From assembly GCF_000308815.1 (NCBI RefSeq), contig NZ_BAFX01000108.1, positions 1-64,000 of the forward strand: DNA of 64,000 nucleotides. Direction: 5' to 3'. The notes below the pieces were generated by a model. It was not told where the DNA came from. It made no database searches and saw nothing but the letters and a program-made list of their open reading frames with translations. The translations under genes were made by a program, and so were the position numbers. This document shows, in pieces, positions 1 to 64,000 of the stretch (position 1 is the first letter of the stretch; each line of letters begins with the position of its first letter). This DNA is from Nocardia concava NBRC 100430. GTDB taxonomy: Bacteria > Actinomycetota > Actinomycetes > Mycobacteriales > Mycobacteriaceae.

Positions 1-883
1 TCTGCCGCGCCAAATCGGCATCGATCGCCCCGAACCCCGCCAACAGCGCCGGGTTGTCCTGCAGTCCCGCAAGGGTTTCTGCCGACACACCCACCTGCAC
101 CAGAGCCTTCCGCGCCACCGGAGCGACCGCATCGAAGGCAGCACGCGGGCAGTCTTCGCGCCCGCACTGGCAGGTCAAACGGCCCGTACCATCGGCGAGG
201 GCAACCAAAGCATCGGCACGACGCTGGTTCTGGGTACGCGGATCCTCGCTGCACACCTGCGTGCACGCCATCTCACGCAGCCTCTCGTACAAGGTGCGCC
301 CACCGGCGGCAGGCAGGACCGCATCGACAACAGCGGTCCCGTTGTCGGCCGCATTGACACTGACGTAACGCTCGGCCTCGGCTTCCTTGCGACGCTTCGC
401 CTGGCCTTCGGGGTCGGCCTCGGTGATCCACCGGCGCGCGGTACGCCGAACCCGCTGCGGGTCAGCATTTTCCGCATACGCCGCGATCTTCGGCTCCAAC
501 TCGGCCAACAGATCCTCGGGCACATTGGTGAGGGTCTCGCGGATCGCACGCACCTGCGCCAGATCGATACGCCCGGCAGCGAAGGCCTGCGCGGTACTCG
601 GATAGCGATGCTCGAGGTCGAGCCCGATATTGATCAGATTGTCCGCCGAACGCTGCGACATCTTCAGCGCGACACCGATCTCGGTGGCCGCGCTCTCCCC
701 CGCGTACAGCAGCCCGACACCGAGGTCGATCTGCTGCGCGCGACGGCGCTCGTACAGCCGTGTCATGAGCGCGGTCTCTTCGGCCTGCAAAGCAGCAATT
801 TTCGAGTGCACGCCGCGGAGCTGCTCGACCAACTCCTGGTCAGCAGCCATCTCAACAGCGAAATCACTCATACCATCGATCAT
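1..883 (-). CDS. DUF222/13E12-type protein, partial (HNH endonuclease family)
   Basis: The frame opens at ATG 883 (a second in-frame ATG lies at 871) and runs off the left edge, giving 294 residues. The visible part is the helical DUF222 region: a coiled-coil-like start with 'QELVEQLRGVHSK', then a helix-turn-helix-like block 'EIGVALKMSQRSADNLI', then 'AFAAGRIDLAQVRAIRETL', which is typical of the 13E12 repeat family of actinobacteria. The family usually carries a C-terminal HNH nuclease domain; that part would lie outside the window, so nuclease activity cannot be confirmed. No convincing ribosome-binding site decides between the two starts. Confidence 0.85.
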   Translation of the reverse strand, partial: MIDGMSDFAVEMAADQELVEQLRGVHSKIAALQAEETALMTRLYERRRAQQIDLGVGLLYAGESAATEIGVALKMSQRSADNLINIGLDLEHRYPSTAQAFAAGRIDLAQVRAIRETLTNVPEDLLAELEPKIAAYAENADPQRVRRTARRWITEADPEGQAKRRKEAEAERYVSVNAADNGTAVVDAVLPAAGGRTLYERLREMACTQVCSEDPRTQNQRRADALVALADGTGRLTCQCGREDCPRAAFDAVAPVARKALVQVGVSAETLAGLQDNPALLAGFGAIDADLARQ

Positions 884-968
884 AGTTTCGAATCCAGCGA
901 CACGACAGCATGATCGAAGCGGCGCGCCTGTAATCTTCCAGCTACCAACAGGATTCAGCCAATCCAGC

Positions 969-987
969 TTGCAAAGCTCCTTTGCAA
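969..987. promoter_or_regulatory. Palindromic operator in front of the ArsR-type gene
   Basis: TTGCAAAG-CTC-CTTTGCAA is a perfect 8-bp inverted repeat with a 3-bp centre, and a further half site CTTTGCA follows at 993-999. It ends 29 bp before the start of the ArsR-type regulator, where autorepression sites of this family usually lie. The role as operator is inferred from position and symmetry. Confidence 0.6.
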
Positions 988-1015
988 ACCCTCTTTGCAC
1001 AGCTACCGTTGAATC

Positions 1016-1576
1016 ATGGCCGACCAGCCGACACCCGAATTCATCACCGACCCAGCAGTCCTGCGCCTACTCGCCCACCCCCTCCGCCGCCGCATCGAAG
1101 AACACCTCCGTGCCGGACCTGTCAACGCCACCAGCCTCGCCACCGCCCTAGGCGAAAGCACCGGGCTGACCAGCTATCACCTACGCCAACTCGCGAAACA
1201 CGGCTTCGTCGAAGAAGTCCCCGAGCTCTCCACGGGCAAAGAGCGTTGGTGGCGGGCAGTCCCGCGTGATCGACGCTTTCCCAGATACAGCGCCCAATCC
1301 CCGGAAATGCGCACGGCCAGTTGGGAAATCGCCCGCCAGAATCTCGCCGAACTGGTGGAACTCTACGAGTCCTTCGAGAGCCGCGCCGACGAACTGGGCC
1401 CATGGGCAGACGCATTCGCCTACTCCCGCGCCACAATCCGAGTCGATCCAGCCCGATTCGAGGAGTTCTTCGAGGAGTACATAGCGCTCGTCAAGCGCTT
1501 CGGAGCAACAGCGGATGAAGCAGACCACAGCCGAAAAGCCGTGCTACTACGCATGTTCAGCTTCCCGGAGAACTGA
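1016..1576 (+). CDS. ArsR-type winged-helix transcriptional regulator
   Basis: This 186-residue protein has an N-terminal winged helix (about residues 10-75). It starts 'DPAVLRLLAHPLRRRIEEHL', has a recognition-helix region around 'TGLTSYHLRQLAKHGFVEE' and a wing ending 'KERWWRAV'. The layout is that of ArsR/HTH_20 proteins. No cysteine metal-binding motif is seen, so metal sensing is unlikely. The C-terminal half is a predicted helical dimerisation region. A palindrome at 969-987 sits just upstream and the hydrolase gene follows after 28 bp, so the two genes probably form an autoregulated operon. The effector is unknown. Confidence 0.85.
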   Translation: MADQPTPEFITDPAVLRLLAHPLRRRIEEHLRAGPVNATSLATALGESTGLTSYHLRQLAKHGFVEEVPELSTGKERWWRAVPRDRRFPRYSAQSPEMRTASWEIARQNLAELVELYESFESRADELGPWADAFAYSRATIRVDPARFEEFFEEYIALVKRFGATADEADHSRKAVLLRMFSFPEN

Positions 1577-1604
1577 TCCGGCCCGATAGCGGAGACAACC
1601 GAAT

Positions 1605-3041
1605 ATGAAGATCCAACCGACGGCCGGAGCCGCGCGGCTTCTCCTCCCCTGCGCTCTGGTCGCACTGCTACTCGCACTTTTGATCACCCCAGCCGCACCG
1701 GCGACCGCGACACCCGACATCACCGAGCAGGAAGTCACCTTCACCGGAGGCGGCGGCCTCACTCTGCACGGCACCGTAATCAAGCCCAGCGCAACACATT
1801 CCGATACTCCAGGCATCGTCCTGGTCGGCGGTTCCGGCCCCGGCCCCCGCCAGGAGTACCGGCGCGAGGCGGAGGCCTTCGCCGCCATGGGCCTCACCGT
1901 CCTCGCCTACGACAAACGCACCGACGGATATTCACGAATCCATCGCGACTTCGATCTACTGGCCGCTGACGCGCTGGCGGCGGTTCACGTCCTCCGCGAA
2001 ACACCGCGCGTGCGACCGGATCTGGTCGGCCTGTGGGGTTTCAGCGAAGGCGGATGGGTGGCACCCTTGGCCGCGTCTCGATCCACCGACGTCGCATTCC
2101 TGATCACCCTCGGCGCACCGGGCTTCACCCCGCTGCGCACCCAGACCTGGTCCCTGGCGAATCAGCTACGCCACCAAGGCGATACCGGCCCACTGGCGAA
2201 CACCCTCTCCGGCCCCGCCGCCCGCCTCCTGGACAGCACCGGACTCTTCGCAGCCGCCGACTTCGACCCCCTCCCCGCCCTGCGCACCCTGAGAATCCCG
2301 ATCCTCGCCCTCTGGGGCCAACACGATGTCCAGACCCCACCGGCCGAGAGCGCCACGGTACTCCGAACCACCCTGTCAGCGGACCCCAGCGTCACCATCC
2401 GTTTCCTCGACAGCTCACACAACGCCCGAGCCACCACCGACGGATTCGACCGAATCGGCGCACAATACGAATCCCCCGTGCCACGCGGCGATTTCGCACC
2501 CCGCTATCTCGACACCATGAGTGCCTGGCTACGCCAGGTCGCGGACGGAAATCCACCCGCATCCTCGGCCGAGGAGCCCCCGGCACAGGAAGCAACCAGC
2601 CGCGACCCCGGCCACGGCTGGTGGACCGCACCCGGCGTCCAGGCGGTAGAACTCGTCGCGATCATCTTGTCGTTCACCGCCTACCTGGCAATCTCCTTCG
2701 CGAACAAGGGAATTCGCCAAGTGACAACCGCCCGACGCGGTCCCCGCCTGCTCGCCGCCACCGGCCTGTTCACCACCCTGGCCACGATCGTCTACGTCCT
2801 GTCGATCTACGCCACCAACACCCACACCCTGGGCCCGATAATCCTCGACCGCCCACTCCCCTGGCTCGTCCTCCAGCTCCTCGCCCTGGCGACCACGGTC
2901 CTCCTGGCCACCACCACAACCACCCTCCTCCGCCACCGAGCCACCCTCCCGACACCCCACCGAGCCGCTCTTACCGCCCTGACCTGCACCGGCTTCATAT
3001 GGTTGGCCTGGGCCCTGACCTGGTCCCTGCTCGCCCGATGA
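1605..3041 (+). CDS. Alpha/beta hydrolase with signal peptide and C-terminal membrane domain
   Basis: 478 residues. An N-terminal hydrophobic segment ending 'APATAT' looks like a signal sequence or anchor. The hydrolase domain follows: nucleophile elbow G-F-S-E-G near residue 147, candidate acid in 'ALWGQHDVQTPP' near 245, and histidine in 'LDSSHNARA' near 267. These resemble dienelactone-hydrolase/S9-like enzymes. After a linker at about 310-345 come three or four hydrophobic segments at the C terminus, which is unusual for the fold and suggests an enzyme facing outward and held in the membrane. It lies 28 bp after the ArsR-type gene and is probably its target. Substrate unknown. Confidence 0.8.
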   Translation: MKIQPTAGAARLLLPCALVALLLALLITPAAPATATPDITEQEVTFTGGGGLTLHGTVIKPSATHSDTPGIVLVGGSGPGPRQEYRREAEAFAAMGLTVLAYDKRTDGYSRIHRDFDLLAADALAAVHVLRETPRVRPDLVGLWGFSEGGWVAPLAASRSTDVAFLITLGAPGFTPLRTQTWSLANQLRHQGDTGPLANTLSGPAARLLDSTGLFAAADFDPLPALRTLRIPILALWGQHDVQTPPAESATVLRTTLSADPSVTIRFLDSSHNARATTDGFDRIGAQYESPVPRGDFAPRYLDTMSAWLRQVADGNPPASSAEEPPAQEATSRDPGHGWWTAPGVQAVELVAIILSFTAYLAISFANKGIRQVTTARRGPRLLAATGLFTTLATIVYVLSIYATNTHTLGPIILDRPLPWLVLQLLALATTVLLATTTTTLLRHRATLPTPHRAALTALTCTGFIWLAWALTWSLLAR

Positions 3042-3102
3042 GTTTCCGCCCGCCGCCCCGTCTCCATTCCGGAGACCGAACTACCGATTCGAGGAGTTGA
3101 CC

Positions 3103-3891
3103 ATGCCCTACGAAACACGGCCGGGCGATCCGGTCTGGACCGATATCTACACCACCGACCCCGAGGCGGCGATCGCCTTCTACGGCGAATTGCTCGGCTG
3201 GACCGCCGAAATCGCGCCGGAGCACGGCAACTACATCACCTTCCGCAAGGACGGCAAGGCCGTGGCGGGCGGCGTGGCCAGCGACGGCAGCGGCCCGAGC
3301 CAGTGGACCGTCTACCTGGCCAGCCCCGATGCCGAGGCGACCGCGCGGGCGGTGACGGCGGCCGGCGGCATGACCGCGGTGCCGGTCACGGAGGTCGGCG
3401 ACCTCGGAAAATTCGGAGTCTTCGGCGACAACGGCGGCGTCGGCATCGGCGTCTGGGAGTCCGGCACCATGACCGGCTTCGAAAAGCGCGGCATCGCGGG
3501 CGGCGGGAACTGGGAGGATCATGTCGGCGCGCCGTCCTGGTTCGAACTGCACACCCGCAGCTACGACGACGCCCTGAAGTTCTACCCCGAGGTCTTCGGC
3601 TGGCAGGACCCCTTCACGATCTCCGATGTCCCCGAGTTCCGCTACACCACAATTCATTCCACCACCCCCATGCTCGGCGGTGTGATGGACTCGACCAACT
3701 TCCTCCCGCCCGGCGTCCCCGGTTATTGGCGGGTCTACTTCGGCGCCGAGGATGTGGACGCGTCCGTGCGCCGGGTGGTCGAGCTGGGCGGCAGGGTGAT
3801 CAGCCCGCCCGAGGACACCCCCTACGGCCGCCTGGCCGCGGTCGCCGACCCCACCGGCGTCCCGTTCAGCCTGGGCGGCAACAAGTCCTAG
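3103..3891 (+). CDS. Two-domain VOC (glyoxalase/bleomycin-resistance fold) protein
   Basis: 262 residues starting at ATG 3103, which has GAGGAG six bases upstream; a TTG six bases earlier in frame is not needed. There are two tandem vicinal-oxygen-chelate modules. The first runs from 'PVWTDIYTTDPEAAIAFYGELLGW', the second from 'PSWFELHTRSYDDALKFYPEVFGW' (about residues 140-262), ending 'RLAAVADPTGVPFSLGGNK'. The pattern matches the Mycobacterium CFP32/27-kDa antigen type of VOC protein. The reaction is not predictable from sequence. A strong hairpin follows, so the gene is probably monocistronic. Confidence 0.85.
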   Translation: MPYETRPGDPVWTDIYTTDPEAAIAFYGELLGWTAEIAPEHGNYITFRKDGKAVAGGVASDGSGPSQWTVYLASPDAEATARAVTAAGGMTAVPVTEVGDLGKFGVFGDNGGVGIGVWESGTMTGFEKRGIAGGGNWEDHVGAPSWFELHTRSYDDALKFYPEVFGWQDPFTISDVPEFRYTTIHSTTPMLGGVMDSTNFLPPGVPGYWRVYFGAEDVDASVRRVVELGGRVISPPEDTPYGRLAAVADPTGVPFSLGGNKS

Positions 3892-3903
3892 CCCCGGACA
3901 GGA

Positions 3904-3939
3904 CGAACGGCCCGGTCTCCACAGCGACCGGGCCGTTCG
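3904..3939. terminator. Hairpin terminator after the VOC gene
   Basis: A perfect 14-bp stem, CGAACGGCCCGGTC at 3904-3917 and its complement at 3926-3939, closes an 8-nt loop. It lies 12 bp after the stop codon, between convergent genes, so it could serve both. There is no U-tract, which is common in high-GC actinobacteria. Confidence 0.7.
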
Positions 3940-4000
3940 AATACTCCCGCGGCGGCGTTGAGGCACCCCAGCTGCGCCTGCCACGCCCCGTCAGGAATTC

Positions 4001-4858
4001 TCAGCCACGCACTCCCGTGGCCAATGTCTGCTGCCGCCCCAATCCGGCGACCTCCACGACGACGACATCGCCGTCGCGCAGATAGGGTTTGGGCTCCGGC
4101 CGACTGACCGCGACACCCGCCGGGGTCCCGGTCAGCACCAGATCGCCGGGCTCGAGCGTCATCAGCGAGCTCAGGTACACCAGCAGCTCGCCGACCCCGG
4201 AAACCATGTCCCCGGTCGAACCCGCCTGCCGCCGTTCACCGTTCACCCACAGCTGCAAGCTCAGCGACTGCGGTTCGTCGACCTCGTCCGGCGTCACCAG
4301 CCACGGCCCGATCGGAGTGAAGGTGTCATACGACTTCCCTTTCACCCAGGTCGGTTCTCCCGCAAGCCCATTGCGTTCGGTGATGTCGTTAGCGGTGACG
4401 TACCCGCCGACCGCCCCCAGCGCGGTGGCGGGATCCGGGCAGTCGCGCAGCCGCTGCCCGATCACCACGCCGAGCTCCACCTCGTGATCGGTGGCTTCAC
4501 TGCCGCGCGGCAGCTCGATGGCGTCGTAGGGTCCGCTGATGGTGGTGCCCGGCTTGAGGAACACCACGGGCCGTTCGGGAATCGCAGCTCCGATGGCCGC
4601 GGCATGGTCGGTGTAGTTCAGGCCGACGCCGATCACCTTGCCGGGCCGCGCGATCGGCGCGCCGATCCGCTCGCTGGACTCCACCTCGGGCAGCCGACCC
4701 GAGGCCAACGCGCGCCGCACGCTGCCCAGAGCCACGGCATCGCCCAGCAGCGCACCGTCGATATCGGAGGCGATCGATGACAGATCGCGCAGCACACCCG
4801 AATCATCAATAGCCGCAGGCTTTTCGGCGCCCTTAGCGCCAACTCGCAACAGCTTCAC
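4001..4858 (-). CDS. Fumarylacetoacetate hydrolase (FAH) family protein
   Basis: 285 residues from GTG 4858. The start is fixed by GGGAGGTG 5-12 bases upstream and by the GTGA overlap with the glycerate kinase stop, implying translational coupling. Family motifs are clear: 'GVGLNYTDHAAA', the metal-binding stretch 'DHEVELGVVIG', 'KGKSYDTFTPIGPWLV' and 'TGTPAGVAVSR'. FAH enzymes hydrolyse or lyse C-C or C-N bonds in 2-oxo acids with Mg2+ or Ca2+, and some relatives are annotated as ureidoglycolate lyase. As last gene of the glyoxylate operon next to uricase genes, that activity is a reasonable inference but is unproven. Confidence 0.88.
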   Translation of the reverse strand: MKLLRVGAKGAEKPAAIDDSGVLRDLSSIASDIDGALLGDAVALGSVRRALASGRLPEVESSERIGAPIARPGKVIGVGLNYTDHAAAIGAAIPERPVVFLKPGTTISGPYDAIELPRGSEATDHEVELGVVIGQRLRDCPDPATALGAVGGYVTANDITERNGLAGEPTWVKGKSYDTFTPIGPWLVTPDEVDEPQSLSLQLWVNGERRQAGSTGDMVSGVGELLVYLSSLMTLEPGDLVLTGTPAGVAVSRPEPKPYLRDGDVVVVEVAGLGRQQTLATGVRG

Positions 4859-6027
4859 AAAGCACCTCCCGACTGCTCTGCTACCACGGCGTCCGCACCC
4901 GGCCCGCCCGACAGATGATCCTCGGCGATCCGGAAACCGAGCTGCTGCAACAGCATCGCACCCGCGGTGAAGCATCGCTGCTCGTCCGGCTCGATATCGG
5001 TGAGCGCGTAGGCCGCGCTGAATCCGGCCGCATGCAAGGTGTTGTCGGGCAAGGTATTCCGCCCGCAGACCGCCACCACCGGCACGCCCGCAGCGCGTGC
5101 GGCGGCGGCGACCCCGGCCGGCGCCTTCCCGTGCAGGGTCTGCTCGTCGAGCTTGCCCTCACCGGTGATGACCAGGTCGACGCCGGCCACCTGCTCCTCG
5201 AATCCGACCAGATCCAGCATCAATTCGATGCCCGGCCGCAGCGTGGCGCCCAGGACCGCGAGCGCGGCGAATCCGACGCCCCCCGCGGCGCCGGCACCCG
5301 CCGTCTCACGCCGATCCGACCCGATTTCCGCGGCCAGCCGCTGCGCCCACTGCCCGAGCGCGGCGTCCAGCTCGGCCACCTGGGCCGGATCGGCGCCCTT
5401 CTGCGGCCCGTAGACCGCAGCGGCCCCGTAGGGACCGGTGAGCGGATTGTCCACATCGCAGGCCACGGTGACCTCGACGCCGGACATCAGCTCCCGCAGC
5501 GCGGTCAGGTCGATGGTGGCCACCCGGGTGAGAGCCGCCCCGCCGTCGCCGATGGGATACCCATCGGCGTCCAGCAGGCGGGCGCCGAGCGCCTCCAACA
5601 TGCCTGCGCCGCCGTCGGTTCCGGCGCTGCCGCCGATGCCGAGCACGATGCGGCGGCATCCCGCCGCGACCGCGGCCGCGATCACCTCGCCGGTGCCCCG
5701 GCTGGTGGCGGTCATCGGTCGCAGCAGGCCGTCCGGCAGCCGCACCAGCCCCGACACGTCCGCCATCTCGATGACCGCGAGGTCGTCGCGGCGAGCGTAG
5801 GCGGTCAGCACCGGTTCCCCGGTGGGCCCCGACGCGGTCAGCGGGACCGCGTCGAAACCGGCCGCGAGGGCGGCGGCGACGGTCCCGTCACCGCCGTCCG
5901 CCACGGGCACGACCGACACCTCGGCGTCGGGTCGCGCCCGCCGGATTCCGGCTCGCACGGCCGCCCCGACCTGAGCGGCGGTGAGCGAGCCCTTGAATTT
6001 GTCGGAGGCGATCAGCACACGAGCCAT
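4855..6027 (-). CDS. glxK: Glycerate kinase (GarK/GlxK type)
   Basis: 390 residues. Starts 'MARVLIASDKFKGSLTA', the typical N terminus of class II glycerate kinases, and contains 'DGGDGT', 'GIGGSAGTDGGAGMLEALGARL' and 'ITGEGKLDEQTLHGKAPAGVA', all family signatures. It phosphorylates D-glycerate to 2-phosphoglycerate, the last step of the glyoxylate-to-glycolysis route. AAGGA lies nine bases before ATG 6027. The gene is 12 bp downstream of gcl and overlaps the FAH gene by four bases. The C-terminal extension after 'EDHLSGG' is slightly longer than usual. Confidence 0.93.
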   Translation of the reverse strand: MARVLIASDKFKGSLTAAQVGAAVRAGIRRARPDAEVSVVPVADGGDGTVAAALAAGFDAVPLTASGPTGEPVLTAYARRDDLAVIEMADVSGLVRLPDGLLRPMTATSRGTGEVIAAAVAAGCRRIVLGIGGSAGTDGGAGMLEALGARLLDADGYPIGDGGAALTRVATIDLTALRELMSGVEVTVACDVDNPLTGPYGAAAVYGPQKGADPAQVAELDAALGQWAQRLAAEIGSDRRETAGAGAAGGVGFAALAVLGATLRPGIELMLDLVGFEEQVAGVDLVITGEGKLDEQTLHGKAPAGVAAAARAAGVPVVAVCGRNTLPDNTLHAAGFSAAYALTDIEPDEQRCFTAGAMLLQQLGFRIAEDHLSGGPGADAVVAEQSGGAL

Positions 6028-6039
6028 GAACGGAATCCT

Positions 6040-7818
6040 TTAGTCCAGCGGGACGGTTGCGGTGGGGGCGTCGGCGAACGCGGAGGCCAGCTCCTCGAAC
6101 TCCGTGATCGCGTCGATCCCGGCCGCACCCATGGACACATTGGTGACGCGCTCGAGAATGCACTCGACCACGACCGGCACCTTGTACTCGGCCATCAGCG
6201 ACTTGGCCTTCTCGAAGGCCGGGCCGATGTCCTCCGGGTTGAAGACGCGAATCGCCTTGCAGCCCAGGCCTTCCGCGACCTTCACGTGGTCCACGCCGTA
6301 GCCGTTGACCTCGGGCGAGTTGATGTTCTCGAAGTCCAGCTGCACGTAGTAGTCCATGTCGAACGCCCGCTGCGCCTGACGGATCAGGCCCAGGTACGAG
6401 TTGTTCACCAGCACATGGATGTACGGAATGTTGAACTGGGCGCCGACGGCCAATTCCTCGATCAGGAACTGGAAGTCGTAGTCACCGGACAGGGCGACGA
6501 CCGGCTCGTCCTTGACGGCGGTGGCCACGCCCAGCGCGGCGGGCAGGGTCCAGCCCAGCGGACCGGCCTGACCGGCGTTGATCCAGTGCCGCGGCTTGTA
6601 CACGTGCAGCATCTGGGAAGCCTGGATCTGCGACAGACCAATCGTGGTCACGTAGCGGGTCTCCGGGCCGAACGCCTTGTTCATCTCCTCGTACACGCGC
6701 GCCGGCTTCAGCGGCACGTTGTCGAAGTGCGTCTTGCGCTGACCGGTGGCGCGCTTGGCGCGCACCTCCTTGACCCACGCGCTGTGGTCGGTCAGCGAGC
6801 CGACCTTGTCCAGGGACTCGGCGACGGCGATGAACTGCTCCAGTGCCGCACCGGCATCGGAGACGACACCGTAATCGGGCGCGAACACGCGGCCGATCTG
6901 GGTCGGCTCGATGTCGACGTGCACGAAGGTGCGGTCCTTGGTGTAGACGTCCAGCGCGCCGGTGTGGCGGTTGGCCCACCGGTTGCCGATGCCCAGCACG
7001 AAGTCCGCGGCCAGCAGCGACTCGTTGCCGTAGATGTGCGAGGTCTGCAGACCCACCATGCCGGCGTGCAGCTCGTGGTCGTCGGCGATCGTGCCCCAGC
7101 CCATCAGGGTCGGGACCACCGGAACTCCGGTCAGCTCGGCGAACTTCACCAGCAGCTCGGAGGCGTCGGCATTGATGATGCCGCCGCCCGCGATGATCAG
7201 CGGGCGCTTGGCCTCGTTCAGCAGCTGCAGCACCTTGGCGGCCTGCGCCGGGGTGGCGGCGGGGCGCGCGACCGGCAGCGGCTCGTAGGTGTCGATGTCG
7301 AACTCGATCTCGGCCAGCTGCACGTCGATCGGCAGGTCGATCAGCACCGGGCCCGGACGGCCTTCGCGCATGAGCCAGAACGCCTTCTGAAAGGCGCCCG
7401 GCACCTGGGCGGGCTCGAGCACGGTGGTCGCCCACTTGGCCAGCGGCTTCGCGATGGACGCGATGTCGACGGCCTGGAAGTCCTCCTTGTGCAGCTTGGC
7501 CACGGGCGCCTGGCCCGTGATGCACAGGATCGGAGTGGAATCCGCGGAGGCGGAGTACAGACCGGTCACCATGTCGGTGCCCGCGGGGCCCGAGGTGCCG
7601 ATGCAGACACCGATATTGCCGGCCTTGGCGCGGGTGAAGCCCTCGGCCATGTGCGAAGCGGCCTCGACGTGGCGGGCCAGCACGTGCTTGATGCCACCGT
7701 GCTTCTTCATGGCGGAGTAGAACGGGTTGATCGCGGCGCCGGGCAGGCCGAAAGCCTGTGTGGCCCCTTCCTTTTCCAGGATCAGGACCGCCGCGTCGAC
7801 GGTACGCATGCGTGCCAT
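6040..7818 (-). CDS. gcl: Glyoxylate carboligase
   Basis: 592 residues, the usual length. This ThDP enzyme joins two glyoxylates to tartronate semialdehyde and CO2. The diagnostic feature is '[17 protein letters not shown]': the catalytic glutamate of other ThDP enzymes is replaced by valine, as known for Gcl. The ThDP-binding stretch '[14 protein letters not shown]...NN' (about residues 450-480) and the FAD/cofactor middle domain are present. The start '[27 protein letters not shown]' fits the family. It sits 5 bp after glxR and 12 bp before glxK in one operon. Confidence 0.96.
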
Positions 7819-7823
7819 ATTGA

Positions 7824-8714
7824 TCAGTTCTCCTTGTCCAGCTTGCCGCTCAGGCGCTCGACGCCGCGCAGCAGTGCAGAGTGGTCCAGGTGGCCGTCGC
7901 CGTTGGCGCGGGCCGAGGCGACCAGCTGCGCGATCAGCGAGCCGGCCGGGGTCACCAGACCCGCCTCACGGGCGGCGGTGGTGAAGATGCCCATGTCCTT
8001 GTGGTGCAGGTCGATCCGGAAGCCCGGGGCGAACTCGCGGTTGGCCATCTTGTCGCGCTTCTGGTTCAGCACGGCCGAACCGGCGAGGCCGCCGCCGAGC
8101 ACGTCGAGGGCCGGGCCCAGCTCGACGCCGTATGCCTCGAGGAAGACCACGGCCTCGGCCAGCGCCTGGATGTTGGTGGCCACGATGAGCTGGTTGGCCG
8201 ACTTCACGGTCTGGCCCGCACCATTGGTGCCCACGTGCACGACGGTCTTGCCGACGGTGTCCAGGAACGGCTTGGCGGCGGCGAAGTCCTCGGCCGAGCC
8301 GCCGACCATGATCGACAGGGTGGCGTTGATCGCGCCCGGCTCGCCGCCGGAGACCGGGGCGTCCAGCAGGCGGAAGCCACGCTCGGCGGCCTGCTTGGCC
8401 AGCTCCTGGGTGACATCCGGGCGGATGGAGGAGAAGTCGATGATCAGCGCGCCGGGCTCGGCGGTCTCGAAAACGCCCTTCTCACCGGCGAGTACGGCCT
8501 GCACGTGCGGGGAGTCCGGAACCATCACGGCCACCACGTCCGCGCCGCGCACGGCATCGGCGATCGAGGTGACGGCGCGGCCGCCGGCGTCGACCAGCTT
8601 CTGCGCGTTGGCGGGGTTCAGGTCGAAGCCCTTGACGGTGTGGCCGGCGTTCTGGAGGTGGACGGCCATCGGGCTGCCCATGATGCCGAGGCCGATGAAA
8701 GCGATATTGCTCAT
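7824..8714 (-). CDS. glxR: Tartronate semialdehyde reductase (2-hydroxy-3-oxopropionate reductase)
   Basis: 296 residues. The N-terminal Rossmann motif is '[22 protein letters not shown]', followed by the beta-hydroxyacid dehydrogenase substrate motif '[24 protein letters not shown]' and the catalytic lysine region '[13 protein letters not shown]'. It reduces tartronate semialdehyde to D-glycerate with NAD(P)H. AGGAAC lies seven bases before ATG 8714. It is flanked by hyi (40 bp upstream) and gcl (5 bp downstream), which makes the pathway assignment stronger than the sequence alone. Confidence 0.94.
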
Positions 8715-8754
8715 GATCTGTTCCTAAGTCGTTGTGTTGGAAAGTCTTCGGTGA

Positions 8755-9576
8755 TTACTTGGCGGCGCGGCGCTCGAGCGGGAGCCAGCCGAAGCTGTCG
8801 ATGGTGGCGCCGGACGGCTTGTATTCGAGGGCGGCCCAGCCGCGGTAGCCGTTGGCCTCGAGAGCGGTGAGCTGCTCCTCGATCGGAAGTGCGCCGGTGC
8901 CAGGCTCATTGCGCCCCGGGTTGTCGGCGATCTGCACGTGCGCGATGCGCGCGGTGTGCTCGGCGATCACCTTGTCCACGTCGTCGCCGTTGACGGCGAG
9001 GTGGTAGAGGTCCGCGAGCAGGCCGATGTTGGATACACCGGAGTGCGCCTGCACCTTGTCGATGACGCCGAGGCAGTCGGCGGCGGTCAGCAGCGGATAG
9101 CGGGGAGCGCCGGAGACCGGCTCCACCAGGATGGTCGCGCCGATGCGGGCGGCGGCCACGGCGGCGGCCGAGAGGTTCTCGACGGCCAGCTCGTCCTGCT
9201 GCTCGGCGGTGGCGTCGTCGACGCGGTTGCCGTAGAGCGCGTTGAAAGCCTTGATGCCCAGGCGTTCTCCGATGCCGACGGTGACGTCGATGTTGTCCTT
9301 GAACTCCTGGGCGCGAGCAGGCCAGGAGACCAGACCGCGGTCGCCGCCCGGCATGTCACCGGCGAAGAAGTTCAGGCCGATCAGCTGCACTCCCGCGTCC
9401 TGCACGGAGGCGACGAACGCGTCCACGTCCTTGTCGGCCGGCACCGCCTCGGCGAAGGGCCACCAGAACTCGATGGCGTCGAAACCGGCTGCCTTGGAAG
9501 CGGCGGCGCGCTCCAGGATCGGCAGCTCGGTGAACAGCAGCGAGCAGTTCACGGCGTAGTTCAGCGAGTGAGTCAT
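8755..9576 (-). CDS. hyi: Hydroxypyruvate isomerase, first gene of the glyoxylate operon
   Basis: 273 residues from ATG 9576, preceded by GGAGGG at a spacing of about seven bases; an upstream in-frame extension to 9636 lacks a site and overlaps the operator. It is a TIM-barrel xylose-isomerase-like protein beginning 'LNYAVNCSLLFTELPILERAAASKAAGFDAIEFWWPF', with 'LVEPVSGAPRYPLL' and 'HVQIADNPGRNEPGTG', both typical of Hyi. It interconverts hydroxypyruvate and tartronate semialdehyde. A palindrome at 9628-9644 and a promoter at 9665-9694 precede it. Confidence 0.93.
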   Translation of the reverse strand: MTHSLNYAVNCSLLFTELPILERAAASKAAGFDAIEFWWPFAEAVPADKDVDAFVASVQDAGVQLIGLNFFAGDMPGGDRGLVSWPARAQEFKDNIDVTVGIGERLGIKAFNALYGNRVDDATAEQQDELAVENLSAAAVAAARIGATILVEPVSGAPRYPLLTAADCLGVIDKVQAHSGVSNIGLLADLYHLAVNGDDVDKVIAEHTARIAHVQIADNPGRNEPGTGALPIEEQLTALEANGYRGWAALEYKPSGATIDSFGWLPLERRAAK

Positions 9577-9627
9577 TGGAATCCCTCCAGTCGTTTCCGC
9601 AGAGCGTCTTTCGAGCTTCTGCCCTAT

Positions 9628-9644
9628 TTTCCGCAATGCGGAAA
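9628..9644. promoter_or_regulatory. Palindromic operator upstream of hyi (putative IclR-type site)
   Basis: TTTCCGCAATGCGGAAA is a perfect palindrome about a single central base. It lies 51 bp upstream of the hyi start and about 20 bp downstream of the predicted -10 element, suited to repression by blocking. Its core TTCCG-N5-CGGAA also occurs in front of the IclR-type gene at 15174-15188. Confidence 0.65.
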
Positions 9645-9664
9645 TGTTTTTCTGGGATATGAAA

Positions 9665-9694
9665 ATGCTAATGCTCCCAGAACAATCCCGTCAA
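9665..9694 (-). promoter_or_regulatory. Predicted sigma-70-type promoter of the glyoxylate operon
   Basis: On the minus strand TTGACG (9694-9689) is followed after 18 bp by TAGCAT (9670-9665). Transcription would start around 9658 and run through the operator at 9628-9644 into hyi. Confidence 0.45.
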
Positions 9695-9736
9695 GGAGTC
9701 CCGGGAGCTACTAGCCAGTACTGTGTGGACCTACGA

Positions 9737-11140
9737 TCAGCGGATATCGTCCTCGAGACGATCGCCCAACTCGTCCTTCGCGTCATCAGCCGCCGCGAAC
9801 ACCGAAGCGCCAGGCTTGTTTCCGCGTTTGAACTCGTTGAACGCCAGGTTCAACACGATCGCCGCGATGGCGGTCGCCGAGATGCCGGAGTGCATGACGA
9901 CCCCGATGCCGGTCGGGAACTTGTCCCAGAACGTCGGTGCGGCAATGGGAATCACGCCCACGCCGACCGCCACGGCCACCAGAACCATATTCAGGTTGTC
10001 GGTGAAGTCGACCCGCGCCAGCGTGCGGATGCCGCTCGCCGCGACGGAACCGAACAACACGATGCCCGCACCGCCGAGGACGGGATACGGAATCCCGGCC
10101 ACCACGGCTCCCACGATCGGGAACAGGCCCAGCAGTGCCAGCACGACACCGCCTGTCGCGACCACGAATCGGCTCTTGATGCCGGTGAGCGCGACCAGCC
10201 CCACGTTCTGCGCGAAGGCGCTGCACGGGAAGCTGCCGAACAGCGGAGCCACACCCGAGGACAGCATGTCGGCCCGCAGACCGGCCGCCACCCGCTTGGA
10301 ATCGGCTTCGGTACCGACGATTTCGCTGATCGCGAGCACGTCGGCGGTGGTCTCCACCATGATCACCAGGATCACGATGGTCATCGAGACGATCGCCCCG
10401 ACCTGGAAGGTCGGCCCGCCGAAGTGCAGGATCGGCGGCAGCGCAATGATTTTCGCGTCGCCGACCTTGGAGAAGTCGGCGTGGCCGGTGGCCGCCGCGA
10501 TAATGGTGCCGATCACGAGGCCGATGAGGATCGACAGTCGCGAGATGGCGCCCTGGAACAGCCGGCTGATCACCAGGATGATGACCAGGGTCATGCCCGC
10601 GAAGCCGATATTGCCCATCGAGCCGAAGTCGGCGGCCTTGGGGTTGTTGCCCATCGCCCACCGGAATGCGGTGGGCAGCAACGAGAGTCCGATCACGGTG
10701 ATGATCGTTCCGGTCACCACCGAGGGGAAGAACCGCACCAGTTTCGCGAAGAAACTGGATAGCACCAACCCGATCGCACCGGCGACGATGATCGCGCCGA
10801 AGACCGGCCGCAGCCCGCCCTCCTGCGCGATGGTGACCATCGTCGAGACGCTGACGAACGAAATGCCCTGCACGATGGGCAATCTGGAGCCGATCGGCCC
10901 GATGCCCAGGGTTTGCAGCAGGGTCGCCAGACCGGAGACGAACAGGCCCGCTGTCACCAGCAGCGCCATGTCCGTCGCCGAGAGTCCGGCCGCACCTCCC
11001 ACGATGAGCGGCGGTGCGATCACACCGCCGTACATCGTCAGGATGTGCTGAGTTCCGTAGACCAGGGACTGCCCCAGGGAATAACGCTGATCCTCGGGAC
11101 GCGTCGCGGTCACTTGCACGCGGCTATGGTCATCGCCCAT
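9737..11140 (-). CDS. NCS2-family nucleobase (xanthine/urate-type) permease
   Basis: 467 residues from ATG 11140, chosen for AGGAGG seven bases upstream; a longer in-frame GTG at 11257 would run into the uricase gene. There are about 12-14 hydrophobic segments. The family motif region 'GFPCSAFAQNVGLVALTGIKSR' appears here as 'GSFPCSAFAQNVGLVALTGIK', and the Q/E motif as 'VMVETTADVLAISEIV'. NCS2 members import xanthine, uric acid or uracil with a cation. It follows uricase by 61 bp on the same strand, so urate or a related purine is the likely cargo. A second copy of the family lies at 13053-14420. Confidence 0.9.
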   Translation of the reverse strand: MGDDHSRVQVTATRPEDQRYSLGQSLVYGTQHILTMYGGVIAPPLIVGGAAGLSATDMALLVTAGLFVSGLATLLQTLGIGPIGSRLPIVQGISFVSVSTMVTIAQEGGLRPVFGAIIVAGAIGLVLSSFFAKLVRFFPSVVTGTIITVIGLSLLPTAFRWAMGNNPKAADFGSMGNIGFAGMTLVIILVISRLFQGAISRLSILIGLVIGTIIAAATGHADFSKVGDAKIIALPPILHFGGPTFQVGAIVSMTIVILVIMVETTADVLAISEIVGTEADSKRVAAGLRADMLSSGVAPLFGSFPCSAFAQNVGLVALTGIKSRFVVATGGVVLALLGLFPIVGAVVAGIPYPVLGGAGIVLFGSVAASGIRTLARVDFTDNLNMVLVAVAVGVGVIPIAAPTFWDKFPTGIGVVMHSGISATAIAAIVLNLAFNEFKRGNKPGASVFAAADDAKDELGDRLEDDIR

Positions 11141-11201
11141 CGCCGCACCTCCTACTAACTCAATGAAGAAGAACTCAGCGTGGTGCTCAGCCCTGTGCCG
11201 G

Positions 11202-12107
11202 TCAGCAAAAGCCCGGGATGGCGGTCCAGGCGTTGCCGGCGTCGCGCGCGTCGTCACGCTCGACGGTGGCCTCGATGAGGCCGTAGGGACGATCCGCGGC
11301 GATGAAGACCTCGCCCGGGTTGTCCACGTGGAAGGGGCTCAGGTCCACCAGGAAGTGGTGCTTGTTCGGGGCCGAGAACTTGATCTCGGCGACCTCGGTG
11401 AACTGCTCGAGCACGGCGCGACCCATCGAGTAGAGGGTCTGCTGCAGCGCGTAGGAGTGCACCACGGCGAACTGGCGCAGCAGCACCTTCAGGATGGCGT
11501 CGTAGGTCTTGTCCCAGTCGACATCGGTGTGGTTGTAGCGCCACTTGGCCACCAGCGAGGTCGCCATGATGCGATCGTTGGTCGGCTGCAGGGTGGTGTA
11601 CTTGTCCTTGAAGAAGCCGTGGAACTCCGAGCCCGTGGTCTTGAGGAGCACGAGGTCCTTCACACCGGACACCACGTGCGCCACGCGATCCGGGCCGACG
11701 CCGTCGACGTTCACGACGGTGGTGCGTACGCCCTGGCCCGACTTCACGAACGAGTGATCGTGCGGCTGGCCGTCGACCTCGATGCGATCCCAGGCGTACT
11801 CCTCGACCTCGATGCGCGCACCGGTGGCGGTGGGGGCACGCGAGATGAAGTGATCGGCCAGGGTGAGGCCGTACTCCTCGATGGAGTGGATGCCCTTCTC
11901 CTTGGCGAAGGCGAAGGCGGTGTTCTTCTGGGTGTCGGTGGGCAGCACGTCGGCCTGGTCACCGGTGATGTGGGCGTCGGAGAACTCACCGCGCAGCGAG
12001 GTCGAGACGTTCAGATCGCGGATCTGGTGGCGCGGGGTGTCGCGGTAGACGCGGACGACGCGGTTCTCGGCCTTGCCGTACTGGTTCTGTCCCAGCTTGA
12101 TTGCCAT
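11202..12107 (-). CDS. uao: Urate oxidase (uricase)
   Basis: 301 residues, the normal length of this cofactor-free enzyme, which oxidises urate to 5-hydroxyisourate. It starts 'MAIKLGQNQYGKAENRVVRVYRD', contains 'TDTQKNTAFAFAKEKG' and 'LKTTGSEFHGFF', and ends with the conserved 'SAPNKHHFLVDLSPFHVDN'. GAGGAAG lies about 11 bases before ATG 12107. It is followed by the permease and preceded, 6 bp away, by 5-hydroxyisourate hydrolase, so the products of one reaction feed the next enzyme. Confidence 0.96.
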   Translation of the reverse strand: MAIKLGQNQYGKAENRVVRVYRDTPRHQIRDLNVSTSLRGEFSDAHITGDQADVLPTDTQKNTAFAFAKEKGIHSIEEYGLTLADHFISRAPTATGARIEVEEYAWDRIEVDGQPHDHSFVKSGQGVRTTVVNVDGVGPDRVAHVVSGVKDLVLLKTTGSEFHGFFKDKYTTLQPTNDRIMATSLVAKWRYNHTDVDWDKTYDAILKVLLRQFAVVHSYALQQTLYSMGRAVLEQFTEVAEIKFSAPNKHHFLVDLSPFHVDNPGEVFIAADRPYGLIEATVERDDARDAGNAWTAIPGFC

Positions 12108-12113
12108 GTGAGT

Positions 12114-12449
12114 TCAGCTTCCTCGGTAGGTGGAATAGGCGAAGGGGCTCATGAGCAGGGGCACGTGGTAGTGCTCGCCCGCTTGTCCGGCGACCTTGAA
12201 GGTGATCGAGACCGTCGGATAGAAGTAGGTCTGATTCGTTGCGGCGGCATAGCTTTCGATGTCGAAGGTGAGGCGGTAGTTACCGGCCTCGAGGCCTTCG
12301 GGGCCGAGATCCTTGATTCGGCCGTCGTCATCGGTCTTGCCCTCGGCCACGACCCGGACTTCCGGGCCGACCTGTTCCAGCCGCACCTCGACGCCGGCCG
12401 CGGGCTTGCCCAGCGCGGAGTCGAGGATGTGCGTCGTAATGGTGCTCAC
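12114..12449 (-). CDS. 5-hydroxyisourate hydrolase (transthyretin-like)
   Basis: 111 residues from GTG 12449; the GTGA overlap with the OHCU decarboxylase stop fixes this start, and length and N terminus agree with the family. It begins 'TTHILDSALGKPAAGVEVRLE', keeps the catalytic histidine of the N-terminal motif, and ends 'PFAYSTYRGS', the invariant Y-R-G-S tail. It hydrolyses 5-hydroxyisourate to OHCU. It lies between OHCU decarboxylase and uricase in the urate operon. Confidence 0.95.
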   Translation of the reverse strand: MSTITTHILDSALGKPAAGVEVRLEQVGPEVRVVAEGKTDDDGRIKDLGPEGLEAGNYRLTFDIESYAAATNQTYFYPTVSITFKVAGQAGEHYHVPLLMSPFAYSTYRGS

Positions 12450-12943
12450 GCGTCGAATACCTTTCGCAGGCGGAGAACGGCGATCTTGCGGAGTTCCTCG
12501 GCGACCGTGGCCGCCTCGGTGTCGTCGTCGTTGGTGAGACGCTGGTTCAGGCTCGCCAGGATCTGCTCGGCCGACAGGCCGGTGGCGCAAATCAGGAAGA
12601 CCCTGCCGAAACGCTTCTCGTAGGCGAGATTGCCCTCGAGCAGCTGCGCGGCCACGGATTCGTCCTGGCTGACGCCGGACTGTTCCTGACGCGACCACGC
12701 GGAGTGGGTGTCCTTGCCCTGTACCCGATCACCGATGCGGGGGTGTGCCGACAGTGCGCGGTCCACCTCGGAGGCGGGGAGACCGGCGGCGAGCTCATCG
12801 GCCCGGGCCAGCACGCCGTCGATATCGGCGTAGGGCCGGGCCGCCAGCACGCCGTCCGCCCAGCTCGGGGCATCACAGCAGGTCAGCAGGACCGGCAAGA
12901 GTTCTTCACTCGCTGTCGAATTGAATTCGACCAACGTCACCAT
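12446..12943 (-). CDS. uraD: 2-oxo-4-hydroxy-4-carboxy-5-ureidoimidazoline (OHCU) decarboxylase
   Basis: 165 residues, usual length. The catalytic histidine lies in 'LSAHPRIGDRVQGKDTHSAWSRQEQSGV', and the helical C-terminal part 'FLICATGLSAEQILASLNQRLTND' is typical. The enzyme converts OHCU to S-allantoin. It is the first gene of the operon uraD - 5-hydroxyisourate hydrolase - uricase - permease. Its promoter region carries two palindromes (12963-12984 and 13018-13032) that recur before the second permease. AGAGAGG precedes ATG 12943. Confidence 0.94.
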   Translation of the reverse strand: MVTLVEFNSTASEELLPVLLTCCDAPSWADGVLAARPYADIDGVLARADELAAGLPASEVDRALSAHPRIGDRVQGKDTHSAWSRQEQSGVSQDESVAAQLLEGNLAYEKRFGRVFLICATGLSAEQILASLNQRLTNDDDTEAATVAEELRKIAVLRLRKVFDA

Positions 12944-12962
12944 TGGCGCTACCTCTCTCGGA

Positions 12963-12984
12963 TAGCGGAAGGGTGATTCCGCTA
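12963..12984. promoter_or_regulatory. Inverted repeat in the urate operon promoter
   Basis: TAGCGGAA (12963-12970) and TTCCGCTA (12977-12984) form a perfect 8-bp inverted repeat with spacer GGGTGA. The same arms with spacer GGGTCA occur at 14440-14461. The TTCCG half sites resemble the palindromes at 9628-9644 and 15174-15188, so the same regulator may bind, though the half-site arrangement is reversed. Confidence 0.6.
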
Positions 12985-13017
12985 CGGATGAAGCGTGTCA
13001 CGGGCCACAACAGTTAG

Positions 13018-13032
13018 TCAACATTTTGTTGA
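13018..13032. promoter_or_regulatory. Second palindrome in the urate operon promoter
   Basis: TCAACATTTTGTTGA is a 15-bp palindrome with 6-bp arms. On the minus strand it overlaps a TTGACT that could be the -35 element of the urate operon. A matching TCAAC-N5-GTTGA stands at the same place before the second permease (14495-14509). Confidence 0.5.
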
Positions 13033-13052
13033 AAATATACGGAAACTGCTGG

Positions 13053-14420
13053 TCAGAGCGCTTCACAAGCCGATTTTGCACTTGCCGAAATGTTGCTGGT
13101 CCGAGCGCGGAACAGCTGGTTGAGCACCAGGGCCGTCACACAGCCCGCACTGATGCCGGAGGCCATGATGATCGAGAACGGGCCAGGCAGACCGGCATAG
13201 AAGGACGGGGCCACGGTCGGGGTCATGCCGATGAACAGCGAGACGCCCACGATCAGCGAGTTGATCGGGTCGCCCAGATCGGCCTTGGCCAGATGCCGGA
13301 TGCCGCTGGCGGCCACGGTGCCGAACAGGACCAGGCCGGTTCCGCCGAGGGCCGGTTTGGGAACCAGCTCGACGACCGCGCTAGCCACCGGGAACAGGCC
13401 CAGCAGCACCAGCAGCGCGCCGCTCACGGCGACCACGTACCGGCTGTACATCCTGGTCAGCGCGACCAGCCCGACGTTCTGAGCGAATGCGCCACAGGCG
13501 AATCCGCCCATCACCGAGGCCAGCATGGTGCCGATGCCGGCGGCCCGCAGACCGCCCGCGATGTGGTGTTCCTCGGCGGGCCGCTCCACGATCTCACCGA
13601 GCGCCATCATGGTGGCGGTGCTCTCGGTCATCACCACGAGCATGACGATGCACAGCGAGAGGATCGCGCCGATCTGGAACTGCGGTGCGCCGAAGTGCCA
13701 CGGCGGGATGAAACCGACCAGCGCGGCGCCGCGCACGGGAGCCGTATCCAGCAGTCCCAGTGGCCAACCCAGCAGCGAGCCCGCGACGAGACCGATCAGC
13801 AGGGCCAGCTGGCGGCCGAAGCCCTTCAGGAAGCGATGGCACAGCAGCACGACCACGAGTGCGAACGCGGCGTCGGCGAGGTTCTTCATCGGCACGTGCG
13901 CCGAATCCATCGAGCCCTCGCCCGCACCACTGATCCAGCCGAGGGCGACCGGCAGCAGGGACAGTCCGATGAGCGATATGACCGTGCCGCCCACGATGGG
14001 CGGGAAGAAGCGGCTCAGCTTCGAGAAGTAAGGGGCCGCGAAGACGGCCATCGCGCCGGCGACCAGGGTCGCGCCGAAGATGACGGGCAGCGCCTGGCCC
14101 GGGGCCGCATCCTTGGCGATGGCAAGAATCGGGCCGACCGCGGCGAAGGAGCCGCCGTTGATCAGCGGCATGCGCGCGCCGAACTTCCACCAGCCCAGCG
14201 ACTGCAGCAGGGTGGCGAGTCCGGCGGTGAACAGGCTCGCGGTAATGAGCAGGACGGTTTCACTCGAGCTCAAACCGACTGCCGCACCGACGATCAGGGG
14301 CGGGGCGACGACACCCGCGACCATGGCCGCGATGTGCTGGAGGCCGCCCGCGAGGAGTTGGAATGCCGGGGGTACGACGTCGACCGGATGTCGTTCTGGG
14401 GCTTCGGGAGCCGTCTCCAT
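13053..14420 (-). CDS. Second NCS2-family purine permease
   Basis: 455 residues with about 12-14 hydrophobic segments. Motifs: 'ACGAFAQNVGLVALTRMYSRYV' and 'VVMTESTATMMALGEIVERP', the NCS2 substrate-site regions. It is related to but clearly distinct from the permease at 9737-11140. Transcribed on the minus strand from its own promoter, whose sequence over roughly 95 bp is a near copy of that in front of uraD. It ends about 110 bp before the uraD start. The second transporter suggests a different purine or a different affinity. Confidence 0.9.
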   Translation of the reverse strand: METAPEAPERHPVDVVPPAFQLLAGGLQHIAAMVAGVVAPPLIVGAAVGLSSSETVLLITASLFTAGLATLLQSLGWWKFGARMPLINGGSFAAVGPILAIAKDAAPGQALPVIFGATLVAGAMAVFAAPYFSKLSRFFPPIVGGTVISLIGLSLLPVALGWISGAGEGSMDSAHVPMKNLADAAFALVVVLLCHRFLKGFGRQLALLIGLVAGSLLGWPLGLLDTAPVRGAALVGFIPPWHFGAPQFQIGAILSLCIVMLVVMTESTATMMALGEIVERPAEEHHIAGGLRAAGIGTMLASVMGGFACGAFAQNVGLVALTRMYSRYVVAVSGALLVLLGLFPVASAVVELVPKPALGGTGLVLFGTVAASGIRHLAKADLGDPINSLIVGVSLFIGMTPTVAPSFYAGLPGPFSIIMASGISAGCVTALVLNQLFRARTSNISASAKSACEAL

Positions 14421-14439
14421 TGGCGCTGCCTCTCTCGGA

Positions 14440-14461
14440 TAGCGGAAGGGTCATTCCGCTA
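14440..14461. promoter_or_regulatory. Inverted repeat in the second permease promoter
   Basis: TAGCGGAA (14440-14447) and TTCCGCTA (14454-14461) with spacer GGGTCA: the same operator-like element as at 12963-12984, at the same distance (20 bp) from the downstream start codon. Confidence 0.6.
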
Positions 14462-14494
14462 AGCGAGAAGAGTGGCACGGGCCACAAAGCAGGG

Positions 14495-14509
14495 TCAACA
14501 GTTCGTTGA
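14495..14509. promoter_or_regulatory. Second palindrome in the second permease promoter
   Basis: TCAACAGTTCGTTGA has 5-bp arms and overlaps TTGACC on the minus strand, a possible -35 element. It is the counterpart of 13018-13032. Confidence 0.45.
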
Positions 14510-14538
14510 ATATATATCTGTCGGCCGATTGGCCTTCG

Positions 14539-14925
14539 CTACGCCCGTTCGCGGTTGAGGTAGTTGTAGACCGTGAAGCGGGTGACGCCGAGCGCTGCCG
14601 CGACGGTTTCGGCCGACTTGCGGAAGGTGAACGCGCCCCGCTCTTCCAGCAATCGCACGGCACGCTGCTTGTCGGCGCGCGGCAGGCCGGTGAGCGGGCC
14701 GCCCAGCTCGCCCGCCACCTCCTCCAGCAACTTCTCCAGACCGCCCAGGGTGTCGGGCTCGGGTGCACCGAACCGCACGCAGGCCAGCGTCTTCCCCTCC
14801 CACACCACGGGAATGTCCTCGGCGGTGGCGTTTTCCGGCTCCACCAGCCGGCCGCCGGTCTTGTCCAGAATCGGGGCGAGGGTCACCAGCACCGGATGCA
14901 CCTCGCCCGGCGAACGTTCAGTCAT
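14539..14925 (-). CDS. YheO/DauR-like helix-turn-helix protein
   Basis: 128 residues. The C-terminal part 'RLLEERGAFTFRKSAETVAAALGVTRFTVYNYLNRERA' (about 90-128) is an HTH_22-type DNA-binding domain as in YheO/DauR. The N-terminal half contains 'HPVLVTLAPILDKTGGRLVEP', a possible ligand-binding part that is much shorter than the PAS-like domain of the family. Its ATG overlaps the end of the thiamine-binding-like gene by eight bases, so both are made together. The pair is divergent from the IclR-type regulator and sits in the urate locus, which suggests a second regulator of purine use. Confidence 0.7.
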   Translation of the reverse strand: MTERSPGEVHPVLVTLAPILDKTGGRLVEPENATAEDIPVVWEGKTLACVRFGAPEPDTLGGLEKLLEEVAGELGGPLTGLPRADKQRAVRLLEERGAFTFRKSAETVAAALGVTRFTVYNYLNRERA

Positions 14926-15157
14926 CCTGCTCGACCTGCATCGTCACTCTCGTCGCGCCATTGGCGAAGGCGGTCAGCATGATCTCGCCCAGCACCGGCA
15001 GCAGTTTGTCGTCCGTCCCGGTCACCAGCGTGCCCAAAGGACCGAAATCGCATTCCAGACCGGCCGATTCGGCGAGCTCGAGGGCCGCCAGCGCATGCGG
15101 CGGCGCCTCCCCTTCGCCATGGAACGGTTCGGTCGTGAACTCCGCGCGTAGCCGCAT
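14918..15157 (-). CDS. MTH1187/YkoF-like thiamine-binding-type protein
   Basis: A 79-residue single-domain protein, 'MRLRAEFTTEPFHGEGEAPPHALAALELAESAGLECDFGPLGTLVTG...' ending 'GATRVTMQVEQDD'. The ferredoxin-like beta-alpha-beta layout and the 'EFTTEPF...GPLGT...G' pattern fit the MTH1187/YkoF family (PF01910). Family members bind thiamine or a similar small ligand. Overlaps the HTH gene downstream by eight bases. In this purine locus the ligand might be a purine breakdown product; that is inference. Confidence 0.65.
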   Translation of the reverse strand: MRLRAEFTTEPFHGEGEAPPHALAALELAESAGLECDFGPLGTLVTGTDDKLLPVLGEIMLTAFANGATRVTMQVEQDD

Positions 15158-15173
15158 GTGGCACAGGCTACTA

Positions 15174-15188
15174 TTCCGGCATTCGGAA
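15174..15188. promoter_or_regulatory. Operator between the IclR-type gene and the divergent pair
   Basis: TTCCGGCATTCGGAA: TTCCG arms with a 5-bp centre, same spacing as at 9629-9643. It occupies the 49-bp gap between the divergent starts at 15157 and 15207, ending five bases before the IclR ribosome-binding site. Autoregulation and control of the divergent pair are likely. Confidence 0.65.
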
Positions 15189-15206
15189 AACTAAGGAGGA
15201 CCGGGA

Positions 15207-15971
15207 GTGCCCGCAGCTAAGGGGCCCAAGGCCGGCGCCGGGGGTGTGCAGTCCATCGAGCGTGCGTTCGGGCTGCTCGAGCTCATGGCGGACGAGGGCG
15301 GCATGATGGGGCTTTCGCAGCTGGCCACCGAGTCTGGTCTGCCGCTGCCGACCATTCACCGGCTGGTGCGGACGCTGGTGGATCTGGGGTACCTGCATCA
15401 GGAGCCGTCGCGCAAATATGTGCTGGGGCCCAAGCTGATCAAGCTCGGCGAGAGCTCCTCGCAGATGCTGGCCGTGCTGGCCCGGCCGCATTTGCAGCGG
15501 CTGGTCGACGAGCTGGGTGAGTCGGCGAACATGGCGATGCTGGACGGGGACCAGATCGTCTATGTGGCGCAGGTGCAGTCGCGGCACTCCATGCGCATGT
15601 TCACCGAGGTGGGTCGGCGCGCGCTGCCGCACTGCACGGCGGTGGGCAAGGCGATACTGGCCGGATCGCCGCCCGAGCTGACCCGGAATCTCTTGGCCCG
15701 CACCGGAATGCCGCGCTACACCGATTCCACCATCACCGATCCCGATGAGTTCGCAGGCCAGCTCGCCGAGGCCGCCCGCACCGGGTACGCCATGGACGAG
15801 GGCGAGCAGGAGATGGGCGTGCGGTGCGTGGCCGTGGCGGTGCCCAAAGCTCCGGCGCGACTGGCGATTTCGGTGTCCGGTCCAGTGGGGCGGATGACCG
15901 AGGAGCTGGTGGCGCGCGCCGCGCCGCTGCTCACCGAGGTGGCCGAGGCACTGTCCGACGACCTGCGCTGA
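15207..15971 (+). CDS. IclR-family transcriptional regulator of purine/glyoxylate catabolism
   Basis: 254 residues from GTG 15207 with AAGGAGGA seven bases upstream. The N-terminal winged helix (about 10-70) reads 'VQSIERAFGLLELMADEGGMMGLSQLATESGLPLPTIHRLVRTLVDLGYLHQ'. The IclR effector domain follows with 'SRHSMRMFTEVGRRALPHCTAVGKAILAG' and 'GVRCVAVAVPKAPARLAISVSGPVGRM'. Placement resembles AllR-type repressors of allantoin and glyoxylate genes, whose effectors are allantoin or glyoxylate. Related palindromes stand before hyi, uraD and the second permease. The gene stops one base before the convergent molybdoenzyme gene ends. Confidence 0.92.
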   Translation: MPAAKGPKAGAGGVQSIERAFGLLELMADEGGMMGLSQLATESGLPLPTIHRLVRTLVDLGYLHQEPSRKYVLGPKLIKLGESSSQMLAVLARPHLQRLVDELGESANMAMLDGDQIVYVAQVQSRHSMRMFTEVGRRALPHCTAVGKAILAGSPPELTRNLLARTGMPRYTDSTITDPDEFAGQLAEAARTGYAMDEGEQEMGVRCVAVAVPKAPARLAISVSGPVGRMTEELVARAAPLLTEVAEALSDDLR

Positions 15972-18900
15972 TCAGGCGTCGATCTCGAGGTCGGACGCGG
16001 GAACGGCCTGGCAGGTCAGCACCGCATCGTCGTCGAGGTGCTCGGTGTCCACGAAGTGGCCGACCTTGCCCTTGCCGACGGTGCACAGGCAGCTCTCGCA
16101 CTGGCCGACACGGCAGCCGCTCTGCATGGCCACGCCGGACTTCTCGGCGAATTCGAGCAGGGTGCCGTCGCGTTCGGTCCAGGTGAGCTCGCGGTCCGAG
16201 CGGGTGAAACGCACTGTGTAACTGGCGTTCTCGGGAATCGTGAGAGTGCGCTCCGGAGTCGCGAAACGCTCGGCGAAGATCTCCCAGCGCGGGACGCCGC
16301 GCTCGCGCAGTTCGGCGGTGACGGTAGTGAGCATGGCGGCGCGACCGCAGAGGTAGAAGCGGGCGCGGCGTGTGATCAAGGCGGGGTCGAGGTCGGCGAC
16401 CTTGACGTAGCCCGCCAGATCGAAGTCGACGCCGCGACGGTCCGCGGGCAGCGGCCTCGAATAGTGGGTGATCAGCCGCAGGCGCGGACCGAGGACGGCG
16501 GCCAATTCCGCCAGTCTCGCCCGGAACGGATGGTCGGCGGAATTCGGTACGCCGTAGTGCAATACGACCTCGGGGACGGTGCCACCGGTGGCGGCGAGGG
16601 TCTCCAGGTAGGACAGGAACGGTGTGATGCCGATGCCGCTCGCCATCATGACGACCGGGTAGTCGCAGTCGGTGGGAATGATGAAAGAGCCGTCGGGACA
16701 GCCGACTTCGACGCGGTCTCCGGTGTGGAGCCGGTCGTGGACGTAGCCGGAGAAGACGCCGTCGGTGACGCGGCGGATGGCGAGACCGTAGCTGTCACGA
16801 TCCGGTGCGCTGGCCGGGCCGGTCAGCGAATAGCTGCGGGAGACAATCGAATCCGCGTCGGCGTCGTTCGACTCCGCGGCGCGGACGGTCAGATGCTGGC
16901 CCGCACGGAAGTCGGGTAGGGGTGCGCCGTCGTCGGGTGTCAGACGCAGGGTGCGGACACCCGGGCTGGCCTCATCCACCTCGCTGACCGTGAAGATTCG
17001 CGAGCCCGCCCAAGGGTTTTCGACCGGGACCGGCGTGACCTCACAGGTGAACGACCGCAGCGGAACCGAGCCCGACAGCGGGTCGATGTTCTCGTCGTCG
17101 ATGAGCAGGTTGTAGTTGCTGCCGACCTTGTCGAGCGGGTCCGCGCCGGGCAGTCCCAGATCCGTATTCGATTGCCACCAACCGTATTCGGAGACCACCA
17201 CACCCGGATGCAGGGTCGCATCGATGCGGGCGCGCAGCCGCGCACTGCCGAGCCGGGTCGACAGGATCACCCACTGTCCGTCGGTGATGCCGCGCTCCGC
17301 GGCCGCCTCCGGGCTGAGATCCAGGCGCGGATCCGGAGACCGGCGGCGCAGGGAGTTGATCTGGCGGTGTTGGCTGTGGCAGAAGTACCCGTTCTTCGCG
17401 CAGGTGAGCACGAGCGGGAAGGCGGGCTCCGGGGCGAGGGGCGCGGTGTATTCGGGTACGGGCGAGTAGCCATGCGCGGCAAGGCGTTCGCTGTACAGCT
17501 CGATGCGGCGGGTGGGAGTGTTGAATCCGGCGGCCTCGTACTTGCGGTAATCGCGCGGCAACGGAATCCGGGTGCCGCCGGGCCGGGCGCGCAGCTCGGC
17601 GGCGGTCATGCCCAGGGGTGCGAGCTGATGGTCCCAGGCCGCTTCCAGATCGCCGCCGAAGAACTGTTCGCCCAGGCCCATGCGGGTCGCCAGGTCGAAG
17701 ACCACCTCGGTGTCCGAACGGGATTCGCCGACCGGCTCGACAATGCGCGAGCGCAGTTGCACGTGTTCCTGTGCGCGGTGGCTGGATTCGAATCCGATGC
17801 GCAGGGCCTCGTGTTCCCACGAGCTGTTCACCGGGAGCAGGTAGTCGGCGTAGCGGGCGGTGGGGTTCTCGAACAGATCGAGGTGTACCTGGAAGTCGAG
17901 GGCTTCGAGGGCCTGGCCGGTGCGGGCCGAATCAGGCTGGGACAGCAGCATATTGGCGCCGAATCCGACCAGGGCGCGAACCCTATAGGGCTCGGCTTCC
18001 AGCACGGCCCGGCACAGATCGCGGGCGGTCACCCAGCCTTGGGCGGGCGGGCCCAGCGGGCGTTCGGGCAGGCCCAGCGTCTTCGCACGCTGTTCCGGCG
18101 CAAGCTGATTCATTCGATCGGATACGGCATTGACCGGCGGCTTCGGCAGCACCACATTGCCGCCGGGTGCGTCGAACGAGCCGGTGAGCGCGAACAGCGT
18201 GGCGATGGCCCGGTCGGTCTGGGTCGCGTTGGCGTGCTGCCCGATTCCGGTCCAGCCGTAGTAGGACACCGATCCGGCCTGCGCGATCTCGTCGGCGAGC
18301 GCGGCGATGCGGTCCTGGTCGACCCAGGTTTCGCGGGCCACCCGCTCCAGCGGCCAGGCGCGGCAGGCGCGCGCGTAGTGGTCGAATGCCGTTGCGCAGG
18401 TGACGGTTCCGGTACGAGTGGCAATGCGATGGGTGCCGTCCAGGCCGAAACGTTCGGGTACGTCGGCGGCGGATCCGGTGTCGTACAGCGTGGGGCGGCC
18501 CTCATCGGCGTCCCAGGCGACGAATCCGGTGGTGTCCGGCCAGATGTCCTCGGCGCGCAGGAAATGCCCGGTGTCCTCCCGGACCAGCAGCGGCGCATTG
18601 GTCCAGGCCCGCACGAATCGCTCGTCATACCCGCGCATGTCGATGAGTCGACCGGCCAGCCCGAGTGCCAGCGCGGCATCGGTGCCCGGCCGCACCCGCA
18701 GCCAGTGCTCCGCGCCCAGCGCGGTGGTGGACCGCCGCGGATCGATCACCGCGAGCCGGGCCCCGCGTGCCCGGGCCTCGGCCAGTTCGGCCGACTGCGC
18801 GAGCCAGGTCTTGGCCGGATTGAAACCCCACATGACCGCCAGATCGGTGGCCTCGTAGTCGGGCACCGGCAGGCCGACGCCATAGGTGAAGGTGTGCGCG

Positions 18901-19337
18901 ACGTCCTTGTGCCAGTTGCAGATCTCGGTGCTGTAGATGGTGTTGGGGCTGCCGACAGCGTGGACGAAGCGCTCGATCCATTCCGTGCTGTCCGACAGCG
19001 AGGTGCCCGAGGGCGTCGAGAGGGCGAAGGCCACCGCCTCGGGGCCGGATTCGCGGGCGATGGTCGTCAAACGCGCGGCGATGTCGGCCAGCGCGGTATC
19101 CCAGCTGACGGGTTCCCAGCCGGGATCTGGATCGGTCTTGGGGCGGGTCCGCCGCAGTGGGGTGGTGAGCCGGCGGGTGCTGTGCACGATCTCGGGGGCG
19201 GATCGGCCCTTGGGACACAGGGCCTTGCCCGTCGGATGATCACCGTCGGGCCGGACGTCGGTCAGGCGGCCGTTCTCGACGGTGTAGATGGCTCCGCACC
19301 GCGACTTGCAGAGCGTGCAGTAACCAGCAATTTCCAC
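15972..19337 (-). CDS. Molybdopterin oxidoreductase fused to a flavin/NAD/2Fe-2S reductase
   Basis: 1121 residues. N-terminal [4Fe-4S] motif C7-x2-C10-x3-C14-x26-C41, then a DMSO-reductase-family bis-MGD domain to about residue 760; C140 in 'STEICNWHK' is a candidate Mo ligand. A ferredoxin-reductase part follows: FAD motif 'SRSYSLTGP' and NAD motif 'ASGIGITPFLSYL'. Last comes a plant-type [2Fe-2S] domain, C-x4-C-x2-C in 'SGCRVGQCESCLC' plus a distal cysteine in 'VLTCQAVP'. So NAD(P)H electrons could reach molybdenum within one chain. No signal peptide is seen, so it is probably cytoplasmic. Substrate unknown; adjacency to purine genes hints at a heterocycle or nitrate-type substrate. Confidence 0.85.
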   Translation of the reverse strand: MEIAGYCTLCKSRCGAIYTVENGRLTDVRPDGDHPTGKALCPKGRSAPEIVHSTRRLTTPLRRTRPKTDPDPGWEPVSWDTALADIAARLTTIARESGPEAVAFALSTPSGTSLSDSTEWIERFVHAVGSPNTIYSTEICNWHKDVAHTFTYGVGLPVPDYEATDLAVMWGFNPAKTWLAQSAELAEARARGARLAVIDPRRSTTALGAEHWLRVRPGTDAALALGLAGRLIDMRGYDERFVRAWTNAPLLVREDTGHFLRAEDIWPDTTGFVAWDADEGRPTLYDTGSAADVPERFGLDGTHRIATRTGTVTCATAFDHYARACRAWPLERVARETWVDQDRIAALADEIAQAGSVSYYGWTGIGQHANATQTDRAIATLFALTGSFDAPGGNVVLPKPPVNAVSDRMNQLAPEQRAKTLGLPERPLGPPAQGWVTARDLCRAVLEAEPYRVRALVGFGANMLLSQPDSARTGQALEALDFQVHLDLFENPTARYADYLLPVNSSWEHEALRIGFESSHRAQEHVQLRSRIVEPVGESRSDTEVVFDLATRMGLGEQFFGGDLEAAWDHQLAPLGMTAAELRARPGGTRIPLPRDYRKYEAAGFNTPTRRIELYSERLAAHGYSPVPEYTAPLAPEPAFPLVLTCAKNGYFCHSQHRQINSLRRRSPDPRLDLSPEAAAERGITDGQWVILSTRLGSARLRARIDATLHPGVVVSEYGWWQSNTDLGLPGADPLDKVGSNYNLLIDDENIDPLSGSVPLRSFTCEVTPVPVENPWAGSRIFTVSEVDEASPGVRTLRLTPDDGAPLPDFRAGQHLTVRAAESNDADADSIVSRSYSLTGPASAPDRDSYGLAIRRVTDGVFSGYVHDRLHTGDRVEVGCPDGSFIIPTDCDYPVVMMASGIGITPFLSYLETLAATGGTVPEVVLHYGVPNSADHPFRARLAELAAVLGPRLRLITHYSRPLPADRRGVDFDLAGYVKVADLDPALITRRARFYLCGRAAMLTTVTAELRERGVPRWEIFAERFATPERTLTIPENASYTVRFTRSDRELTWTERDGTLLEFAEKSGVAMQSGCRVGQCESCLCTVGKGKVGHFVDTEHLDDDAVLTCQAVPASDLEIDA

Positions 19338-19397
19338 GCATTCAGTCTAGGAGCGTCCCCGACCCCCGTGAACAGGACAAACGCCCTCGATTCCGCC

Positions 19398-19817
19398 CTA
19401 CGGTACGAAGAAGGTCGCGAGGCCGGGCGTGTAGGGCGCGCTCGGGGTGAGCATGACCGCGACCTGCCCGACACCCGTGTACAGCGTTGCGGCGGAAGGG
19501 ATTCCGTTCAAACCATTGGACAGCTGGGCGGAACCCGTCGCGCCCGTGGACAGGTTGATCCAGGTGACCGGGGTGGAGATCGAGCAACCCCAGCCCTGCG
19601 GCTGCGCGCCCGTGATCACGACGGTTCCGGACTGTTCGCCGACCACGGCCGCGCACCGCGCCGGGAAAGCGTCGAAGCTGCCGCCGGGAATCCCGTACGG
19701 CGCGGAGTTGATCTGGAAGGGAATGACCACGGGATCCGCGGCGGCGGTCCCGATCGTCGACAGCCCGCACACGGCGACGGTCCCGGCGACCACAGCAAAC
19801 TTCCGAGCGATAGTCAT
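19398..19817 (-). CDS. Small secreted protein, unknown function
   Basis: 139 residues with an N-terminal signal peptide 'MTIARKFAVVAGTVAVCGLSTIGTAAADP' and probable cleavage after A-A-A. The mature part is about 112 residues with two cysteines (in 'FPARCAAVV' and 'QGWGCSIS') that could form a disulfide. It is rich in small residues and beta-prone. Resembles the many short exported proteins of Nocardia and mycobacteria; no domain recognised. Confidence 0.75.
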   Translation of the reverse strand: MTIARKFAVVAGTVAVCGLSTIGTAAADPVVIPFQINSAPYGIPGGSFDAFPARCAAVVGEQSGTVVITGAQPQGWGCSISTPVTWINLSTGATGSAQLSNGLNGIPSAATLYTGVGQVAVMLTPSAPYTPGLATFFVP

Positions 19818-19882
19818 GGCCCGAACATATCCGAAGGGCGCGCCGCTTCGAATCCAGATGCGATAGGCATCGATGTTTCGGA

Positions 19883-20515
19883 ATGAGGTTCCCTATGGGC
19901 ACATACCGGCCCGTCCGTACGATTCGTCCCTTCCAGCGCCGGGCGGCCACCTTCGCCGCCGCCGCACTCCTCCCCCTCTCCCTCGCCTTACTCTCCGCCC
20001 CGCCCGCCCTCGCCGAGGATTTACCGGCCGCCACCCAGCCCGCCACCGAGATCCCCGATTCGTCGATCCGGATCGGGACCGTGCAGTTCGAGCAGCCGTT
20101 CTTCCTCACCGTGGAGCAGACGCAGCAGATCAACGCGGCGGCCGCGGGCACGGAATCCGCTCTCGCCCAGTCGCTTCAGGCCGCCGGGGTCGACAGCCTC
20201 CGCGCGACGCACATCGCCAAGACCATCCTCGGCGACGCGACCATCGGCGCGGCGGTCGGTGCGACGGCCGCCAGCCCGATCGCAAGTACGGGTGCGGTGA
20301 TCGGTGTGGTCGCGGGCCTGGTCGCCGGACTCCCGTTCGCGCCCATCGGCCTGGTCATCGTCCCGGTCGTCGGAGCGGCGCTCGGCTACGCCATGGTCGC
20401 GGCGCCTTTCGCCGCGCTCGGCGCGGGTGTGGGCGCGGCCGTCGGAGCCGCGGACGGGTTGGTCAACACGATGCCGGCGGCACAGCCCCAGCTGAATCCG
20501 GCACAGCCCAGCTGA
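19883..20515 (+). CDS. Secreted Ala/Gly-rich hydrophobic protein, unknown function
   Basis: 210 residues (ATG 19883; ATG 19895 is an alternative). A long signal peptide ends 'APPALAEDL'. A polar region to about 115 is followed by a strongly hydrophobic, Gly/Ala-rich stretch (about 118-195) with 'GAAVGATAASPIASTGAVIGVVAGLVAGLPFAPIGLVIVPVVGAALGY', suggesting membrane insertion or assembly after export. Such proteins are frequent in Nocardia. Function unknown. Divergent from the secreted protein at 19398-19817. Confidence 0.7.
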   Translation: MRFPMGTYRPVRTIRPFQRRAATFAAAALLPLSLALLSAPPALAEDLPAATQPATEIPDSSIRIGTVQFEQPFFLTVEQTQQINAAAAGTESALAQSLQAAGVDSLRATHIAKTILGDATIGAAVGATAASPIASTGAVIGVVAGLVAGLPFAPIGLVIVPVVGAALGYAMVAAPFAALGAGVGAAVGAADGLVNTMPAAQPQLNPAQPS

Positions 20516-20541
20516 CCGGCCGATCTCCCGGCCGCCTCGAC

Positions 20542-20623
20542 CGGCCGACCTGCGTCCTTCTCGATGAAGCGGTGATCAGCGGATACGCTGATCAGAACGC
20601 CCGGGTTTGACGCAGGTCGGCCG
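20542..20623. promoter_or_regulatory. Nested inverted repeats in the leader of the PadC-type gene
   Basis: Outer arms CGGCCGACCTGCGTC (20542-20556) and its exact complement (20609-20623) enclose an inner perfect repeat, TGATCAGCG (20573-20581) and CGCTGATCA (20586-20594). The outer right arm touches the ribosome-binding site GAGAGGAG at 20623-20630. This could be an operator (inner repeat) plus an RNA structure limiting translation, or the terminator of the preceding gene. Confidence 0.5.
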
Positions 20624-20636
20624 AGAGGAGTTTGCG

Positions 20637-21164
20637 ATGAGCGTCGAAGATGCCGCTTCCGCCCCCGCGATGGCGGGCGACCTGTCCGGCATCGTGGGCC
20701 GCCACCTCATCTACGCCTACGACAACGGCTGGAAATACGAACTCTACGTACGCAATTCCCAAACCGTCGCCTTCCGCTGCCTCCAGGGCCCCATGTTCGG
20801 CCGCTGGTCAACGGCCCAACCGGCCAAAATGATCCAACTCAGCGGCGACATGTACAAAATCGCCTGGGTCGAACCCACCGGCACCGTCACCGTCCTCATC
20901 GCCTGGCTTGGCGAACGCCGCATCCACACCACCATCTGCTACCCCCAGTGGATGCTCGACTTCCCCGAATCGACCCTCGGCCGCTACGAGGACAACCTCC
21001 CCGAAATCACCGCCGAACGCGACGCAGGCCCCACCTACCCCCAAGCCCTCGTAGCCTCCACCGGCCGAATCACCTTCCTGGAAGCCTGCTCCCCCGACGA
21101 CGACACCGTAATCAACTGTCCCCCCGCCAAACTCCCCCTCGACTACGCAAACCGCACCAACTGA
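20637..21164 (+). CDS. Phenolic acid decarboxylase (PadC type)
   Basis: 175 residues from ATG 20637 with GAGAGGAG upstream. The core 'IVGRHLIYAYDNGWKYELYVRNSQTVAFRCLQGPMFGRWSTAQPAKMIQLSGDMYKIAWVEPTGT' matches Bacillus PadC, including the two tyrosines (Y-x-Y), the arginine before 'GPMFGRW' and the glutamate of 'EPTGT' used in catalysis. The family decarboxylates ferulate and p-coumarate to vinyl phenols without a cofactor. The protein is slightly longer than bacterial PadC at its N terminus. No PadR-type regulator is adjacent; the leader repeats may control it. Confidence 0.82.
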   Translation: MSVEDAASAPAMAGDLSGIVGRHLIYAYDNGWKYELYVRNSQTVAFRCLQGPMFGRWSTAQPAKMIQLSGDMYKIAWVEPTGTVTVLIAWLGERRIHTTICYPQWMLDFPESTLGRYEDNLPEITAERDAGPTYPQALVASTGRITFLEACSPDDDTVINCPPAKLPLDYANRTN

Positions 21165-21194
21165 TCCGAGTCCCCGCACGGCTAGGCTTGGTCA

Positions 21195-21407
21195 ATGGCC
21201 GATGAACAAGCAGTCCCAGGCGAGCAGCTCGACGGCGACGCCACCGAGTCGCCACAGGACGCGACCAAACGAAAGTTCCGGGAAGCCCTCGAACGAAAGA
21301 ACGGCCACGCCTCAGCGGGCGGGTCCGCCCACAACTCCGGCAAGATCCACGGCACCCACTCCCAGGCAGGCGGCAAGCGCACCTTCCGCCGTCGGGCGGG
21401 CGGGTAA
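21195..21407 (+). CDS. DUF5302-type small basic protein
   Basis: 70 residues, 'MADEQAVPGEQLDGDATESPQDATKRKFREALERKNG...' ending 'GGKRTFRRRAGG'. An acidic N terminus, then a short helix 'TKRKFREALERK' and a Gly/Lys/Arg-rich tail are the hallmarks of the actinobacterial DUF5302 family. Its role is unknown. A strong terminator follows at once. Confidence 0.8.
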   Translation: MADEQAVPGEQLDGDATESPQDATKRKFREALERKNGHASAGGSAHNSGKIHGTHSQAGGKRTFRRRAGG

Positions 21408-21421
21408 ACAGCCTGATGCGA

Positions 21422-21453
21422 CGAAGGCCCGGTCCCCACGGACCGGGCCTTCG
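21422..21453. terminator. Hairpin terminator
   Basis: A perfect 14-bp stem, CGAAGGCCCGGTCC (21422-21435) and its complement (21440-21453), with loop CCAC. It separates the convergent DUF5302 gene and NmrA-like gene. Confidence 0.75.
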
Positions 21454-21492
21454 CTCACACCACGCCCCCGAGCCGGAACAGCCTGCCGTTCA

Positions 21493-22263
21493 TCACGATT
21501 CCGCCGGGTGATTCAGGTCCAGCCATTGGCGGTAGGTGGGGCCCGCGAGGATGGCGCCCGGACCGGGCAGCAGCCCGCCGTTCTCGAATACGTCGCGGTC
21601 GGGATTGCCCGGGTCGCTCACTTCTTCGATCCGTGCCGGTGCACCCAGGCGGTCCGCCAGCAGCCGCGCCATCTCGGCCAGGTTCTCCTCGCGCGGCCCC
21701 GCCACTTCGGGGAACGGTGCTCCGGAGATCTCCAGGTCCGCCGCGGTGGCGAAGTCGACCAGTGTCTCCGCGACCGATCGCGCCGCCACCAGCTGCGTGC
21801 GCATCCGCGGCACCGAGGCGGTATCGCCGCGGGTTCCCCACTGCACGAGTTGCCCGACGAACTCGGCGAATTGCGCGGACCGCACGATCTGGGCCGGGAT
21901 CGGGCCCGCCAGCACGGCTTGCTCGTGCACCAGCTTGGCCGCGTTGTATCCGGCGGTGGAGCCGTCGATCCCGATGATCGACACCACAACCAGCCGCCGC
22001 ACCCCGGCCTCCGCGCCGAAACGCTGCAGGTTGCGGGCGGCGGCGGTAAAGAACTCGGTCGCCGTCCGCTGTTCGGGCGACGGGGTGCTGGCCACGTCGA
22101 TGATCACCTCGACTCCGGTCAGGGCGGCGGCCAAGCCCGCGCCGGTGACGATGTCCACGCCGCCGGACCGCGCGATCGCGATCGCCTCGTGTCCCTGTTC
22201 CGCGAGCACCTCGACCACGTGACGACCCAGCCGCCCGGTCGCACCCGTTACCGCGATTTTCAT
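21493..22263 (-). CDS. NmrA/atypical SDR-type NAD(P)-binding protein
   Basis: 256 residues. It begins 'MKIAVTGATGRLGRHVVEVLAEQGHEAIAIARS', the GxxGxxG Rossmann start of extended/atypical SDRs, and continues 'GVEVIIDVASTPS' and 'VVVSIIGIDGSTAGYNAAKLVHEQAV', where Y-N-A-A-K keeps the YxxxK pair. It may be a reductase or a redox sensor. Divergent from the LysR-type gene with an approximately 110-bp gap, so it is the likely regulatory target of that protein. Confidence 0.85.
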   Translation of the reverse strand: MKIAVTGATGRLGRHVVEVLAEQGHEAIAIARSGGVDIVTGAGLAAALTGVEVIIDVASTPSPEQRTATEFFTAAARNLQRFGAEAGVRRLVVVSIIGIDGSTAGYNAAKLVHEQAVLAGPIPAQIVRSAQFAEFVGQLVQWGTRGDTASVPRMRTQLVAARSVAETLVDFATAADLEISGAPFPEVAGPREENLAEMARLLADRLGAPARIEEVSDPGNPDRDVFENGGLLPGPGAILAGPTYRQWLDLNHPAES

Positions 22264-22372
22264 TGTCCTCCTTCGAATGTCTATTTCACGAGGTAACTAC
22301 GGGATGCCGCGCGCAACAACGACGGATACATGAAGGATCATGAAGTCAGGCTCATCGATCGGAATGGACACC

Positions 22373-23269
22373 ATGGAACGGCATGAGATCGACGCGTTCC
22401 TGAGCGTCGCCGACGAACTGCACTTCGGCCGCGCGGCCGACCGGCTGCGGGTGTCGCCCAGCCGGGTCAGCCAGACCATTGCGCAGATCGAGCGCAGGGT
22501 GGGCGCGGCGCTGTTCGAAAGGACCAGCCGCCGAGTCGCTTTGACACCGATCGGGCGGCAGTTCCTCGCCGAGCTGCGACCGGCCCAGGATCAGGTGGAG
22601 CGGGCCATCCGGCGCGCCATCAACGCCGGTCGAGGCTTCGACGGCGGGCTGGAGGTCGGCTTCTACGGAGCCGCCGCGGGCAAGCTGATTCTCGATGTGG
22701 CCGAGGAGTTCCGGCGCGAGCACCCGGGTATCGAGGTGCGCATCAAGGAAATCCAGCTCGGTGAGGTGCTCGACGGCTGGCACCACGACGCCTGCGACAT
22801 GGTGCTGAGCTGCCGCCCGATCGCCGGACCCGACATCGCCACCGGCCCACCGCTGTTCCGCGAGGACCGCATGCTCGCGGTCTCGACCCGCCATCCACTG
22901 GCCGCCCGCCAGTCGATCTCCCTCGAAGACCTGACCGGACTCACCCTGATCCGAATGCCCGAGTCCGTCCCCTCGTCGATCCGCCACTACCTCGTCCCCG
23001 ACCGGACGCCGGGCGGCCGGCCGATCACACATGGCAAGACAGCCAACACCTTTCAAGAAATCCTCGCCCTGGTAGGCGCGAACGAGGGCGTCTTCATGGT
23101 CGGCAACCTGGTAACCGACTTCTATTCCCGCCCCGACGTCGTGTACCTCCCAATCACCGACGCCCCACCCGTGGAATGGGGTTTCGCCTGGAAACTCTCC
23201 CGCGAAACCGCCCGAATCCGAGCCTTCAACGAGAAAGCCATCGCCCTCTGCGCGGGTGCCCGTCCGTAG
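22373..23269 (+). CDS. LysR-family transcriptional regulator
   Basis: 298 residues if begun at ATG 22373 ('MERHEIDAFLSVADELHFGRAADRLRVSPSRVSQTIAQIERRVGAALFERTSRRVALTPIG'), the standard LysR N terminus. In-frame ATGs at 22340 and 22364 are possible, and no ribosome-binding site decides. The effector domain follows, with 'GGLEVGFYGAAAGKLILDVAEEFRREHPGIEVRIKEI' near residue 90. Placed divergently from the NmrA-like reductase, the usual LysR-target arrangement. Confidence 0.88.
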   Translation: MERHEIDAFLSVADELHFGRAADRLRVSPSRVSQTIAQIERRVGAALFERTSRRVALTPIGRQFLAELRPAQDQVERAIRRAINAGRGFDGGLEVGFYGAAAGKLILDVAEEFRREHPGIEVRIKEIQLGEVLDGWHHDACDMVLSCRPIAGPDIATGPPLFREDRMLAVSTRHPLAARQSISLEDLTGLTLIRMPESVPSSIRHYLVPDRTPGGRPITHGKTANTFQEILALVGANEGVFMVGNLVTDFYSRPDVVYLPITDAPPVEWGFAWKLSRETARIRAFNEKAIALCAGARP

Positions 23270-23392
23270 CGGCTCGCCTGGCAAATTGCTTTGCGGCGAC
23301 CCGCGCCGAATCTCCCTGGTTCGGGTGTGACCTATCTGTACTGTTTGCGCCGTGACCAAGGAGGCCATCCGTCTCGCCGTGCCGGTGATCGC

Positions 23393-24016
23393 GTGAGAGA
23401 CGCCGCAATTCGCGCACTCGACAGCATTCTCGAGGATGAATCCCCCGTCACGGCCCTGCTACACCCGCTGCAATTCATCTGCCTGCCGCTGGTGCGCGAG
23501 GGCGAATACGGCATGTGCCTGCATGTCTGGGATCCCGATTCGCAGCGAGAGCTTCCGTTCGCTCCCCTGACGACTTCGCGTGTCCACGCGCACAGTTGGG
23601 ACCTTGTCAGCCACGTTCTCTACGGCGAGGTACGCAACAACGTGTTCAGCGTCAGCGACACCGAGACGAATCCGGAGCACCGAATCGTCGAAATCCACAG
23701 TGACAGTGAACGTGGCATCGACGCGATACGACCGACTCCTCGATTGGTCTCGAGCGCTGTCATCCGGTCGGATCTCTATGGGGAAGGCGACAGCTACGAC
23801 CTCGGCGCGGGGATTTTTCACACCACCGAGGTCGAAGGCGCGGCGGCGACACTCGCTTTCGGGCGCGGCCGGGCCAAGGCAGTCGACCTGTCCCTCGCGA
23901 ATATCGGCATCTCACCGCACACCGTCCCCCGGCGGCGTTGCGATCAGGAGACGACGCGACGGCTGGTCCGACCCGTGCTCGATCGCCTGCGGGAGGCGGT
24001 GCCGTCTCATCGGTGA
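23393..24016 (+). CDS. Uncharacterised protein, possible cupin fold
   Basis: About 207 residues from GTG 23393; the start is uncertain because an in-frame GTG at 23327 is also possible. A stretch 'SRVHAHSWDLVSHVLYGEVRNNVFSV' has an H-x-H spacing and a following glycine like the first cupin motif, and 'AGIFHTTEVEGAAATLAFGRGR' could be the second. The match is weak. The gene ends inside the last codons of the convergent gene at 24007-25059 (10-bp overlap). Function unknown. Confidence 0.6.
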   Translation: MRDAAIRALDSILEDESPVTALLHPLQFICLPLVREGEYGMCLHVWDPDSQRELPFAPLTTSRVHAHSWDLVSHVLYGEVRNNVFSVSDTETNPEHRIVEIHSDSERGIDAIRPTPRLVSSAVIRSDLYGEGDSYDLGAGIFHTTEVEGAAATLAFGRGRAKAVDLSLANIGISPHTVPRRRCDQETTRRLVRPVLDRLREAVPSHR

Positions 24017-25059
24017 TCGCCTGCCCCGCGCAGGAACGGATTGGTGTCGCGGAGCGCCTTTTCCACGATCGTGGTGATGTCCGCGTCGTCGTAGGATTCG
24101 GGCAGGCCGAGGTCGAGGCGTTCGAACAGCTCGCGGACCTCGGCTACCGTTGGATCGGTTCCCAACGGCTGCCTCAGGGCGCGGTTGATCGGCACCTTCC
24201 GTGCCCCCGAGAAGCTGGTCCGCAGCTCGATGGTCCACGAGTCGTAATAGGGGCGCCCCTTTTCGATAATCATCGCCGGGAACCGCGGCCCGCGCGTGGT
24301 TACGATCAGGAAGCGCGACGAGAGGTCCCAGCGCAGCACCGAGACCGTCGATGTCAGGCCGATTTCGATGTCCAGCAGGTGCGCGGTTCGCTGCCGGTAC
24401 CAGCAGGCAGCCAAAATCGTTGCGTACGACTCGATTTGAGTGCCCTTGCCGGTCCATTCGCGGGCATCGTCGTCCTCGCCGTCGGCGAGCGATTGATAGA
24501 GGCTGACGAATCGCTCGCAGGCGGCCAGGTCGGTCGGATCGAGAATCTCCATGCGCACCAGCAATTCCCGGCGATGATGATTGGCGTGCTTGATGCACTC
24601 CGGCAGGGTCACCACCCGGGTGTAGGCGCCGGTACCGCCCTTGAAGATCCAGCGATCGGTCTCCTCCCGCGCCAGCGTCAGCGCCTCCTCGACCTCGGCA
24701 CCGAGCGCGACCTTGACCGCGGTCAAACCGTCGATCGATCGCTGAGCACTCGCCAGGCGCACTTCCATCTGCGTCACGCTGTCCATGCGTTCGAGCAGAC
24801 TGCGCGTCGATTCCGCTGCGGTGGTTGCGAGTTGGATCATCTGCGTGCTGATCAGCTCCTGTCGCCAGCGGTCACGCAGGAGTGCGAACGCGACCACGCC
24901 GAGCGTCAAGGGAATGACCTTGCTGACCAGATCGACGGGCACCAGGTCGACCAGACCGAGGATGCTCATCACCACCGCGAGGGCGATCGCGATCGCACCC
25001 TCGGTGTTGGCCTTGACCCACTCCAGATTCGCACGCACCCGCGTCGAGAAGCGCCCCAT
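24007..25059 (-). CDS. Two-TM membrane protein with uncharacterised C-terminal domain
   Basis: 350 residues from ATG 25059, preceded by GGTGGG; an in-frame extension to 25161 is not needed. Two hydrophobic helices, 'AIAIALAVVMSILGLV' and 'VIPLTLGVVAFALL' (about residues 20-60), are followed by a helical linker 'TAAESTRSLLERMDSVTQMEVRLASAQRSIDGL'. The soluble domain holds 'WIFKGGTGAYTRVVTLPECIKHANHHRRELLVRMEILDP', the kind of domain I associate with membrane-tethered proteins of conflict systems, but I cannot name a family with certainty. C terminus overlaps the convergent gene by 10 bp. Confidence 0.65.
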   Translation of the reverse strand: MGRFSTRVRANLEWVKANTEGAIAIALAVVMSILGLVDLVPVDLVSKVIPLTLGVVAFALLRDRWRQELISTQMIQLATTAAESTRSLLERMDSVTQMEVRLASAQRSIDGLTAVKVALGAEVEEALTLAREETDRWIFKGGTGAYTRVVTLPECIKHANHHRRELLVRMEILDPTDLAACERFVSLYQSLADGEDDDAREWTGKGTQIESYATILAACWYRQRTAHLLDIEIGLTSTVSVLRWDLSSRFLIVTTRGPRFPAMIIEKGRPYYDSWTIELRTSFSGARKVPINRALRQPLGTDPTVAEVRELFERLDLGLPESYDDADITTIVEKALRDTNPFLRGAGDHR

Positions 25060-25214
25060 CGCAACCCACCTTCGGACCGTAGAGCGCCTTCTGGTCGAAG
25101 GACTGAGCGGGCGATTCAGTACTGATATAAGACAAGAGTATCCGGCCCGGCCACTGCCCAATCCTCCTCGTTCACTGCCCGAATCACGCGGCCCACTGCC
25201 ACTGCGCCGGGCGT

Positions 25215-25703
25215 CTAGCGCTGTTCCACGTCCATCGAAGCCAGTGCCAACTCCGTCATCCTCCGCGCCACGGCTCCGACCTCACCGGACACCAGTGGCA
25301 ACGGAACATGGCGGCAGGCAGCCACATCGGCACCGTTTCCTTCGGCCCGCGGGACACCGGAAACGCCGCCGACGTAATAGCAACGCGTCGACTCCCAGCC
25401 GCGCCGGGACTGCAGGTCGAAGAAGTATTCGGTGAACTCGCACAGGTGGGTCGGCTCGGCGGCCAGGCGAAGTCCTGTCTCTTCCAACAGTTCTCGCTCG
25501 AGGGCGTCGAGGCGGGCCTCTCCCGGCTCGACGCCGCCGCCGGGGAGATCCCAGAGACCGTTCCGACCGGTTCCGTCGCGTACCAGGAGGACCGTGTCGG
25601 CCTGTATCGCTATGACGTACACCGAGGTTCGCTGCACTAGTTCGGCCTCGGCTACCAGATGGGCGTCTCCGTTGATGTCACGACACAAAAAGGTTCTGGT
25701 CAC
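25215..25703 (-). CDS. Nudix hydrolase
   Basis: 162 residues from GTG 25703, preceded by GGAGG at four bases; an upstream GTG at 25742 is less well placed. The Nudix box is 'GGGVEPGEARLDALERELLEETGL', matching G-x5-E-x7-R-E-(L)-x-E-E-x-G-(L). It cleaves nucleoside diphosphates linked to another group; the substrate cannot be read from the sequence. Stands alone between two minus-strand genes. Confidence 0.85.
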   Translation of the reverse strand: MTRTFLCRDINGDAHLVAEAELVQRTSVYVIAIQADTVLLVRDGTGRNGLWDLPGGGVEPGEARLDALERELLEETGLRLAAEPTHLCEFTEYFFDLQSRRGWESTRCYYVGGVSGVPRAEGNGADVAACRHVPLPLVSGEVGAVARRMTELALASMDVEQR

Positions 25704-25765
25704 GCCGCCTCCTCTGGATCCGGGAAACACGCTGCCCGGCACGATACGACGCCGGGCGGTGTGGG

Positions 25766-27004
25766 TTACGCGAAATCGGTGGGGCGGAGGGTTGCGGCCA
25801 TGGCGGTGTAGCCGGTGTCGTTGGGGTGGATGTGGTCGCCGCTGTCGTAGGTGGGGGTCAGGCGGTGGAGGTTGGTGGGGTCGCGGAGGGCGGCGTCGAA
25901 ATCGACGAGGGCGTCGTAGGGGGCGGTGGTGCGGAGCCAGTTGTTGAAGGCGAGGCGGGCGGATTCGGCGGCGGGGGAATCGTAGGGGGAGCCGCCGAAG
26001 GGGGTGAGGGTTGCGCCGATTACGCGGAGGCCCTTGGCGCGGGCCTGGTGGATGAGGTCGAGGTGGGCTGCGATCAGGTGGTCGGTGGAGACCGGGACGA
26101 CCGTGTCGGCGGCGCCGGGGCCGGGGGCGCTGAGGCCGATGTCGTTGATGCCGGCGAGGATGATGACCGTGCCGATGCCGGGCTGGTCGAGGACGTCGGC
26201 GCGGAAGCGGTGTTGGGCGCTGTCGCCCAGCCAGGACGAGTCCACCGTGACGCGGTTGCCGCCGATGCCCTGGTCGATTACCGCGCGCGGATTGCCTTCG
26301 GCGGCAAGTCGTTCCGCCAGGGCGTCGGGGTAGCGGTGGTTGGCGTTGGGGGTGGAGCCGACGCCTTCGGTGATGGAGTCACCGAAGGCGACCACGCCGG
26401 AAGGGTGCGGGAGCATGTCGAGGACCTCGACGCCCGAGAGGTAGTACCAGGCCTGGGTGGTCTCGGCGAAGGCGAGGCCGGAGTCGTCGGCACGGTGATC
26501 GCCGGAGGTTCGGTAGGTGGTTGCGAAGGCCTGCGCGTGGTGGGTGGCGGGGCCGGTCGCCTCCGCCAGATACACGGTGATGGTCAGTGACTGGAACGGT
26601 GCGACGGACAGCGGCACCGGGTCGGTGACGAGATCGGCACCAGCGGGTATCTCGAATGCGGAGGCCAGGCCGGAGGTCAAGGGGCGCAGGGTGTTCGGGC
26701 GAATGCTTGCCCCGGTATCGGTCACCGCGATGGTGGCTCCGGTGATCGCCAGGGGCCGGGTGCCGTAGCGATTCGTCAATCGCACCCGGGTGGCGAGGCC
26801 GCCCTGGCTTACTCGGATCACCTGCCGCAGTGTGTGATTCGAGAAGCCAGTCAGGGACCAGTTGGGATCCATTGCCTTACTCGGCAATTGCGCGGAGGTG
26901 GCCCACACAGCATGCCAGCCCGGCGACTCCGGTGGTGCCGCTTGGGCGGATGCGGCGGCGACGAGCAGGAACAATCCCGCGATCAAGGATCGAAGAATGC
27001 GCAC
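25766..27004 (-). CDS. Secreted SGNH/GDSL-type esterase
   Basis: 412 residues with a signal peptide 'MRILRSLIAGLFLLVAAASAQA'. An N-terminal beta-rich domain (about 30-190) precedes the SGNH domain: block I 'VVAFGDSITEG', block II glycine in 'DQGIGGNRV', block III 'ILAGINDIG' and block V 'DHIHPND' with the Asp-His pair. The order and spacing are those of actinobacterial secreted GDSL lipases. Follows the MFS gene on the same strand by 43 bp. Confidence 0.9.
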   Translation of the reverse strand: MRILRSLIAGLFLLVAAASAQAAPPESPGWHAVWATSAQLPSKAMDPNWSLTGFSNHTLRQVIRVSQGGLATRVRLTNRYGTRPLAITGATIAVTDTGASIRPNTLRPLTSGLASAFEIPAGADLVTDPVPLSVAPFQSLTITVYLAEATGPATHHAQAFATTYRTSGDHRADDSGLAFAETTQAWYYLSGVEVLDMLPHPSGVVAFGDSITEGVGSTPNANHRYPDALAERLAAEGNPRAVIDQGIGGNRVTVDSSWLGDSAQHRFRADVLDQPGIGTVIILAGINDIGLSAPGPGAADTVVPVSTDHLIAAHLDLIHQARAKGLRVIGATLTPFGGSPYDSPAAESARLAFNNWLRTTAPYDALVDFDAALRDPTNLHRLTPTYDSGDHIHPNDTGYTAMAATLRPTDFA

Positions 27005-27047
27005 GTGAAAGTCCGTTCAGCAGAGGGTGATTCGGCGTGACTTCAGC

Positions 27048-28472
27048 TCAGGCGGCGGTCGCCGCGAGCCCCACCGGCGCGATTGCCGCCGGACGGCGCA
27101 GGACGGTCAGGCTGACTACCAGCGCGGCGGCCAGCAGCCCGGCGGCGACGGTGAAGGCCAAGCGGTAGCCGCTGGTCAGGGCCGTGGCTCCGGTTGCACC
27201 CGAAGCAAGTTGGCTGCCGGTGCGCGAGGCGGCGAGCGTCGACAGCACGGCGATGCCGATGGCCATGCCGACCTGCTGGGTCGTATTGAACAATCCGGAG
27301 GCCAGACCGGCATCCTCGGGCTTGGCGTCGGACATGCCGAGAGTCGTCAATGCGGGCAGGACCAGGCCGCCACCGGCGATCAGCACCATCATCGGAAGCA
27401 AGTCGACGACATAGGTGGCGTGAACGGGAAGTCGTGTCAGCCAACCCATTCCGGCCAGCAGCAACACCAATCCGGCGATCAGCACCGCCCGTTCACCGAA
27501 GCGAGTGATCAACCGCGCCGATCCGAACAGCGACACCCCACCGATCGCGACGGCCGCGGGCAACATGGCCAGGCCGGTCGCCAGGGCGCTGTAGCCGAGC
27601 ACCTTCTGCATGTAGAGCGCGACGATGATCTGGAAAGCGAACATGGCCGAAAGGGTCAGCATCTGCACCAGATTGGCCCCGGAAACATTGCGGGAGTGGA
27701 AGATCCGCAGCGGCAGCAGTGGAGTGCGAGCGGTCCGCTGGCGGACGAGGAAGGCGGCGAGCAGGCCGATGGACAGCGCGCCGAGTCCCAGAGTGTGCGC
27801 CGAGATCCACCCGTACTCTTCGACTTTCACCACGGTGTAGATGCCCAGCATCAGCCCGCCGGTCACCAGCAGCGCGCCGAGCGCATCCGCGCCCGCGGCC
27901 AGTCCGATCCCGCGATCGGCGGGCAGCGCCTTCCACGCCAGCGCGACGGTCACCACGCCGATCGGCACATTGATCAGGAAGATCCAGTGCCAGTTCAGCG
28001 CATCGGTCAGCACCCCGCCCAGCACCTGGCCGATCGAAGCGCCCGCGGCGCCGGTGAAGCTGAAAACCCCGATGGCCCTGGCCCGTTCACGATTCTCGGT
28101 GAACACCGTGACCAGGATGCCCAGCACCACCGACGACGCGATGGCACTGCCCACCCCCTGCAAGAACCGGGCCGCCACCAGCAGTCCGGGCGTGGTCGCC
28201 GCCCCCGCGAACAGCGAGGCCGCGGTGAACACCGCATTCCCGCCGAGGAACATGGCCTTCCGGCCGATCAGGTCGCCGAGCCGTCCGGCCAGCAAGAGCA
28301 GTCCGCCGAACGCGATCAGATACGCGTTCACCGTCCAGCTCAGCCCGGCGGGCGTGAATCCCAGATCCGCCTGGATCGCGGGCATGGCGACGGTCACGAT
28401 GCTGCCGTCGAGGATTGTCATCAAGGTCGCCGCCGAAAGTACCGCGAGGGCAAGGCGCTTGGACGTGGTCAT
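27048..28472 (-). CDS. MFS drug/H+ antiporter, DHA2 (14-TM) type
   Basis: 474 residues from ATG 28472, with AGGAGAAG eight bases upstream. The first helix 'LAVLSAATLMTILDGSIVTVAMPAIQADLGFTPAGLSWTVNAYLIAFGGLLLLAGRLGDLIGRK' carries the D-x-T/S-I-V-x-V-A-x-P motif of 14-helix exporters and the GRLGDxxGRK loop. 'VLGGVLTDALNWHWIFLINVPIG' is the antiporter motif C region. Likely an exporter of small toxic molecules. The MarR-type gene lies directly upstream and probably controls it. Confidence 0.9.
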   Translation of the reverse strand: MTTSKRLALAVLSAATLMTILDGSIVTVAMPAIQADLGFTPAGLSWTVNAYLIAFGGLLLLAGRLGDLIGRKAMFLGGNAVFTAASLFAGAATTPGLLVAARFLQGVGSAIASSVVLGILVTVFTENRERARAIGVFSFTGAAGASIGQVLGGVLTDALNWHWIFLINVPIGVVTVALAWKALPADRGIGLAAGADALGALLVTGGLMLGIYTVVKVEEYGWISAHTLGLGALSIGLLAAFLVRQRTARTPLLPLRIFHSRNVSGANLVQMLTLSAMFAFQIIVALYMQKVLGYSALATGLAMLPAAVAIGGVSLFGSARLITRFGERAVLIAGLVLLLAGMGWLTRLPVHATYVVDLLPMMVLIAGGGLVLPALTTLGMSDAKPEDAGLASGLFNTTQQVGMAIGIAVLSTLAASRTGSQLASGATGATALTSGYRLAFTVAAGLLAAALVVSLTVLRRPAAIAPVGLAATAA

Positions 28473-28509
28473 GTGGTCTTCTCCTGTCATGAACGACAAG
28501 ATGGACCGT

Positions 28510-28519
28510 ACTAGATAGT
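28510..28519. promoter_or_regulatory. Short palindrome between the MarR-type and MFS genes
   Basis: ACTAGATAGT (ACTA-GA-TAGT) lies 38 bp before the MFS start. A related ACTATAGT lies before the MarR-type gene. Both could be MarR binding sites. Confidence 0.3.
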
Positions 28520-28566
28520 TCTGTTGCAGACAATATTTAAGCGGACGATTGCCGCGTCGAAGCCCG

Positions 28567-29043
28567 CTACTGCCGCGCCCGCCGCGCCGAGGACGCCTCG
28601 ACCGGCGCCTCGAGATGCCCCTCGACCAGGGAGTTCAATGCCCGCAACAAGCTCGCCCGATCCCCCTCCGGCAACGCCTCCAAGGCCTCCCGATGCACCC
28701 GATCCACAATCTTCTGACTCCGCTTGGCCATCTTCGCGCCCTCCGGCGTCACCGCGATGATCCGAGCCCGCCGATCGGTACTGGACGCCCGCCGCTCCGC
28801 CAGCCCCGCCTTCTCCAGCGCATCCACGGTCACCACCATCGTGGTCTTGTCCATATCCCCGATGGCCGCCAACTGCACCTGAGTCCGCTCCTCCTCGAGC
28901 GCATGCACCAACACACAGTGCATCCGAGCGGTCAGCCCGATCTCCCCCAATGCCGCCGCCATCCGACTCCGCAACACATGACTGGTGTGATCCAGCAGAA
29001 ACGACAGATCAGGCTCATCACGCTTGGGCGCCAGTGCGGTCAT
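28567..29043 (-). CDS. MarR-family transcriptional regulator
   Basis: 158 residues from ATG 29043. The winged helix reads 'RMHCVLVHALEEERTQVQLAAIGDMDKTTMVVTVDALEKAGLAERRASSTDRRARIIAVTPEGAKM', with the D-x-R-R-A-R wing of the family. The flanking helices form the usual dimer interface. It is encoded 94 bp upstream of the DHA2 exporter on the same strand and is divergent from the aldo/keto reductase, so it may control both. The palindrome ACTATAGT at 29050-29057 lies right before its start. Confidence 0.9.
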   Translation of the reverse strand: MTALAPKRDEPDLSFLLDHTSHVLRSRMAAALGEIGLTARMHCVLVHALEEERTQVQLAAIGDMDKTTMVVTVDALEKAGLAERRASSTDRRARIIAVTPEGAKMAKRSQKIVDRVHREALEALPEGDRASLLRALNSLVEGHLEAPVEASSARRARQ

Positions 29044-29049
29044 GCGCCC

Positions 29050-29057
29050 ACTATAGT
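29050..29057. promoter_or_regulatory. Short palindrome before the MarR-type gene
   Basis: ACTATAGT, a perfect 8-bp palindrome, six bases upstream of the MarR-type start and within the divergent promoter region shared with the aldo/keto reductase. Confidence 0.3.
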
Positions 29058-29145
29058 TTCGTAGCGGATTATCTTCACTCCCCGCCAGTGAGTGCCTCGC
29101 GACGTCGACGAGCCATCGCACCGCGCCGCGAGCTAGGTTGGCGAT

Positions 29146-30087
29146 ATGGCACTCTTGGGAACCACCGACCTCGATATCTATCCGCTGTGCCTGGGCGGCA
29201 ACGTATTCGGCTGGACAGCGGATCGAGAGCAGTCCTTCGCCGTGCTCGACGCGTTCGCGGCGGCGGGCGGCAATCTCATCGACACCGCCGACGCCTACAG
29301 CGCCTGGGTGCCGGGCAATTCCGGCGGTGAATCCGAGACCATCCTGGGTGACTGGATGGCGTCGCGTGGCAACCGCGACTCCGTGCACATCGCCACCAAG
29401 GTGGCCAAGCTCCCCACCCGACCCGGCCTGAGCGCCATCAATATTCGTGCGGCCGTCGATGATTCGCTACGCCGCCTGCGCACCGACCACATCGATCTCT
29501 ACTACGCGCACCATGACGACAAAGAGGTCCCCCTCGCCGAGACCCTGGGCGCGTTCGACGAACTGGTCCGCGCGGGCAAGGTCCGCTACCTGGGCGCATC
29601 CCAGTACACCGCCCCGCGCCTGGCCGAGGCCCTGGCCATCTCCGACCGCGAGGGCCTGGCCCGCTACCGAGTGGTGCAGCCGCAGTACAACCTGATGGAC
29701 CGCACCGTCTACGAGGGCGACCTCGCCGACCTGTGTGTCCGCGAAAAACTGGCGGTACTCCCGTACTACGGCCTGGCCATGGGCTTCCTCACCGGCAAAT
29801 ACCGCCCCGGCGACACCGAATCCACCACCGCCAGCCCCCGCGCGGCCGGCGCCCGCCGCTACCTCGACGAGCGCGGCCTCCGCGTCCTGACCGCCCTCGA
29901 CGAAGTCGCCGCCGCCCACGCCGTCCCCGTCGCCGCCGTAGCCCTCGCCTGGCTCCGCACCCAGCCCGCCATCGCCGCCCCCATCGCGAGCGCCCGCACC
30001 CCCGACCAACTCTCGGCCCTGCTGGCTTCCGCCGAACTCACCCTCACCCCGTCCGAGGTAGCCCAACTCAGCGCGGCCTCGAGGTGA
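29146..30087 (+). CDS. Aldo/keto reductase
   Basis: 313 residues. The catalytic tetrad regions are present: 'NLIDTADAYSAW' (Asp, Tyr), 'HIATKVAK' (Lys) and 'DLYYAHHDDKEVPLAETL' (His). The C-terminal NADPH-binding part 'AIAAPIASARTPDQLSALLASAELTLTPSEVAQLS' is typical of YajO/YghZ-like members. Reduces carbonyls with NADPH; substrate unknown. Its stop overlaps the start of the small membrane protein gene (GTGA). Confidence 0.92.
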   Translation: MALLGTTDLDIYPLCLGGNVFGWTADREQSFAVLDAFAAAGGNLIDTADAYSAWVPGNSGGESETILGDWMASRGNRDSVHIATKVAKLPTRPGLSAINIRAAVDDSLRRLRTDHIDLYYAHHDDKEVPLAETLGAFDELVRAGKVRYLGASQYTAPRLAEALAISDREGLARYRVVQPQYNLMDRTVYEGDLADLCVREKLAVLPYYGLAMGFLTGKYRPGDTESTTASPRAAGARRYLDERGLRVLTALDEVAAAHAVPVAAVALAWLRTQPAIAAPIASARTPDQLSALLASAELTLTPSEVAQLSAASR

Positions 30088-30341
30088 CCCAGCCCCAGCG
30101 CCCAGCCGCCCGCCCAGGCCGCTCTTTCCGCCCGCGCCTGCGCTACCTCATCCTGGCGTTTTTCACCCTGCCCATCATCTTCGGCTTCGGCACGCTGCTA
30201 CTGATCATTCTCCTCGGTTCCCACACCACCGACAGCTCCGAAACCCCCCACCCCACACCGACTCCCGCCCTCAGCCACCCAGCGACCCCGGCACCCATTC
30301 CAAGCCCCCACTCCTGCTTCCCATTCCAGCCGAACTGCTGA
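30084..30341 (+). CDS. Small single-span membrane protein
   Basis: 85 residues from GTG 30084, which overlaps the aldo/keto reductase stop by four bases (GTGA). Basic N terminus 'RPAARPGRSFRPRLRY', one hydrophobic helix 'LILAFFTLPIIFGFGTLLLIILLG' and a Pro/Ser/Thr-rich tail with a final C-x6-C. No family recognised. Translational coupling and a following terminator support it as a real gene. Confidence 0.55.
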   Translation: MTQPQRPAARPGRSFRPRLRYLILAFFTLPIIFGFGTLLLIILLGSHTTDSSETPHPTPTPALSHPATPAPIPSPHSCFPFQPNC

Positions 30342-30353
30342 TCCACGGCACGA

Positions 30354-30381
30354 AAGGCCCCCGACCGAGGTCGGGGGCCTT
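30354..30381. terminator. Hairpin terminator
   Basis: AAGGCCCCCGACC (30354-30366) and its complement (30369-30381) form a 13-bp stem; the innermost pairs must open to make the loop. Ends the aldo/keto reductase unit. Confidence 0.65.
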
Positions 30382-30401
30382 CAGGTGGACATGGCGGGAA
30401 C

Positions 30402-30657
30402 TTACTCGAACCGGACCGATCTGTTGGAAGCGTTCGTCGAGCTGCTCGAACGTGTCACACAAAACGGACCACGCAGGTCAACGCCCGGATGATCCCGTTC
30501 GCGCCGATCATCGCCAGCCCGCCCACGATGTTGAAGTGTTCGACGATCCTGCGACTGCATTCCGGGGTCCTCGACGGTTCTTCCGGGTGGCGCGGTGTAA
30601 AGCACGACCACGTGGACATCGTGATTCGCCGGGAACGACGCAATGGCTCTCACGCGT
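30402..30657 (-). pseudogene. Possible decayed 3' part of a membrane protein gene
   Basis: After the stop of the gene at 30658-31014, protein-like sequence continues in the other two minus-strand frames: 'YERVRAIASFPANHDVHVVVLYTAPPG' in one, then 'IVEHFNIVGGLAMIGANGIIRAL' in the third. This looks like a longer coding region broken by two frameshifts, but no homologue is recognised to prove it. Confidence 0.3.
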
Positions 30658-31014
30658 TCATACACCCTTGTCCAAGCCGCCGCTTTCCGGCATACCAGGT
30701 ACCCGGCCGAGGAACGCGGTACCGACTTTGCACCATCCGTGCGGCGTGGTGGTGACAACTCCGATTTCACGAGGTGTGGAGACCGACCCGGCGTTCCATG
30801 GACCCCATGCGAATAGAGCGACGACAACACCGAGCAAGGCCACGGCCACACCCACCCAGGTGGCGGTGAGGGTGGCCCGGAAACGACGGCCATCGAAGTC
30901 ATCTCGCGCTGGTTCGCCGGTGGGTGTCAAGAAGGCTTCCGGTGTCACTGATCCGCTGATGTAGAACTGGATCGCGACAGGAGCGGTGAGCGAGTGCTTG
31001 GATTCGACGGTCAT
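30658..31014 (-). CDS. Small membrane protein, possibly truncated
   Basis: 118 residues from ATG 31014 with GGAGGACA six bases upstream, a strong site. It has a polar N-terminal half, one hydrophobic helix 'ATWVGVAVALLGVVVALFAWGPW' (about residues 50-72), and a short outer part ending 'MPESGGLDKGV'. No family recognised. The frame stops where coding-like sequence continues in other frames, so the protein may be shortened by a frameshift. Confidence 0.5.
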   Translation of the reverse strand: MTVESKHSLTAPVAIQFYISGSVTPEAFLTPTGEPARDDFDGRRFRATLTATWVGVAVALLGVVVALFAWGPWNAGSVSTPREIGVVTTTPHGWCKVGTAFLGRVPGMPESGGLDKGV

Positions 31015-31204
31015 TGTGTCCTCCGAAGTGGTGTTTAACATAACCACCGTGCGCAATCTCGAGTGCAACCGTAAGAGACCGCTGACAACTTCAGACCACC
31101 GTGGACACCTCTGTACAAGATTCGAACCACATCAGACGTGATGCGATCGTCAAGGCATCCAACCGATCCCACAATCGATACACTGAAAACAGTCAGCCGT
31201 AGCT

Positions 31205-32170
31205 GTGATTGGCGTTGCCGTGAGACCTCGAATCGTTGTGATCGGTGCGACGTACCTCGACATGTGCTTCCAGATAGCAGGGGCGCCTGCCGAATCCGAG
31301 ATTCTCGTGGCCCAGCGGTCGGCGTTGATGGCCGGCGGCAAAGGGTTCAATCAAGCAGTCGCAGCGAAGCGACTCAATACCGACGTCAAGTTCATCACCT
31401 CGATGGCGAATGATCCCGCCTCCGAGCTCGCTATTGCCACGCTGCTCGCCGAGGGATTTGCCGCATCCGACCTGTATGTCGAGCTACAGCATGGACGAGC
31501 GCTTACCCCGAGCGTCATCTTGACCAGCGGCAACGACGTCCGAGGCGTCATCGGCCCCGCGCACACCATGCCTACGGCACCATTGACCGCGCTCCAACAC
31601 GCATATCGTGAAATCGCGCGGGCGGACGTGGTTCTACTGACCTACGACTTCGGCAAACAGATGCTTCGAGCCGTCATCGACGCACTCGCCGCGGCACGCG
31701 GAAAACCACTGTTCATCGTGAATCCAGCACCGATCTTCGCGAATGCAGAATGGACGGCCGACCGGTTGACGTGCATCGACTGGCTGGTTCCCAATCGAGG
31801 GGAAGCTGAGCTGATTGTGCCCGGTACCCTAGACATCGGTCAGCGCGCACGCGAACTCGCGATCGCGATCTCCGGAAGTGTTTGCGTCACACTGGGATCC
31901 GACGGCTACATGTATGCGGCGAACACTCCACCATCCGACCAACGGCTGCCCGTCGTACATCGAGCATTCGAGGTCGACGTGGTGGACACCACTGGTGCGA
32001 GCGATGCATTTTGCGCCGCCCTCGCGGTGTGGCTGGCTGAGGGCAACACGCCACCCGATGCGCTGCGGGCGGCCGCGGCCGCCGGAGCCTTGGCCGCGAG
32101 GACGCTGGGAACGTCCTCGTCCATGCCCCGGCGAGCCAACCTGGAGACGTTCTTGCGGCGTCACCGATGA
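31205..32170 (+). CDS. PfkB-family (ribokinase-like) sugar/nucleoside kinase
   Basis: 321 residues from GTG 31205; a second in-frame GTG at 31220 ('MRPRIVVIGATYLDM') is equally plausible. Ribokinase-type motif 'GGKGFNQAVAAKRLN' at about 44, and the C-terminal ATP/anion-hole motif 'DTTGASDAFCAALAVWL', with catalytic Asp267. Phosphorylates a sugar or nucleoside; the substrate is not predictable. Convergent with the M24-like gene 33 bp away. Sequence is less GC-biased than the flanking core, in keeping with an accessory cluster. Confidence 0.88.
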   Translation: MIGVAVRPRIVVIGATYLDMCFQIAGAPAESEILVAQRSALMAGGKGFNQAVAAKRLNTDVKFITSMANDPASELAIATLLAEGFAASDLYVELQHGRALTPSVILTSGNDVRGVIGPAHTMPTAPLTALQHAYREIARADVVLLTYDFGKQMLRAVIDALAAARGKPLFIVNPAPIFANAEWTADRLTCIDWLVPNRGEAELIVPGTLDIGQRARELAIAISGSVCVTLGSDGYMYAANTPPSDQRLPVVHRAFEVDVVDTTGASDAFCAALAVWLAEGNTPPDALRAAAAAGALAARTLGTSSSMPRRANLETFLRRHR

Positions 32171-32203
32171 TCCGGGCACAACGGTCCTACGACGCGATCT
32201 CCT

Positions 32204-33046
32204 TCATCGGGCACCGAGGTCGCGGATCAATCCGAGCTCGGCGAGCAATTGCTCGCCTTCGCGCAGCACCGTCACTGTTCCCGCCCGAACCGAGACCACG
32301 TAATGAAAACTTACCTTGGGGGACTCCGGTCGCTCAGGGTCAACCAACTGGGGCTCGACCGTGAACTGAAAGGTATCCGACAACGGCCAGTTCGAGCTGG
32401 TTCCCACGAATCTACGGGAAGCGCGCATCGAGTCCTTGGCCCATTGCGGCAATACCCTACTTTCGGCCACGGCCTCCACTTCGACACTCGGCATTGAATG
32501 ACCCAAATCGAGCGGGACCGAATCCGTCACGCTGGCAATAGTATTGCGGAGCCCGACGGCGTCGAAGAGCTTCTCCGAATGCTGGAACAAAGCCGTCGAT
32601 GTCATGCTCGAATCAATACCTGCCAACAAGTCTTGGGTCACGGCACTGCATTTGCGGAAGTACTCGATCATGTCGGAGTTGGTGCCGAAATACAGTGTGA
32701 CCCCGAAGTCTCCGGCCAGCCCGGTCTGCCGGTCGACCGGAGAACAATACCCGTACATGAGTCCGCGCTCCCAATCGATGACACGATTACTCGGCCCGAA
32801 CGCCTCCAGCCTCAGAGACTCGAAACACACGCGCCTGACATCAATCTCATCCGCAAACAACACCGCCATCCCTTCGGCAGGTGGGTCGTACCACCCGTTC
32901 GTTGTCAGTCGCTCGTCAGCGTGGAGCCGAGCGCGCCACGCATCCCGAAAGCCGATCTCTGTGACACCCGATTGCCCACGCAGTTCGTTCAATGTTTCGG
33001 AGAATGTCCGATACGCCACTGATCGACCGTAATTATTCACTTCCAT
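32204..33046 (-). CDS. M24 (Xaa-Pro aminopeptidase fold)-like protein
   Basis: 280 residues from ATG 33046 with GGAAGG five bases upstream. No strong overall match, but the order of pieces resembles creatinase/aminopeptidase-P folds: 'GLMYGYCSPVDRQTG', a helix 'MIEYFRKCSAVTQDLLAGIDSSMTSTALFQHSEKLF', 'PLDLGHSMPSVEV' (candidate metal His), and 'TFQFTVEPQLVDPERPESPKVSFHYVVSVRAGTVTVLREGEQLLAEL', like the C-terminal 'EP' metal-ligand block. Several metal ligands cannot be placed, so it may be inactive. Third gene of the minus-strand ATPase - radical SAM - M24-like run. Confidence 0.5.
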   Translation of the reverse strand: MEVNNYGRSVAYRTFSETLNELRGQSGVTEIGFRDAWRARLHADERLTTNGWYDPPAEGMAVLFADEIDVRRVCFESLRLEAFGPSNRVIDWERGLMYGYCSPVDRQTGLAGDFGVTLYFGTNSDMIEYFRKCSAVTQDLLAGIDSSMTSTALFQHSEKLFDAVGLRNTIASVTDSVPLDLGHSMPSVEVEAVAESRVLPQWAKDSMRASRRFVGTSSNWPLSDTFQFTVEPQLVDPERPESPKVSFHYVVSVRAGTVTVLREGEQLLAELGLIRDLGAR

Positions 33047-33085
33047 GATTCCCTTCCGCCTCAACTTGTTCTTTACCATTAAGTC

Positions 33086-33949
33086 TCACCTTCGCTCGCC
33101 CGAGCCGTGCTGCCTCAACCAGCCAATAGCTGGACCACTGCGCATGAACATCGGTAGATTGTTTTTCTCACAGACCCGGCGAATCACGGATTCTATGTCA
33201 GACCCTTCGAAGACACGCCATGTTGCGGTGTTGCCGTCGAAGGGCATCGGCGCGAGTACGTAAGGAATATCGCGTTCGGACGTCGGACCCATCACTCCGC
33301 GCTCTAGATCTCCACCCTGGTCGAAGTACCAGACCCCGCCCAATACGATCTCCGCACCCCCTACCGACCGCTGGACGAGGTCGATGTAGTCCGCTTCCGG
33401 CACATTTGGCAAAAAAGGCCGAAGAGCCAGGATCGTCCGTATCCCGATGCCTCGTAGCACTCGCAATTGCTCTAAACGAATGTCCGGAGTTGGGATCGGT
33501 GGAGGTTCCAGATGAGGCACCGAAAGCTGGCACATACTTATACAACCTATAAGCATGTGTCCGCCCCGCGCTAGCTCCGCCGCCAGTTTCGCCAATTCCT
33601 CCACTGATGCGGCAGTCAGCCTAGCACGGGTGGTGAACAGCAGATCGACATCGAATTCCACCAGCCTGCGAAGAAGCTCTACCGCCTGCGCTTGCCGAGG
33701 CGGTGCGAACGAATCCGTATCACAACTGACATAGATGACATCATAATTGGACTCGACTGCAGCCACCCAATCGATTATCTCCCCAATACTCAGTGATGGG
33801 TATGACAAGAACTCTCCGCCGACATAGCAGAATGGACAGCTGTACGTGCAGTGTTTTCGCGAAGTAAGTGGACCTAGTGACAGCATCAGACGACCATCGC
33901 GTGCATCGAAGGGCATATCGAGCGAACGTTGGCTTATTTCTCGTGACAT
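33086..33949 (-). CDS. Radical SAM protein
   Basis: 287 residues. The cluster motif C34-x3-C38-x2-C41 in 'KHCTYSCPFCYVGGEF' binds the [4Fe-4S] that cleaves S-adenosylmethionine. 'DVIYVSCDTDSFAPPRQAQAVELLRRLVEFDVDLLFTTRARL' resembles COG1533/SplB-like radical SAM proteins. No SPASM or B12 domain; no further cysteine cluster is obvious. It lies 45 bp downstream of the STAND ATPase and 39 bp upstream of the M24-like gene, so the three are probably co-transcribed. Confidence 0.85.
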   Translation of the reverse strand: MSREISQRSLDMPFDARDGRLMLSLGPLTSRKHCTYSCPFCYVGGEFLSYPSLSIGEIIDWVAAVESNYDVIYVSCDTDSFAPPRQAQAVELLRRLVEFDVDLLFTTRARLTAASVEELAKLAAELARGGHMLIGCISMCQLSVPHLEPPPIPTPDIRLEQLRVLRGIGIRTILALRPFLPNVPEADYIDLVQRSVGGAEIVLGGVWYFDQGGDLERGVMGPTSERDIPYVLAPMPFDGNTATWRVFEGSDIESVIRRVCEKNNLPMFMRSGPAIGWLRQHGSGERR

Positions 33950-33994
33950 GTGAATTCTCTTTTCAGGCGCACAGCGCCTGCCTCGCCATAGCTT

Positions 33995-36394
33995 TCATGA
34001 GATGTCCGCCGCCCAGAAACCTTCGAAGCGAACCAGCCAGTCATTCCATTGAGTTCGATAAGAATCGTCAGCAGAGACCTCTTTGAGAGCGCCGAGCAGT
34101 GTTCGCATTTCCGCCGGAAATCGGGCAGACGCACCGTGATACTGAGAAACCCAAGCAATCTCCTTCGCTATCGCTTCAGTGAAGGTTCCGACGCGGTCGT
34201 GCAGACTGCCGATGGCTGCTGCTGAGCCTGGGGGGTCGGCACGAGCCGCATACTCGGCCACCGAGCGCGCGGCTCCCCACCGCACCCAGGGATACGGATC
34301 GTCGTCCAAGGCCGCCAGCAGGCAACGCAACACGTCCGGCCCGTCACCGGCAGCCAGCGCGTGCACGATGCGCCAGCGAATCGATGCACTCAGATCGGGT
34401 CCCTGACCTGCGTTTATCATCAGCCCTTCGTAGGCCCCAACCAGACGCTGCGACACTCGATCCGGCAATGGCGATCGTTTCAGTACGTACGACAGCGTCC
34501 AGCCGAGCAAAGTGTCGGCATCGTAGAGCACCTCGAGTTCAGCCGGAGACCACTCAGCGCCGTCGTTTCTGGCAAAAATCGCCGCCCACCGATCGAACCA
34601 TCCGTCCGAGGAAATACCAGCTAGTCTTCGGCACAGATGCTGACGTGCGGCCGAGCCGGGGACATCAGCCAGTTCGTGGGATATCTTGTCTGGCAGTTGC
34701 CCTAGCAGTCGACGGGCACGCTGCCGGGTTCCGTCCACTGGATCGCCGAGCCGCTCGCACAATAGGCCGATGACCGCGAGCCGTGCGGGCATCGAGAACG
34801 GCCCGTCGTGCGGGTCGGTAGCAGCCAAGCATTCAACCGCCGCACGCCAATTCCAGTCGTACACTGCCCGGATGTAGCGATCCCCGACTATGAACCCGCC
34901 CATCTGCTGAGCGGCCAGCGTGATCACATCGAAGTTCTCGCCGTCGGCACTCAACCCATCGAACAACCAGCGTTCGCCGGAAAAGGACAGGGTATCGAGT
35001 TCGGCAGACTGCCAACGGGTTCCCGCGCTCGCCAGCTCCAACGATGCCAGATAGTCACCGAACAGTTCGTGTGAAAAGTACAGATTGGCGGGATTCTGCG
35101 GGTCCGCGCTGAGGACGCCGGCGTCGAGCAGCGCCGACGCGACCCCTTCGGTGAGATTCGCGCGGGCGATCCATCGTGAACCCGACCGATACGCACCAAC
35201 CGTCGCCGTCGTTGCGACGGCGACGGCCTCGGCCGACATCATCACCTGGTTGGAGAAGAAGTCCCGAAGCGCCGCCGCGCGCGAGGAACTGCGCGGATCA
35301 GTACCCATCGACGACAGATTCAAGAAGAACGGCGAGCTCAACAATCTGCGCGACGCAGTGTCAAGGCAGTTCCAGGTGTCTGCTCCGAAACGACGGTCGA
35401 TCACTGCGGCCGCAACATCCTCTCCAACGTCCAATACTCGGGCGACGTGCCACTTACCGTGGCGCGGGTACCTTTCCAAACTGCGGTCGGTTACAACCGC
35501 AGTGACGTTCGGGAGGTTACGCAGTACTGCGTCAACAACATCGAGCACGCGCCGAGCGAGAAGACCCGAGGCGGAATTGAGACTGTCGATGGCGAGCACT
35601 ACTGGCTGCGCCTGTGCCTGGTTCTCGAATTGCGCACCGGAAATATCCTTCGTCGCGCCTTCGAGCAAGATGTCCAGGGCGAGTCGCCAATCGCGTCGCG
35701 GCTGATCGAAGTCGATGGCGAGCAGGCGGTCGCCCACCTCGGTCACCCATCCTGGACGGCCGATGAACGCGATCATCGCCGCTGGAGGCCCCTGCAGCAT
35801 ATTGACAGCCATTGTCGTCTTGCCCGCTCCGGCGCGGCCGTTGATCACGACGCGACGCAAAGCCCTGAGCTGCCTGGACATCTGCTCGGCTGTGAAAATG
35901 GCGCCATCGAGCTCAACCCTGATGGCGTAATCGTCTGCGAGCTGTTTTGGCTCCCAGACAGTGCCGACCACCTCATCCGGCGCCCGTGACCCTGCCAGCG
36001 GTGCTGTAGGGCTGAGCGCGCTGACGACCGAATGGTGGCCAGTCTCAACGGAATCGGACGATGCCTCGACCGGGTAACCGCCCTCGGCGAGTATCCACGG
36101 ATTCACGGTCTGGCCAAGTTTGAAGGCCGACCGCATCACCTCGTCGAACGGTCGCCACCGACTCGGATCGCCTCCACACCATTGGACGATGCTGGCAACC
36201 GTCGCGATCGTCGGCAGCACCGTGCCTTGAAGTGCGGCATAGTAAGTCGCCTTTGAAAGATGCGATGCCCTGTACGGCTCCCTGACAGCAACTTTGCCAG
36301 TCTTGAGCAAGAGCTGCTCGAGCTGATAGGCGTATTCACGCGCAGGCGATCCGTCTTGGACCAGAAGACCCGTGCGCCGCACCGCATCCCCCAA
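33995..36394 (-). CDS. STAND-type ATPase with N-terminal helix-turn-helix and helical repeats
   Basis: 799 residues from TTG 36394; GTG 36382, with GGGGG five bases upstream, is an alternative. Residues 15-80 look like an Xre-type HTH ('YRASHLSKATYYAALQGTVLPTIATVASIVQWCGGDPSRW'). Then a P-loop NTPase: Walker A 'GRAGAGKTT' (186-194), Walker B 'VVLAID' (265-270), a sensor-like 'VTAVVTDRS' and a winged-helix-like 'FSHELFGDYLASLELA'. The last 300 residues are helical, HEAT-like ('CLLAALDDDPYPWVRWGAARSVAEYAA'). This is the layout of signal-transduction ATPases used as sensors in immunity and regulation. First gene of the cluster. Confidence 0.8.
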   Translation of the reverse strand: MGDAVRRTGLLVQDGSPAREYAYQLEQLLLKTGKVAVREPYRASHLSKATYYAALQGTVLPTIATVASIVQWCGGDPSRWRPFDEVMRSAFKLGQTVNPWILAEGGYPVEASSDSVETGHHSVVSALSPTAPLAGSRAPDEVVGTVWEPKQLADDYAIRVELDGAIFTAEQMSRQLRALRRVVINGRAGAGKTTMAVNMLQGPPAAMIAFIGRPGWVTEVGDRLLAIDFDQPRRDWRLALDILLEGATKDISGAQFENQAQAQPVVLAIDSLNSASGLLARRVLDVVDAVLRNLPNVTAVVTDRSLERYPRHGKWHVARVLDVGEDVAAAVIDRRFGADTWNCLDTASRRLLSSPFFLNLSSMGTDPRSSSRAAALRDFFSNQVMMSAEAVAVATTATVGAYRSGSRWIARANLTEGVASALLDAGVLSADPQNPANLYFSHELFGDYLASLELASAGTRWQSAELDTLSFSGERWLFDGLSADGENFDVITLAAQQMGGFIVGDRYIRAVYDWNWRAAVECLAATDPHDGPFSMPARLAVIGLLCERLGDPVDGTRQRARRLLGQLPDKISHELADVPGSAARQHLCRRLAGISSDGWFDRWAAIFARNDGAEWSPAELEVLYDADTLLGWTLSYVLKRSPLPDRVSQRLVGAYEGLMINAGQGPDLSASIRWRIVHALAAGDGPDVLRCLLAALDDDPYPWVRWGAARSVAEYAARADPPGSAAAIGSLHDRVGTFTEAIAKEIAWVSQYHGASARFPAEMRTLLGALKEVSADDSYRTQWNDWLVRFEGFWAADIS

Positions 36395-36599
36395 CGCACT
36401 TCACCGATACATCGACAACGTCTGCAGAGTTCCCTCGGGACCAGCCGACGTCGGTATCGATGTTCAGTCTAGAACACGGGGACCTCTCCAGACGATGCTC
36501 CGACCTCAACCGCGAGGACGCCGTGAGACCCACTGAACAAGCAAGGCGGCCTACCGTCCCCGGCGTCATTCGGACACCAGTTCGGGTAAACCGCCTTAG

Positions 36600-36969
36600 T
36601 GGAGCTGCCGGGAATCGAACCCGGGTCCTCCGCCGCATTTCCAGGGCTTCTCCGTGTGCAGTTCGCTATGCCTCTGCTCGGATCTCTCGGTCACGCGAAC
36701 AAGCCGAGATGACGATCCCAGTCGCTGTTGGATGTCCCGTCCGACGCCGCGACCGCGTCGGACGGTAGAGCCCTCTAGCTGATGCCAGGGACCGGGTCGA
36801 GGGCGAACCCGGACTGACAGACACGCTTCGTTGCTTAGGCAGCGAGAGCGTAGTCGCGCTGATGAGAATCGGCGCTTATAGGGTTACAGCGACGCTTATA
36901 CGGTGGTCTCCTGCCTGCACCGACACGCTTCCCCTGAATCAACGTACGCAGTCGAAACCGTTCAGCCCC
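36600..36969 (-). ncRNA. ssrA: tmRNA (transfer-messenger RNA)
   Basis: The 5' end GGGGCTGAACGG (36969 downward) and the 3' end, with T-arm GGGTTCGATTCCC and AGCTCCA, pair as the tRNA-like domain; CCA is not encoded. The tag frame reads ADSHQRDYALAA followed by TAA, near 36880-36840, the known mycobacterial-type degradation tag. Length about 370 nt. smpB, its protein partner, lies upstream on the same strand. Confidence 0.95.
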
Positions 36970-37085
36970 GTCTGTGTTCACTGAATCCAGATGAACTTCC
37001 CGGCTCTCACCGGGCTACCTATCCTAACACCGAACAAACCATGGTTCATTCCATTAACGCGCCGTCAGCGCGGGGGTCCGCAGGC

Positions 37086-37562
37086 TCAGCCGCGCATCCC
37101 CTTGATGCGGCGGCCGAGCTCGCGGGTGACCTCGCGTTCGGCGTCGCGCCGGGCCAGGTCCTGGCGCTTGTCGTAGTCCTGCTTGCCCTTGGCGAGGGCC
37201 AGCTCGACCTTGACCTTGCCGTCGGAGAAGTACATCGACAGCGGGACCAGCGTCAGGCTCGACTCCTTGGTCTTGCCCAGCAGCTTGTCGATCTCGCGGC
37301 GATGCAGCAGCAACTTGCGGGTGCGGCGCGGCGCGTGGTTGGTCCAGGTGCCGTGCCCGTACTCCGGGACGTGCAGGCCACGCAGCCACACCTCGCCGTC
37401 GTCGATGGAGGCGTAGGCGTCGACCAGCGACGCCTTGCCCTCACGCAGGCTCTTCACCTCGGTACCGACCAGCGCGACCCCGGCTTCGAACGTCTCCAGG
37501 ATGGAGTAGTTGTGCCGTGCCTTCTTGTTGCTGGCGATGACCTTGCGGCCCTTCTCCTTCAT
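37086..37562 (-). CDS. smpB: SsrA-binding protein SmpB
   Basis: 158 residues from ATG 37562 ('[51 protein letters not shown]'), the full SmpB N terminus; longer in-frame sequence is not conserved in style. C-terminal tail '[31 protein letters not shown]' is the basic helix that enters the decoding centre. Binds tmRNA and rescues stalled ribosomes. ssrA follows 116 bp downstream. Confidence 0.97.
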
Positions 37563-37617
37563 AACGGTCAACTGTAATTGCCCCGGCCAATCATTTATTC
37601 CGGGGCGTTCCGCGGGG

Positions 37618-38295
37618 CTACTCGCCGACATCACGCGACTGTGTGGCATCGAGCACGACCTTGGTGCCCGGGGTCGCGGCGACCTGCAGGGTGCGCAGGC
37701 GCAGCAGGGCCGGGTTGTCGGTCAGCAGCTTGGCGGTGTTGGCCAGCGAGCGCAGGGCGGCGGCCTCGGCGCGGGCCCGCTCGAGCTCGGCGCGGCCGCG
37801 CTCGCGGGCCAGGACCGTCTCCAAGGCGGCCCGGCGGAGTTCGCCCGGGAGCATGAGGTCCTTGGCGCGCACGGTGTCGACGCGGATGCCGAGGTGTTCG
37901 ACCTGCGCGGCGACCGCCTGCTTGCCGGTGCCGAGCAGACCGCGGTCGGCGATCAGCTCGTCGAGGGTGTGCGCGGCCACCAGATCGCGGGCGACCTCCT
38001 GGACCGCGCCGTAGAGGACGGTCTCGGCGTACTGCGCACCGGTGGTGAACGCGACCGGATCGGTGACGACCCAATCGGCGGCGAAGCTCACGCGCAGCGA
38101 CAGGCCGTCGCTGGTCAGCAGTTCCTGGCCGCCGACCTGCAGCACGCGCGGGCGCATGTCGACGGTGACCAGCGTGCAGCGCTCGTCGTCGTAGCGGTGA
38201 CGGCCCGGCTCGAGCACCTCGGCCAGGACACCGTCGCGGAACAGCAGGGTGCGCTGCCAGTCCATGACAGTCGTGTAGGTCTTCGTGTTGAACAT
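37618..38295 (-). CDS. SPFH/Band 7 (slipin-like) protein
   Basis: 225 residues from ATG 38295 with AAGGAGA upstream. '[63 protein letters not shown]' is a Band 7 domain, followed by the coiled '[28 protein letters not shown]'. There is no N-terminal membrane helix, unlike most prohibitin/stomatin proteins, so it may associate peripherally or act in the cytoplasm. Role unknown; the 397 bp upstream holds only a terminator near tRNA-Glu. Confidence 0.85.
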
Positions 38296-38655
38296 TCCAA
38301 TCTCCTTCCCCCACTGTGTTTTTTGGCGCGACCGGATACGCCCTGCCCGGCCACGGCACGCGGCGGGAGCCTCCCCCGACCATTGCCGTCGAAACGACGC
38401 CGGACGGAGAGCTCGCAGAGCCGCGATACCGCCCACGACCGGACAGGGCGCATCACGTCAAGGAGTCGAACCTCGGCAGCGGGTAGCTGCGTCACCAGTT
38501 AAGTGCCGCACCCGACGCGGGGTACGCGGTCCGGAGATTCCGGTGCGCCCCTTGGTTACGGCCGAGATCAACGGTAGCCAGCGCATCCCGATGCGCGCCA
38601 ATGATTTTCCGCGCGCAGGATGATCCCCCGGCCGGCGGATAGTGCCGAAAAGCGA

Positions 38656-38687
38656 AAAGGCCCTTCAGTTTTCACTGAAGGGCCTTT
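38656..38687. terminator. Hairpin terminator after tRNA-Glu
   Basis: AAAGGCCCTTCAGT (38656-38669) and its complement (38674-38687) with loop TTTC; on the minus strand it lies five bases after the tRNA 3' end and is followed by TTCGCTTTTCGG. The rest of 38296-38655 shows no gene or repeat. Confidence 0.8.
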
Positions 38688-38692
38688 CACAG

Positions 38693-38765
38693 TAGTCCCG
38701 ACGGGATTTGAACCCGCGCTACCGCCTTGAGAGGGCGGCGTCCTAGGCCGCTAGACGACGGGACC
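38693..38765 (-). tRNA. tRNA-Glu (anticodon CUC)
   Basis: 73 nt without encoded CCA. Acceptor 5' GGTCCCG pairs with 3' CGGGACT; the anticodon loop CTCTCAA in the stem CCGCC/GGCGG gives CUC; the T-loop is TTCAAAT. Confidence 0.93.
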
Positions 38766-38885
38766 AGGGCGCTTGCTGCGATCTTCGACCGCGGCAGCTC
38801 CGAAAGCTTATCCTGCCGCCGCCCAGCAACCAAATCCGCTGTTGAGGGCCGTGCGCGAGGTCACCGCGCCCGCACGATCACTCGG

Positions 38886-39071
38886 CTACTGGATCGCGCC
38901 AGCCCCTGTCCGCCGCGCCTGCCCGGACCACCGCCGATAGGCGCCGACGAACTCCCCGGCCTCCTCGGCCAGCGCCAGCACCGACCGATTCGCCGCACCC
39001 TCGGCCGAAAACCCGGCCTCACCCAACCGCGCCCGAATCTCCGCGGCCACCTTCTGCATATCGATGCTCAT
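38886..39071 (-). CDS. Short MazG-like protein, probably truncated
   Basis: 61 residues: 'MSIDMQKVAAEIRARLGEAGFSAEGAANRSVLALAEEAGEFVGAYRRWSGQARRTGAGAIQ'. The segment 'LALAEEAGEFVGAYRRWSGQARRTG' resembles the first metal-binding E-x-x-E helix of MazG-type nucleotide pyrophosphohydrolases, but the second helix pair with its E-x-x-D motif is missing. So it is either a remnant or a small relative. It lies between tRNA-Glu and the gene downstream of recQ. Confidence 0.45.
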   Translation of the reverse strand: MSIDMQKVAAEIRARLGEAGFSAEGAANRSVLALAEEAGEFVGAYRRWSGQARRTGAGAIQ

Positions 39072-39086
39072 ATGGCTGCCACGGGC

Positions 39087-39492
39087 CTACCGGTAGTCGG
39101 GCGGGAGGTAATCGAAGTCCGGCGGGCGGGGGATCAGCTCGCCGGTCTGTACGGCGCCCGCACGGTCTATGAGCAGCGGAATGCCGGTATCCCGCCACCA
39201 GCGCAGCGATACGGTTCCGTCTGACATGCCGGAACCCACTTCGAATCGCGGCACCCGGATGTGATCGGCTTCCCAGCTTCGTACCGTGCCGAGATCGACG
39301 CCGAGGATCTCCGCCATGCCCGCCTCGACGGCCTTGCGCAGGTCCCAGAATTCGCGCGGTACCGGCTGTCCGCGGAACCGCTCGCGCAACGCGTCCCAGA
39401 GATGTGGATCACCACGCATGCCCCACTGCACCGGGGTGCGATGAAATAGGGCATCGAAGGTGATATCGCCGGCATCCACGGCGGACTGGGGC

Positions 39493-39500
<8 letters not shown>
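39087..39500 (-). CDS. Conserved-looking protein coupled to recQ, unknown function
   Basis: 137 residues from ATG 39500, which lies inside the last codons of recQ (8-bp overlap), implying coupling. Sequence '[60 protein letters not shown]' is aromatic-rich and helical; the C terminus '[15 protein letters not shown]' echoes the last residues of RecQ ('[12 protein letters not shown]'). No family recognised. Confidence 0.65.
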
Positions 39501-41589
<2,089 letters not shown>

Positions 41590-41678
41590 GACGGCAATCC
41601 TACGGACACCACCCGACACCCTGAACCCCGTTGGCGCCAACCCGCCAAACTTCGCACCACGTACGAGTGGGGAGATTC

Positions 41679-41712
41679 TGTGGGGCGCCTGCATGAATGC
41701 AGGCGCCCCACA
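41679..41712. terminator. Hairpin terminator between ftsX and recQ
   Basis: TGTGGGGCGCCTGCA (41679-41693) and its complement (41698-41712), loop TGAA; 15-bp perfect stem, 19 bp after the ftsX stop on the minus strand. Confidence 0.75.
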
Positions 41713-41731
41713 AAGACAACGGAGCGAGGTG

Positions 41732-42637
41732 TCACTCGCGGACGTAATACCGCAAAGCGGCATACGCCGTCAGTGCGGCGAATCCGATACCGATCGGTGT
41801 GACGATCATCGCAACGGCGGCGATGTCGTCGCCCGTGATGCGCGGCAGCACCTGGTCATTGAAGAGCGAGCCCAGGGCGCGGTTGATGACCAGCGGTTGC
41901 GCGATGAACAAACCGCCTACGGCCAGTACCGATCCCACCAAAGCGGCCAGCACCGCTTCCAGCAGGAAGGGCAGCTGGGTGTACCAGCGGGTCGCGCCGA
42001 CCAGTCGCATGATGCCGACCTCGGTCTTGCGCGCCAATGCCGCCACCTGAACCATGTTCGCGATCAACAGCAGTGCCGCCAGCGCCTGCAGAGCCGCCAA
42101 ACCGAATGCCGCATTGCGCAATCCGACGAAGAAGCTGACCAGCCGGTCCACGATGTCCATGTCATTGAGCACCGTCATGACGCCGGGCCGCTTGGCGAAA
42201 TCGTCGTAGATGGACCGGTATTCGGTGACATCGTCGAGCTTCACCCGGAACGAGGCGGGCAGCCCGTCCTTGCTCACCTCGTCGGCGAGCCCGGGCTGAT
42301 CCTTGAAGGTGGTGTCCCTGACCTCCTTCACCGCGTCCGCGCTGTTGACGAACTGCACACTCTTCACATCCGAGTGCTTCTTCAGATCGCTCATGAGCCC
42401 GGCGCAGACCTGCCCGGTGCAGTCCGGATCGGTCTTGGAGACCTGATCGTCCAGGTACAGCCGGATCTCGACGCGCTGGACGTAGTAGTCCTGGATCTTG
42501 TCCGCCATCCGCACCGCCAGCAGACCGCCGCCGAGCATGGTCAGCGACACCGCGGTGGTCAGGATCATGGCGATGGTCATGGTGACATTGCGTCGGAGGC
42601 CGGTGAAGACCTCGCTGAATAGGAATCCCGCGCGCAT
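41732..42637 (-). CDS. ftsX: Cell-division ABC transporter permease FtsX
   Basis: 301 residues. Topology is one N-terminal helix ('[24 protein letters not shown]'), a large external loop (about 45-175) with two cysteines in '[11 protein letters not shown]', then three C-terminal helices, as in FtsX. It forms the FtsEX complex that activates peptidoglycan hydrolases at the septum. Start overlaps the ftsE stop (TAATG). Confidence 0.96.
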
Positions 42638-43326
42638 TACCGACCCACCCCGTAGACGCCCATCTCGTCGTCGCGCACGATGCGCCCACGATCGAGTTCG
42701 ACCACGCGTCGGCGCATGGCGTCGACGATGGTGTTGTCGTGGGTGGCCATGACCACCGTGGTTCCGGTGCGGTTGATGCGTTCGAGCAGAGTCATGATGT
42801 CCGCACTTGTCTCCGGGTCGAGGTTGCCGGTCGGTTCGTCGGCCAGCAGTACCAGCGGCCGGTTCACGAAGGCGCGTGCGAGCGCCACCCGCTGCTGTTC
42901 ACCGCCGGAGAGTTCGCCGGGCAGCCGGTCGGCCTTGCCCGCGAGCCCGACCATGTCGAGCGCCTCCGGTACCGAGCGATTGATGAATGCTCGGGATTTG
43001 CCGATCACTTCGAGCGCGAACGCGACGTTCTGCTCGACGGTCTTCTGCTGCAGCAGCCGGAAGTCCTGGAAGACACAGCCGATGCGCTGACGCAGATGTG
43101 GAACCTTGCGCCCGGGCAGCTTGTCGACCCGGAAGTCGGCGACCCACACCTCACCGGTGGTCGGCTTCTCATCCTTGAGCAGCAGCGACATGAACGTGGA
43201 CTTTCCGGAGCCCGAGGGCCCGATAACGAAGACGAACTCGCCTTTTCCGATATCGACGGAGACATTGTCCAGCGCCGGCCGCGTCGAGGTCTGATACGAC
43301 TTGGTGACGTTGCGCAGGGTTATCAC
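42637..43326 (-). CDS. ftsE: Cell-division ATP-binding protein FtsE
   Basis: 229 residues. Walker A 'GPSGSGKST', Q-loop '[10 protein letters not shown]', signature '[15 protein letters not shown]', Walker B '[12 protein letters not shown]' and H-loop 'MATHD' are all intact. It is the cytoplasmic ATPase of FtsEX. Its stop codon overlaps the ftsX start; the small membrane protein and mscS-like gene precede it, as in mycobacteria. Confidence 0.97.
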
Positions 43327-43383
43327 GGGGAGCCAGTGTAGCCAGGGCGCGGCCGGGGCTGACTACACCGCGCGGAGGTCACC

Positions 43384-43590
43384 TCACCGCTGCGGGTGCT
43401 CGGAAGTGTTTGGCAGATAGTTGCTGAGCATGGTGTTCACGATCGGAGGGCTGGTCCTGGGCTCGTGTTCTGCGGGCTTGACGAAGATGTACAGGACGAA
43501 CGTTCCCACCCACACGGCCATCAGGATCGCCGTGGACTTACGTGTTCTCAACGCTGTGGACCTACGTGCTCTCTTAACTAGCTCCGTCAC
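43384..43590 (-). CDS. Small single-span membrane protein in the prfB-ftsE interval
   Basis: 68 residues, starting within the end of the mscS-like gene (17-bp overlap). Basic N terminus 'VKRARRSTALRTRK', one helix 'STAILMAVWVGTFVLYIFV', then a Pro-rich outer tail. Occupies the position of the small proline-rich protein between the mscS-like gene and ftsE in Mycobacterium (Rv3103c), which supports a genuine gene. Function unknown. Confidence 0.65.
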   Translation of the reverse strand: MTELVKRARRSTALRTRKSTAILMAVWVGTFVLYIFVKPAEHEPRTSPPIVNTMLSNYLPNTSEHPQR

Positions 43591-44434
43591 TGAGACCCTC
43601 CCGGCGGAGCGCCGCGGCCACCCGCACGCGCAGCTCTCGCCCGACTTCGAACTGTTTGCCCGGCAGCGTCCTTGCCACCATCTTGATGTTCATCTGGTTG
43701 ACGGTGAGATCTTCGACACCCATCACGCTGGGCTCGTCCAGGAGCAGGGCCTTCAGCTTGCGATCGGCGAAGGCCTTGGCGCCCACGTCGTGCAGGATCT
43801 CATTGACCTTGTTGATGTCGGCGGTGGCGGGAACGGGCACGTCGATTGCGGCACGCGCCCAATCCTTCGACAGATTGGTCACTTTCACGATCTGACCGTT
43901 CGGGACGATTATCACTTCACCGTCGGCGCTACGCAGAGTCGTGATGCGCAACGTGACGTCCTCGACCGTACCCTCGGCCTCGGTGGAGTTTCCAGTCACT
44001 GCGATGCGCACGACATCGCCGAAGCCGTACTGTCTTTCGGTAATCAGGAAGAATCCCGCGAGCAGATCCTGCACGATGCGCTGTGCGCCGAAACCCAGTG
44101 CGGCACCGAGCACTGCGGCCGGAGCCACCAGACCGCCCAGCTCGAAACCCAAGCGCCGCAACACTTCCAGCGAGACCAGGAAGTAGACGATCGACAGTAC
44201 GACCCAGGTTATGACCTGCGCCAACGCATGTCGGTGCTTGGCGGCCTCGGATCGGACCAGCGAATCGCTGCTGCGGAAGCCGGAGTCGATCTTGCGGGTG
44301 ATGCGGTCGCGCACGAAAGTGGCGCCGCGGCTGATCAGCATTGCCCCGACGACCAGCAGCACGATCTCGAGACCGCTGGATCGTAGCCAGTTCCCGAAAT
44401 CGGCTCCGGTGCCCGCGGCGAGAATCGAATGCAT
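43574..44434 (-). CDS. MscS-family mechanosensitive ion channel
   Basis: 286 residues. Helices at about 20-40 and 68-90 are followed by the pore helix 'LGGLVAPAAVLGAALGFGAQRIVQDLLAGFFLITERQYGFGDVV', the Gly/Ala-rich MscS TM3 signature. The beta domain 'EGTVEDVTLRITTLRSADGEVIIVPNGQIVKVTNLSKD' is typical. Releases solutes under osmotic downshock. Lies 2 bp after prfB on the same strand, as in mycobacteria (Rv3104c position). Confidence 0.92.
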   Translation of the reverse strand: MHSILAAGTGADFGNWLRSSGLEIVLLVVGAMLISRGATFVRDRITRKIDSGFRSSDSLVRSEAAKHRHALAQVITWVVLSIVYFLVSLEVLRRLGFELGGLVAPAAVLGAALGFGAQRIVQDLLAGFFLITERQYGFGDVVRIAVTGNSTEAEGTVEDVTLRITTLRSADGEVIIVPNGQIVKVTNLSKDWARAAIDVPVPATADINKVNEILHDVGAKAFADRKLKALLLDEPSVMGVEDLTVNQMNIKMVARTLPGKQFEVGRELRVRVAAALRREGLSDGAS

Positions 44435-44436
44435 GC

Positions 44437-45558
44437 TTACCCCTGGGTGGTCTGCTCCCGCATGCGCCAGCGGATCCCGGATTCGATGAACGCGTCGATA
44501 TCACCGTCGAGGACGGCGGAGGGGTTGTTGACCTCGTAACCGGTGCGCAGATCCTTGACCATCTGGTACGGGTGCAGGACGTAGGAGCGCATCTGGTTGC
44601 CCCAGGACGCGCCCTCGTTGGTCTTGAGCGCGTCCATCTGGGCGCGCTCTTCCTGTCGCTTGCGTTCCAGCAGCTTGGCCTGCAGCACGCGCATGGCCGA
44701 AATCTTGTTCTGCAGCTGCGATTTCTCGTTCTGGCAGGTGACGACGATACCGGTCGGAATGTGGGTCAGACGGACCGCGGAGTCGGTGGTGTTGACCGAC
44801 TGGCCGCCGGGACCCGACGAGCGGTACACGTCGACGCGGACCTCGCCGTCCGGAATCTCGATGTGGTCGGTGGTCTCGACCACGGGCAGCACCTCGACCT
44901 CGGCGAATGAGGTCTGGCGGCGGCCCTGGTTGTCGAACGGGCTGATACGGACCAGTCGGTGCGTACCCATTTCGACCGACAGCGTGCCGTAGGCGTAGGG
45001 CACCTTCACGGTGAAGGTCGCGGACTTGATGCCCGCCTCCTCCGCGTAGGAGGTGTCGTAGATTTCGACCGGGTACTTGTGGCTCTCGGCCCAGCGCACA
45101 TACATCCGCATCAGCATCTGCGCCCAGTCCGCGGCGTCCACGCCACCCGCGCCGGAGCGGATATTGACCAGCGCCTCACGCTTGTCGTACTCGCCCGACA
45201 GCAGCGTGCGGACCTCCATGGCCTCGACATCGGCGTGCAGGCTGGCGCGCTCGGCGTCGGCGTCGGCGAGAGCGGCGGCCTGGTCGGCGCCCTCCTCGGC
45301 CTCGGCCAGCTCGTAGAGCACCGGCAGATCCTCGAGCCGCTGGCGGAGGTCCTTGACCCGCCGCAATTCGGCCTGGGCGTGCGACAACTCGCTGGTCACG
45401 CTCTGGGCGTGCTCCTGGTTGTTCCACAGCTCCGGGTCGGCGGCCTGCTGTTCCAGCTCGTCGATGCGGCGAGCCAGCTCGTCGATATCGAGCACCGACT
45501 CGATGGTCTTCAGAGTGGTGTCGAGTTCGGCAAGGTCAGCAGAGACGTCAGGATGCAC
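44437..45558 (-). CDS. prfB: Peptide chain release factor 2
   Basis: 373 residues from GTG 45558 ('[24 protein letters not shown]'); a TTG three codons upstream is an alternative. The catalytic GGQ lies in '[22 protein letters not shown]', and '[21 protein letters not shown]' carries the SPF codon-recognition motif for UGA. The frame is continuous: the programmed +1 frameshift of many RF2 genes is absent, as usual in actinobacteria. First gene of the prfB - mscS - small protein - ftsE - ftsX run. Confidence 0.97.
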
Positions 45559-45623
45559 AAGGTTCAAATCTACCGTCCCGCGTCACCGAGCCGAAACTTC
45601 GGCGGCCGAGCCACGCTCACCGT

Positions 45624-46481
45624 TCAGCTCGCGACGGCACGCAGGCCGCCCGGGCGGCGGCCGACCAGGCGGTCCAGGGCGGTGGCGGTGGCCTCGTCGG
45701 CGGGGAGGTAGACGATGAGGCATTGGTCGTCGTCGGCGGACAGGTGCAGGGTTTCGTAGGCCAGGCGTAGCGGGCCCGCCTCGGGGTGGGTCAGGCGGCC
45801 GACGCCATTGGTGTCGGGGAGGCCGGGGATGGATTCGACGCGGTTGGTGAATTCGGGGCCGATGGTGGCGGCGAGTTCGTCGAGGAGGGCGTTGACGTGG
45901 GGGTCGGCGCGGCCGGGGCCCTGTTTGAGGGTGGCGACGACCTTGTCGGCCTTGTGTTCCCAGTCAGGGTAGACCTCGCGGGCACGAGGGTCGGAGAGGA
46001 CATAGCGGGCGTAGTTGCCGGGGAGGCCGTTGTCGAGCATGCCGATCGGTCCGAAGAGGGAGCGGTAGCCGTCGGTCACGGCCAGGATTTCGGTGAGCCG
46101 GTTCATGAGCGCGGCGGGCGCGGGTTCGAGCTGGTCCAGCATGGCGCGCACGGCCGGGCGGACGCGGCGGTTGGGTCCGGAACCGCCGCGGCAGTTGAAG
46201 TTCGGATCGCTCGCCTTGGCGAAATTGAGCAGGTGCACGCGCTGCGCGGGGGTCAGCAGCAGGGCGTCGGCCAGCGCGATGAGCACCGGCGCGGACGGAT
46301 GCCGGTCGCGGCCCTGTTCGAGCCGGGTCAGGTATTCGACGGAAACCCCTGCGAGCATGGCCAATTCGGAGCGGCGCAGGCCGGGGGTGCGGCGGCGCGG
46401 CCCGGTCGGCAATCCCACCTCGGCGGGTGTGACCGACTCGCGGCGCAGGCGCAGGAACAGTCCCAGCTCGTTCTCACTCAC
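45624..46481 (-). CDS. Xre-family regulator with MmyB-like ligand domain
   Basis: 285 residues. N-terminal HTH (about 10-80): 'LGLFLRLRRESVTPAEVGLPTGPRRRTPGLRRSELAMLAGVSVEYLTRLEQGRDRHPSAPVLIALADAL'. The C-terminal part, 'LMNRLTEILAVTDGYRSLFGP' and 'NYARYVLSDPRAREVYPDWEHKADKVVATLK', is the MmyB-like PAS-type domain found in many actinobacterial regulators. Divergent from the FMN reductase (143 bp), its likely target. Confidence 0.9.
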   Translation of the reverse strand: MSENELGLFLRLRRESVTPAEVGLPTGPRRRTPGLRRSELAMLAGVSVEYLTRLEQGRDRHPSAPVLIALADALLLTPAQRVHLLNFAKASDPNFNCRGGSGPNRRVRPAVRAMLDQLEPAPAALMNRLTEILAVTDGYRSLFGPIGMLDNGLPGNYARYVLSDPRAREVYPDWEHKADKVVATLKQGPGRADPHVNALLDELAATIGPEFTNRVESIPGLPDTNGVGRLTHPEAGPLRLAYETLHLSADDDQCLIVYLPADEATATALDRLVGRRPGGLRAVAS

Positions 46482-46624
46482 GAACTCGACGCTAGCAACG
46501 CGGGCGCTCCGTAGGGTGTCCCTCTCACTACTACCCTCAGCGTGGTCTCCCTAGGACTTTCGCGGGATCGCAGAGTTGATCTCGAGCGACCGACCGGTCG
46601 CAGCGATTCTCGAAGGAGACCCCA

Positions 46625-47221
46625 ATGACCAGCACTCCCCTGCGGCTCGCGGTGATCATCGGCAGCGTCCGGGAGGGACGTTTCGGACCGGTGGTGGCGA
46701 ACTGGATCGTCGAGCAGGCGCGGCGGCACGGCAGGTTCGAGATCGATCTCGTCGACCTGGCCGACTACGACCTCCCGCATGCCCTGCCCGCGGTGTCACC
46801 GCTCATGGAACCGAACCCGGTGCGCCCCGGCAATGGCGAGGAACTGGCCCGGCGGCTCACGGCGGCCGACGCGTTCATCGTCGTGACGCCCGATATCAAC
46901 CGCAGCTTCCCGTCGTCGCTGAAGACGGTCATCGACTGGCACTTCACCCAGTGGAATCGCAAGACCGTCGGTTTCGTCGGCTACAGCGGCAAGTCCGGCG
47001 GCCTGCTCGCCATCGAGGGCCTGCGGTCGGTCTTCAACGAGCTGAACGCCCACACGGTCAGGGAATACGTGTCCTTCCCCCGCTACTTCCTGCTGTTCGA
47101 CCAGTCCGGCAACCTCATCGACCCGGCCGAGTTCGAGGCCGCCGCCACCCGCCTCCTCGACGAACTCGACTGGTGGGCAACCGCGCTCACCGCCGCTCGC
47201 ACCGAGGCCGTCCCCGCCTGA
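46625..47221 (+). CDS. NADPH-dependent FMN reductase family protein
   Basis: 198 residues. 'LRLAVIIGSVREGRFGPVVANWIVEQA' is the flavodoxin-like phosphate-binding loop; 'ADAFIVVTPDINRSFPSSLKTVIDW' and 'KTVGFVGYSGKSGGLLAIEGLRSVF' are the other flavin contacts of the FMN_red family. Probably a quinone or chromate/azo-type reductase. GAAGGAG precedes ATG 46625. Likely controlled by the divergent Xre-type regulator. Confidence 0.9.
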   Translation: MTSTPLRLAVIIGSVREGRFGPVVANWIVEQARRHGRFEIDLVDLADYDLPHALPAVSPLMEPNPVRPGNGEELARRLTAADAFIVVTPDINRSFPSSLKTVIDWHFTQWNRKTVGFVGYSGKSGGLLAIEGLRSVFNELNAHTVREYVSFPRYFLLFDQSGNLIDPAEFEAAATRLLDELDWWATALTAARTEAVPA

Positions 47222-47225
47222 TTCG

Positions 47226-47284
47226 TCGAGTGGCACACCGGTGCGGCGAATCCGGACGAATCCCCTCACCGGTGTGCCACTCGA
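47226..47284. terminator. Long inverted repeat between the FMN reductase and hisN
   Basis: TCGAGTGGCACACCGGTG (47226-47243) and its exact complement (47267-47284) flank a 23-nt loop. It begins four bases after the FMN reductase stop codon. An 18-bp perfect stem suits transcription termination, though the large loop is unusual. Confidence 0.6.
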
Positions 47285-47338
47285 AGTTGGCGACTGAGGA
47301 CACCCACCGTTAACTGGACTGGACTAACCTGCTGGTTC

Positions 47339-48124
47339 GTGACCCGATACTCCGCTGACCTGGAACTCGCGCTGCAGCTGGCCGACGCGGCCGACGCCAT
47401 TACTCGTGAGCGGTTCGGTGCGCTCGACCTCAAGATCGATTCCAAGCCGGACCTGACGCCCGTCTCCGACGCCGACCTGGCTGTCGAACGCAAGGTGCGC
47501 GAGATTCTCGGCGCCGAGCGGCCCGGCGATCTGGTGCTCGGCGAGGAGTTCGGCGGCGACGCCGAATTCACCGGCCGCCAGTGGGTCATCGACCCCATCG
47601 ACGGCACCAAGAACTTCGTGCGCGGCGTCCCGGTCTGGGCCTCGCTCATCTCCCTGCTCGAGGACGGCGTCCCGGTCGTGGGCGTGGTGAGCGCACCCGC
47701 CCTGTCCCGCCGCTGGTGGGCCGCCGCCGGATCGGGCGCGTGGAGCAGCTTCGAACGGGGTGAGGCCAAGGCCATCTCGGTCTCGGCCGTCGCCGAACTG
47801 GGCGCCTCCAGCCTCGCCATCTCCAGCCTCTCCGGCTGGCGTGCCATCGGCCGCCGGGCCAAGCTCATCGCGTTGACCGACGAGGTCTGGCGGGTGCGCG
47901 GCTACGGCGACTTCTTCGGCTACGCGCTGCTGGCTGAGGGCGCGGTCGACATCTGCACCGAACCCGAACTGTCCCTGTGGGACATGGCCGCCCTCGACAT
48001 CCTCATCCGCGAGGCGGGCGGCACCTTCACCGCCCTCGACGGCCGGCCCGGCCCGCACGGCGGCAGCGCGGTGGCGACCAATGGGCATCTCCAGGACCAG
48101 GTGCTGGCGGCGTTGCAGGCCTGA
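47339..48124 (+). CDS. hisN: Histidinol-phosphatase, inositol-monophosphatase family
   Basis: 261 residues from GTG 47339. Metal-binding motifs: 'GEEFGG' (Glu), '[21 protein letters not shown]' (the D-P-I-D-G-T block) and '[19 protein letters not shown]'. Matches the HisN-type phosphatase of Corynebacteriales (position of Rv3137 near fadE24/fadE23), which dephosphorylates histidinol phosphate in histidine synthesis. No ribosome-binding site is seen and TAACCT lies about 12 bases upstream, so the mRNA may be leaderless. Confidence 0.9.
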
Positions 48125-48147
48125 GCCTGAGCCGAGTTGTTTGAGCC

Positions 48148-49626
48148 TCAGCCGAGTTTCCGCATGGCGGGCCACATCTCGGACCAGGGGTGACGGGGCG
48201 TGCGGCAGAGGATGATCGCGCGCCCTTGCTCGTTGTTGTGGATGGCGAGGCCGTTGTCTATGCGGCCCAGGGGTTCTGGGTCGAGGCAGAAGCGGGAGAC
48301 GGTGTCGGCCCGGATGCCGACGATGATCACCGGGTTGGCGTCGGCGGGTGGGCCCCACCACCAGTAGGCGTTGTGGACGCTGTGCGGGGTCGGCAGGCCG
48401 TGGCCGAAGTGTTCGATGGCTCCGGCCTCGCCGTAGTTGCCGGTGAGGATGTCGGCGTCGGGAGCGGAATGGGCACGGGCGTCGGCGATCTGGGCGACGA
48501 ATTGAGGCCAGCCGACCGTCTCTCCGGATTCCTTGTTGACGGCGAGGATCGGGGACGGGTCGCGGAGGGTCGACATCGGGAGGGTGGGCAGGAAGACCAC
48601 AGCCGAGAACACCGCGCTCGATGCGATGGCGAAAACCAGTGCGACGCGGCGTATCCGGCTCGTCAACCAGGATTCCGCGCCGACGGCACCGGCGGCGAGC
48701 AGTAGCGGGTACATCTCGCCGAGGTAGTAGGCCTTGCCGGTCATGATCAGGTAGGCGAGGAAGAGCGCGGCGTAGGTGATCGCGAAGGCTCGGTAGCGGG
48801 AGCGCCAGAGCCGCCACAGGCCGTAGGCCCAGAGCGGGACGAGTAGCACTCCGATCAGGCCGAATTGCAGGACTACGAACTCGATTCGGGAGTTCGAACT
48901 GCCCGACGAGCCGCCGGCGATGGCCCGGCTCAGCGCCCATTGGGGCCAGCCGTTGCGGGCTTGCCAGATTACGTAGGGCGCGCTGATCACCGCCGCGATG
49001 CCGAGGGCGATCGGAAAGTACCTGGTGGCGAATACCTCTCGCGGTCCGGAAGCCAGTAGCGAGAACGCCAGCACCGCTAGGGGAAGCACGATCAGCGCCT
49101 TGTTCTGGACACCAATCCCGGCCACCACACCGATTGCGAGCCAGAGGCGCGGATCGAAATCCCTTCGCAGTAAACGCAGGACGAGCAGCATCAGCACCGA
49201 CCACACCGCGAGGTCGATACCCGCTGTGCTGAGGGTGTGACCGGCCCCGATCACCACAGCCGCCGAGGCCGTCGCCGCAGCGGCGATCACGCGCGCGACC
49301 CGTCCGCCGCCGAGTTCTCGCGCGGCCAGTCCCGCACAGATCACTACAATGGTCGACGCTAGAGTCGCCGGAACTCGCAGCAGCATCACGGAATTCGAAT
49401 CGATGGCCGACATCGCGCGGGCCAGCAGCGGCACCAGCGGTGGCTGATCGGGATATCCCCAATCCATTCGCCGTCCCGCGGCCAGGAAATAGAGTTCGTC
49501 GCGGTGGTAGCCGTAGCGGCCGGAGAGAGCGGTCATCACGGCCGCGAAAAATCCCGCTACCCAGTAGATCTCGCCATTCGAGGCGTCGACCGGCCGCTGT
49601 CCCATCACCCGCATGATCGCATCCAC
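48148..49626 (-). CDS. GT39-type (ArnT/PMT-like) membrane glycosyltransferase
   Basis: 492 residues with about 10-12 hydrophobic helices. The first external loop 'RYGYHRDELYFLAAGRRMDWGYPDQPPLVPLLARAMS' carries the D-E and D-Q-P-P motifs of ArnT-like/glycosyltransferase family 39 enzymes, which use polyprenyl-linked sugars. A soluble C-terminal part (about 360-492) ends 'PWSEMWPAMRKLG'. The acceptor is unknown; such proteins are often involved in cell-envelope glycan assembly. Confidence 0.85.
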   Translation of the reverse strand: MDAIMRVMGQRPVDASNGEIYWVAGFFAAVMTALSGRYGYHRDELYFLAAGRRMDWGYPDQPPLVPLLARAMSAIDSNSVMLLRVPATLASTIVVICAGLAARELGGGRVARVIAAAATASAAVVIGAGHTLSTAGIDLAVWSVLMLLVLRLLRRDFDPRLWLAIGVVAGIGVQNKALIVLPLAVLAFSLLASGPREVFATRYFPIALGIAAVISAPYVIWQARNGWPQWALSRAIAGGSSGSSNSRIEFVVLQFGLIGVLLVPLWAYGLWRLWRSRYRAFAITYAALFLAYLIMTGKAYYLGEMYPLLLAAGAVGAESWLTSRIRRVALVFAIASSAVFSAVVFLPTLPMSTLRDPSPILAVNKESGETVGWPQFVAQIADARAHSAPDADILTGNYGEAGAIEHFGHGLPTPHSVHNAYWWWGPPADANPVIIVGIRADTVSRFCLDPEPLGRIDNGLAIHNNEQGRAIILCRTPRHPWSEMWPAMRKLG

Positions 49627-49721
49627 GCTGCGGCCGTGCCACCGGTTCTCCGTCGATACCCGGCGCGGGCTGCGGTCCCGCGACCGGGCGCGCCGCTAGG
49701 TCAGCGGCGCAATGCCGTCAC

Positions 49722-49976
49722 TCAGCCGAGCGGGACGCAGACCGAGCCGAGGTCGAGGAACGGGCCACCGGGTGCGGCCGAGCCCACGCCGACCGAGCCG
49801 AAGCTGACCTCGCCGCCGACGCCGCTGACACAGCCGCCGGCACCCGAGCCGGTGCCGATGCCGGAGCCGGTGATGCCGAGGTCGACCGGCTGCAGTTGGA
49901 CGGGTTCGGCGCCGGCGGGGGCGGCGAGGAAGAGACCTGCGGCAATCAGGCCCGCGGTTCCGAGCGCGATCTTCAT
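49722..49976 (-). CDS. Small secreted Gly-rich protein
   Basis: 84 residues from ATG 49976 with GGAGG eight bases upstream. Signal peptide 'MKIALGTAGLIAAGLFLAAPAGA', cleavage after A-G-A. The mature chain of about 60 residues is Gly/Ser/Val-rich with two cysteines ('AGGCVSG' and 'GSVCVPLG'). Resembles short exported proteins common in Nocardia; function unknown. Confidence 0.7.
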   Translation of the reverse strand: MKIALGTAGLIAAGLFLAAPAGAEPVQLQPVDLGITGSGIGTGSGAGGCVSGVGGEVSFGSVGVGSAAPGGPFLDLGSVCVPLG

Positions 49977-50131
49977 ATGTAGAACCTCCATCAGGAGCGA
50001 GTTATGCGCCGACACCCTAGCCCAGCTCGCCACCGTCTGAAGCAAGTTTGTTTCACTAGATCCGGGCGGTACCGATCGGTAAGTTCGAACCACCGCGCTG
50101 ACCTGCCGATTCGACAATCCTGGACGCCACT

Positions 50132-50170
50132 TCTTACTCTGAAGTAAGATAGTCTTACTCAGGAGTAAGA
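50132..50170. promoter_or_regulatory. Tandem palindromic operators before the acyl-CoA dehydrogenases
   Basis: TCTTACT-CTGA-AGTAAGA (50132-50149) and TCTTACT-CAGG-AGTAAGA (50153-50170) have identical 7-bp arms and centres 21 bp apart, two helical turns, so two dimers could bind on one face. A possible -10 element TAAGAT lies at 50145-50150. The symmetry suits a TetR-type repressor, but none is encoded next to it. Confidence 0.7.
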
Positions 50171-50215
50171 TTGCTGGGCAGGATCACCCACCTCCTCGAT
50201 AGAAAACTGGTGATT

Positions 50216-51598
50216 ATGAGCACTCGAGACACCGCAACGAAGCGGGATACCTCCGCCGTTGGCCTGAACCCGGTCAAACGCGACTGGATGGGCGCGGCGA
50301 TGCGGGTCATGACGACCATCACGGGGTCCGAACTCGCCGAGAAGTACAAGCTGCGCAAGCCGATCGAGCGCCTCACCTACGAGGGCACCAAGACCGGTTT
50401 CCGCACGCTCGGCGCCGCTACCCGCGCGTTCGAGAAGGTCGCCGGAGGTGGCGCGCCGAAGCGGCTGCCCGCCAACGAGTCTCGTAAGAAGGACTACTTC
50501 GACCTCACCCCGACCGACGAGCAGCAGATGATCGTCGAGACGGTGCGCGAGTTCGCGGCCGAGATCCTGCGCCCGGCCGCCTACGACGCCGACAATGCCG
50601 CGAAGGCCCCGCGTGATCTGCTCGAGCGCGCCTCCGAGCTGGGCATCACCCTGATCAACGTGCCCGAGGAGTTCGAGGGCGCTGCCTCCGAGCGTGGCGC
50701 GGTCACCAATTCCCTTGTGGCCGAGGCGCTGGCGCAGGGCGACATGGGTCTGGCGCTGCCGCTGCTCGCGCCCAGCGGTGTCGCGGTCGCGCTGTCGCAG
50801 TGGGGTACCGACGCGCAGCAGAAGACCTACCTCGGCGCGTTCGCCGGTGAGAACGTGCCGCAGGCGTCGGTCGTCATCTCCGAGCCGCAGGCGCTGTTCG
50901 ATCCGTTCGCGTTGAAGACCAAGGCGACTCGCTCGCCCAGCGGTTTCCGCCTCAACGGCGTGAAGACCCTGGTGCCGGCCGCCGGTGACGCCGAGCTGTT
51001 CATCGTGGCCGCCGAGCTGGATGGCCGCCCGACCTTCTTCATCGTCGAGTCCAACACCGAAGGTGTTGTGGTCGAGGCGGATCCGAGCATGGGTATGCGG
51101 GCCGCGGGCCTGGGTCGCCTGTTGCTGAACAATGTCGCGGTGCCGACCACCGCGCTGCTGGGTGACTCCGAGGGCGCCGTGCGTGCCGAGGAGTACGCCG
51201 ACGCGGTGCGTCTGGCCCGTCTGGGCTGGGCCTCGCTGGCCATCGGTACCGGTCAGGCCGTGCTGGACTACGTGATTCCGTATGTGAAGGAGCGCGAGGC
51301 GTTCGGTGAGCCGATCGCCCACCGCCAGGCGGTCGCGTTCATGGTCGCGAACATGGCGATCGAGCTGGATGGTCTTCGTCTCGTGACTCTGCGGGGTGCG
51401 TCACGCGCGGAGCAGGGGCTGTCCTTCGCCCGCGAGGCCGCGCTGGCCAAGAAGCTGGCCACCGACAAGGGGATGCAGATCGGCCTGGACGGCGTGCAGC
51501 TGCTGGGCGGACACGGCTTCACCAAGGAGCACCCGGTCGAGCGCTGGTACCGCGATCTGCGCGGCGTCGGCGTCGCCGAAGGCATCGTCCTCATCTAA
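50216..51598 (+). CDS. fadE24: Acyl-CoA dehydrogenase (FadE24-like)
   Basis: 460 residues from ATG 50216. A 100-residue N-terminal extension precedes the dehydrogenase fold, which starts 'LTPTDEQQMIVETVREFAAEILRPAAY'. 'ALPLLAPSGVAVALSQWGTDAQQKTYLGAFAGE' and 'ERWYRDLRGVGVAEG' fit the fold, but the usual catalytic glutamate stretch is atypical. Order with the next gene and with hisN nearby matches Rv3139-Rv3140 and Rv3137 of M. tuberculosis. Likely forms a heteromeric dehydrogenase with the following gene. Confidence 0.85.
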   Translation: MSTRDTATKRDTSAVGLNPVKRDWMGAAMRVMTTITGSELAEKYKLRKPIERLTYEGTKTGFRTLGAATRAFEKVAGGGAPKRLPANESRKKDYFDLTPTDEQQMIVETVREFAAEILRPAAYDADNAAKAPRDLLERASELGITLINVPEEFEGAASERGAVTNSLVAEALAQGDMGLALPLLAPSGVAVALSQWGTDAQQKTYLGAFAGENVPQASVVISEPQALFDPFALKTKATRSPSGFRLNGVKTLVPAAGDAELFIVAAELDGRPTFFIVESNTEGVVVEADPSMGMRAAGLGRLLLNNVAVPTTALLGDSEGAVRAEEYADAVRLARLGWASLAIGTGQAVLDYVIPYVKEREAFGEPIAHRQAVAFMVANMAIELDGLRLVTLRGASRAEQGLSFAREAALAKKLATDKGMQIGLDGVQLLGGHGFTKEHPVERWYRDLRGVGVAEGIVLI

Positions 51599-51625
51599 GC
51601 CCCGACTTCCCAACGGAGACATCCA

Positions 51626-52849
51626 ATGATCAATCTCGAACTCCCCAAGAAGCTGCGGGCCAGTGCCAACCAGGCGCACCAGGTCGCGCAGGAGATCTTC
51701 CGCCCCGCGTCCCGCAAGTACGACCTCGCCGAGCACGAGTACCCGGTTGAGCTGGACACCATGGCCGCCATGGTCGAGGGCCTGTCCGACTCCGGCACCG
51801 AGCAGATCTCCGGCGCCACCGGCGGCCGCACCGGTGACGAGGACAAGCACGCCACCGAGCTGCTGGGTAACACCAACGGCGGCAACATGTCCGCGCTGAT
51901 GAACGCGCTCGAGACCTCCTGGGGCGACGTCGGCCTGATGCTGTCGATCCCCTACCAGGGCCTCGGCAACGCCGCCATCGCCGCGGTCGCCACCGACGAG
52001 CAGCTCAAGCGCTTCGGCAAGGTGTGGGCCGCCATGGCCATCACCGAGCCGTCCTTCGGCTCCGACTCGGCCGCGGTCACCGCCACCGCCACCCTCGACG
52101 GTGACGAGTGGGTCCTCAACGGCACCAAGATCTTCGTGACCGCGGGCTCGCGCGCCACCCACATCGTGGTGTGGGCGTCGGTGGACCGCTCCGCCGGCCG
52201 CGCCGCCATCAAGTCCTTCGTCGTCCCCCGGGATGCCAAGGGCCTGACCGTGTCCCGCCTCGAGCACAAGCTCGGCATCAAGGCCTCCGACACCGCGGAA
52301 ATCCGCTTCGAAGACTGCCGCATCCCCAAGGACAACATCCTCGGCTCCCCGGAAGTCAACGTGGAGAAGGGTTTCGGCGGCGTCATGCAGACGTTCGACA
52401 ACACCCGCCCGCTGGTCGCCGGCATGGCAGTCGGCGTAGGCCGCGCCGCCCTGGAAGAACTCCGCACCGTCCTCACCGACGCCGGCATCGAGATCTCCTA
52501 CGACAAGCCCGCCAACAACCAGCACGCCGCCGCAGCGGAATTCCTCCGCCTGGAAGCGGATTGGGAAGCCGCGTACCTGCTCTCGCTGCGCGCCGCCTGG
52601 ATGGCCGACAACAAGAAGCCCAACTCCCTCGAGGCCTCCATGTCCAAGGCCAAGGCCGGCCGCATGGGCACGGACGTCACCCTGAAGGCCGTCGAACTCG
52701 CCGGCGCCACGGGTTACTCCCAGCGCACCCTCCTGGAAAAGTGGGGCCGCGACTCGAAGATCCTCGACATCTTCGAAGGCACCCAGCAGATCCAGCAGCT
52801 CATCGTCGCCCGCCGCGTCCTGGGCCTGGGCAGCGACAAGCTGAAGTAA
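51626..52849 (+). CDS. fadE23: Acyl-CoA dehydrogenase (FadE23-like)
   Basis: 407 residues. Typical motifs: 'AMAITEPSFGSDSAAVTATATLDGDEWVLNGTKIFVTAGSRATHIVVWASVD', 'VEKGFGGVMQTFDNTRPLVAGMAVGVGRAALEEL' and the C-terminal 'LEKWGRDSKILDIFEGTQQIQQLIVARRVLG', with the catalytic-base region at 'IFEGTQQ'. Lies 27 bp after the FadE24-like gene on the same strand; the two probably act as one FAD enzyme in beta-oxidation of an unknown acyl chain. A strong terminator follows. Confidence 0.92.
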   Translation: MINLELPKKLRASANQAHQVAQEIFRPASRKYDLAEHEYPVELDTMAAMVEGLSDSGTEQISGATGGRTGDEDKHATELLGNTNGGNMSALMNALETSWGDVGLMLSIPYQGLGNAAIAAVATDEQLKRFGKVWAAMAITEPSFGSDSAAVTATATLDGDEWVLNGTKIFVTAGSRATHIVVWASVDRSAGRAAIKSFVVPRDAKGLTVSRLEHKLGIKASDTAEIRFEDCRIPKDNILGSPEVNVEKGFGGVMQTFDNTRPLVAGMAVGVGRAALEELRTVLTDAGIEISYDKPANNQHAAAAEFLRLEADWEAAYLLSLRAAWMADNKKPNSLEASMSKAKAGRMGTDVTLKAVELAGATGYSQRTLLEKWGRDSKILDIFEGTQQIQQLIVARRVLGLGSDKLK

Positions 52850-52864
52850 GTTCCGCCACAACGA

Positions 52865-52899
52865 AAACCGGTGCGAACCCTCCCGGTTCGCACCGGTTT
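52865..52899. terminator. Intrinsic terminator after the FadE23-like gene
   Basis: AAACCGGTGCGAACC (52865-52879) and its complement (52885-52899), loop CTCCC, followed by CTTGTT. A 15-bp perfect stem. Confidence 0.85.
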
Positions 52900-52964
52900 C
52901 TTGTTCACGCGGATCATCGCGGTCGCCGGTATGGTGCTTGCGGCGACGGTGGAGATGAGGCGTG

Positions 52965-53933
52965 ATGACGAGGGAAGTGTCGAGCGACGCGGGGTTCGAT
53001 CGTCGGATCGAACCGTTTCGGGCGGAGCTGTTGGCGTATTGCTATCGGATGCTGGGGTCGGCGCATGACGCTGAGGATCTGGTTCAGGACACGTATTTGA
53101 GGGCTTGGCGGGCGCGGGAGCAGTACGACGATACGCGCAGCTCGGTGCGCACCTGGCTCTACCGGATTGCGACCAACGCCTGTCTGACCGCGTTGCAGAC
53201 TCGTGGTGGCCGGCCGCTGCCGTCGGGACTGGTGGCCGCAGCGGAACCGCTGGGGCCGCTCGTACAGGGCGAGCACGCGGCCTGGCTGCAACCGTTGCCG
53301 GATTCGTTGCTGGGCGCCGGTGATCCGGCCGGGACCGTGATCGATCACAGCAGCCTGCGCTTGGCATTCGCGTCTGCCCTGCAGCACCTGTCGGCGCGGC
53401 AGCGCGGCGCGCTGATCCTGCGTGAGGTGCTCGGCTTCTCGGCGGCCGAGTCGGCGGAAATCCTCGGCACCACCGTCGTTTCGGTGAACAGCTCCCTGCA
53501 GCGGGCGCGTACCCGCCTGAAAGAGATTGGGCTGGAACAGGTCAGTGAGCCGTCCACGGCCGAGCAGCGCGCCTGGATCGAGCGCTACATGAAGGCGTTC
53601 ACGAATGCCGACATCGAGGGCCTCAAGGCGCTGCTTACCGAGGACGTCATCATGGAGATGCCGCCCATGCTCAACTGGTTCTCCGGCCGCGGCAATTACG
53701 GCCTGTTCATGGAATGGGTCTTCGAGGCTGCCGGGAAGGACTGGCGGCTCGAGCCGGTCGCCGCCAACGGCGGCCAACCCGGATTCGCCGCCTACCGGCG
53801 CGTCGACGGCCGCTACGAACTGCATACGCTCCAGATCTTCACGGTCACCGCCGAAGGCATCAGCCGGAATTCGGTGTTCCAGGATCCCGAGATTTTCGCG
53901 GCTTTCGGCTTGGCGGCCCGTCTCGACGCTTAG
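52965..53933 (+). CDS. ECF sigma factor with C-terminal SnoaL-like domain (SigG/SigJ type)
   Basis: 322 residues from ATG 52965. Region 2 is 'LLAYCYRMLGSAHDAEDLVQDTYLRAWRAREQYDDTRSSVRTWLYRIATNACLTAL'; region 4 is 'HLSARQRGALILREVLGFSAAESAEILGTTVVSVNSSLQRARTRL'. The C-terminal 110 residues ('AWIERYMKAFTNADIEGLKALLTEDVIMEMPPMLNWFSGRGNYGLFMEWVF') are a SnoaL/NTF2-like domain, known from SigG/SigJ/ECF41 proteins, which controls activity without a classical anti-sigma factor. A small SnoaL-like gene follows. Confidence 0.92.
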   Translation: MTREVSSDAGFDRRIEPFRAELLAYCYRMLGSAHDAEDLVQDTYLRAWRAREQYDDTRSSVRTWLYRIATNACLTALQTRGGRPLPSGLVAAAEPLGPLVQGEHAAWLQPLPDSLLGAGDPAGTVIDHSSLRLAFASALQHLSARQRGALILREVLGFSAAESAEILGTTVVSVNSSLQRARTRLKEIGLEQVSEPSTAEQRAWIERYMKAFTNADIEGLKALLTEDVIMEMPPMLNWFSGRGNYGLFMEWVFEAAGKDWRLEPVAANGGQPGFAAYRRVDGRYELHTLQIFTVTAEGISRNSVFQDPEIFAAFGLAARLDA

Positions 53934-54043
53934 CCCCAAGATCTTTTTTCCAGCGGGCGCGATGAGTTCGGATGCCGCCGCCGGTATGTATCCCCGAGAT
54001 CGCCGGGACACTCCCGGCGAGCCGATCCACAAGGGAGACTCCG

Positions 54044-54457
54044 ATGTCGAACAATCGTGCCGCGGACGAGGCCGCAATCCAGGCCGTGCTGGCGGATTCC
54101 TACAAGGCGTGGGAGGCGGGCGACGCCGACGCCATGGTCGCCGACTACACCGCGGACGCCACCGCCATCCTGCCGGGCTCGCTCCGCGACAGCCGTGAGG
54201 CGATCCGCCAGAACATGGCACTGGCCTTCGCGGGACCGCTCGCGGGCAGCTCGACCTACAACAAGCAGCTCAGCATCCGCTTCCTCGGCGAGGATGCCGC
54301 GATCGTCATCAGCGAATCCGCCATCCTGTTCGCCGGCGAGACCGAAGTCCCCGCCGACGAGCGAAAGGTGAACGCGACCTGGGTCTTCGAGAAGCACGCC
54401 GGCCGGTGGCTGATCGCCGCCTACCACAACAGCCCGGTACTGGCGCCCGCCCACTAA
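54044..54457 (+). CDS. SgcJ/EcaC-type SnoaL-like (NTF2-fold) protein
   Basis: 137 residues from ATG 54044, with GGGAG eight bases upstream. 'ADEAAIQAVLADSYKAWEAGDADAMVADYTADATAILPGSLRDSREAIRQNMALAFAG' and 'KVNATWVFEKHAGRWLIAAYHNSPV' are the two conserved parts of the SgcJ/EcaC branch of NTF2-fold proteins. Possible small-molecule binding or isomerase role. Its place 110 bp after the ECF sigma gene suggests it belongs to that regulon. Confidence 0.85.
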   Translation: MSNNRAADEAAIQAVLADSYKAWEAGDADAMVADYTADATAILPGSLRDSREAIRQNMALAFAGPLAGSSTYNKQLSIRFLGEDAAIVISESAILFAGETEVPADERKVNATWVFEKHAGRWLIAAYHNSPVLAPAH

Positions 54458-54616
54458 GCCCTCGGTAATCACGAATGGGCCTATTCCTACACTGCGACAA
54501 GGAATTCGGCGGAAATCTGTCATTCCACCTCGGGTTGCATAGGAATAGGCCCGTCCCGTGATCGCCGTGTCCGATTCCTGCCAGTATCGGGGTGCCGGGG
54601 GCGGGAGGGTGGGGGC

Positions 54617-55246
54617 ATGCATCGAGTGATCAATTTGAAGGTTTTGTATTTCGGGACGCCGGTGGTGTTGATCAGCACTCGGAATGAGGATGGAACGGCG
54701 AATATCGCGCCTATGTCGTCGGCTTGGTGGTTGGGCGATCGAGGGATGCTCGGGATGAGTACCGCTTCGCAAACGACGCAGAACATGTTGCGGGAGAGGG
54801 AATGTGTGCTCAATCTGCCTTCGGCGGAGATGGTGTCGGCGGTGGATCGGCTGGCGTTGTTGAGTGGGTCGCCGGAGATGACGCCACATAAGGTGGAGAA
54901 GGGGTATCGGTATGAGCCGGACAAGTTCGGGGCTGCGGGGTTGACACCGGACGCGGCGGAAATCGTTGGGGCGCCGCGGATCGCTGAGTGTCCGATTCAG
55001 CTCGAGTGCGAGGTGGTGTCGTCGCGGCCGTTCGATGAGGACGGGCGGATTACCGCGCACACCGTGCGGGTGGTGCGGGCCCATGCCGAGGAGGGGTTGA
55101 TTGTGCCGGGGACGGCGCATATCGATTCGGTCGGGTGGGATCCGTTGATCATGAAGTTCTGTGAGTTCTTCGGGGGTGGAACCCAGCTTCAGCCGTCTCG
55201 GCTGGCCGCGGCCTGGCGGATTCCGCAACCACAGTCCACCCGCTAG
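54617..55246 (+). CDS. Flavin reductase-like (FMN-binding split barrel) protein
   Basis: 209 residues. 'YFGTPVVLISTRNEDGTANIAPMSSAWWLGDRGMLGMSTASQTTQNMLRERECVLNLPS' is the FMN-binding split-barrel start of flavin reductase-like proteins. The C-terminal part 'CPIQLECEVVSSRPFDEDGRITAHTVRVVRAHAEEGLI' fits. Codon use has more G/T in third positions than its neighbours. Function within the family (flavin reductase or other flavin-dependent enzyme) is open. Confidence 0.87.
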   Translation: MHRVINLKVLYFGTPVVLISTRNEDGTANIAPMSSAWWLGDRGMLGMSTASQTTQNMLRERECVLNLPSAEMVSAVDRLALLSGSPEMTPHKVEKGYRYEPDKFGAAGLTPDAAEIVGAPRIAECPIQLECEVVSSRPFDEDGRITAHTVRVVRAHAEEGLIVPGTAHIDSVGWDPLIMKFCEFFGGGTQLQPSRLAAAWRIPQPQSTR

Positions 55247-55305
55247 AGCTGGGATTATCCGGGATGTGGTTGCTGAAATGTGATCGGCGCGGCTAGGTTT
55301 CGGCG

Positions 55306-56274
55306 GTGCGTGGATTCAGTAGGCGGATGCTATTGGGGGCCAGTGCCATTGCGGTCGGGGGAATGGTGCGGGCGACGGAGGCGCGGGCCGGGGTGCCTGT
55401 GGTGGGGCCCGCGTTCGACGCGCAGTACCGGGCGGTGACGAAGCTCGCGGGTGGGCGGTGGCATTGCCTGGTCAGGGATTTGGGGTCGGGGACGCCGGAG
55501 ACGGTGGTGGAGGAAGACGCGGATTTCGTTATCGAGGGGGCCAGCGTGCAGAAGCTGGCGGTGATGACGGCGGTGATGAGTGAGGTGGACGCCGGACGCA
55601 TCAGGCTGTCGGATACCACGACGCTCGATGCGGAGATGGTGGCCGAGGGTAGCGGGATCTATTTGAATCAGGGGGCGTTCGGGGATCAGCTCACCGTCGC
55701 CAACCTGCTGACCACCATGTTGCAGGTGTCGGACAATACCGCCGTGCGGTTGATGTCGCGGTTCGTGTCGGGGGATCAGATCAACGAGACGTTGGATCGG
55801 TTGGGGTTCAAGGAGACCCGGGTGGTGCCGATCGCGGGGGACAGCCGGTTCTATCTGGGGTACACGACGGCCCGGGAGAACAATGAGCTGTTGTATCGGC
55901 TGGCTTCGGGGACGCTGTTGTCGAAGCAGTCGACGCAGGATGTGCTGCGGATCATGACCTGGTCGGCGGTGGGGTATACGGACGGGGTGCGGCGGAACAT
56001 GTCGTCGGAGGAGCGGGCCCGGTTCGCCACCAAGCACGGGGCCTCGGAGGACAAGCGGCACGATACGGGGATCATGTTCGACGCCGATGGCGGGCCGATG
56101 GTGGTGTATTCGTTCTTCACCGATCAGGCGCCGGATGCCGACAATTACGGGGCCACGAATCCGATCGTCGAGGCGCATGCGGCGTTGGGGCGGGCGCTGC
56201 TCGACACCTATACGCACCTGTCGCCGTTGCAGTCGTTCATCGATCCCAAGAAGATCGCTTCGGGCGGGCACTGA
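55306..56274 (+). CDS. Exported class A beta-lactamase-fold serine hydrolase
   Basis: 322 residues from GTG 55306. Twin-arginine-like signal 'FSRRMLLGASAIAVGGMVRATEARA'. S80-x-x-K83 in 'EGASVQKLAVM' and S142-D-N144 in 'LQVSDNTAVRLM' are the class A motifs. The third motif K-T/S-G is replaced by 'TKHGASED' (K-H-G). An omega-loop glutamate (E-x-x-L-N) cannot be placed with certainty. So this may be a beta-lactamase, a D,D-peptidase-like enzyme or a non-hydrolysing binder. Confidence 0.83.
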   Translation: MRGFSRRMLLGASAIAVGGMVRATEARAGVPVVGPAFDAQYRAVTKLAGGRWHCLVRDLGSGTPETVVEEDADFVIEGASVQKLAVMTAVMSEVDAGRIRLSDTTTLDAEMVAEGSGIYLNQGAFGDQLTVANLLTTMLQVSDNTAVRLMSRFVSGDQINETLDRLGFKETRVVPIAGDSRFYLGYTTARENNELLYRLASGTLLSKQSTQDVLRIMTWSAVGYTDGVRRNMSSEERARFATKHGASEDKRHDTGIMFDADGGPMVVYSFFTDQAPDADNYGATNPIVEAHAALGRALLDTYTHLSPLQSFIDPKKIASGGH

Positions 56275-56299
56275 GGCTCTTCCAAAAGCACTGAGACAT

Positions 56300-57106
56300 T
56301 CAGCCCGCCAATAGGTTTCGCATGGCGGTGAAGACCTCGGAGGCACCGCCGAGCGACCAACCGCCGTCGACGGGAATGATCGCGCCGTTCACGTACGACG
56401 CCTGCGGCGACGCCAGCCACAGGCAGCAGTCCGCGATCTCCTGGGCGGTGCCGTAGCGCCCCATCGGCACGGACTTCACGACCAGCTCGGCCATCTCCGG
56501 GGTCGGCGCCAGCCGCGACATCCCCTCGGTGTCCTCGATCGGGCCGGGCACCACGGCATTGACCCGGATCCCGGCGTGCGCCCATTCCAGCGCCGCGACC
56601 CGGGTGAGCATGTCCACGCCCGCCTTGGCCGCACACGCGTGGGCCTGCATGTTCATCGGGATGGTGGCCTGGGGCGCGGAGATATTGATGACCGACGCCC
56701 CTGGCGTGCGTAGGTGCTCGCGGCCCGCCCGTAGCACGTTGAAGGTGCCCTTCAGATCGATGTCCACCACGGCCGCGAACGCCCGCGCCGACATGGATTC
56801 CGTTGCGGCGGGGAAATTTCCGGCCGCACCGGAGATCAGCACATCGAGGCTTCCGAGTTCGCCGCAGACGGCGCTGATGCCCGCCGCGACGGAGTCGTAG
56901 TCGCGGACGTCGGCGACGAAGCCGCGGGCCATGACGCCGTGCTCGCCGAGGGAGTCGACCGCGTCGCGGACCTTGTCCGGCGTGCGGGAGAAGACCGCGA
57001 CACAGGCTCCGGCCCGCGCGAAGGCCTGCGCCACAACGAGATTGATGCCGCTGGTGCCTCCGGCGACGAAAACGGTCCGGCCGGAGAAATCGAAGAGATC
57101 GCTCAT
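56300..57106 (-). CDS. SDR of the 2,4-dienoyl-CoA reductase (DECR2-like) type
   Basis: 268 residues. Rossmann start 'RTVFVAGGTSGINLVVAQAFARAGA'. In place of the common Y-x-x-x-K, the active-site region reads 'QAHACAAKAGVDMLTRVAALEWAHAGIRVNAVVPGPIEDTEGMSRL', with H-x-x-x-K, matching peroxisomal DECR2-like reductases ('HAGxAKAAVD...GPI..TEG'). This supports reduction of 2,4-dienoyl-CoA in oxidation of unsaturated fatty acids. Transcribed 25 bp after the LuxR-type gene on the same strand. Confidence 0.85.
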   Translation of the reverse strand: MSDLFDFSGRTVFVAGGTSGINLVVAQAFARAGACVAVFSRTPDKVRDAVDSLGEHGVMARGFVADVRDYDSVAAGISAVCGELGSLDVLISGAAGNFPAATESMSARAFAAVVDIDLKGTFNVLRAGREHLRTPGASVINISAPQATIPMNMQAHACAAKAGVDMLTRVAALEWAHAGIRVNAVVPGPIEDTEGMSRLAPTPEMAELVVKSVPMGRYGTAQEIADCCLWLASPQASYVNGAIIPVDGGWSLGGASEVFTAMRNLLAG

Positions 57107-57131
57107 CTACTGATTTTGCGGCCCCCGAGCC

Positions 57132-57923
57132 TCAGGCGGCGGCGAAACGGACGGCCAGTTGGGTGCGGCTGGTGCAGGAGGTCTCGGCCAGCACCCGGCT
57201 GAGGTGCTTCTTCACGGTATCGACGCCGATGAACAGGCGCTCGGCGATCTGGCGGTTGGTGAGCCCGTGCGCGGCCAGATCGGCGACCTCCCATTCGCGC
57301 GGGGTCAGCTGCCACTGCGCGGTGGCGGCCCGACGCTCCCGGTCACGGGCGAGCTGCTCGGTGACCAGCGGCGCGAGATGGCGGCGCAGGGTGTGCAGGA
57401 CGGCCAGATCGCGTTCGGGCACCCGCAGCGAATCGGCGACGGCCATGCCGACGAACAGGACTCCGGCGGGCCCGCCGTCCACCATCATGACCGCCTTGTC
57501 GGCAATCCCGTTGGGCCGCAGGAATTCCGTGAGGAAGCGGGCCCCGCCGGGCGCCTCGCTCAGCCGGATGACACCGCGGCTGCGCAGCAGCTCGGCTACG
57601 GGTTCACCGCGCAGCGGGTCCGCATCGATCCAGTGAGCGTTATAGGCCTCGAGGAACTCGGGGGTGTAGCCGCCCTCGATGCCGCACCCCTGGCGAATGG
57701 CCTCGGCGAGCGTATCGCCGTGCAGCACCGCGATTCCGGTGAATCCGAACCAGCTCCGCAGCGCCAGCAGCAGCCGCTCCCGAAACTCGGTCAGGTCCGC
57801 GGCGCGATCCACGGACTCCAGCACGCCGATGACGCGCCGATGATCCTCGGCGCTGAGCGGATCACCCTCGGGCAGCGGCCGCGGGCGGCGGTTGGGATCG
57901 GTGAGGCCTCCAGTCACCCCCAT
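57132..57923 (-). CDS. LuxR-type transcriptional regulator
   Basis: 263 residues from ATG 57923 (AGGTGG five bases upstream); an earlier in-frame start is possible. C-terminal LuxR HTH: 'WQLTPREWEVADLAAHGLTNRQIAERLFIGVDTVKKHLSRVLAETSCTSRTQLAVRF'. The N-terminal 180 residues look GAF-like ('FTGIAVLHGDTLAEAIRQGCGIEGGYTPEFLEAYNAHWIDADPLRGEP'). Upstream of the DECR2-like gene on the same strand and divergent from another SDR, so both are candidate targets. Confidence 0.88.
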   Translation of the reverse strand: MGVTGGLTDPNRRPRPLPEGDPLSAEDHRRVIGVLESVDRAADLTEFRERLLLALRSWFGFTGIAVLHGDTLAEAIRQGCGIEGGYTPEFLEAYNAHWIDADPLRGEPVAELLRSRGVIRLSEAPGGARFLTEFLRPNGIADKAVMMVDGGPAGVLFVGMAVADSLRVPERDLAVLHTLRRHLAPLVTEQLARDRERRAATAQWQLTPREWEVADLAAHGLTNRQIAERLFIGVDTVKKHLSRVLAETSCTSRTQLAVRFAAA

Positions 57924-57978
57924 ATATTCCACCTCTGGGCCATGCCGGACCACGCCGCGAGCGGGCAGGCTTTAGGAC

Positions 57979-58818
57979 ATGACGAACACAGAGAACACCC
58001 GCCGCTGGCTGATCACCGGAGCGAACAGCGGCTTCGGAGCCGCCTTCACCAAGGCCGTGCTGGCCGCGGGTGACGAGGTGATCGCGGCCGTGCGGCGGCC
58101 CGAGAGCATGGCGGAAGTTGTTGCGGCGCATACGGATCGGGTGCAGGTCGTCAGCCTGGACGTGCGCGACGCGGCCGCGGCCGAGCGGGCGATCAAGGAG
58201 GCCGGGCGCGTCGACGTGCTGGTCAACAATGCGGGGTACGGGATTGTGGGGGCGATCGAGGAGACCGCGGAGGCGGATCTGCGGGACGCCATGGAGGTGA
58301 TGTTCTTCGGGCCGCTGCGGCTGACGCAGTTGGTGCTGCCGCAGATGCGGGAACGTCGCAGTGGCGCGATTGTGCAGCTGACGAGTATGGGCGGGTTCAT
58401 GTCCTTCGCGGGCGTGGGTGTGTACAGCGCCGCCAAGGGGGCGTTGGAGCTGGCGAGCGAAGCGCTTGCGGCGGAGGTTAATCCGCTGGGGATCCAGGTG
58501 CTGATCGTTGAACCCGGTGAGTTCCGAACGGGTTTCGCGAATCCGGCCGCGCTGACCATCGGATCGGCCATCCCGGATTATGCGGACACTGTGGGAGCCA
58601 TCCGCGACGGTCTGCCCGCCTCCGACCAGCAGCAGACCGGCGATCCGGACAAGGCCGCGGCCGCGGTGCTGGCCGTTGTGGGCCAGCCGAATCCGCCGCT
58701 GCGCTTGGCCCTGGGACCGGATGCCGTGGGCGCCATCCGCGGCAAGCTCGCCACCGTCGCCGCCGAGCTCGACGCCACCGCGCACCTGGGCCTGAACACC
58801 GGCTTCGACCAGGCCTGA
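57979..58818 (+). CDS. Classical SDR oxidoreductase
   Basis: 279 residues. 'RWLITGANSGFGAAFTKAVLAAGDEVIAAVRR' is the nucleotide-binding start, 'VLVNNAGYGIVGAIEE' the NNAG motif, and 'GVGVYSAAKGALELASEAL' the Y-x-x-x-K active site. The arginine pair in 'AVRRPE' suggests NADP(H). Substrate unknown. Divergent from the LuxR-type gene; a terminator follows. Confidence 0.9.
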   Translation: MTNTENTRRWLITGANSGFGAAFTKAVLAAGDEVIAAVRRPESMAEVVAAHTDRVQVVSLDVRDAAAAERAIKEAGRVDVLVNNAGYGIVGAIEETAEADLRDAMEVMFFGPLRLTQLVLPQMRERRSGAIVQLTSMGGFMSFAGVGVYSAAKGALELASEALAAEVNPLGIQVLIVEPGEFRTGFANPAALTIGSAIPDYADTVGAIRDGLPASDQQQTGDPDKAAAAVLAVVGQPNPPLRLALGPDAVGAIRGKLATVAAELDATAHLGLNTGFDQA

Positions 58819-58844
58819 ACACCCGAAACACCCCCGAAAACGCA

Positions 58845-58876
58845 ATCGGCCCGCCGAACCCCCTCGGCGGGCCGAT
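58845..58876. terminator. Hairpin terminator
   Basis: ATCGGCCCGCCGA (58845-58857) and its complement (58864-58876), loop ACCCCC. It lies between the SDR gene and the convergent 24-codon frame. Confidence 0.75.
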
Positions 58877-58889
58877 CGTCAGCGGTTGC

Positions 58890-58964
58890 CTACAGCGCGG
58901 TGAGCGCCGAGCTTCCGGCGCTCATGGCGGTCACGAGGTTGGCAAGCACAGCGAGCAGTTCCAT
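58890..58964 (-). CDS. Possible 24-residue hydrophobic peptide
   Basis: ATG 58964 to TAG at 58892-58890; it begins MELLAVLANL and ends SSALTAL, almost wholly hydrophobic with one acidic residue. GAGGAA lies about nine bases upstream, and a terminator lies beyond the stop. Nothing else occupies this stretch. Short hydrophobic peptides of this kind are easily missed. No family recognised. Confidence 0.4.
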   Translation of the reverse strand: MELLAVLANLVTAMSAGSSALTAL

Positions 58965-59115
58965 GGGGAGGGTTCCTCATCATTTCGGGGGTTGGAAACA
59001 CGCAGCCTGGGCGACCACGATGACGCCCGGGCGACGGTGAGGTTAACAAGGCGAGCATTCCTTTCGAATCAGTACCGTTGCCGTATATGTCCGAAAATGT
59101 GTAACTCGGGTCACA

Positions 59116-59129
59116 TACCGCTGTTACGG
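59116..59129. promoter_or_regulatory. Motif shared by the two acyl-CoA synthetase promoters
   Basis: TACCGCTGTTACGG lies 62 bp before the first fadD12-like start. TACCGCTAGTAACGG at 60995-61009 before the second gene differs by one inserted base and one change, suggesting a common regulator. Confidence 0.4.
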
Positions 59130-59190
59130 TGGCGCTACCCCGCTGTCGGGTCCGGGCGGCGGGCGGCTCGGTGACTCGGAGGTGGTCGGC

Positions 59191-60846
59191 ATGACCTCGG
59201 TTCTGCATTCGACTCGGCAGCGTGTGGCGCACACGGGCGAGGCACTCAAAGGGCTCAAGCGACTGCGAGAGCTGGGGCTGAGCGATCCGACCGAGCCGGT
59301 GGAGACCGTGCGATTGCTCAGGGACGCAAGGGTTTTCGGTCCGCCCGCGACGGCCGTGCGACGCGGGGCCCGCAAGTTCGGGGACCTGCCCGCCCTCGCC
59401 GATGAGCGGGGCGAGCTGACCTACCGCCAGCTCGACGACCAATCCAACGCACTGGCACGCGGACTCCAGCGCCAGGGCGTCAAGCCCGGAACCGTCGTGG
59501 GCGTGCTGGCGCGCGATCACCGCGGCCTGATCCTCACCATGGCGGCCCTGGGCAAACTCGGCGCACGCCTGGCGCTGATGAACACCGGCTTCGCCAAACC
59601 TCAGTTCGCACAGGTCTGCGAGCGCGAGAACGTGCGAGTCGTGCTGCACGACAGCGAATTCCTCGGCCTGCTCGACGCCCTGCCCGAGGACCTGCCCCGG
59701 GTGCTGACCTGGGTCGACGAGGGCACCGAGATCCCCTCGGGCGCAAAGACTCTCGACGAGCTCATCGAATCCAACGCACCCACACCGCTGCCCGCGCCCA
59801 AGAAGCCGGGCGGCTTCATCATCCTCACCTCCGGCACCACCGGCCTGCCCAAGGGCGCGCCGCGCGAGCGCACCGGACCGCTGTCGACCGTGCAGATGGT
59901 GGACCGCATCGACTTTCCGCAGCGGGGCACGATGGTCATCGTCTCCCCCATCTTCCATTCCACCGGCTTCGCGACCTGGCTGGCGGGCTGCGCGTTCGGC
60001 AACAAGGTGGTGATGGCGCGCCGCTTCGACGCCGAGCGCACGCTGCGCCTGATCGCGGAGCACCGGGCCGACATGCTGGTGGCGGTGCCGACCATGCTGC
60101 ATCGAATAGTGGAGCTGGACAAGGAGATTCGGCAGCGCTACGACACTTCCTCGCTGAAAGGCATCGTGCTCGCCGGTTCGGCGCTGTCCCCGGAGCTGTC
60201 GGTGCGCACGGCCGAGGTGTTCGGCCCCGTCCTCTACAACCTGTACGGCTCCACCGAATGCGCGATCGCCTCGGTCGCCCGCCCCGAGGACCTGACCGTC
60301 GCGCCGGGCACGGCCGGACGTGCCCCACTTACCTGCGAGGTGGCGCTCTTCGACGACGACGGCCGGCGCATCCTCGCCAAGAACGTGACCGGCCGCGTCT
60401 TCATCCGTTCCGGTTCGCCGTTCAAGGGCTACACCGACGGCCGCAAGAAGGAGATCATCGACGGCTACATGTCCAGCGGCGATGTCGGCCACTTCGACGA
60501 TCGCGGATTGCTGTTCATCGACGGCCGCGATGACGACATGATCGTCTCCGGCGGCGAGAACGTCTTCCCGCAGGAGGTCGAGAACCTGCTGCTGGAACGC
60601 AAGGACGTCTTCGACGCCGCGGTGGTCGGCGTGGACGATGTCGAATTCGGCAAACGGCTGCGCGCGTTCGTCGTGCCCGAGCCGGGCGCGGAGCTCACCG
60701 CGGACGAGATCAAGGCCTACGTGAAGGCCAACCTGGCGCGCTACAAGGTGCCGCGCGACGTCTTCTTCCTCGACGACCTCCCCCGCAACGCGACCGGCAA
60801 ACTGCTGCGCCGCGTGCTCGTCGAGTACGAGCCTCCATCCGCATAG
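59191..60846 (+). CDS. Acyl-CoA synthetase (FadD12-like), first copy
   Basis: 551 residues from ATG 59191 with GGAGG eight bases upstream. AMP-forming enzyme: P-loop 'IILTSGTTGLPKGAPRE' (about residue 210), 'LYNLYGSTECAIAS', 'MSSGDVGHFDDRGLLFIDGRDDDMIVSGGENVFPQEVE' and the C-terminal catalytic lysine in 'LPRNATGKLLRR'. It activates a fatty acid with ATP and CoA. A long hairpin repeat and a paralogous gene follow. The N-terminal 40 residues before the fold are typical of this branch. Confidence 0.92.
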   Translation: MTSVLHSTRQRVAHTGEALKGLKRLRELGLSDPTEPVETVRLLRDARVFGPPATAVRRGARKFGDLPALADERGELTYRQLDDQSNALARGLQRQGVKPGTVVGVLARDHRGLILTMAALGKLGARLALMNTGFAKPQFAQVCERENVRVVLHDSEFLGLLDALPEDLPRVLTWVDEGTEIPSGAKTLDELIESNAPTPLPAPKKPGGFIILTSGTTGLPKGAPRERTGPLSTVQMVDRIDFPQRGTMVIVSPIFHSTGFATWLAGCAFGNKVVMARRFDAERTLRLIAEHRADMLVAVPTMLHRIVELDKEIRQRYDTSSLKGIVLAGSALSPELSVRTAEVFGPVLYNLYGSTECAIASVARPEDLTVAPGTAGRAPLTCEVALFDDDGRRILAKNVTGRVFIRSGSPFKGYTDGRKKEIIDGYMSSGDVGHFDDRGLLFIDGRDDDMIVSGGENVFPQEVENLLLERKDVFDAAVVGVDDVEFGKRLRAFVVPEPGAELTADEIKAYVKANLARYKVPRDVFFLDDLPRNATGKLLRRVLVEYEPPSA

Positions 60847-60856
60847 CGCCGAACCA

Positions 60857-60930
60857 CCCCGTCATTCCGGCATGTTTTTGGCCGGAATCCACTCATGGAT
60901 CCCGGCCAAAAACATGCCGGGATGACGGGG
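60857..60930. repeat. Long hairpin repeat, copy 1
   Basis: Arms of 35 nt (60857-60891 and 60896-60930) separated by CTCA; complementary apart from two T/G positions. Core: GTCATTCCGGCATGTTTTTG. The same unit, with small changes, follows the next gene at 62793-62868. Each copy lies a few bases after a fadD12-like stop, so it may act as a terminator or be a dispersed palindromic repeat. Confidence 0.8.
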
Positions 60931-60991
60931 GAATGCTTCCCGCGACTCGAGGGCAATCGTGTCGCCCCCGCCACGACCTGCGCGCTTTATT

Positions 60992-61008
60992 CGTTACCGC
61001 TAGTAACG
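60992..61008. promoter_or_regulatory. Palindrome before the second acyl-CoA synthetase gene
   Basis: CGTTAC-CGCTA-GTAACG, a perfect 6-bp inverted repeat with a 5-bp centre, 119 bp upstream of the start codon. It includes the motif shared with 59116-59129. Suited to a TetR- or GntR-type dimer. Confidence 0.5.
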
Positions 61009-61126
61009 GAGACCTCGGCCACACCTGGGCTGTCGGTGCTTGCTAGGGTTAGCACCGCACTGGATCTCGAGGTTGCGGTCCGACCGGCCGACTCGTCCGG
61101 CAGGGGGATCGCGGAAGGTTGTACCC

Positions 61127-62788
61127 ATGTCACTTGCCCTTTCGTCGGCTGGCACGGTTCTACGCAAGGCGGGTGATGCCGCCCTCAGTGTCAATGCCAT
61201 GGTTCGCGGGGGTTTGTTCAATCCGCTGCGCCCGGACATCGCGGCTCGGTCCGCGATCAGCATGCTGAAGTTCGGTCCCTTCGCGGGTGCGGTGGTGCAC
61301 GGCGCCAATACCAATCCGAAAAGCGCGGCCATCGTCGATGAGGGCGGTGAGCTGACCTTCGAGCAGCTCGATCAGCTGTCGAACGCCTTCGCGCGCGGGC
61401 TCGCGGCGCAGGGCCTGGGCCCCGGCGATGTGGTCGGCGTGCTCTGCCGCGACCACCGCGGCATGGTGCTGAGCCTGGCCGCCGCCGGCAAGCTGGGCGT
61501 GCGCGCGGTGCTCATGAACACCGGCTTCGCCAAGCCGCAGTTCACCGATGTGGCCGCGCGCGAACAGGTTCGCGCGGTGCTGCACGACAGCGAGTTCTTC
61601 GACCTCATGTCCGCCATCCCGGCCGACATCCCCCGCATCCTGACCTGGGTCGACGCCAAGGACGACGCGGACCCGTCGATCCCGACCATCGAGTCGATCT
61701 CGGCCGGGCAGTCCACCGACGCCCTCACTCCGCCGGAGAAGCCGGGCGGCATGGTCATCCTGACCTCCGGCACCACCGGCACCCCGAAGGGCGCGCCGCG
61801 CGACAAGGTCTCGCCGTTCATTACCGCCCAGTTCCTGGATCGAATCCCGTTGCCGCGCAACAGCACCGTGGTGATGGCCGCGCCGATCTTCCACGCCACC
61901 GGCCTGTCGCAGTTCACGCTGTCGCTGGCGCTGGGCAACCGGGTCGTGTTCCAGCAGCGCCGCTTCGATCCCGAGGGCACGCTGGCCAATATCCAGAAGT
62001 TCCGCGCGCAGGGTCTGACCGTCGTGCCGACCATGCTGCAGCGCATCCTGGATCTGCCGGAGGAGACCCTCGCCAAGTACCAGCCGTCGGAGACCCTCAA
62101 GGTCATCTTCGCCGCCGGTTCGGCGATCCCGCCGGACGTCGTCACCCGCACCCTCGACTACTTCGGTGACTCGCTCTACAACGTGTACGGCTCCACCGAG
62201 TGCGCGGTCATGACCGTGGCCCAGCCCGCCGAGCTGCGCAAGGCCCCGACCACCGCGGGCAAGCCGCCGGTCGGCATCCGCATCGCGCTCTACGACGAGA
62301 ACCGCAACCGCATCACCGCCCCGAACGTGACCGGCACGATCTTCATCGAGAACGGGCACTCGTTCAAGCAGTACACCGACGGGCGCACCAAGGAGTACGT
62401 GGACGGGCTCATGTCCTCCGGAGACGTCGGTCACTTCGACACCGACGGGCTGCTGTTCATCGACGGCCGCGACGACGACATGATCGTCTCCGGCGGCGAG
62501 AACGTCTTCCCGCAGGAGGTCGAGAACCTGCTGTCCAACCGTCCCGACATCCTCGAGGCGGCCGTGGTCGGCGTGGACGACCGCGACTTCGGAAAGCGGC
62601 TGCGCGCCATCGTGGTTCCGGGGCCGGACTCCAAGCGGGACGTGCAGGAGATCAAGGACTATGTGAAGGAGAACCTGGCGCGCTACAAGGTGCCGCGCGA
62701 GGTCATCTTCCTCGACGAGCTGCCGCGCAACGCGACCGGGAAGTTGCTGCGCAAGCCGCTGATCGAGATGGAAGTCACGGAGAACTAG
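61127..62788 (+). CDS. Acyl-CoA synthetase (FadD12-like), second copy
   Basis: 553 residues from ATG 61127 with GGAAGG eight bases upstream. Same domain order as the first copy: 'VILTSGTTGTPKGAPRD', 'LYNVYGSTECAVMT', 'MSSGDVGHFDTDGLLFIDGRDDDMIVSGGENVFPQEVENLL' and 'LPRNATGKLLRK'. The two proteins are clearly paralogues that share long identical stretches in the C-terminal half but differ in the substrate-tunnel region, so their chain preferences may differ. The gene is flanked on both sides by the same hairpin repeat. Confidence 0.92.
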   Translation: MSLALSSAGTVLRKAGDAALSVNAMVRGGLFNPLRPDIAARSAISMLKFGPFAGAVVHGANTNPKSAAIVDEGGELTFEQLDQLSNAFARGLAAQGLGPGDVVGVLCRDHRGMVLSLAAAGKLGVRAVLMNTGFAKPQFTDVAAREQVRAVLHDSEFFDLMSAIPADIPRILTWVDAKDDADPSIPTIESISAGQSTDALTPPEKPGGMVILTSGTTGTPKGAPRDKVSPFITAQFLDRIPLPRNSTVVMAAPIFHATGLSQFTLSLALGNRVVFQQRRFDPEGTLANIQKFRAQGLTVVPTMLQRILDLPEETLAKYQPSETLKVIFAAGSAIPPDVVTRTLDYFGDSLYNVYGSTECAVMTVAQPAELRKAPTTAGKPPVGIRIALYDENRNRITAPNVTGTIFIENGHSFKQYTDGRTKEYVDGLMSSGDVGHFDTDGLLFIDGRDDDMIVSGGENVFPQEVENLLSNRPDILEAAVVGVDDRDFGKRLRAIVVPGPDSKRDVQEIKDYVKENLARYKVPREVIFLDELPRNATGKLLRKPLIEMEVTEN

Positions 62789-62792
62789 CCAA

Positions 62793-62868
62793 CGTCATTC
62801 CGGCGTGCTTTTGGCCGGAATCCACGGCGGTAGTGGAGATCCCGGCCAAAAGCACGCCGGGATGACGG
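62793..62868. repeat. Long hairpin repeat, copy 2
   Basis: Arms 62793-62822 and 62838-62867, complementary apart from T/G positions, with core GTCATTCCGGCGTGCTTTTG. Same orientation as the copy at 60857-60930. Begins four bases after the stop codon of the second fadD12-like gene. Confidence 0.8.
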
Positions 62869-62881
62869 GGATTGTCACCCC

Positions 62882-63475
62882 ATGGCTATTATTCACCGCG
62901 TGAAGACCCGATCCGGCCGCTCCAGAGCGCATTCCCGCAGTGATGCTGCGGTTTTGCGTGGTGGGGCGGCCGGTTCGGTTTCCGGGGCGCTCGCGGTGGC
63001 CGCGCACGGCTTCGTCTCGGGGGCCGCGCCCCTGGAAACGGGACCGTTGACGCTGCTGGTCGCCGCCTCGGCCGCGGTCGGCGCGACGGTCGCCAGCGTG
63101 AACGCGCTGCGCAGCACCGCGCTCGGCCTGGTGGTCGCGCTCATCGGCGGGCAGATGCTGGGTCACTTCAGCATGATGTGGGGCTCGCCGGGACACAGCT
63201 CGCACATGCACCATCACGCCTCGATGTGGAGCCCGGCCATGCTGGGCGCGCACATCGTGGGCGCCTGCGTGGCGGCCGTCGTCATTCTGGGCGCGGAGGC
63301 GGCCTATCGGATCGGCACCACCGTGCTGGCCTGGGCGCTGCCGCTGCCGATTTCACTGCCGGTGCTGTCCGGGCCGCCGCGGCTGCCCATCGCGCACCGG
63401 GATCTGGTCGTGCTGCGCATCTTCGCGGCCGACGTCTTCCGCACGCGGGGACCACCCGCGCTCGTTCGAGGCTGA
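62882..63475 (+). CDS. Membrane protein with external His/Met cluster
   Basis: 197 residues with a basic N terminus and four predicted helices (about 28-50, 56-75, 78-100 and 118-150). The loop 'MMWGSPGHSSHMHHHASMWS' is rich in His and Met, a pattern of copper or other metal binding. A PepSY-type membrane protein gene begins 239 bp downstream on the same strand; in actinobacteria such pairs are often linked to copper or haem handling. No family name can be given with certainty. Confidence 0.75.
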   Translation: MAIIHRVKTRSGRSRAHSRSDAAVLRGGAAGSVSGALAVAAHGFVSGAAPLETGPLTLLVAASAAVGATVASVNALRSTALGLVVALIGGQMLGHFSMMWGSPGHSSHMHHHASMWSPAMLGAHIVGACVAAVVILGAEAAYRIGTTVLAWALPLPISLPVLSGPPRLPIAHRDLVVLRIFAADVFRTRGPPALVRG

Positions 63476-63494
63476 TTCCCCTATTTCACCCGGG

Positions 63495-63518
63495 CACACG
63501 GACTTTCGCGTCCGTGTG
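63495..63518. terminator. Hairpin after the His-rich membrane protein gene
   Basis: CACACGGAC (63495-63503) and GTCCGTGTG (63510-63518) with loop TTTCGC; lies 20 bp after the stop codon. Confidence 0.6.
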
Positions 63519-63606
63519 AACTGCGCTGTACGCCCGCGACCGTCGCGGCGGTGTCATGCGCGTCCCGGCATTCCATGACCGCAGTGCGCACCGGTGGCAG
63601 TCGGAT

Positions 63607-63633
63607 GCGTGCCATGAGGGGGTCATGGCACGC
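63607..63633. promoter_or_regulatory. Palindrome before the PepSY-type gene
   Basis: GCGTGCCATGA (63607-63617) and TCATGGCACGC (63623-63633) around GGGGG: an 11-bp perfect inverted repeat 82 bp upstream of the chosen start. Candidate operator. Further copies of GTCATG/CATGAC lie at about 63552-63580. Confidence 0.5.
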
Positions 63634-63714
63634 CCGGACCACGCACCGCGTCGACACATCGTTCCCCTGTACCTGCCGTCCCCGGGTGTTCCCTCGAACC
63701 CGAAAGACCCTCTG

Positions 63715-64000
63715 GTGACAATCACTGAGAGCGGTGTCGATCAGGCACCGCCGTCCTCCCCTACCCAGACGACGGAACCGCCGTCGCCCGGGAAAACTCC
63801 GAAACGAAGCATCGGCAACGCCTTCCAGGCGCTGATGCTGCGACTGCACTTCTACGCCGGCGTCTTCGTCGCACCGTTCATCCTGATCGCGGCCGTGACC
63901 GGTGCGCTGTACGCGATCTCGCCGACGCTGGAGAACATCACCTCCAGCGGTCTGCTGCACACCGATTCGACCGGTCCGGCCAAGCCGCTGAACGAACAGA
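63715..64000 (+). CDS. PepSY-associated membrane protein, N-terminal part
   Basis: 95 residues to the right edge, from GTG 63715; an in-frame ATG at 63625 falls inside the palindrome and is less likely. A cytoplasmic Pro/Thr-rich start is followed by 'SIGNAFQALMLRLHFYAGVFVAPFILIAAVTGALYAISPTLENI', the first helix and following motif of PepSY-associated TM proteins ('LHFYAGxxxxPFxxxxAxTGxLYA'). The rest lies outside the window. Usually involved in iron/haem or copper-related reduction in the membrane. Confidence 0.85.
   Translation, partial: MTITESGVDQAPPSSPTQTTEPPSPGKTPKRSIGNAFQALMLRLHFYAGVFVAPFILIAAVTGALYAISPTLENITSSGLLHTDSTGPAKPLNEQ

Follow-up and report, generated by a model that had tools for sequence, protein, structure and literature searches.

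A radical SAM gene beside a STAND-type ATPase gene in Nocardia concava: a possible variant of a mobile conflict cassette

Results

Four closely spaced genes next to ssrA

We analysed a stretch of 64,000 nucleotides from Nocardia concava NBRC 100430 (the window), in which four genes form an accessory stretch between an aldo/keto reductase gene and the 3' end of ssrA (Table 1). On the minus strand, an ATPase gene lies 45 bp upstream of a radical SAM (rSAM) gene, which is followed by the gene for a 291-aa protein; 33 bp separate the latter from a convergent gene for a PfkB-type kinase. The ORF coordinates bear out this gene order, both gaps and the convergent kinase as given in an earlier, sequence-only reading. 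A 39-bp gap that it placed between the rSAM and 291-aa genes holds if the 291-aa frame starts at its second ATG (33046), but is 6 bp if the first ATG is used. All four frames are intact, closely spaced and similarly low in GC: the accessory stretch has a GC content of 0.58-0.62 against about 0.67, and the GC3 of its genes is 0.58-0.70 as compared with 0.87-0.90 in the flanking genes, which we read as aldo/keto reductase and smpB. Integration at ssrA with duplication of its 3' end was considered and rejected: no second copy of 19 bases from near the ssrA 3' end was found in the window with up to 3 mismatches allowed, and the repeats that do occur in the window are short and probably due to chance. 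Promoters and terminators in the window were not above shuffled sequences. When the window proteins were compared with the systems in PADLOC-DB 2.0.0, the only match was to PDC-S73 (E = 0.0075, over 29 P-loop residues).

Table 1. Features of the accessory stretch and its border
Feature	Position	Strand	Description
PfkB kinase ORF	31205-32170	+	321 aa, open frame; convergent; possible member
291-aa ORF	32204-33079	-	open frame; same strand as rSAM gene
rSAM ORF	33086-33949	-	287 aa, open frame; core of cassette
ATPase ORF	33995-36394	-	799 aa, open frame
ATPase domains			N-terminal region (putative HTH), P-loop NTPase, C-terminal HEAT repeats
ssrA (tmRNA)	36599-36969	-	ARAGORN; 3' end toward accessory stretch

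A radical SAM enzyme and a probable NACHT-type ATPase

The radical SAM label of the 287-aa protein proved correct: it matches Radical_SAM PF04055 above the Pfam cut-off (E = 1.2e-7, 32.5 bits against 29.5) and carries a CxxxCxxC motif, and C34/C38/C41 and a DTDSFA motif are invariant across 13 aligned rSAM sequences, the window's included. No SPASM-type extension was reported by Pfam at E<=1. An AlphaFold model of the protein (pLDDT 91) has spore photoproduct lyase (SPL) as its top Foldseek match (4fhc, E = 1.2e-6), yet the identity is about 15% and the SPL family model PF20903 does not match the window protein at E<=1; a distant relative at locus L045 reaches 13 bits with this model (E = 0.048), below the cut-off of 27. 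Nor is the likeness to SPL singular. Radical SAM enzymes head the VIA structural rows for the model, and lipoyl synthase (Z 17.9, 227 residues, 3.2 Å) and viperin (Z 15.9, 204 residues, 2.9 Å) score similarly to SPL (Z 16.6, 245 residues, 3.4 Å); SuiB and SkfB, both peptide maturases, also figure in the VIA-align rows, as does PFL-activating enzyme with a peptide substrate.

The structural matches to SPL and viperin, together with guanylate-kinase-like, NUDIX or dNK genes found near some rSAM copies, would fit an enzyme that makes an antiviral nucleotide, as viperin does, or acts on nucleic acid, as SPL does, the STAND gene being a defence gene in its own right that shares the island. Prokaryotic viperins are likewise rSAM proteins in an immunity-like context, and a nucleotide-kinase-like gene lies near some copies. 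However, the window rSAM has neither an SPL match in Pfam nor a PADLOC family at E<=1, and we regard this reading as quite improbable.

The 799-aa protein had been described as a STAND ATPase with a helix-turn-helix (HTH) domain. The first part is probable: the protein has a Walker A motif (GRAGAGKT) within a P-loop, and hhalign aligns its residues 262-361 with NACHT receptors encoded at related loci (see below) with a probability of 71.8% (E = 3.5e-5). The Pfam NACHT profile itself gave 13.6 bits (E = 0.059), below the cut-off of 26.7. The HTH was not borne out, as no HTH family of Pfam matched the protein at E<=1; residues 11-90 are 31-33% identical to proteins from three other genomes of the phylum. 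HEAT_2 matches the C-terminus narrowly, at 27.8 bits against a Pfam cut-off of 27.7. On sequence comparison we read the window ATPase as a probable STAND protein of the NACHT type.

The kinase and the 291-aa protein

The 321-aa protein is a PfkB-type kinase, as it had been labelled, with a match to PF00294 (E = 5.6e-30, 105 bits against a Pfam cut-off of 25.8) and the anion-hole motif DTTGASDAF; its score with TIGR02152, 155 bits, is under the equivalog cut-off of 299.65.

The 291-aa protein had been called M24-like. M24 peptidases have five metal ligands (D, D, H, E, E), and short stretches of the protein resemble these by eye (GDFG, LGHS, FTVEP). We rejected M24 as a working label: no family in Pfam or NCBIfam matched at E<=1, and the PDB yielded no sequence at E<=10. 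When hhalign compared the protein with five M24 domains from its own genome, the probability was 0.3%; the top pairing, which is not significant, placed GLAGDFGVTLYFG onto GYHSDMTRTFVLG in a true M24 domain. PF00557 has five matches at E<=10 in the genome, the 291-aa protein not among them, and in a ranking by an M24 HMM the protein came 41st, as 40 of its 500 shuffled versions scored higher. An AlphaFold model made from the single sequence was of no use (pLDDT 33). Among 396 genomes of the phylum and 51 of the genus, the protein's own genome alone gave a match; 15 other rSAM-bearing genomes yielded weak matches in two (best E = 0.0098), with stops inside, and plasmid records held no relative.

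The rSAM family is rare, patchy and probably mobile

We retrieved relatives of the window rSAM from Acidobacteriota, Bacteroidota, Actinomycetota, Bacillota, Mycoplasmatota, Scatousia and Alphaproteobacteria. (NCBI taxonomy assigns Scatousia to no phylum.) We left aside ten weak matches in nine other genomes (E = 2e-5 to 7e-4, 24-33% identity), a match in genome G568 (7e-4) and many still weaker ones. Phyla are intermixed in the rSAM tree, from which, as from the alignment, we omitted one locus with a broken rSAM frame (L056, still counted among the 13 close-relative loci below); the tree, but not the alignment, includes the divergent L039 and L045. Wider sampling for the rSAM at E<=1e-15 brought up no genome other than the one at the centre, whether in the G843 phylum (119 genomes), the G581 order (35) or the G847 class (196). 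By sequence, the family is distinct and patchy across phyla, rare but no orphan; the gene set is rare and probably moves horizontally. Plasmid records held no relative of the window rSAM, the ATPase or the L047 rSAM, phage records none of the window or L049 rSAM, and IMG/VR viral contigs neither an rSAM relative nor a match to an oxidoreductase query.

Radical SAM genes recur with STAND receptor genes

Genes in the fetched loci were called as greedy longest-ORF picks, which missed the L046 rSAM gene, added by hand. In the window, and likewise in six of the 13 other close-relative loci, the rSAM gene adjoins a STAND receptor gene or is one gene away from it; the six come from the window's class, Acidobacteriota, Bacteroidota (two), Bacillota and Scatousia. 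Six of the 13 loci encode a NACHT receptor whose C-terminus has an FGE fold, nine have a Gfo/Idh/MocA oxidoreductase gene in the rSAM cluster, and two have a PfkB kinase gene, one copy being fused to TIR. An HMM built from eight of the oxidoreductases matches nine of 294 genes picked at 15 loci and no others, and each match adjoins the rSAM gene or is one gene off (at L048 a spurious opposite-strand gene pick also intervenes).

At L044, in genome G581 of the window's class, the PfkB gene overlaps the rSAM gene via TGATG and the pair is followed by genes for a NACHT-FGE receptor, a Gfo/Idh/MocA protein and a PNPOx-like protein. L047 comprises rSAM, TIR-NACHT-FGE and Gfo/Idh/MocA genes; genes for a caspase and for ThsB-TIR lie some 4-6 kb off. 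L046 has rSAM and TIR-NACHT-FGE genes, then a NUDIX-like gene (by clustering) and a guanylate-kinase-like gene; its PfkB, 5.7 kb from the rSAM gene, is fused to a CAP12/Pycsar-type TIR domain. L052-L054 share the order receptor, Gfo/Idh/MocA, rSAM, the receptor being called by Pfam in L052 and by alignment in L053 and L054.

The other seven loci show no NACHT-FGE receptor. An uncharacterised 448- or 455-aa gene stands in its stead at L048 and L050, and on comparison we found no link between these genes and the window ATPase; the Gfo/Idh/MocA and AbiH genes of L050 overlap, and neither its rSAM nor its oxidoreductase has a PADLOC family at E<=1e-5. No such receptor was found among the genes examined at L049, L051 and L057, of which L049 and L057 look metabolic, while L055 stops at the rSAM gene and L056 is broken. 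Some rSAM loci in which no STAND gene was seen have an oxidoreductase, a carbamoyltransferase or a xylose-isomerase-like TIM barrel nearby.

An rSAM gene of this family stands beside a probable STAND gene (called from Walker A and hhalign) in the window too, but no oxidoreductase gene was found in the cluster and the receptor lacks an FGE domain, having HEAT repeats in that place. No Gfo/Idh/MocA-like gene occurs among the gene picks at 28-39 kb of the window, and none of the four window proteins matches GFO_IDH_MocA or FGE in Pfam. No counterpart of the 291-aa gene was found at related loci, and no link connects it with the oxidoreductase (hhalign probability 0.1%). PfkB genes at L044 and L046 lend weak support to the membership of the window kinase, but that kinase belongs to a different subfamily (best BLASTP E = 0.46).

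We considered whether the four genes are a chance accessory pile-up in a GC-poor stretch by ssrA, perhaps decaying, in which at most the rSAM and ATPase genes were acquired together. The failure to find an oxidoreductase gene beside them, the missing FGE domain, the convergent kinase of a different subfamily and a 291-aa gene with no convincing homologue in our searches all point this way. Against it, the four intact frames have short gaps and similarly low GC, and an rSAM gene near a STAND gene recurs across the family; we hold a pile-up to be unlikely. The sequence-only reading had proposed that all four genes form one system, to be checked by co-occurrence. As far as tested, the data support the proposal for the rSAM and STAND genes, which do occur together, weakly for PfkB and not for the gene called M24-like, which is absent elsewhere rather than occurring independently. 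Our data support assigning the rSAM and the STAND ATPase to one undescribed system.

A private FGE domain on the linked receptors

We compared the C-terminal 235 (L044, L046, L047) or 300 (L052-L054) residues of the six receptors with FGE domains from 78 viral loci, 17 of which were dropped (no match, <190 aligned columns, or a stop), leaving 61; 31 of the 61 were retained in the tree after removal of near-copies. The six receptor domains fall together in a single clade (100/100), with a value as low in none of 500 label shuffles, and a GGCFDW motif is present in all six and in none of the 61 background domains, 52 of which have RGG followed by S or G. FGE is the best-conserved part of the receptor: mean pairwise identity is 0.50 for FGE, 0.36 for the middle, 0.31 for NACHT and 0.18 for the N-terminus (a TIR in two of the six), and 0.45 for the rSAM proteins of the same loci. 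The rSAM and FGE trees concur in splitting L052-L054 from the rest and in pairing L053 with L054. In the FGE tree L047 joins L046 (93/82, not starred), in the rSAM tree the Bacillota group (99/96); co-inheritance is therefore imperfect. This discord permits some independence of the two genes, in line with a STAND gene separate from a nucleotide- or nucleic-acid-directed rSAM, but the private single clade speaks against unrelated neighbours.

The receptor data also bear on whether the rSAM enzyme is a protein maturase that modifies the STAND receptor or a partner, for example at a side chain of the FGE motif, and so arms or licenses it, the oxidoreductase and kinase being ancillary. The adjacency of the genes, a motif with an invariant Cys seen in rSAM-linked receptors only, and the peptide-acting enzymes among the structural rows are what such a maturase would lead one to expect. 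We nevertheless judge it improbable: members of the rSAM family are also found at loci that showed no STAND gene, the window receptor has no FGE domain to modify, and the 287-aa enzyme showed no SPASM-type extension in Pfam at E<=1.

Discussion

We favour, with a confidence that falls just short of even, the view that the window holds a variant, perhaps decaying, of a mobile conflict cassette, probably anti-phage, that combines an rSAM enzyme with a STAND receptor. The pairing of these genes across very different bacteria suggests an undescribed defence system, perhaps one that makes and senses its own small molecule; both the defence role and the ligand are inferred. Our searches of an open-access library brought up no description of such a cassette.

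The receptors at the related loci share a central STAND NTPase, and in some cases an N-terminal TIR, with STAND/NACHT anti-phage receptors (Avs, bNACHT). NACHT/nSTAND-CLec(FGE) conflict systems with a C-terminal FGE-type C-type-lectin fold are known (PMC10907252), and our receptors have this fold in common with them. As described there, the CLec domain is diversified by DGRs, whereas the FGE domain here is the most conserved part; the receptors here also sit with an rSAM gene, mostly plus an oxidoreductase gene, and the term 'radical SAM' occurs 0 times in the main text of that paper. An rSAM domain proposed to modify a peptide effector features in NTPase-centred ternary conflict systems (PMC7159879); those are vWA-MoxR/FtsH systems, and none of vWA, MoxR or FtsH appeared in the subset of neighbours here that was scanned with Pfam.

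If the rSAM-STAND cassette works as one unit, the rSAM enzyme, the oxidoreductase and a PfkB-type kinase might produce a small ligand that resembles a sugar or a nucleotide. The conserved C-terminal domain of the receptor would sense this ligand, or its disturbance in infection, whereupon the NTPase could oligomerise and allow the N-terminal effector to act, for example a TIR on NAD+. In the window, HEAT repeats replace FGE and a possible DNA-binding head replaces TIR, and hence the output may be gene regulation. The fullest form of this model, an NLR-type immunity in which the rSAM/oxidoreductase/PfkB product is read by an invariant FGE-fold STAND receptor and infection is sensed via a change in this self-made metabolite rather than via a phage protein, is in our view rather unlikely. 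The L044 and L047 operons are compact, testable versions of the cassette. If the model is right, coupling of an rSAM biosynthetic step to an NLR-like receptor would be a new trigger of STAND/TIR immunity and would point to a novel signalling or guard metabolite, and a presumed sensor domain that is the most conserved part of its receptor would be the opposite of what is usual in immune receptors.

The window genes and their setting

The gene order of the sequence-only reading was confirmed, with four intact frames at 31205-36394, as were the PfkB and radical SAM (rSAM) identities. By its sequence, the PfkB protein is ribokinase-like and falls outside the PfkB subfamily of L044 and L046, two loci from other genomes that bear rSAM relatives. 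The ATPase had been taken for a STAND protein with a DNA-binding head. It shows HEAT repeats, a P-loop and a Pfam NACHT match under the cut-off, which profile comparison with the NACHT receptors of related loci strengthens; the head was unconfirmed. The 291-aa protein matched no family, and four tests all spoke against the M24 identity proposed for it. PADLOC reported no system for the window proteins except a P-loop match of 29 residues.

The four genes lie between a putative aldo/keto reductase gene and the 3' end of ssrA, and they are GC-poor (GC3 0.58-0.70; the flanking genes, putatively that reductase and smpB, have 0.87-0.90). Nineteen bases from near the 3' end of ssrA, tested with up to 3 mismatches, had no second match in the window; hence, it is place and composition that suggest insertion of an accessory stretch at ssrA. 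A 136-aa frame beside the PfkB gene may be part of the same stretch.

Coordinates of features in the window and in rSAM loci of other genomes
Feature	Locus	Coordinates	Strand	Remarks
136-aa frame	window	30658-31068	-	GC-poor; putative membrane-like segment (by eye); immediately left of PfkB gene
PfkB kinase gene	window	31205-32170	+	intact; Pfam
291-aa gene	window	32204-33079	-	intact
rSAM gene	window	33086-33949	-	intact; Pfam radical SAM
ATPase gene	window	33995-36394	-	intact; HEAT repeats, P-loop
tmRNA gene	window	36599-36969		tag ADSHQRDYALAA
Presumably smpB	window	37086-37649		beside tmRNA gene; recognised from sequence
PfkB-TIR fusion gene	L046	16522-18105	-	single protein, CAP12/Pycsar-type TIR; C-terminal part matches PADLOC candidate PDC-S35
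448-aa gene	L048	10954-12300		
455-aa gene	L050	10834-12201		
Small gene before receptor	L052	5705-6250		putative membrane-like segment (by eye)
Small gene before receptor	L054	541-1008		putative membrane-like segment (by eye)
Metallo-beta-lactamase-fold gene	L051	8836-9552		~0.4 kb before rSAM gene
Run headed by distant rSAM relative	L039	1415-3860		deoxynucleoside-kinase gene inside, transposase beside; one gene with phosphoribosyltransferase-like motif by eye, no Pfam match
Phosphoribosyl-ATP-pyrophosphohydrolase-like gene, then distant rSAM relative	L045	6297-10287		NUDIX gene nearby

Distribution of the window genes

Among 99 relatives including itself (59 of its genus), only the window's own genome carries this rSAM. 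The same holds for the 291-aa gene among 51 genus genomes and 396 phylum genomes, and for the full-length ATPase among 296 phylum genomes, partial matches (1.7e-4 to 5.2e-4) occurring in three other genomes within residues 11-90 and in one at residues 97-221. We identified a distant rSAM relative in genome G369 (1.9e-16), with weaker matches in further genomes, and a two-sequence rSAM profile detected G581, the source of L044 (2e-68), and G732 (9e-41) in a search of 394 same-class genomes. Patterns from the window and G581 rSAMs yielded 12 loci from a collection of 84,980 species genomes, in a scan for exact patterns that is surely incomplete and missed members; E-values for these loci are relative to the candidate stretches alone.

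Neighbours of the rSAM gene

Across 13 close-clade loci (L044 and L046-L057, window excluded), a Gfo/Idh/MocA oxidoreductase gene is adjacent to the rSAM gene or one gene off in nine, and a receptor combining NACHT and an FGE-fold C-terminus (NACHT-FGE) lies within the rSAM cluster in six; counting the window, 7 of 14 loci have a STAND gene at the rSAM. An HMM built from eight of the rSAM-linked oxidoreductase genes gave nine matches in 294 gene picks over 15 loci, every one at the rSAM; the lack of matches among the other picks is a built-in control for the possibility that such genes are simply abundant.

The L044 genes run PfkB, rSAM, NACHT-FGE, Gfo/Idh/MocA and PNPOx-like, the PfkB stop overlapping the rSAM start (TGATG). 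L047 has rSAM, TIR-NACHT-FGE and Gfo/Idh/MocA, and ~4-6 kb off lie a gene for a caspase and two of TIR or ThsB-like type; L046 has rSAM and TIR-NACHT-FGE followed, on the opposite strand, by NUDIX-like, guanylate-kinase-like and PfkB-TIR fusion genes. The order receptor, Gfo/Idh/MocA, rSAM is common to L052 (Clostridia), L053 (Scatousia) and L054 (Bacteroidia), and two of these three loci carry homologous small genes. Between the rSAM and Gfo/Idh/MocA genes of L048 and L050 sits a 448/455-aa gene (33% identity; an actinomycete and a Lachnospiraceae bacterium) whose product has no Pfam family and may stand in for the STAND receptor; the L050 oxidoreductase gene also overlaps with one for AbiH. 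Among the genes examined in L049, L051 and L057 there was no STAND gene, and the neighbours encode FMN reductase, carbamoyltransferase, TIM-barrel, NUDIX or metallo-beta-lactamase proteins; the L051 metallo-beta-lactamase-fold gene matched anti-Pycsar Apyc1 below threshold (E 3.2e-7, 30.5 bits, cut-off 50). In L056 the rSAM frame is broken, and the L055 sequence stops at the rSAM gene.

Inheritance of rSAM and receptor

With starred support, the rSAM tree unites Scatousia and Bacteroidia, Clostridia joining them next, and places Flavobacteriaceae beside a group made up largely of Bacillota; this mixing of phyla indicates horizontal transfer. In a tree that includes 31 dereplicated FGE domains from viral contigs, the six rSAM-linked FGE domains form one private group (100/100; no value as low in 500 label shuffles). 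Their mean mutual identity is 50% (lowest pair 41%). Identity to the background, which was of viral and plasmid origin, reached 37.5% over at least 190 columns, 42% in short stretches from two viral contigs, and 36.8% for plasmid domains in the 12 records listed of 542. Conservation along the receptors is highest in the FGE domain (0.50), followed by the middle part (0.36), NACHT (0.31) and the N-terminus (0.18); the rSAMs encoded with these receptors reach a level similar to that of the FGE domain (0.45).

The FGE and rSAM trees concur in placing L052-L054 together with L053 and L054 as sisters, but differ on L047, which joins L046 in the FGE tree (93/82, unstarred) and lies nearer L052-L054 in the rSAM tree (99/96). 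Co-inheritance is thus supported yet imperfect.

All six rSAM-linked FGE domains contain the motif GGCFDW, which is absent from all 61 background segments; in 52 of these, S or G follows the RGG site. Catalytic formylglycine enzymes carry a cysteine pair shortly after RGGS. Since the rSAM-linked motif has no such pair at that place, we infer from sequence that the domain is probably a binder rather than an oxidase.

A candidate ligand-making cassette

We found no description of this gene set in searches of an open-access library, subscription journals lying mostly outside its coverage. An rSAM effector is mentioned for vWA/FtsH conflict systems (PMC7159879), and retroelements are described as diversifying the FGE/CLec domains of NACHT or nSTAND proteins (PMC10907252).

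Structure prediction gave a high-confidence model of the rSAM (pLDDT 91). Foldseek placed spore photoproduct lyase (SPL) as its nearest fold, and VIA-align bunched lipoyl synthase, SPL, PFL-activating enzyme, viperin and NifB at Z 17.9 to 15.8; these fold neighbours do not fix the substrate.

No oxidoreductase gene was found beside the window rSAM. Given this and the swapped receptor type, HEAT repeats in place of FGE, the window copy would be a variant or remnant.

The Gfo/Idh/MocA, PfkB, PNPOx-like, NUDIX and guanylate-kinase-like families act mostly on sugars, nucleotides or cofactors. A conflict role is suggested by the TIR/NACHT receptors and by the AbiH, caspase and ThsB-TIR genes that lie close to individual copies. 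Together, these partners favour a ligand-making, ligand-reading cassette, probably defensive, in which the rSAM and its companion enzymes would produce a ligand and the STAND receptor would read it.
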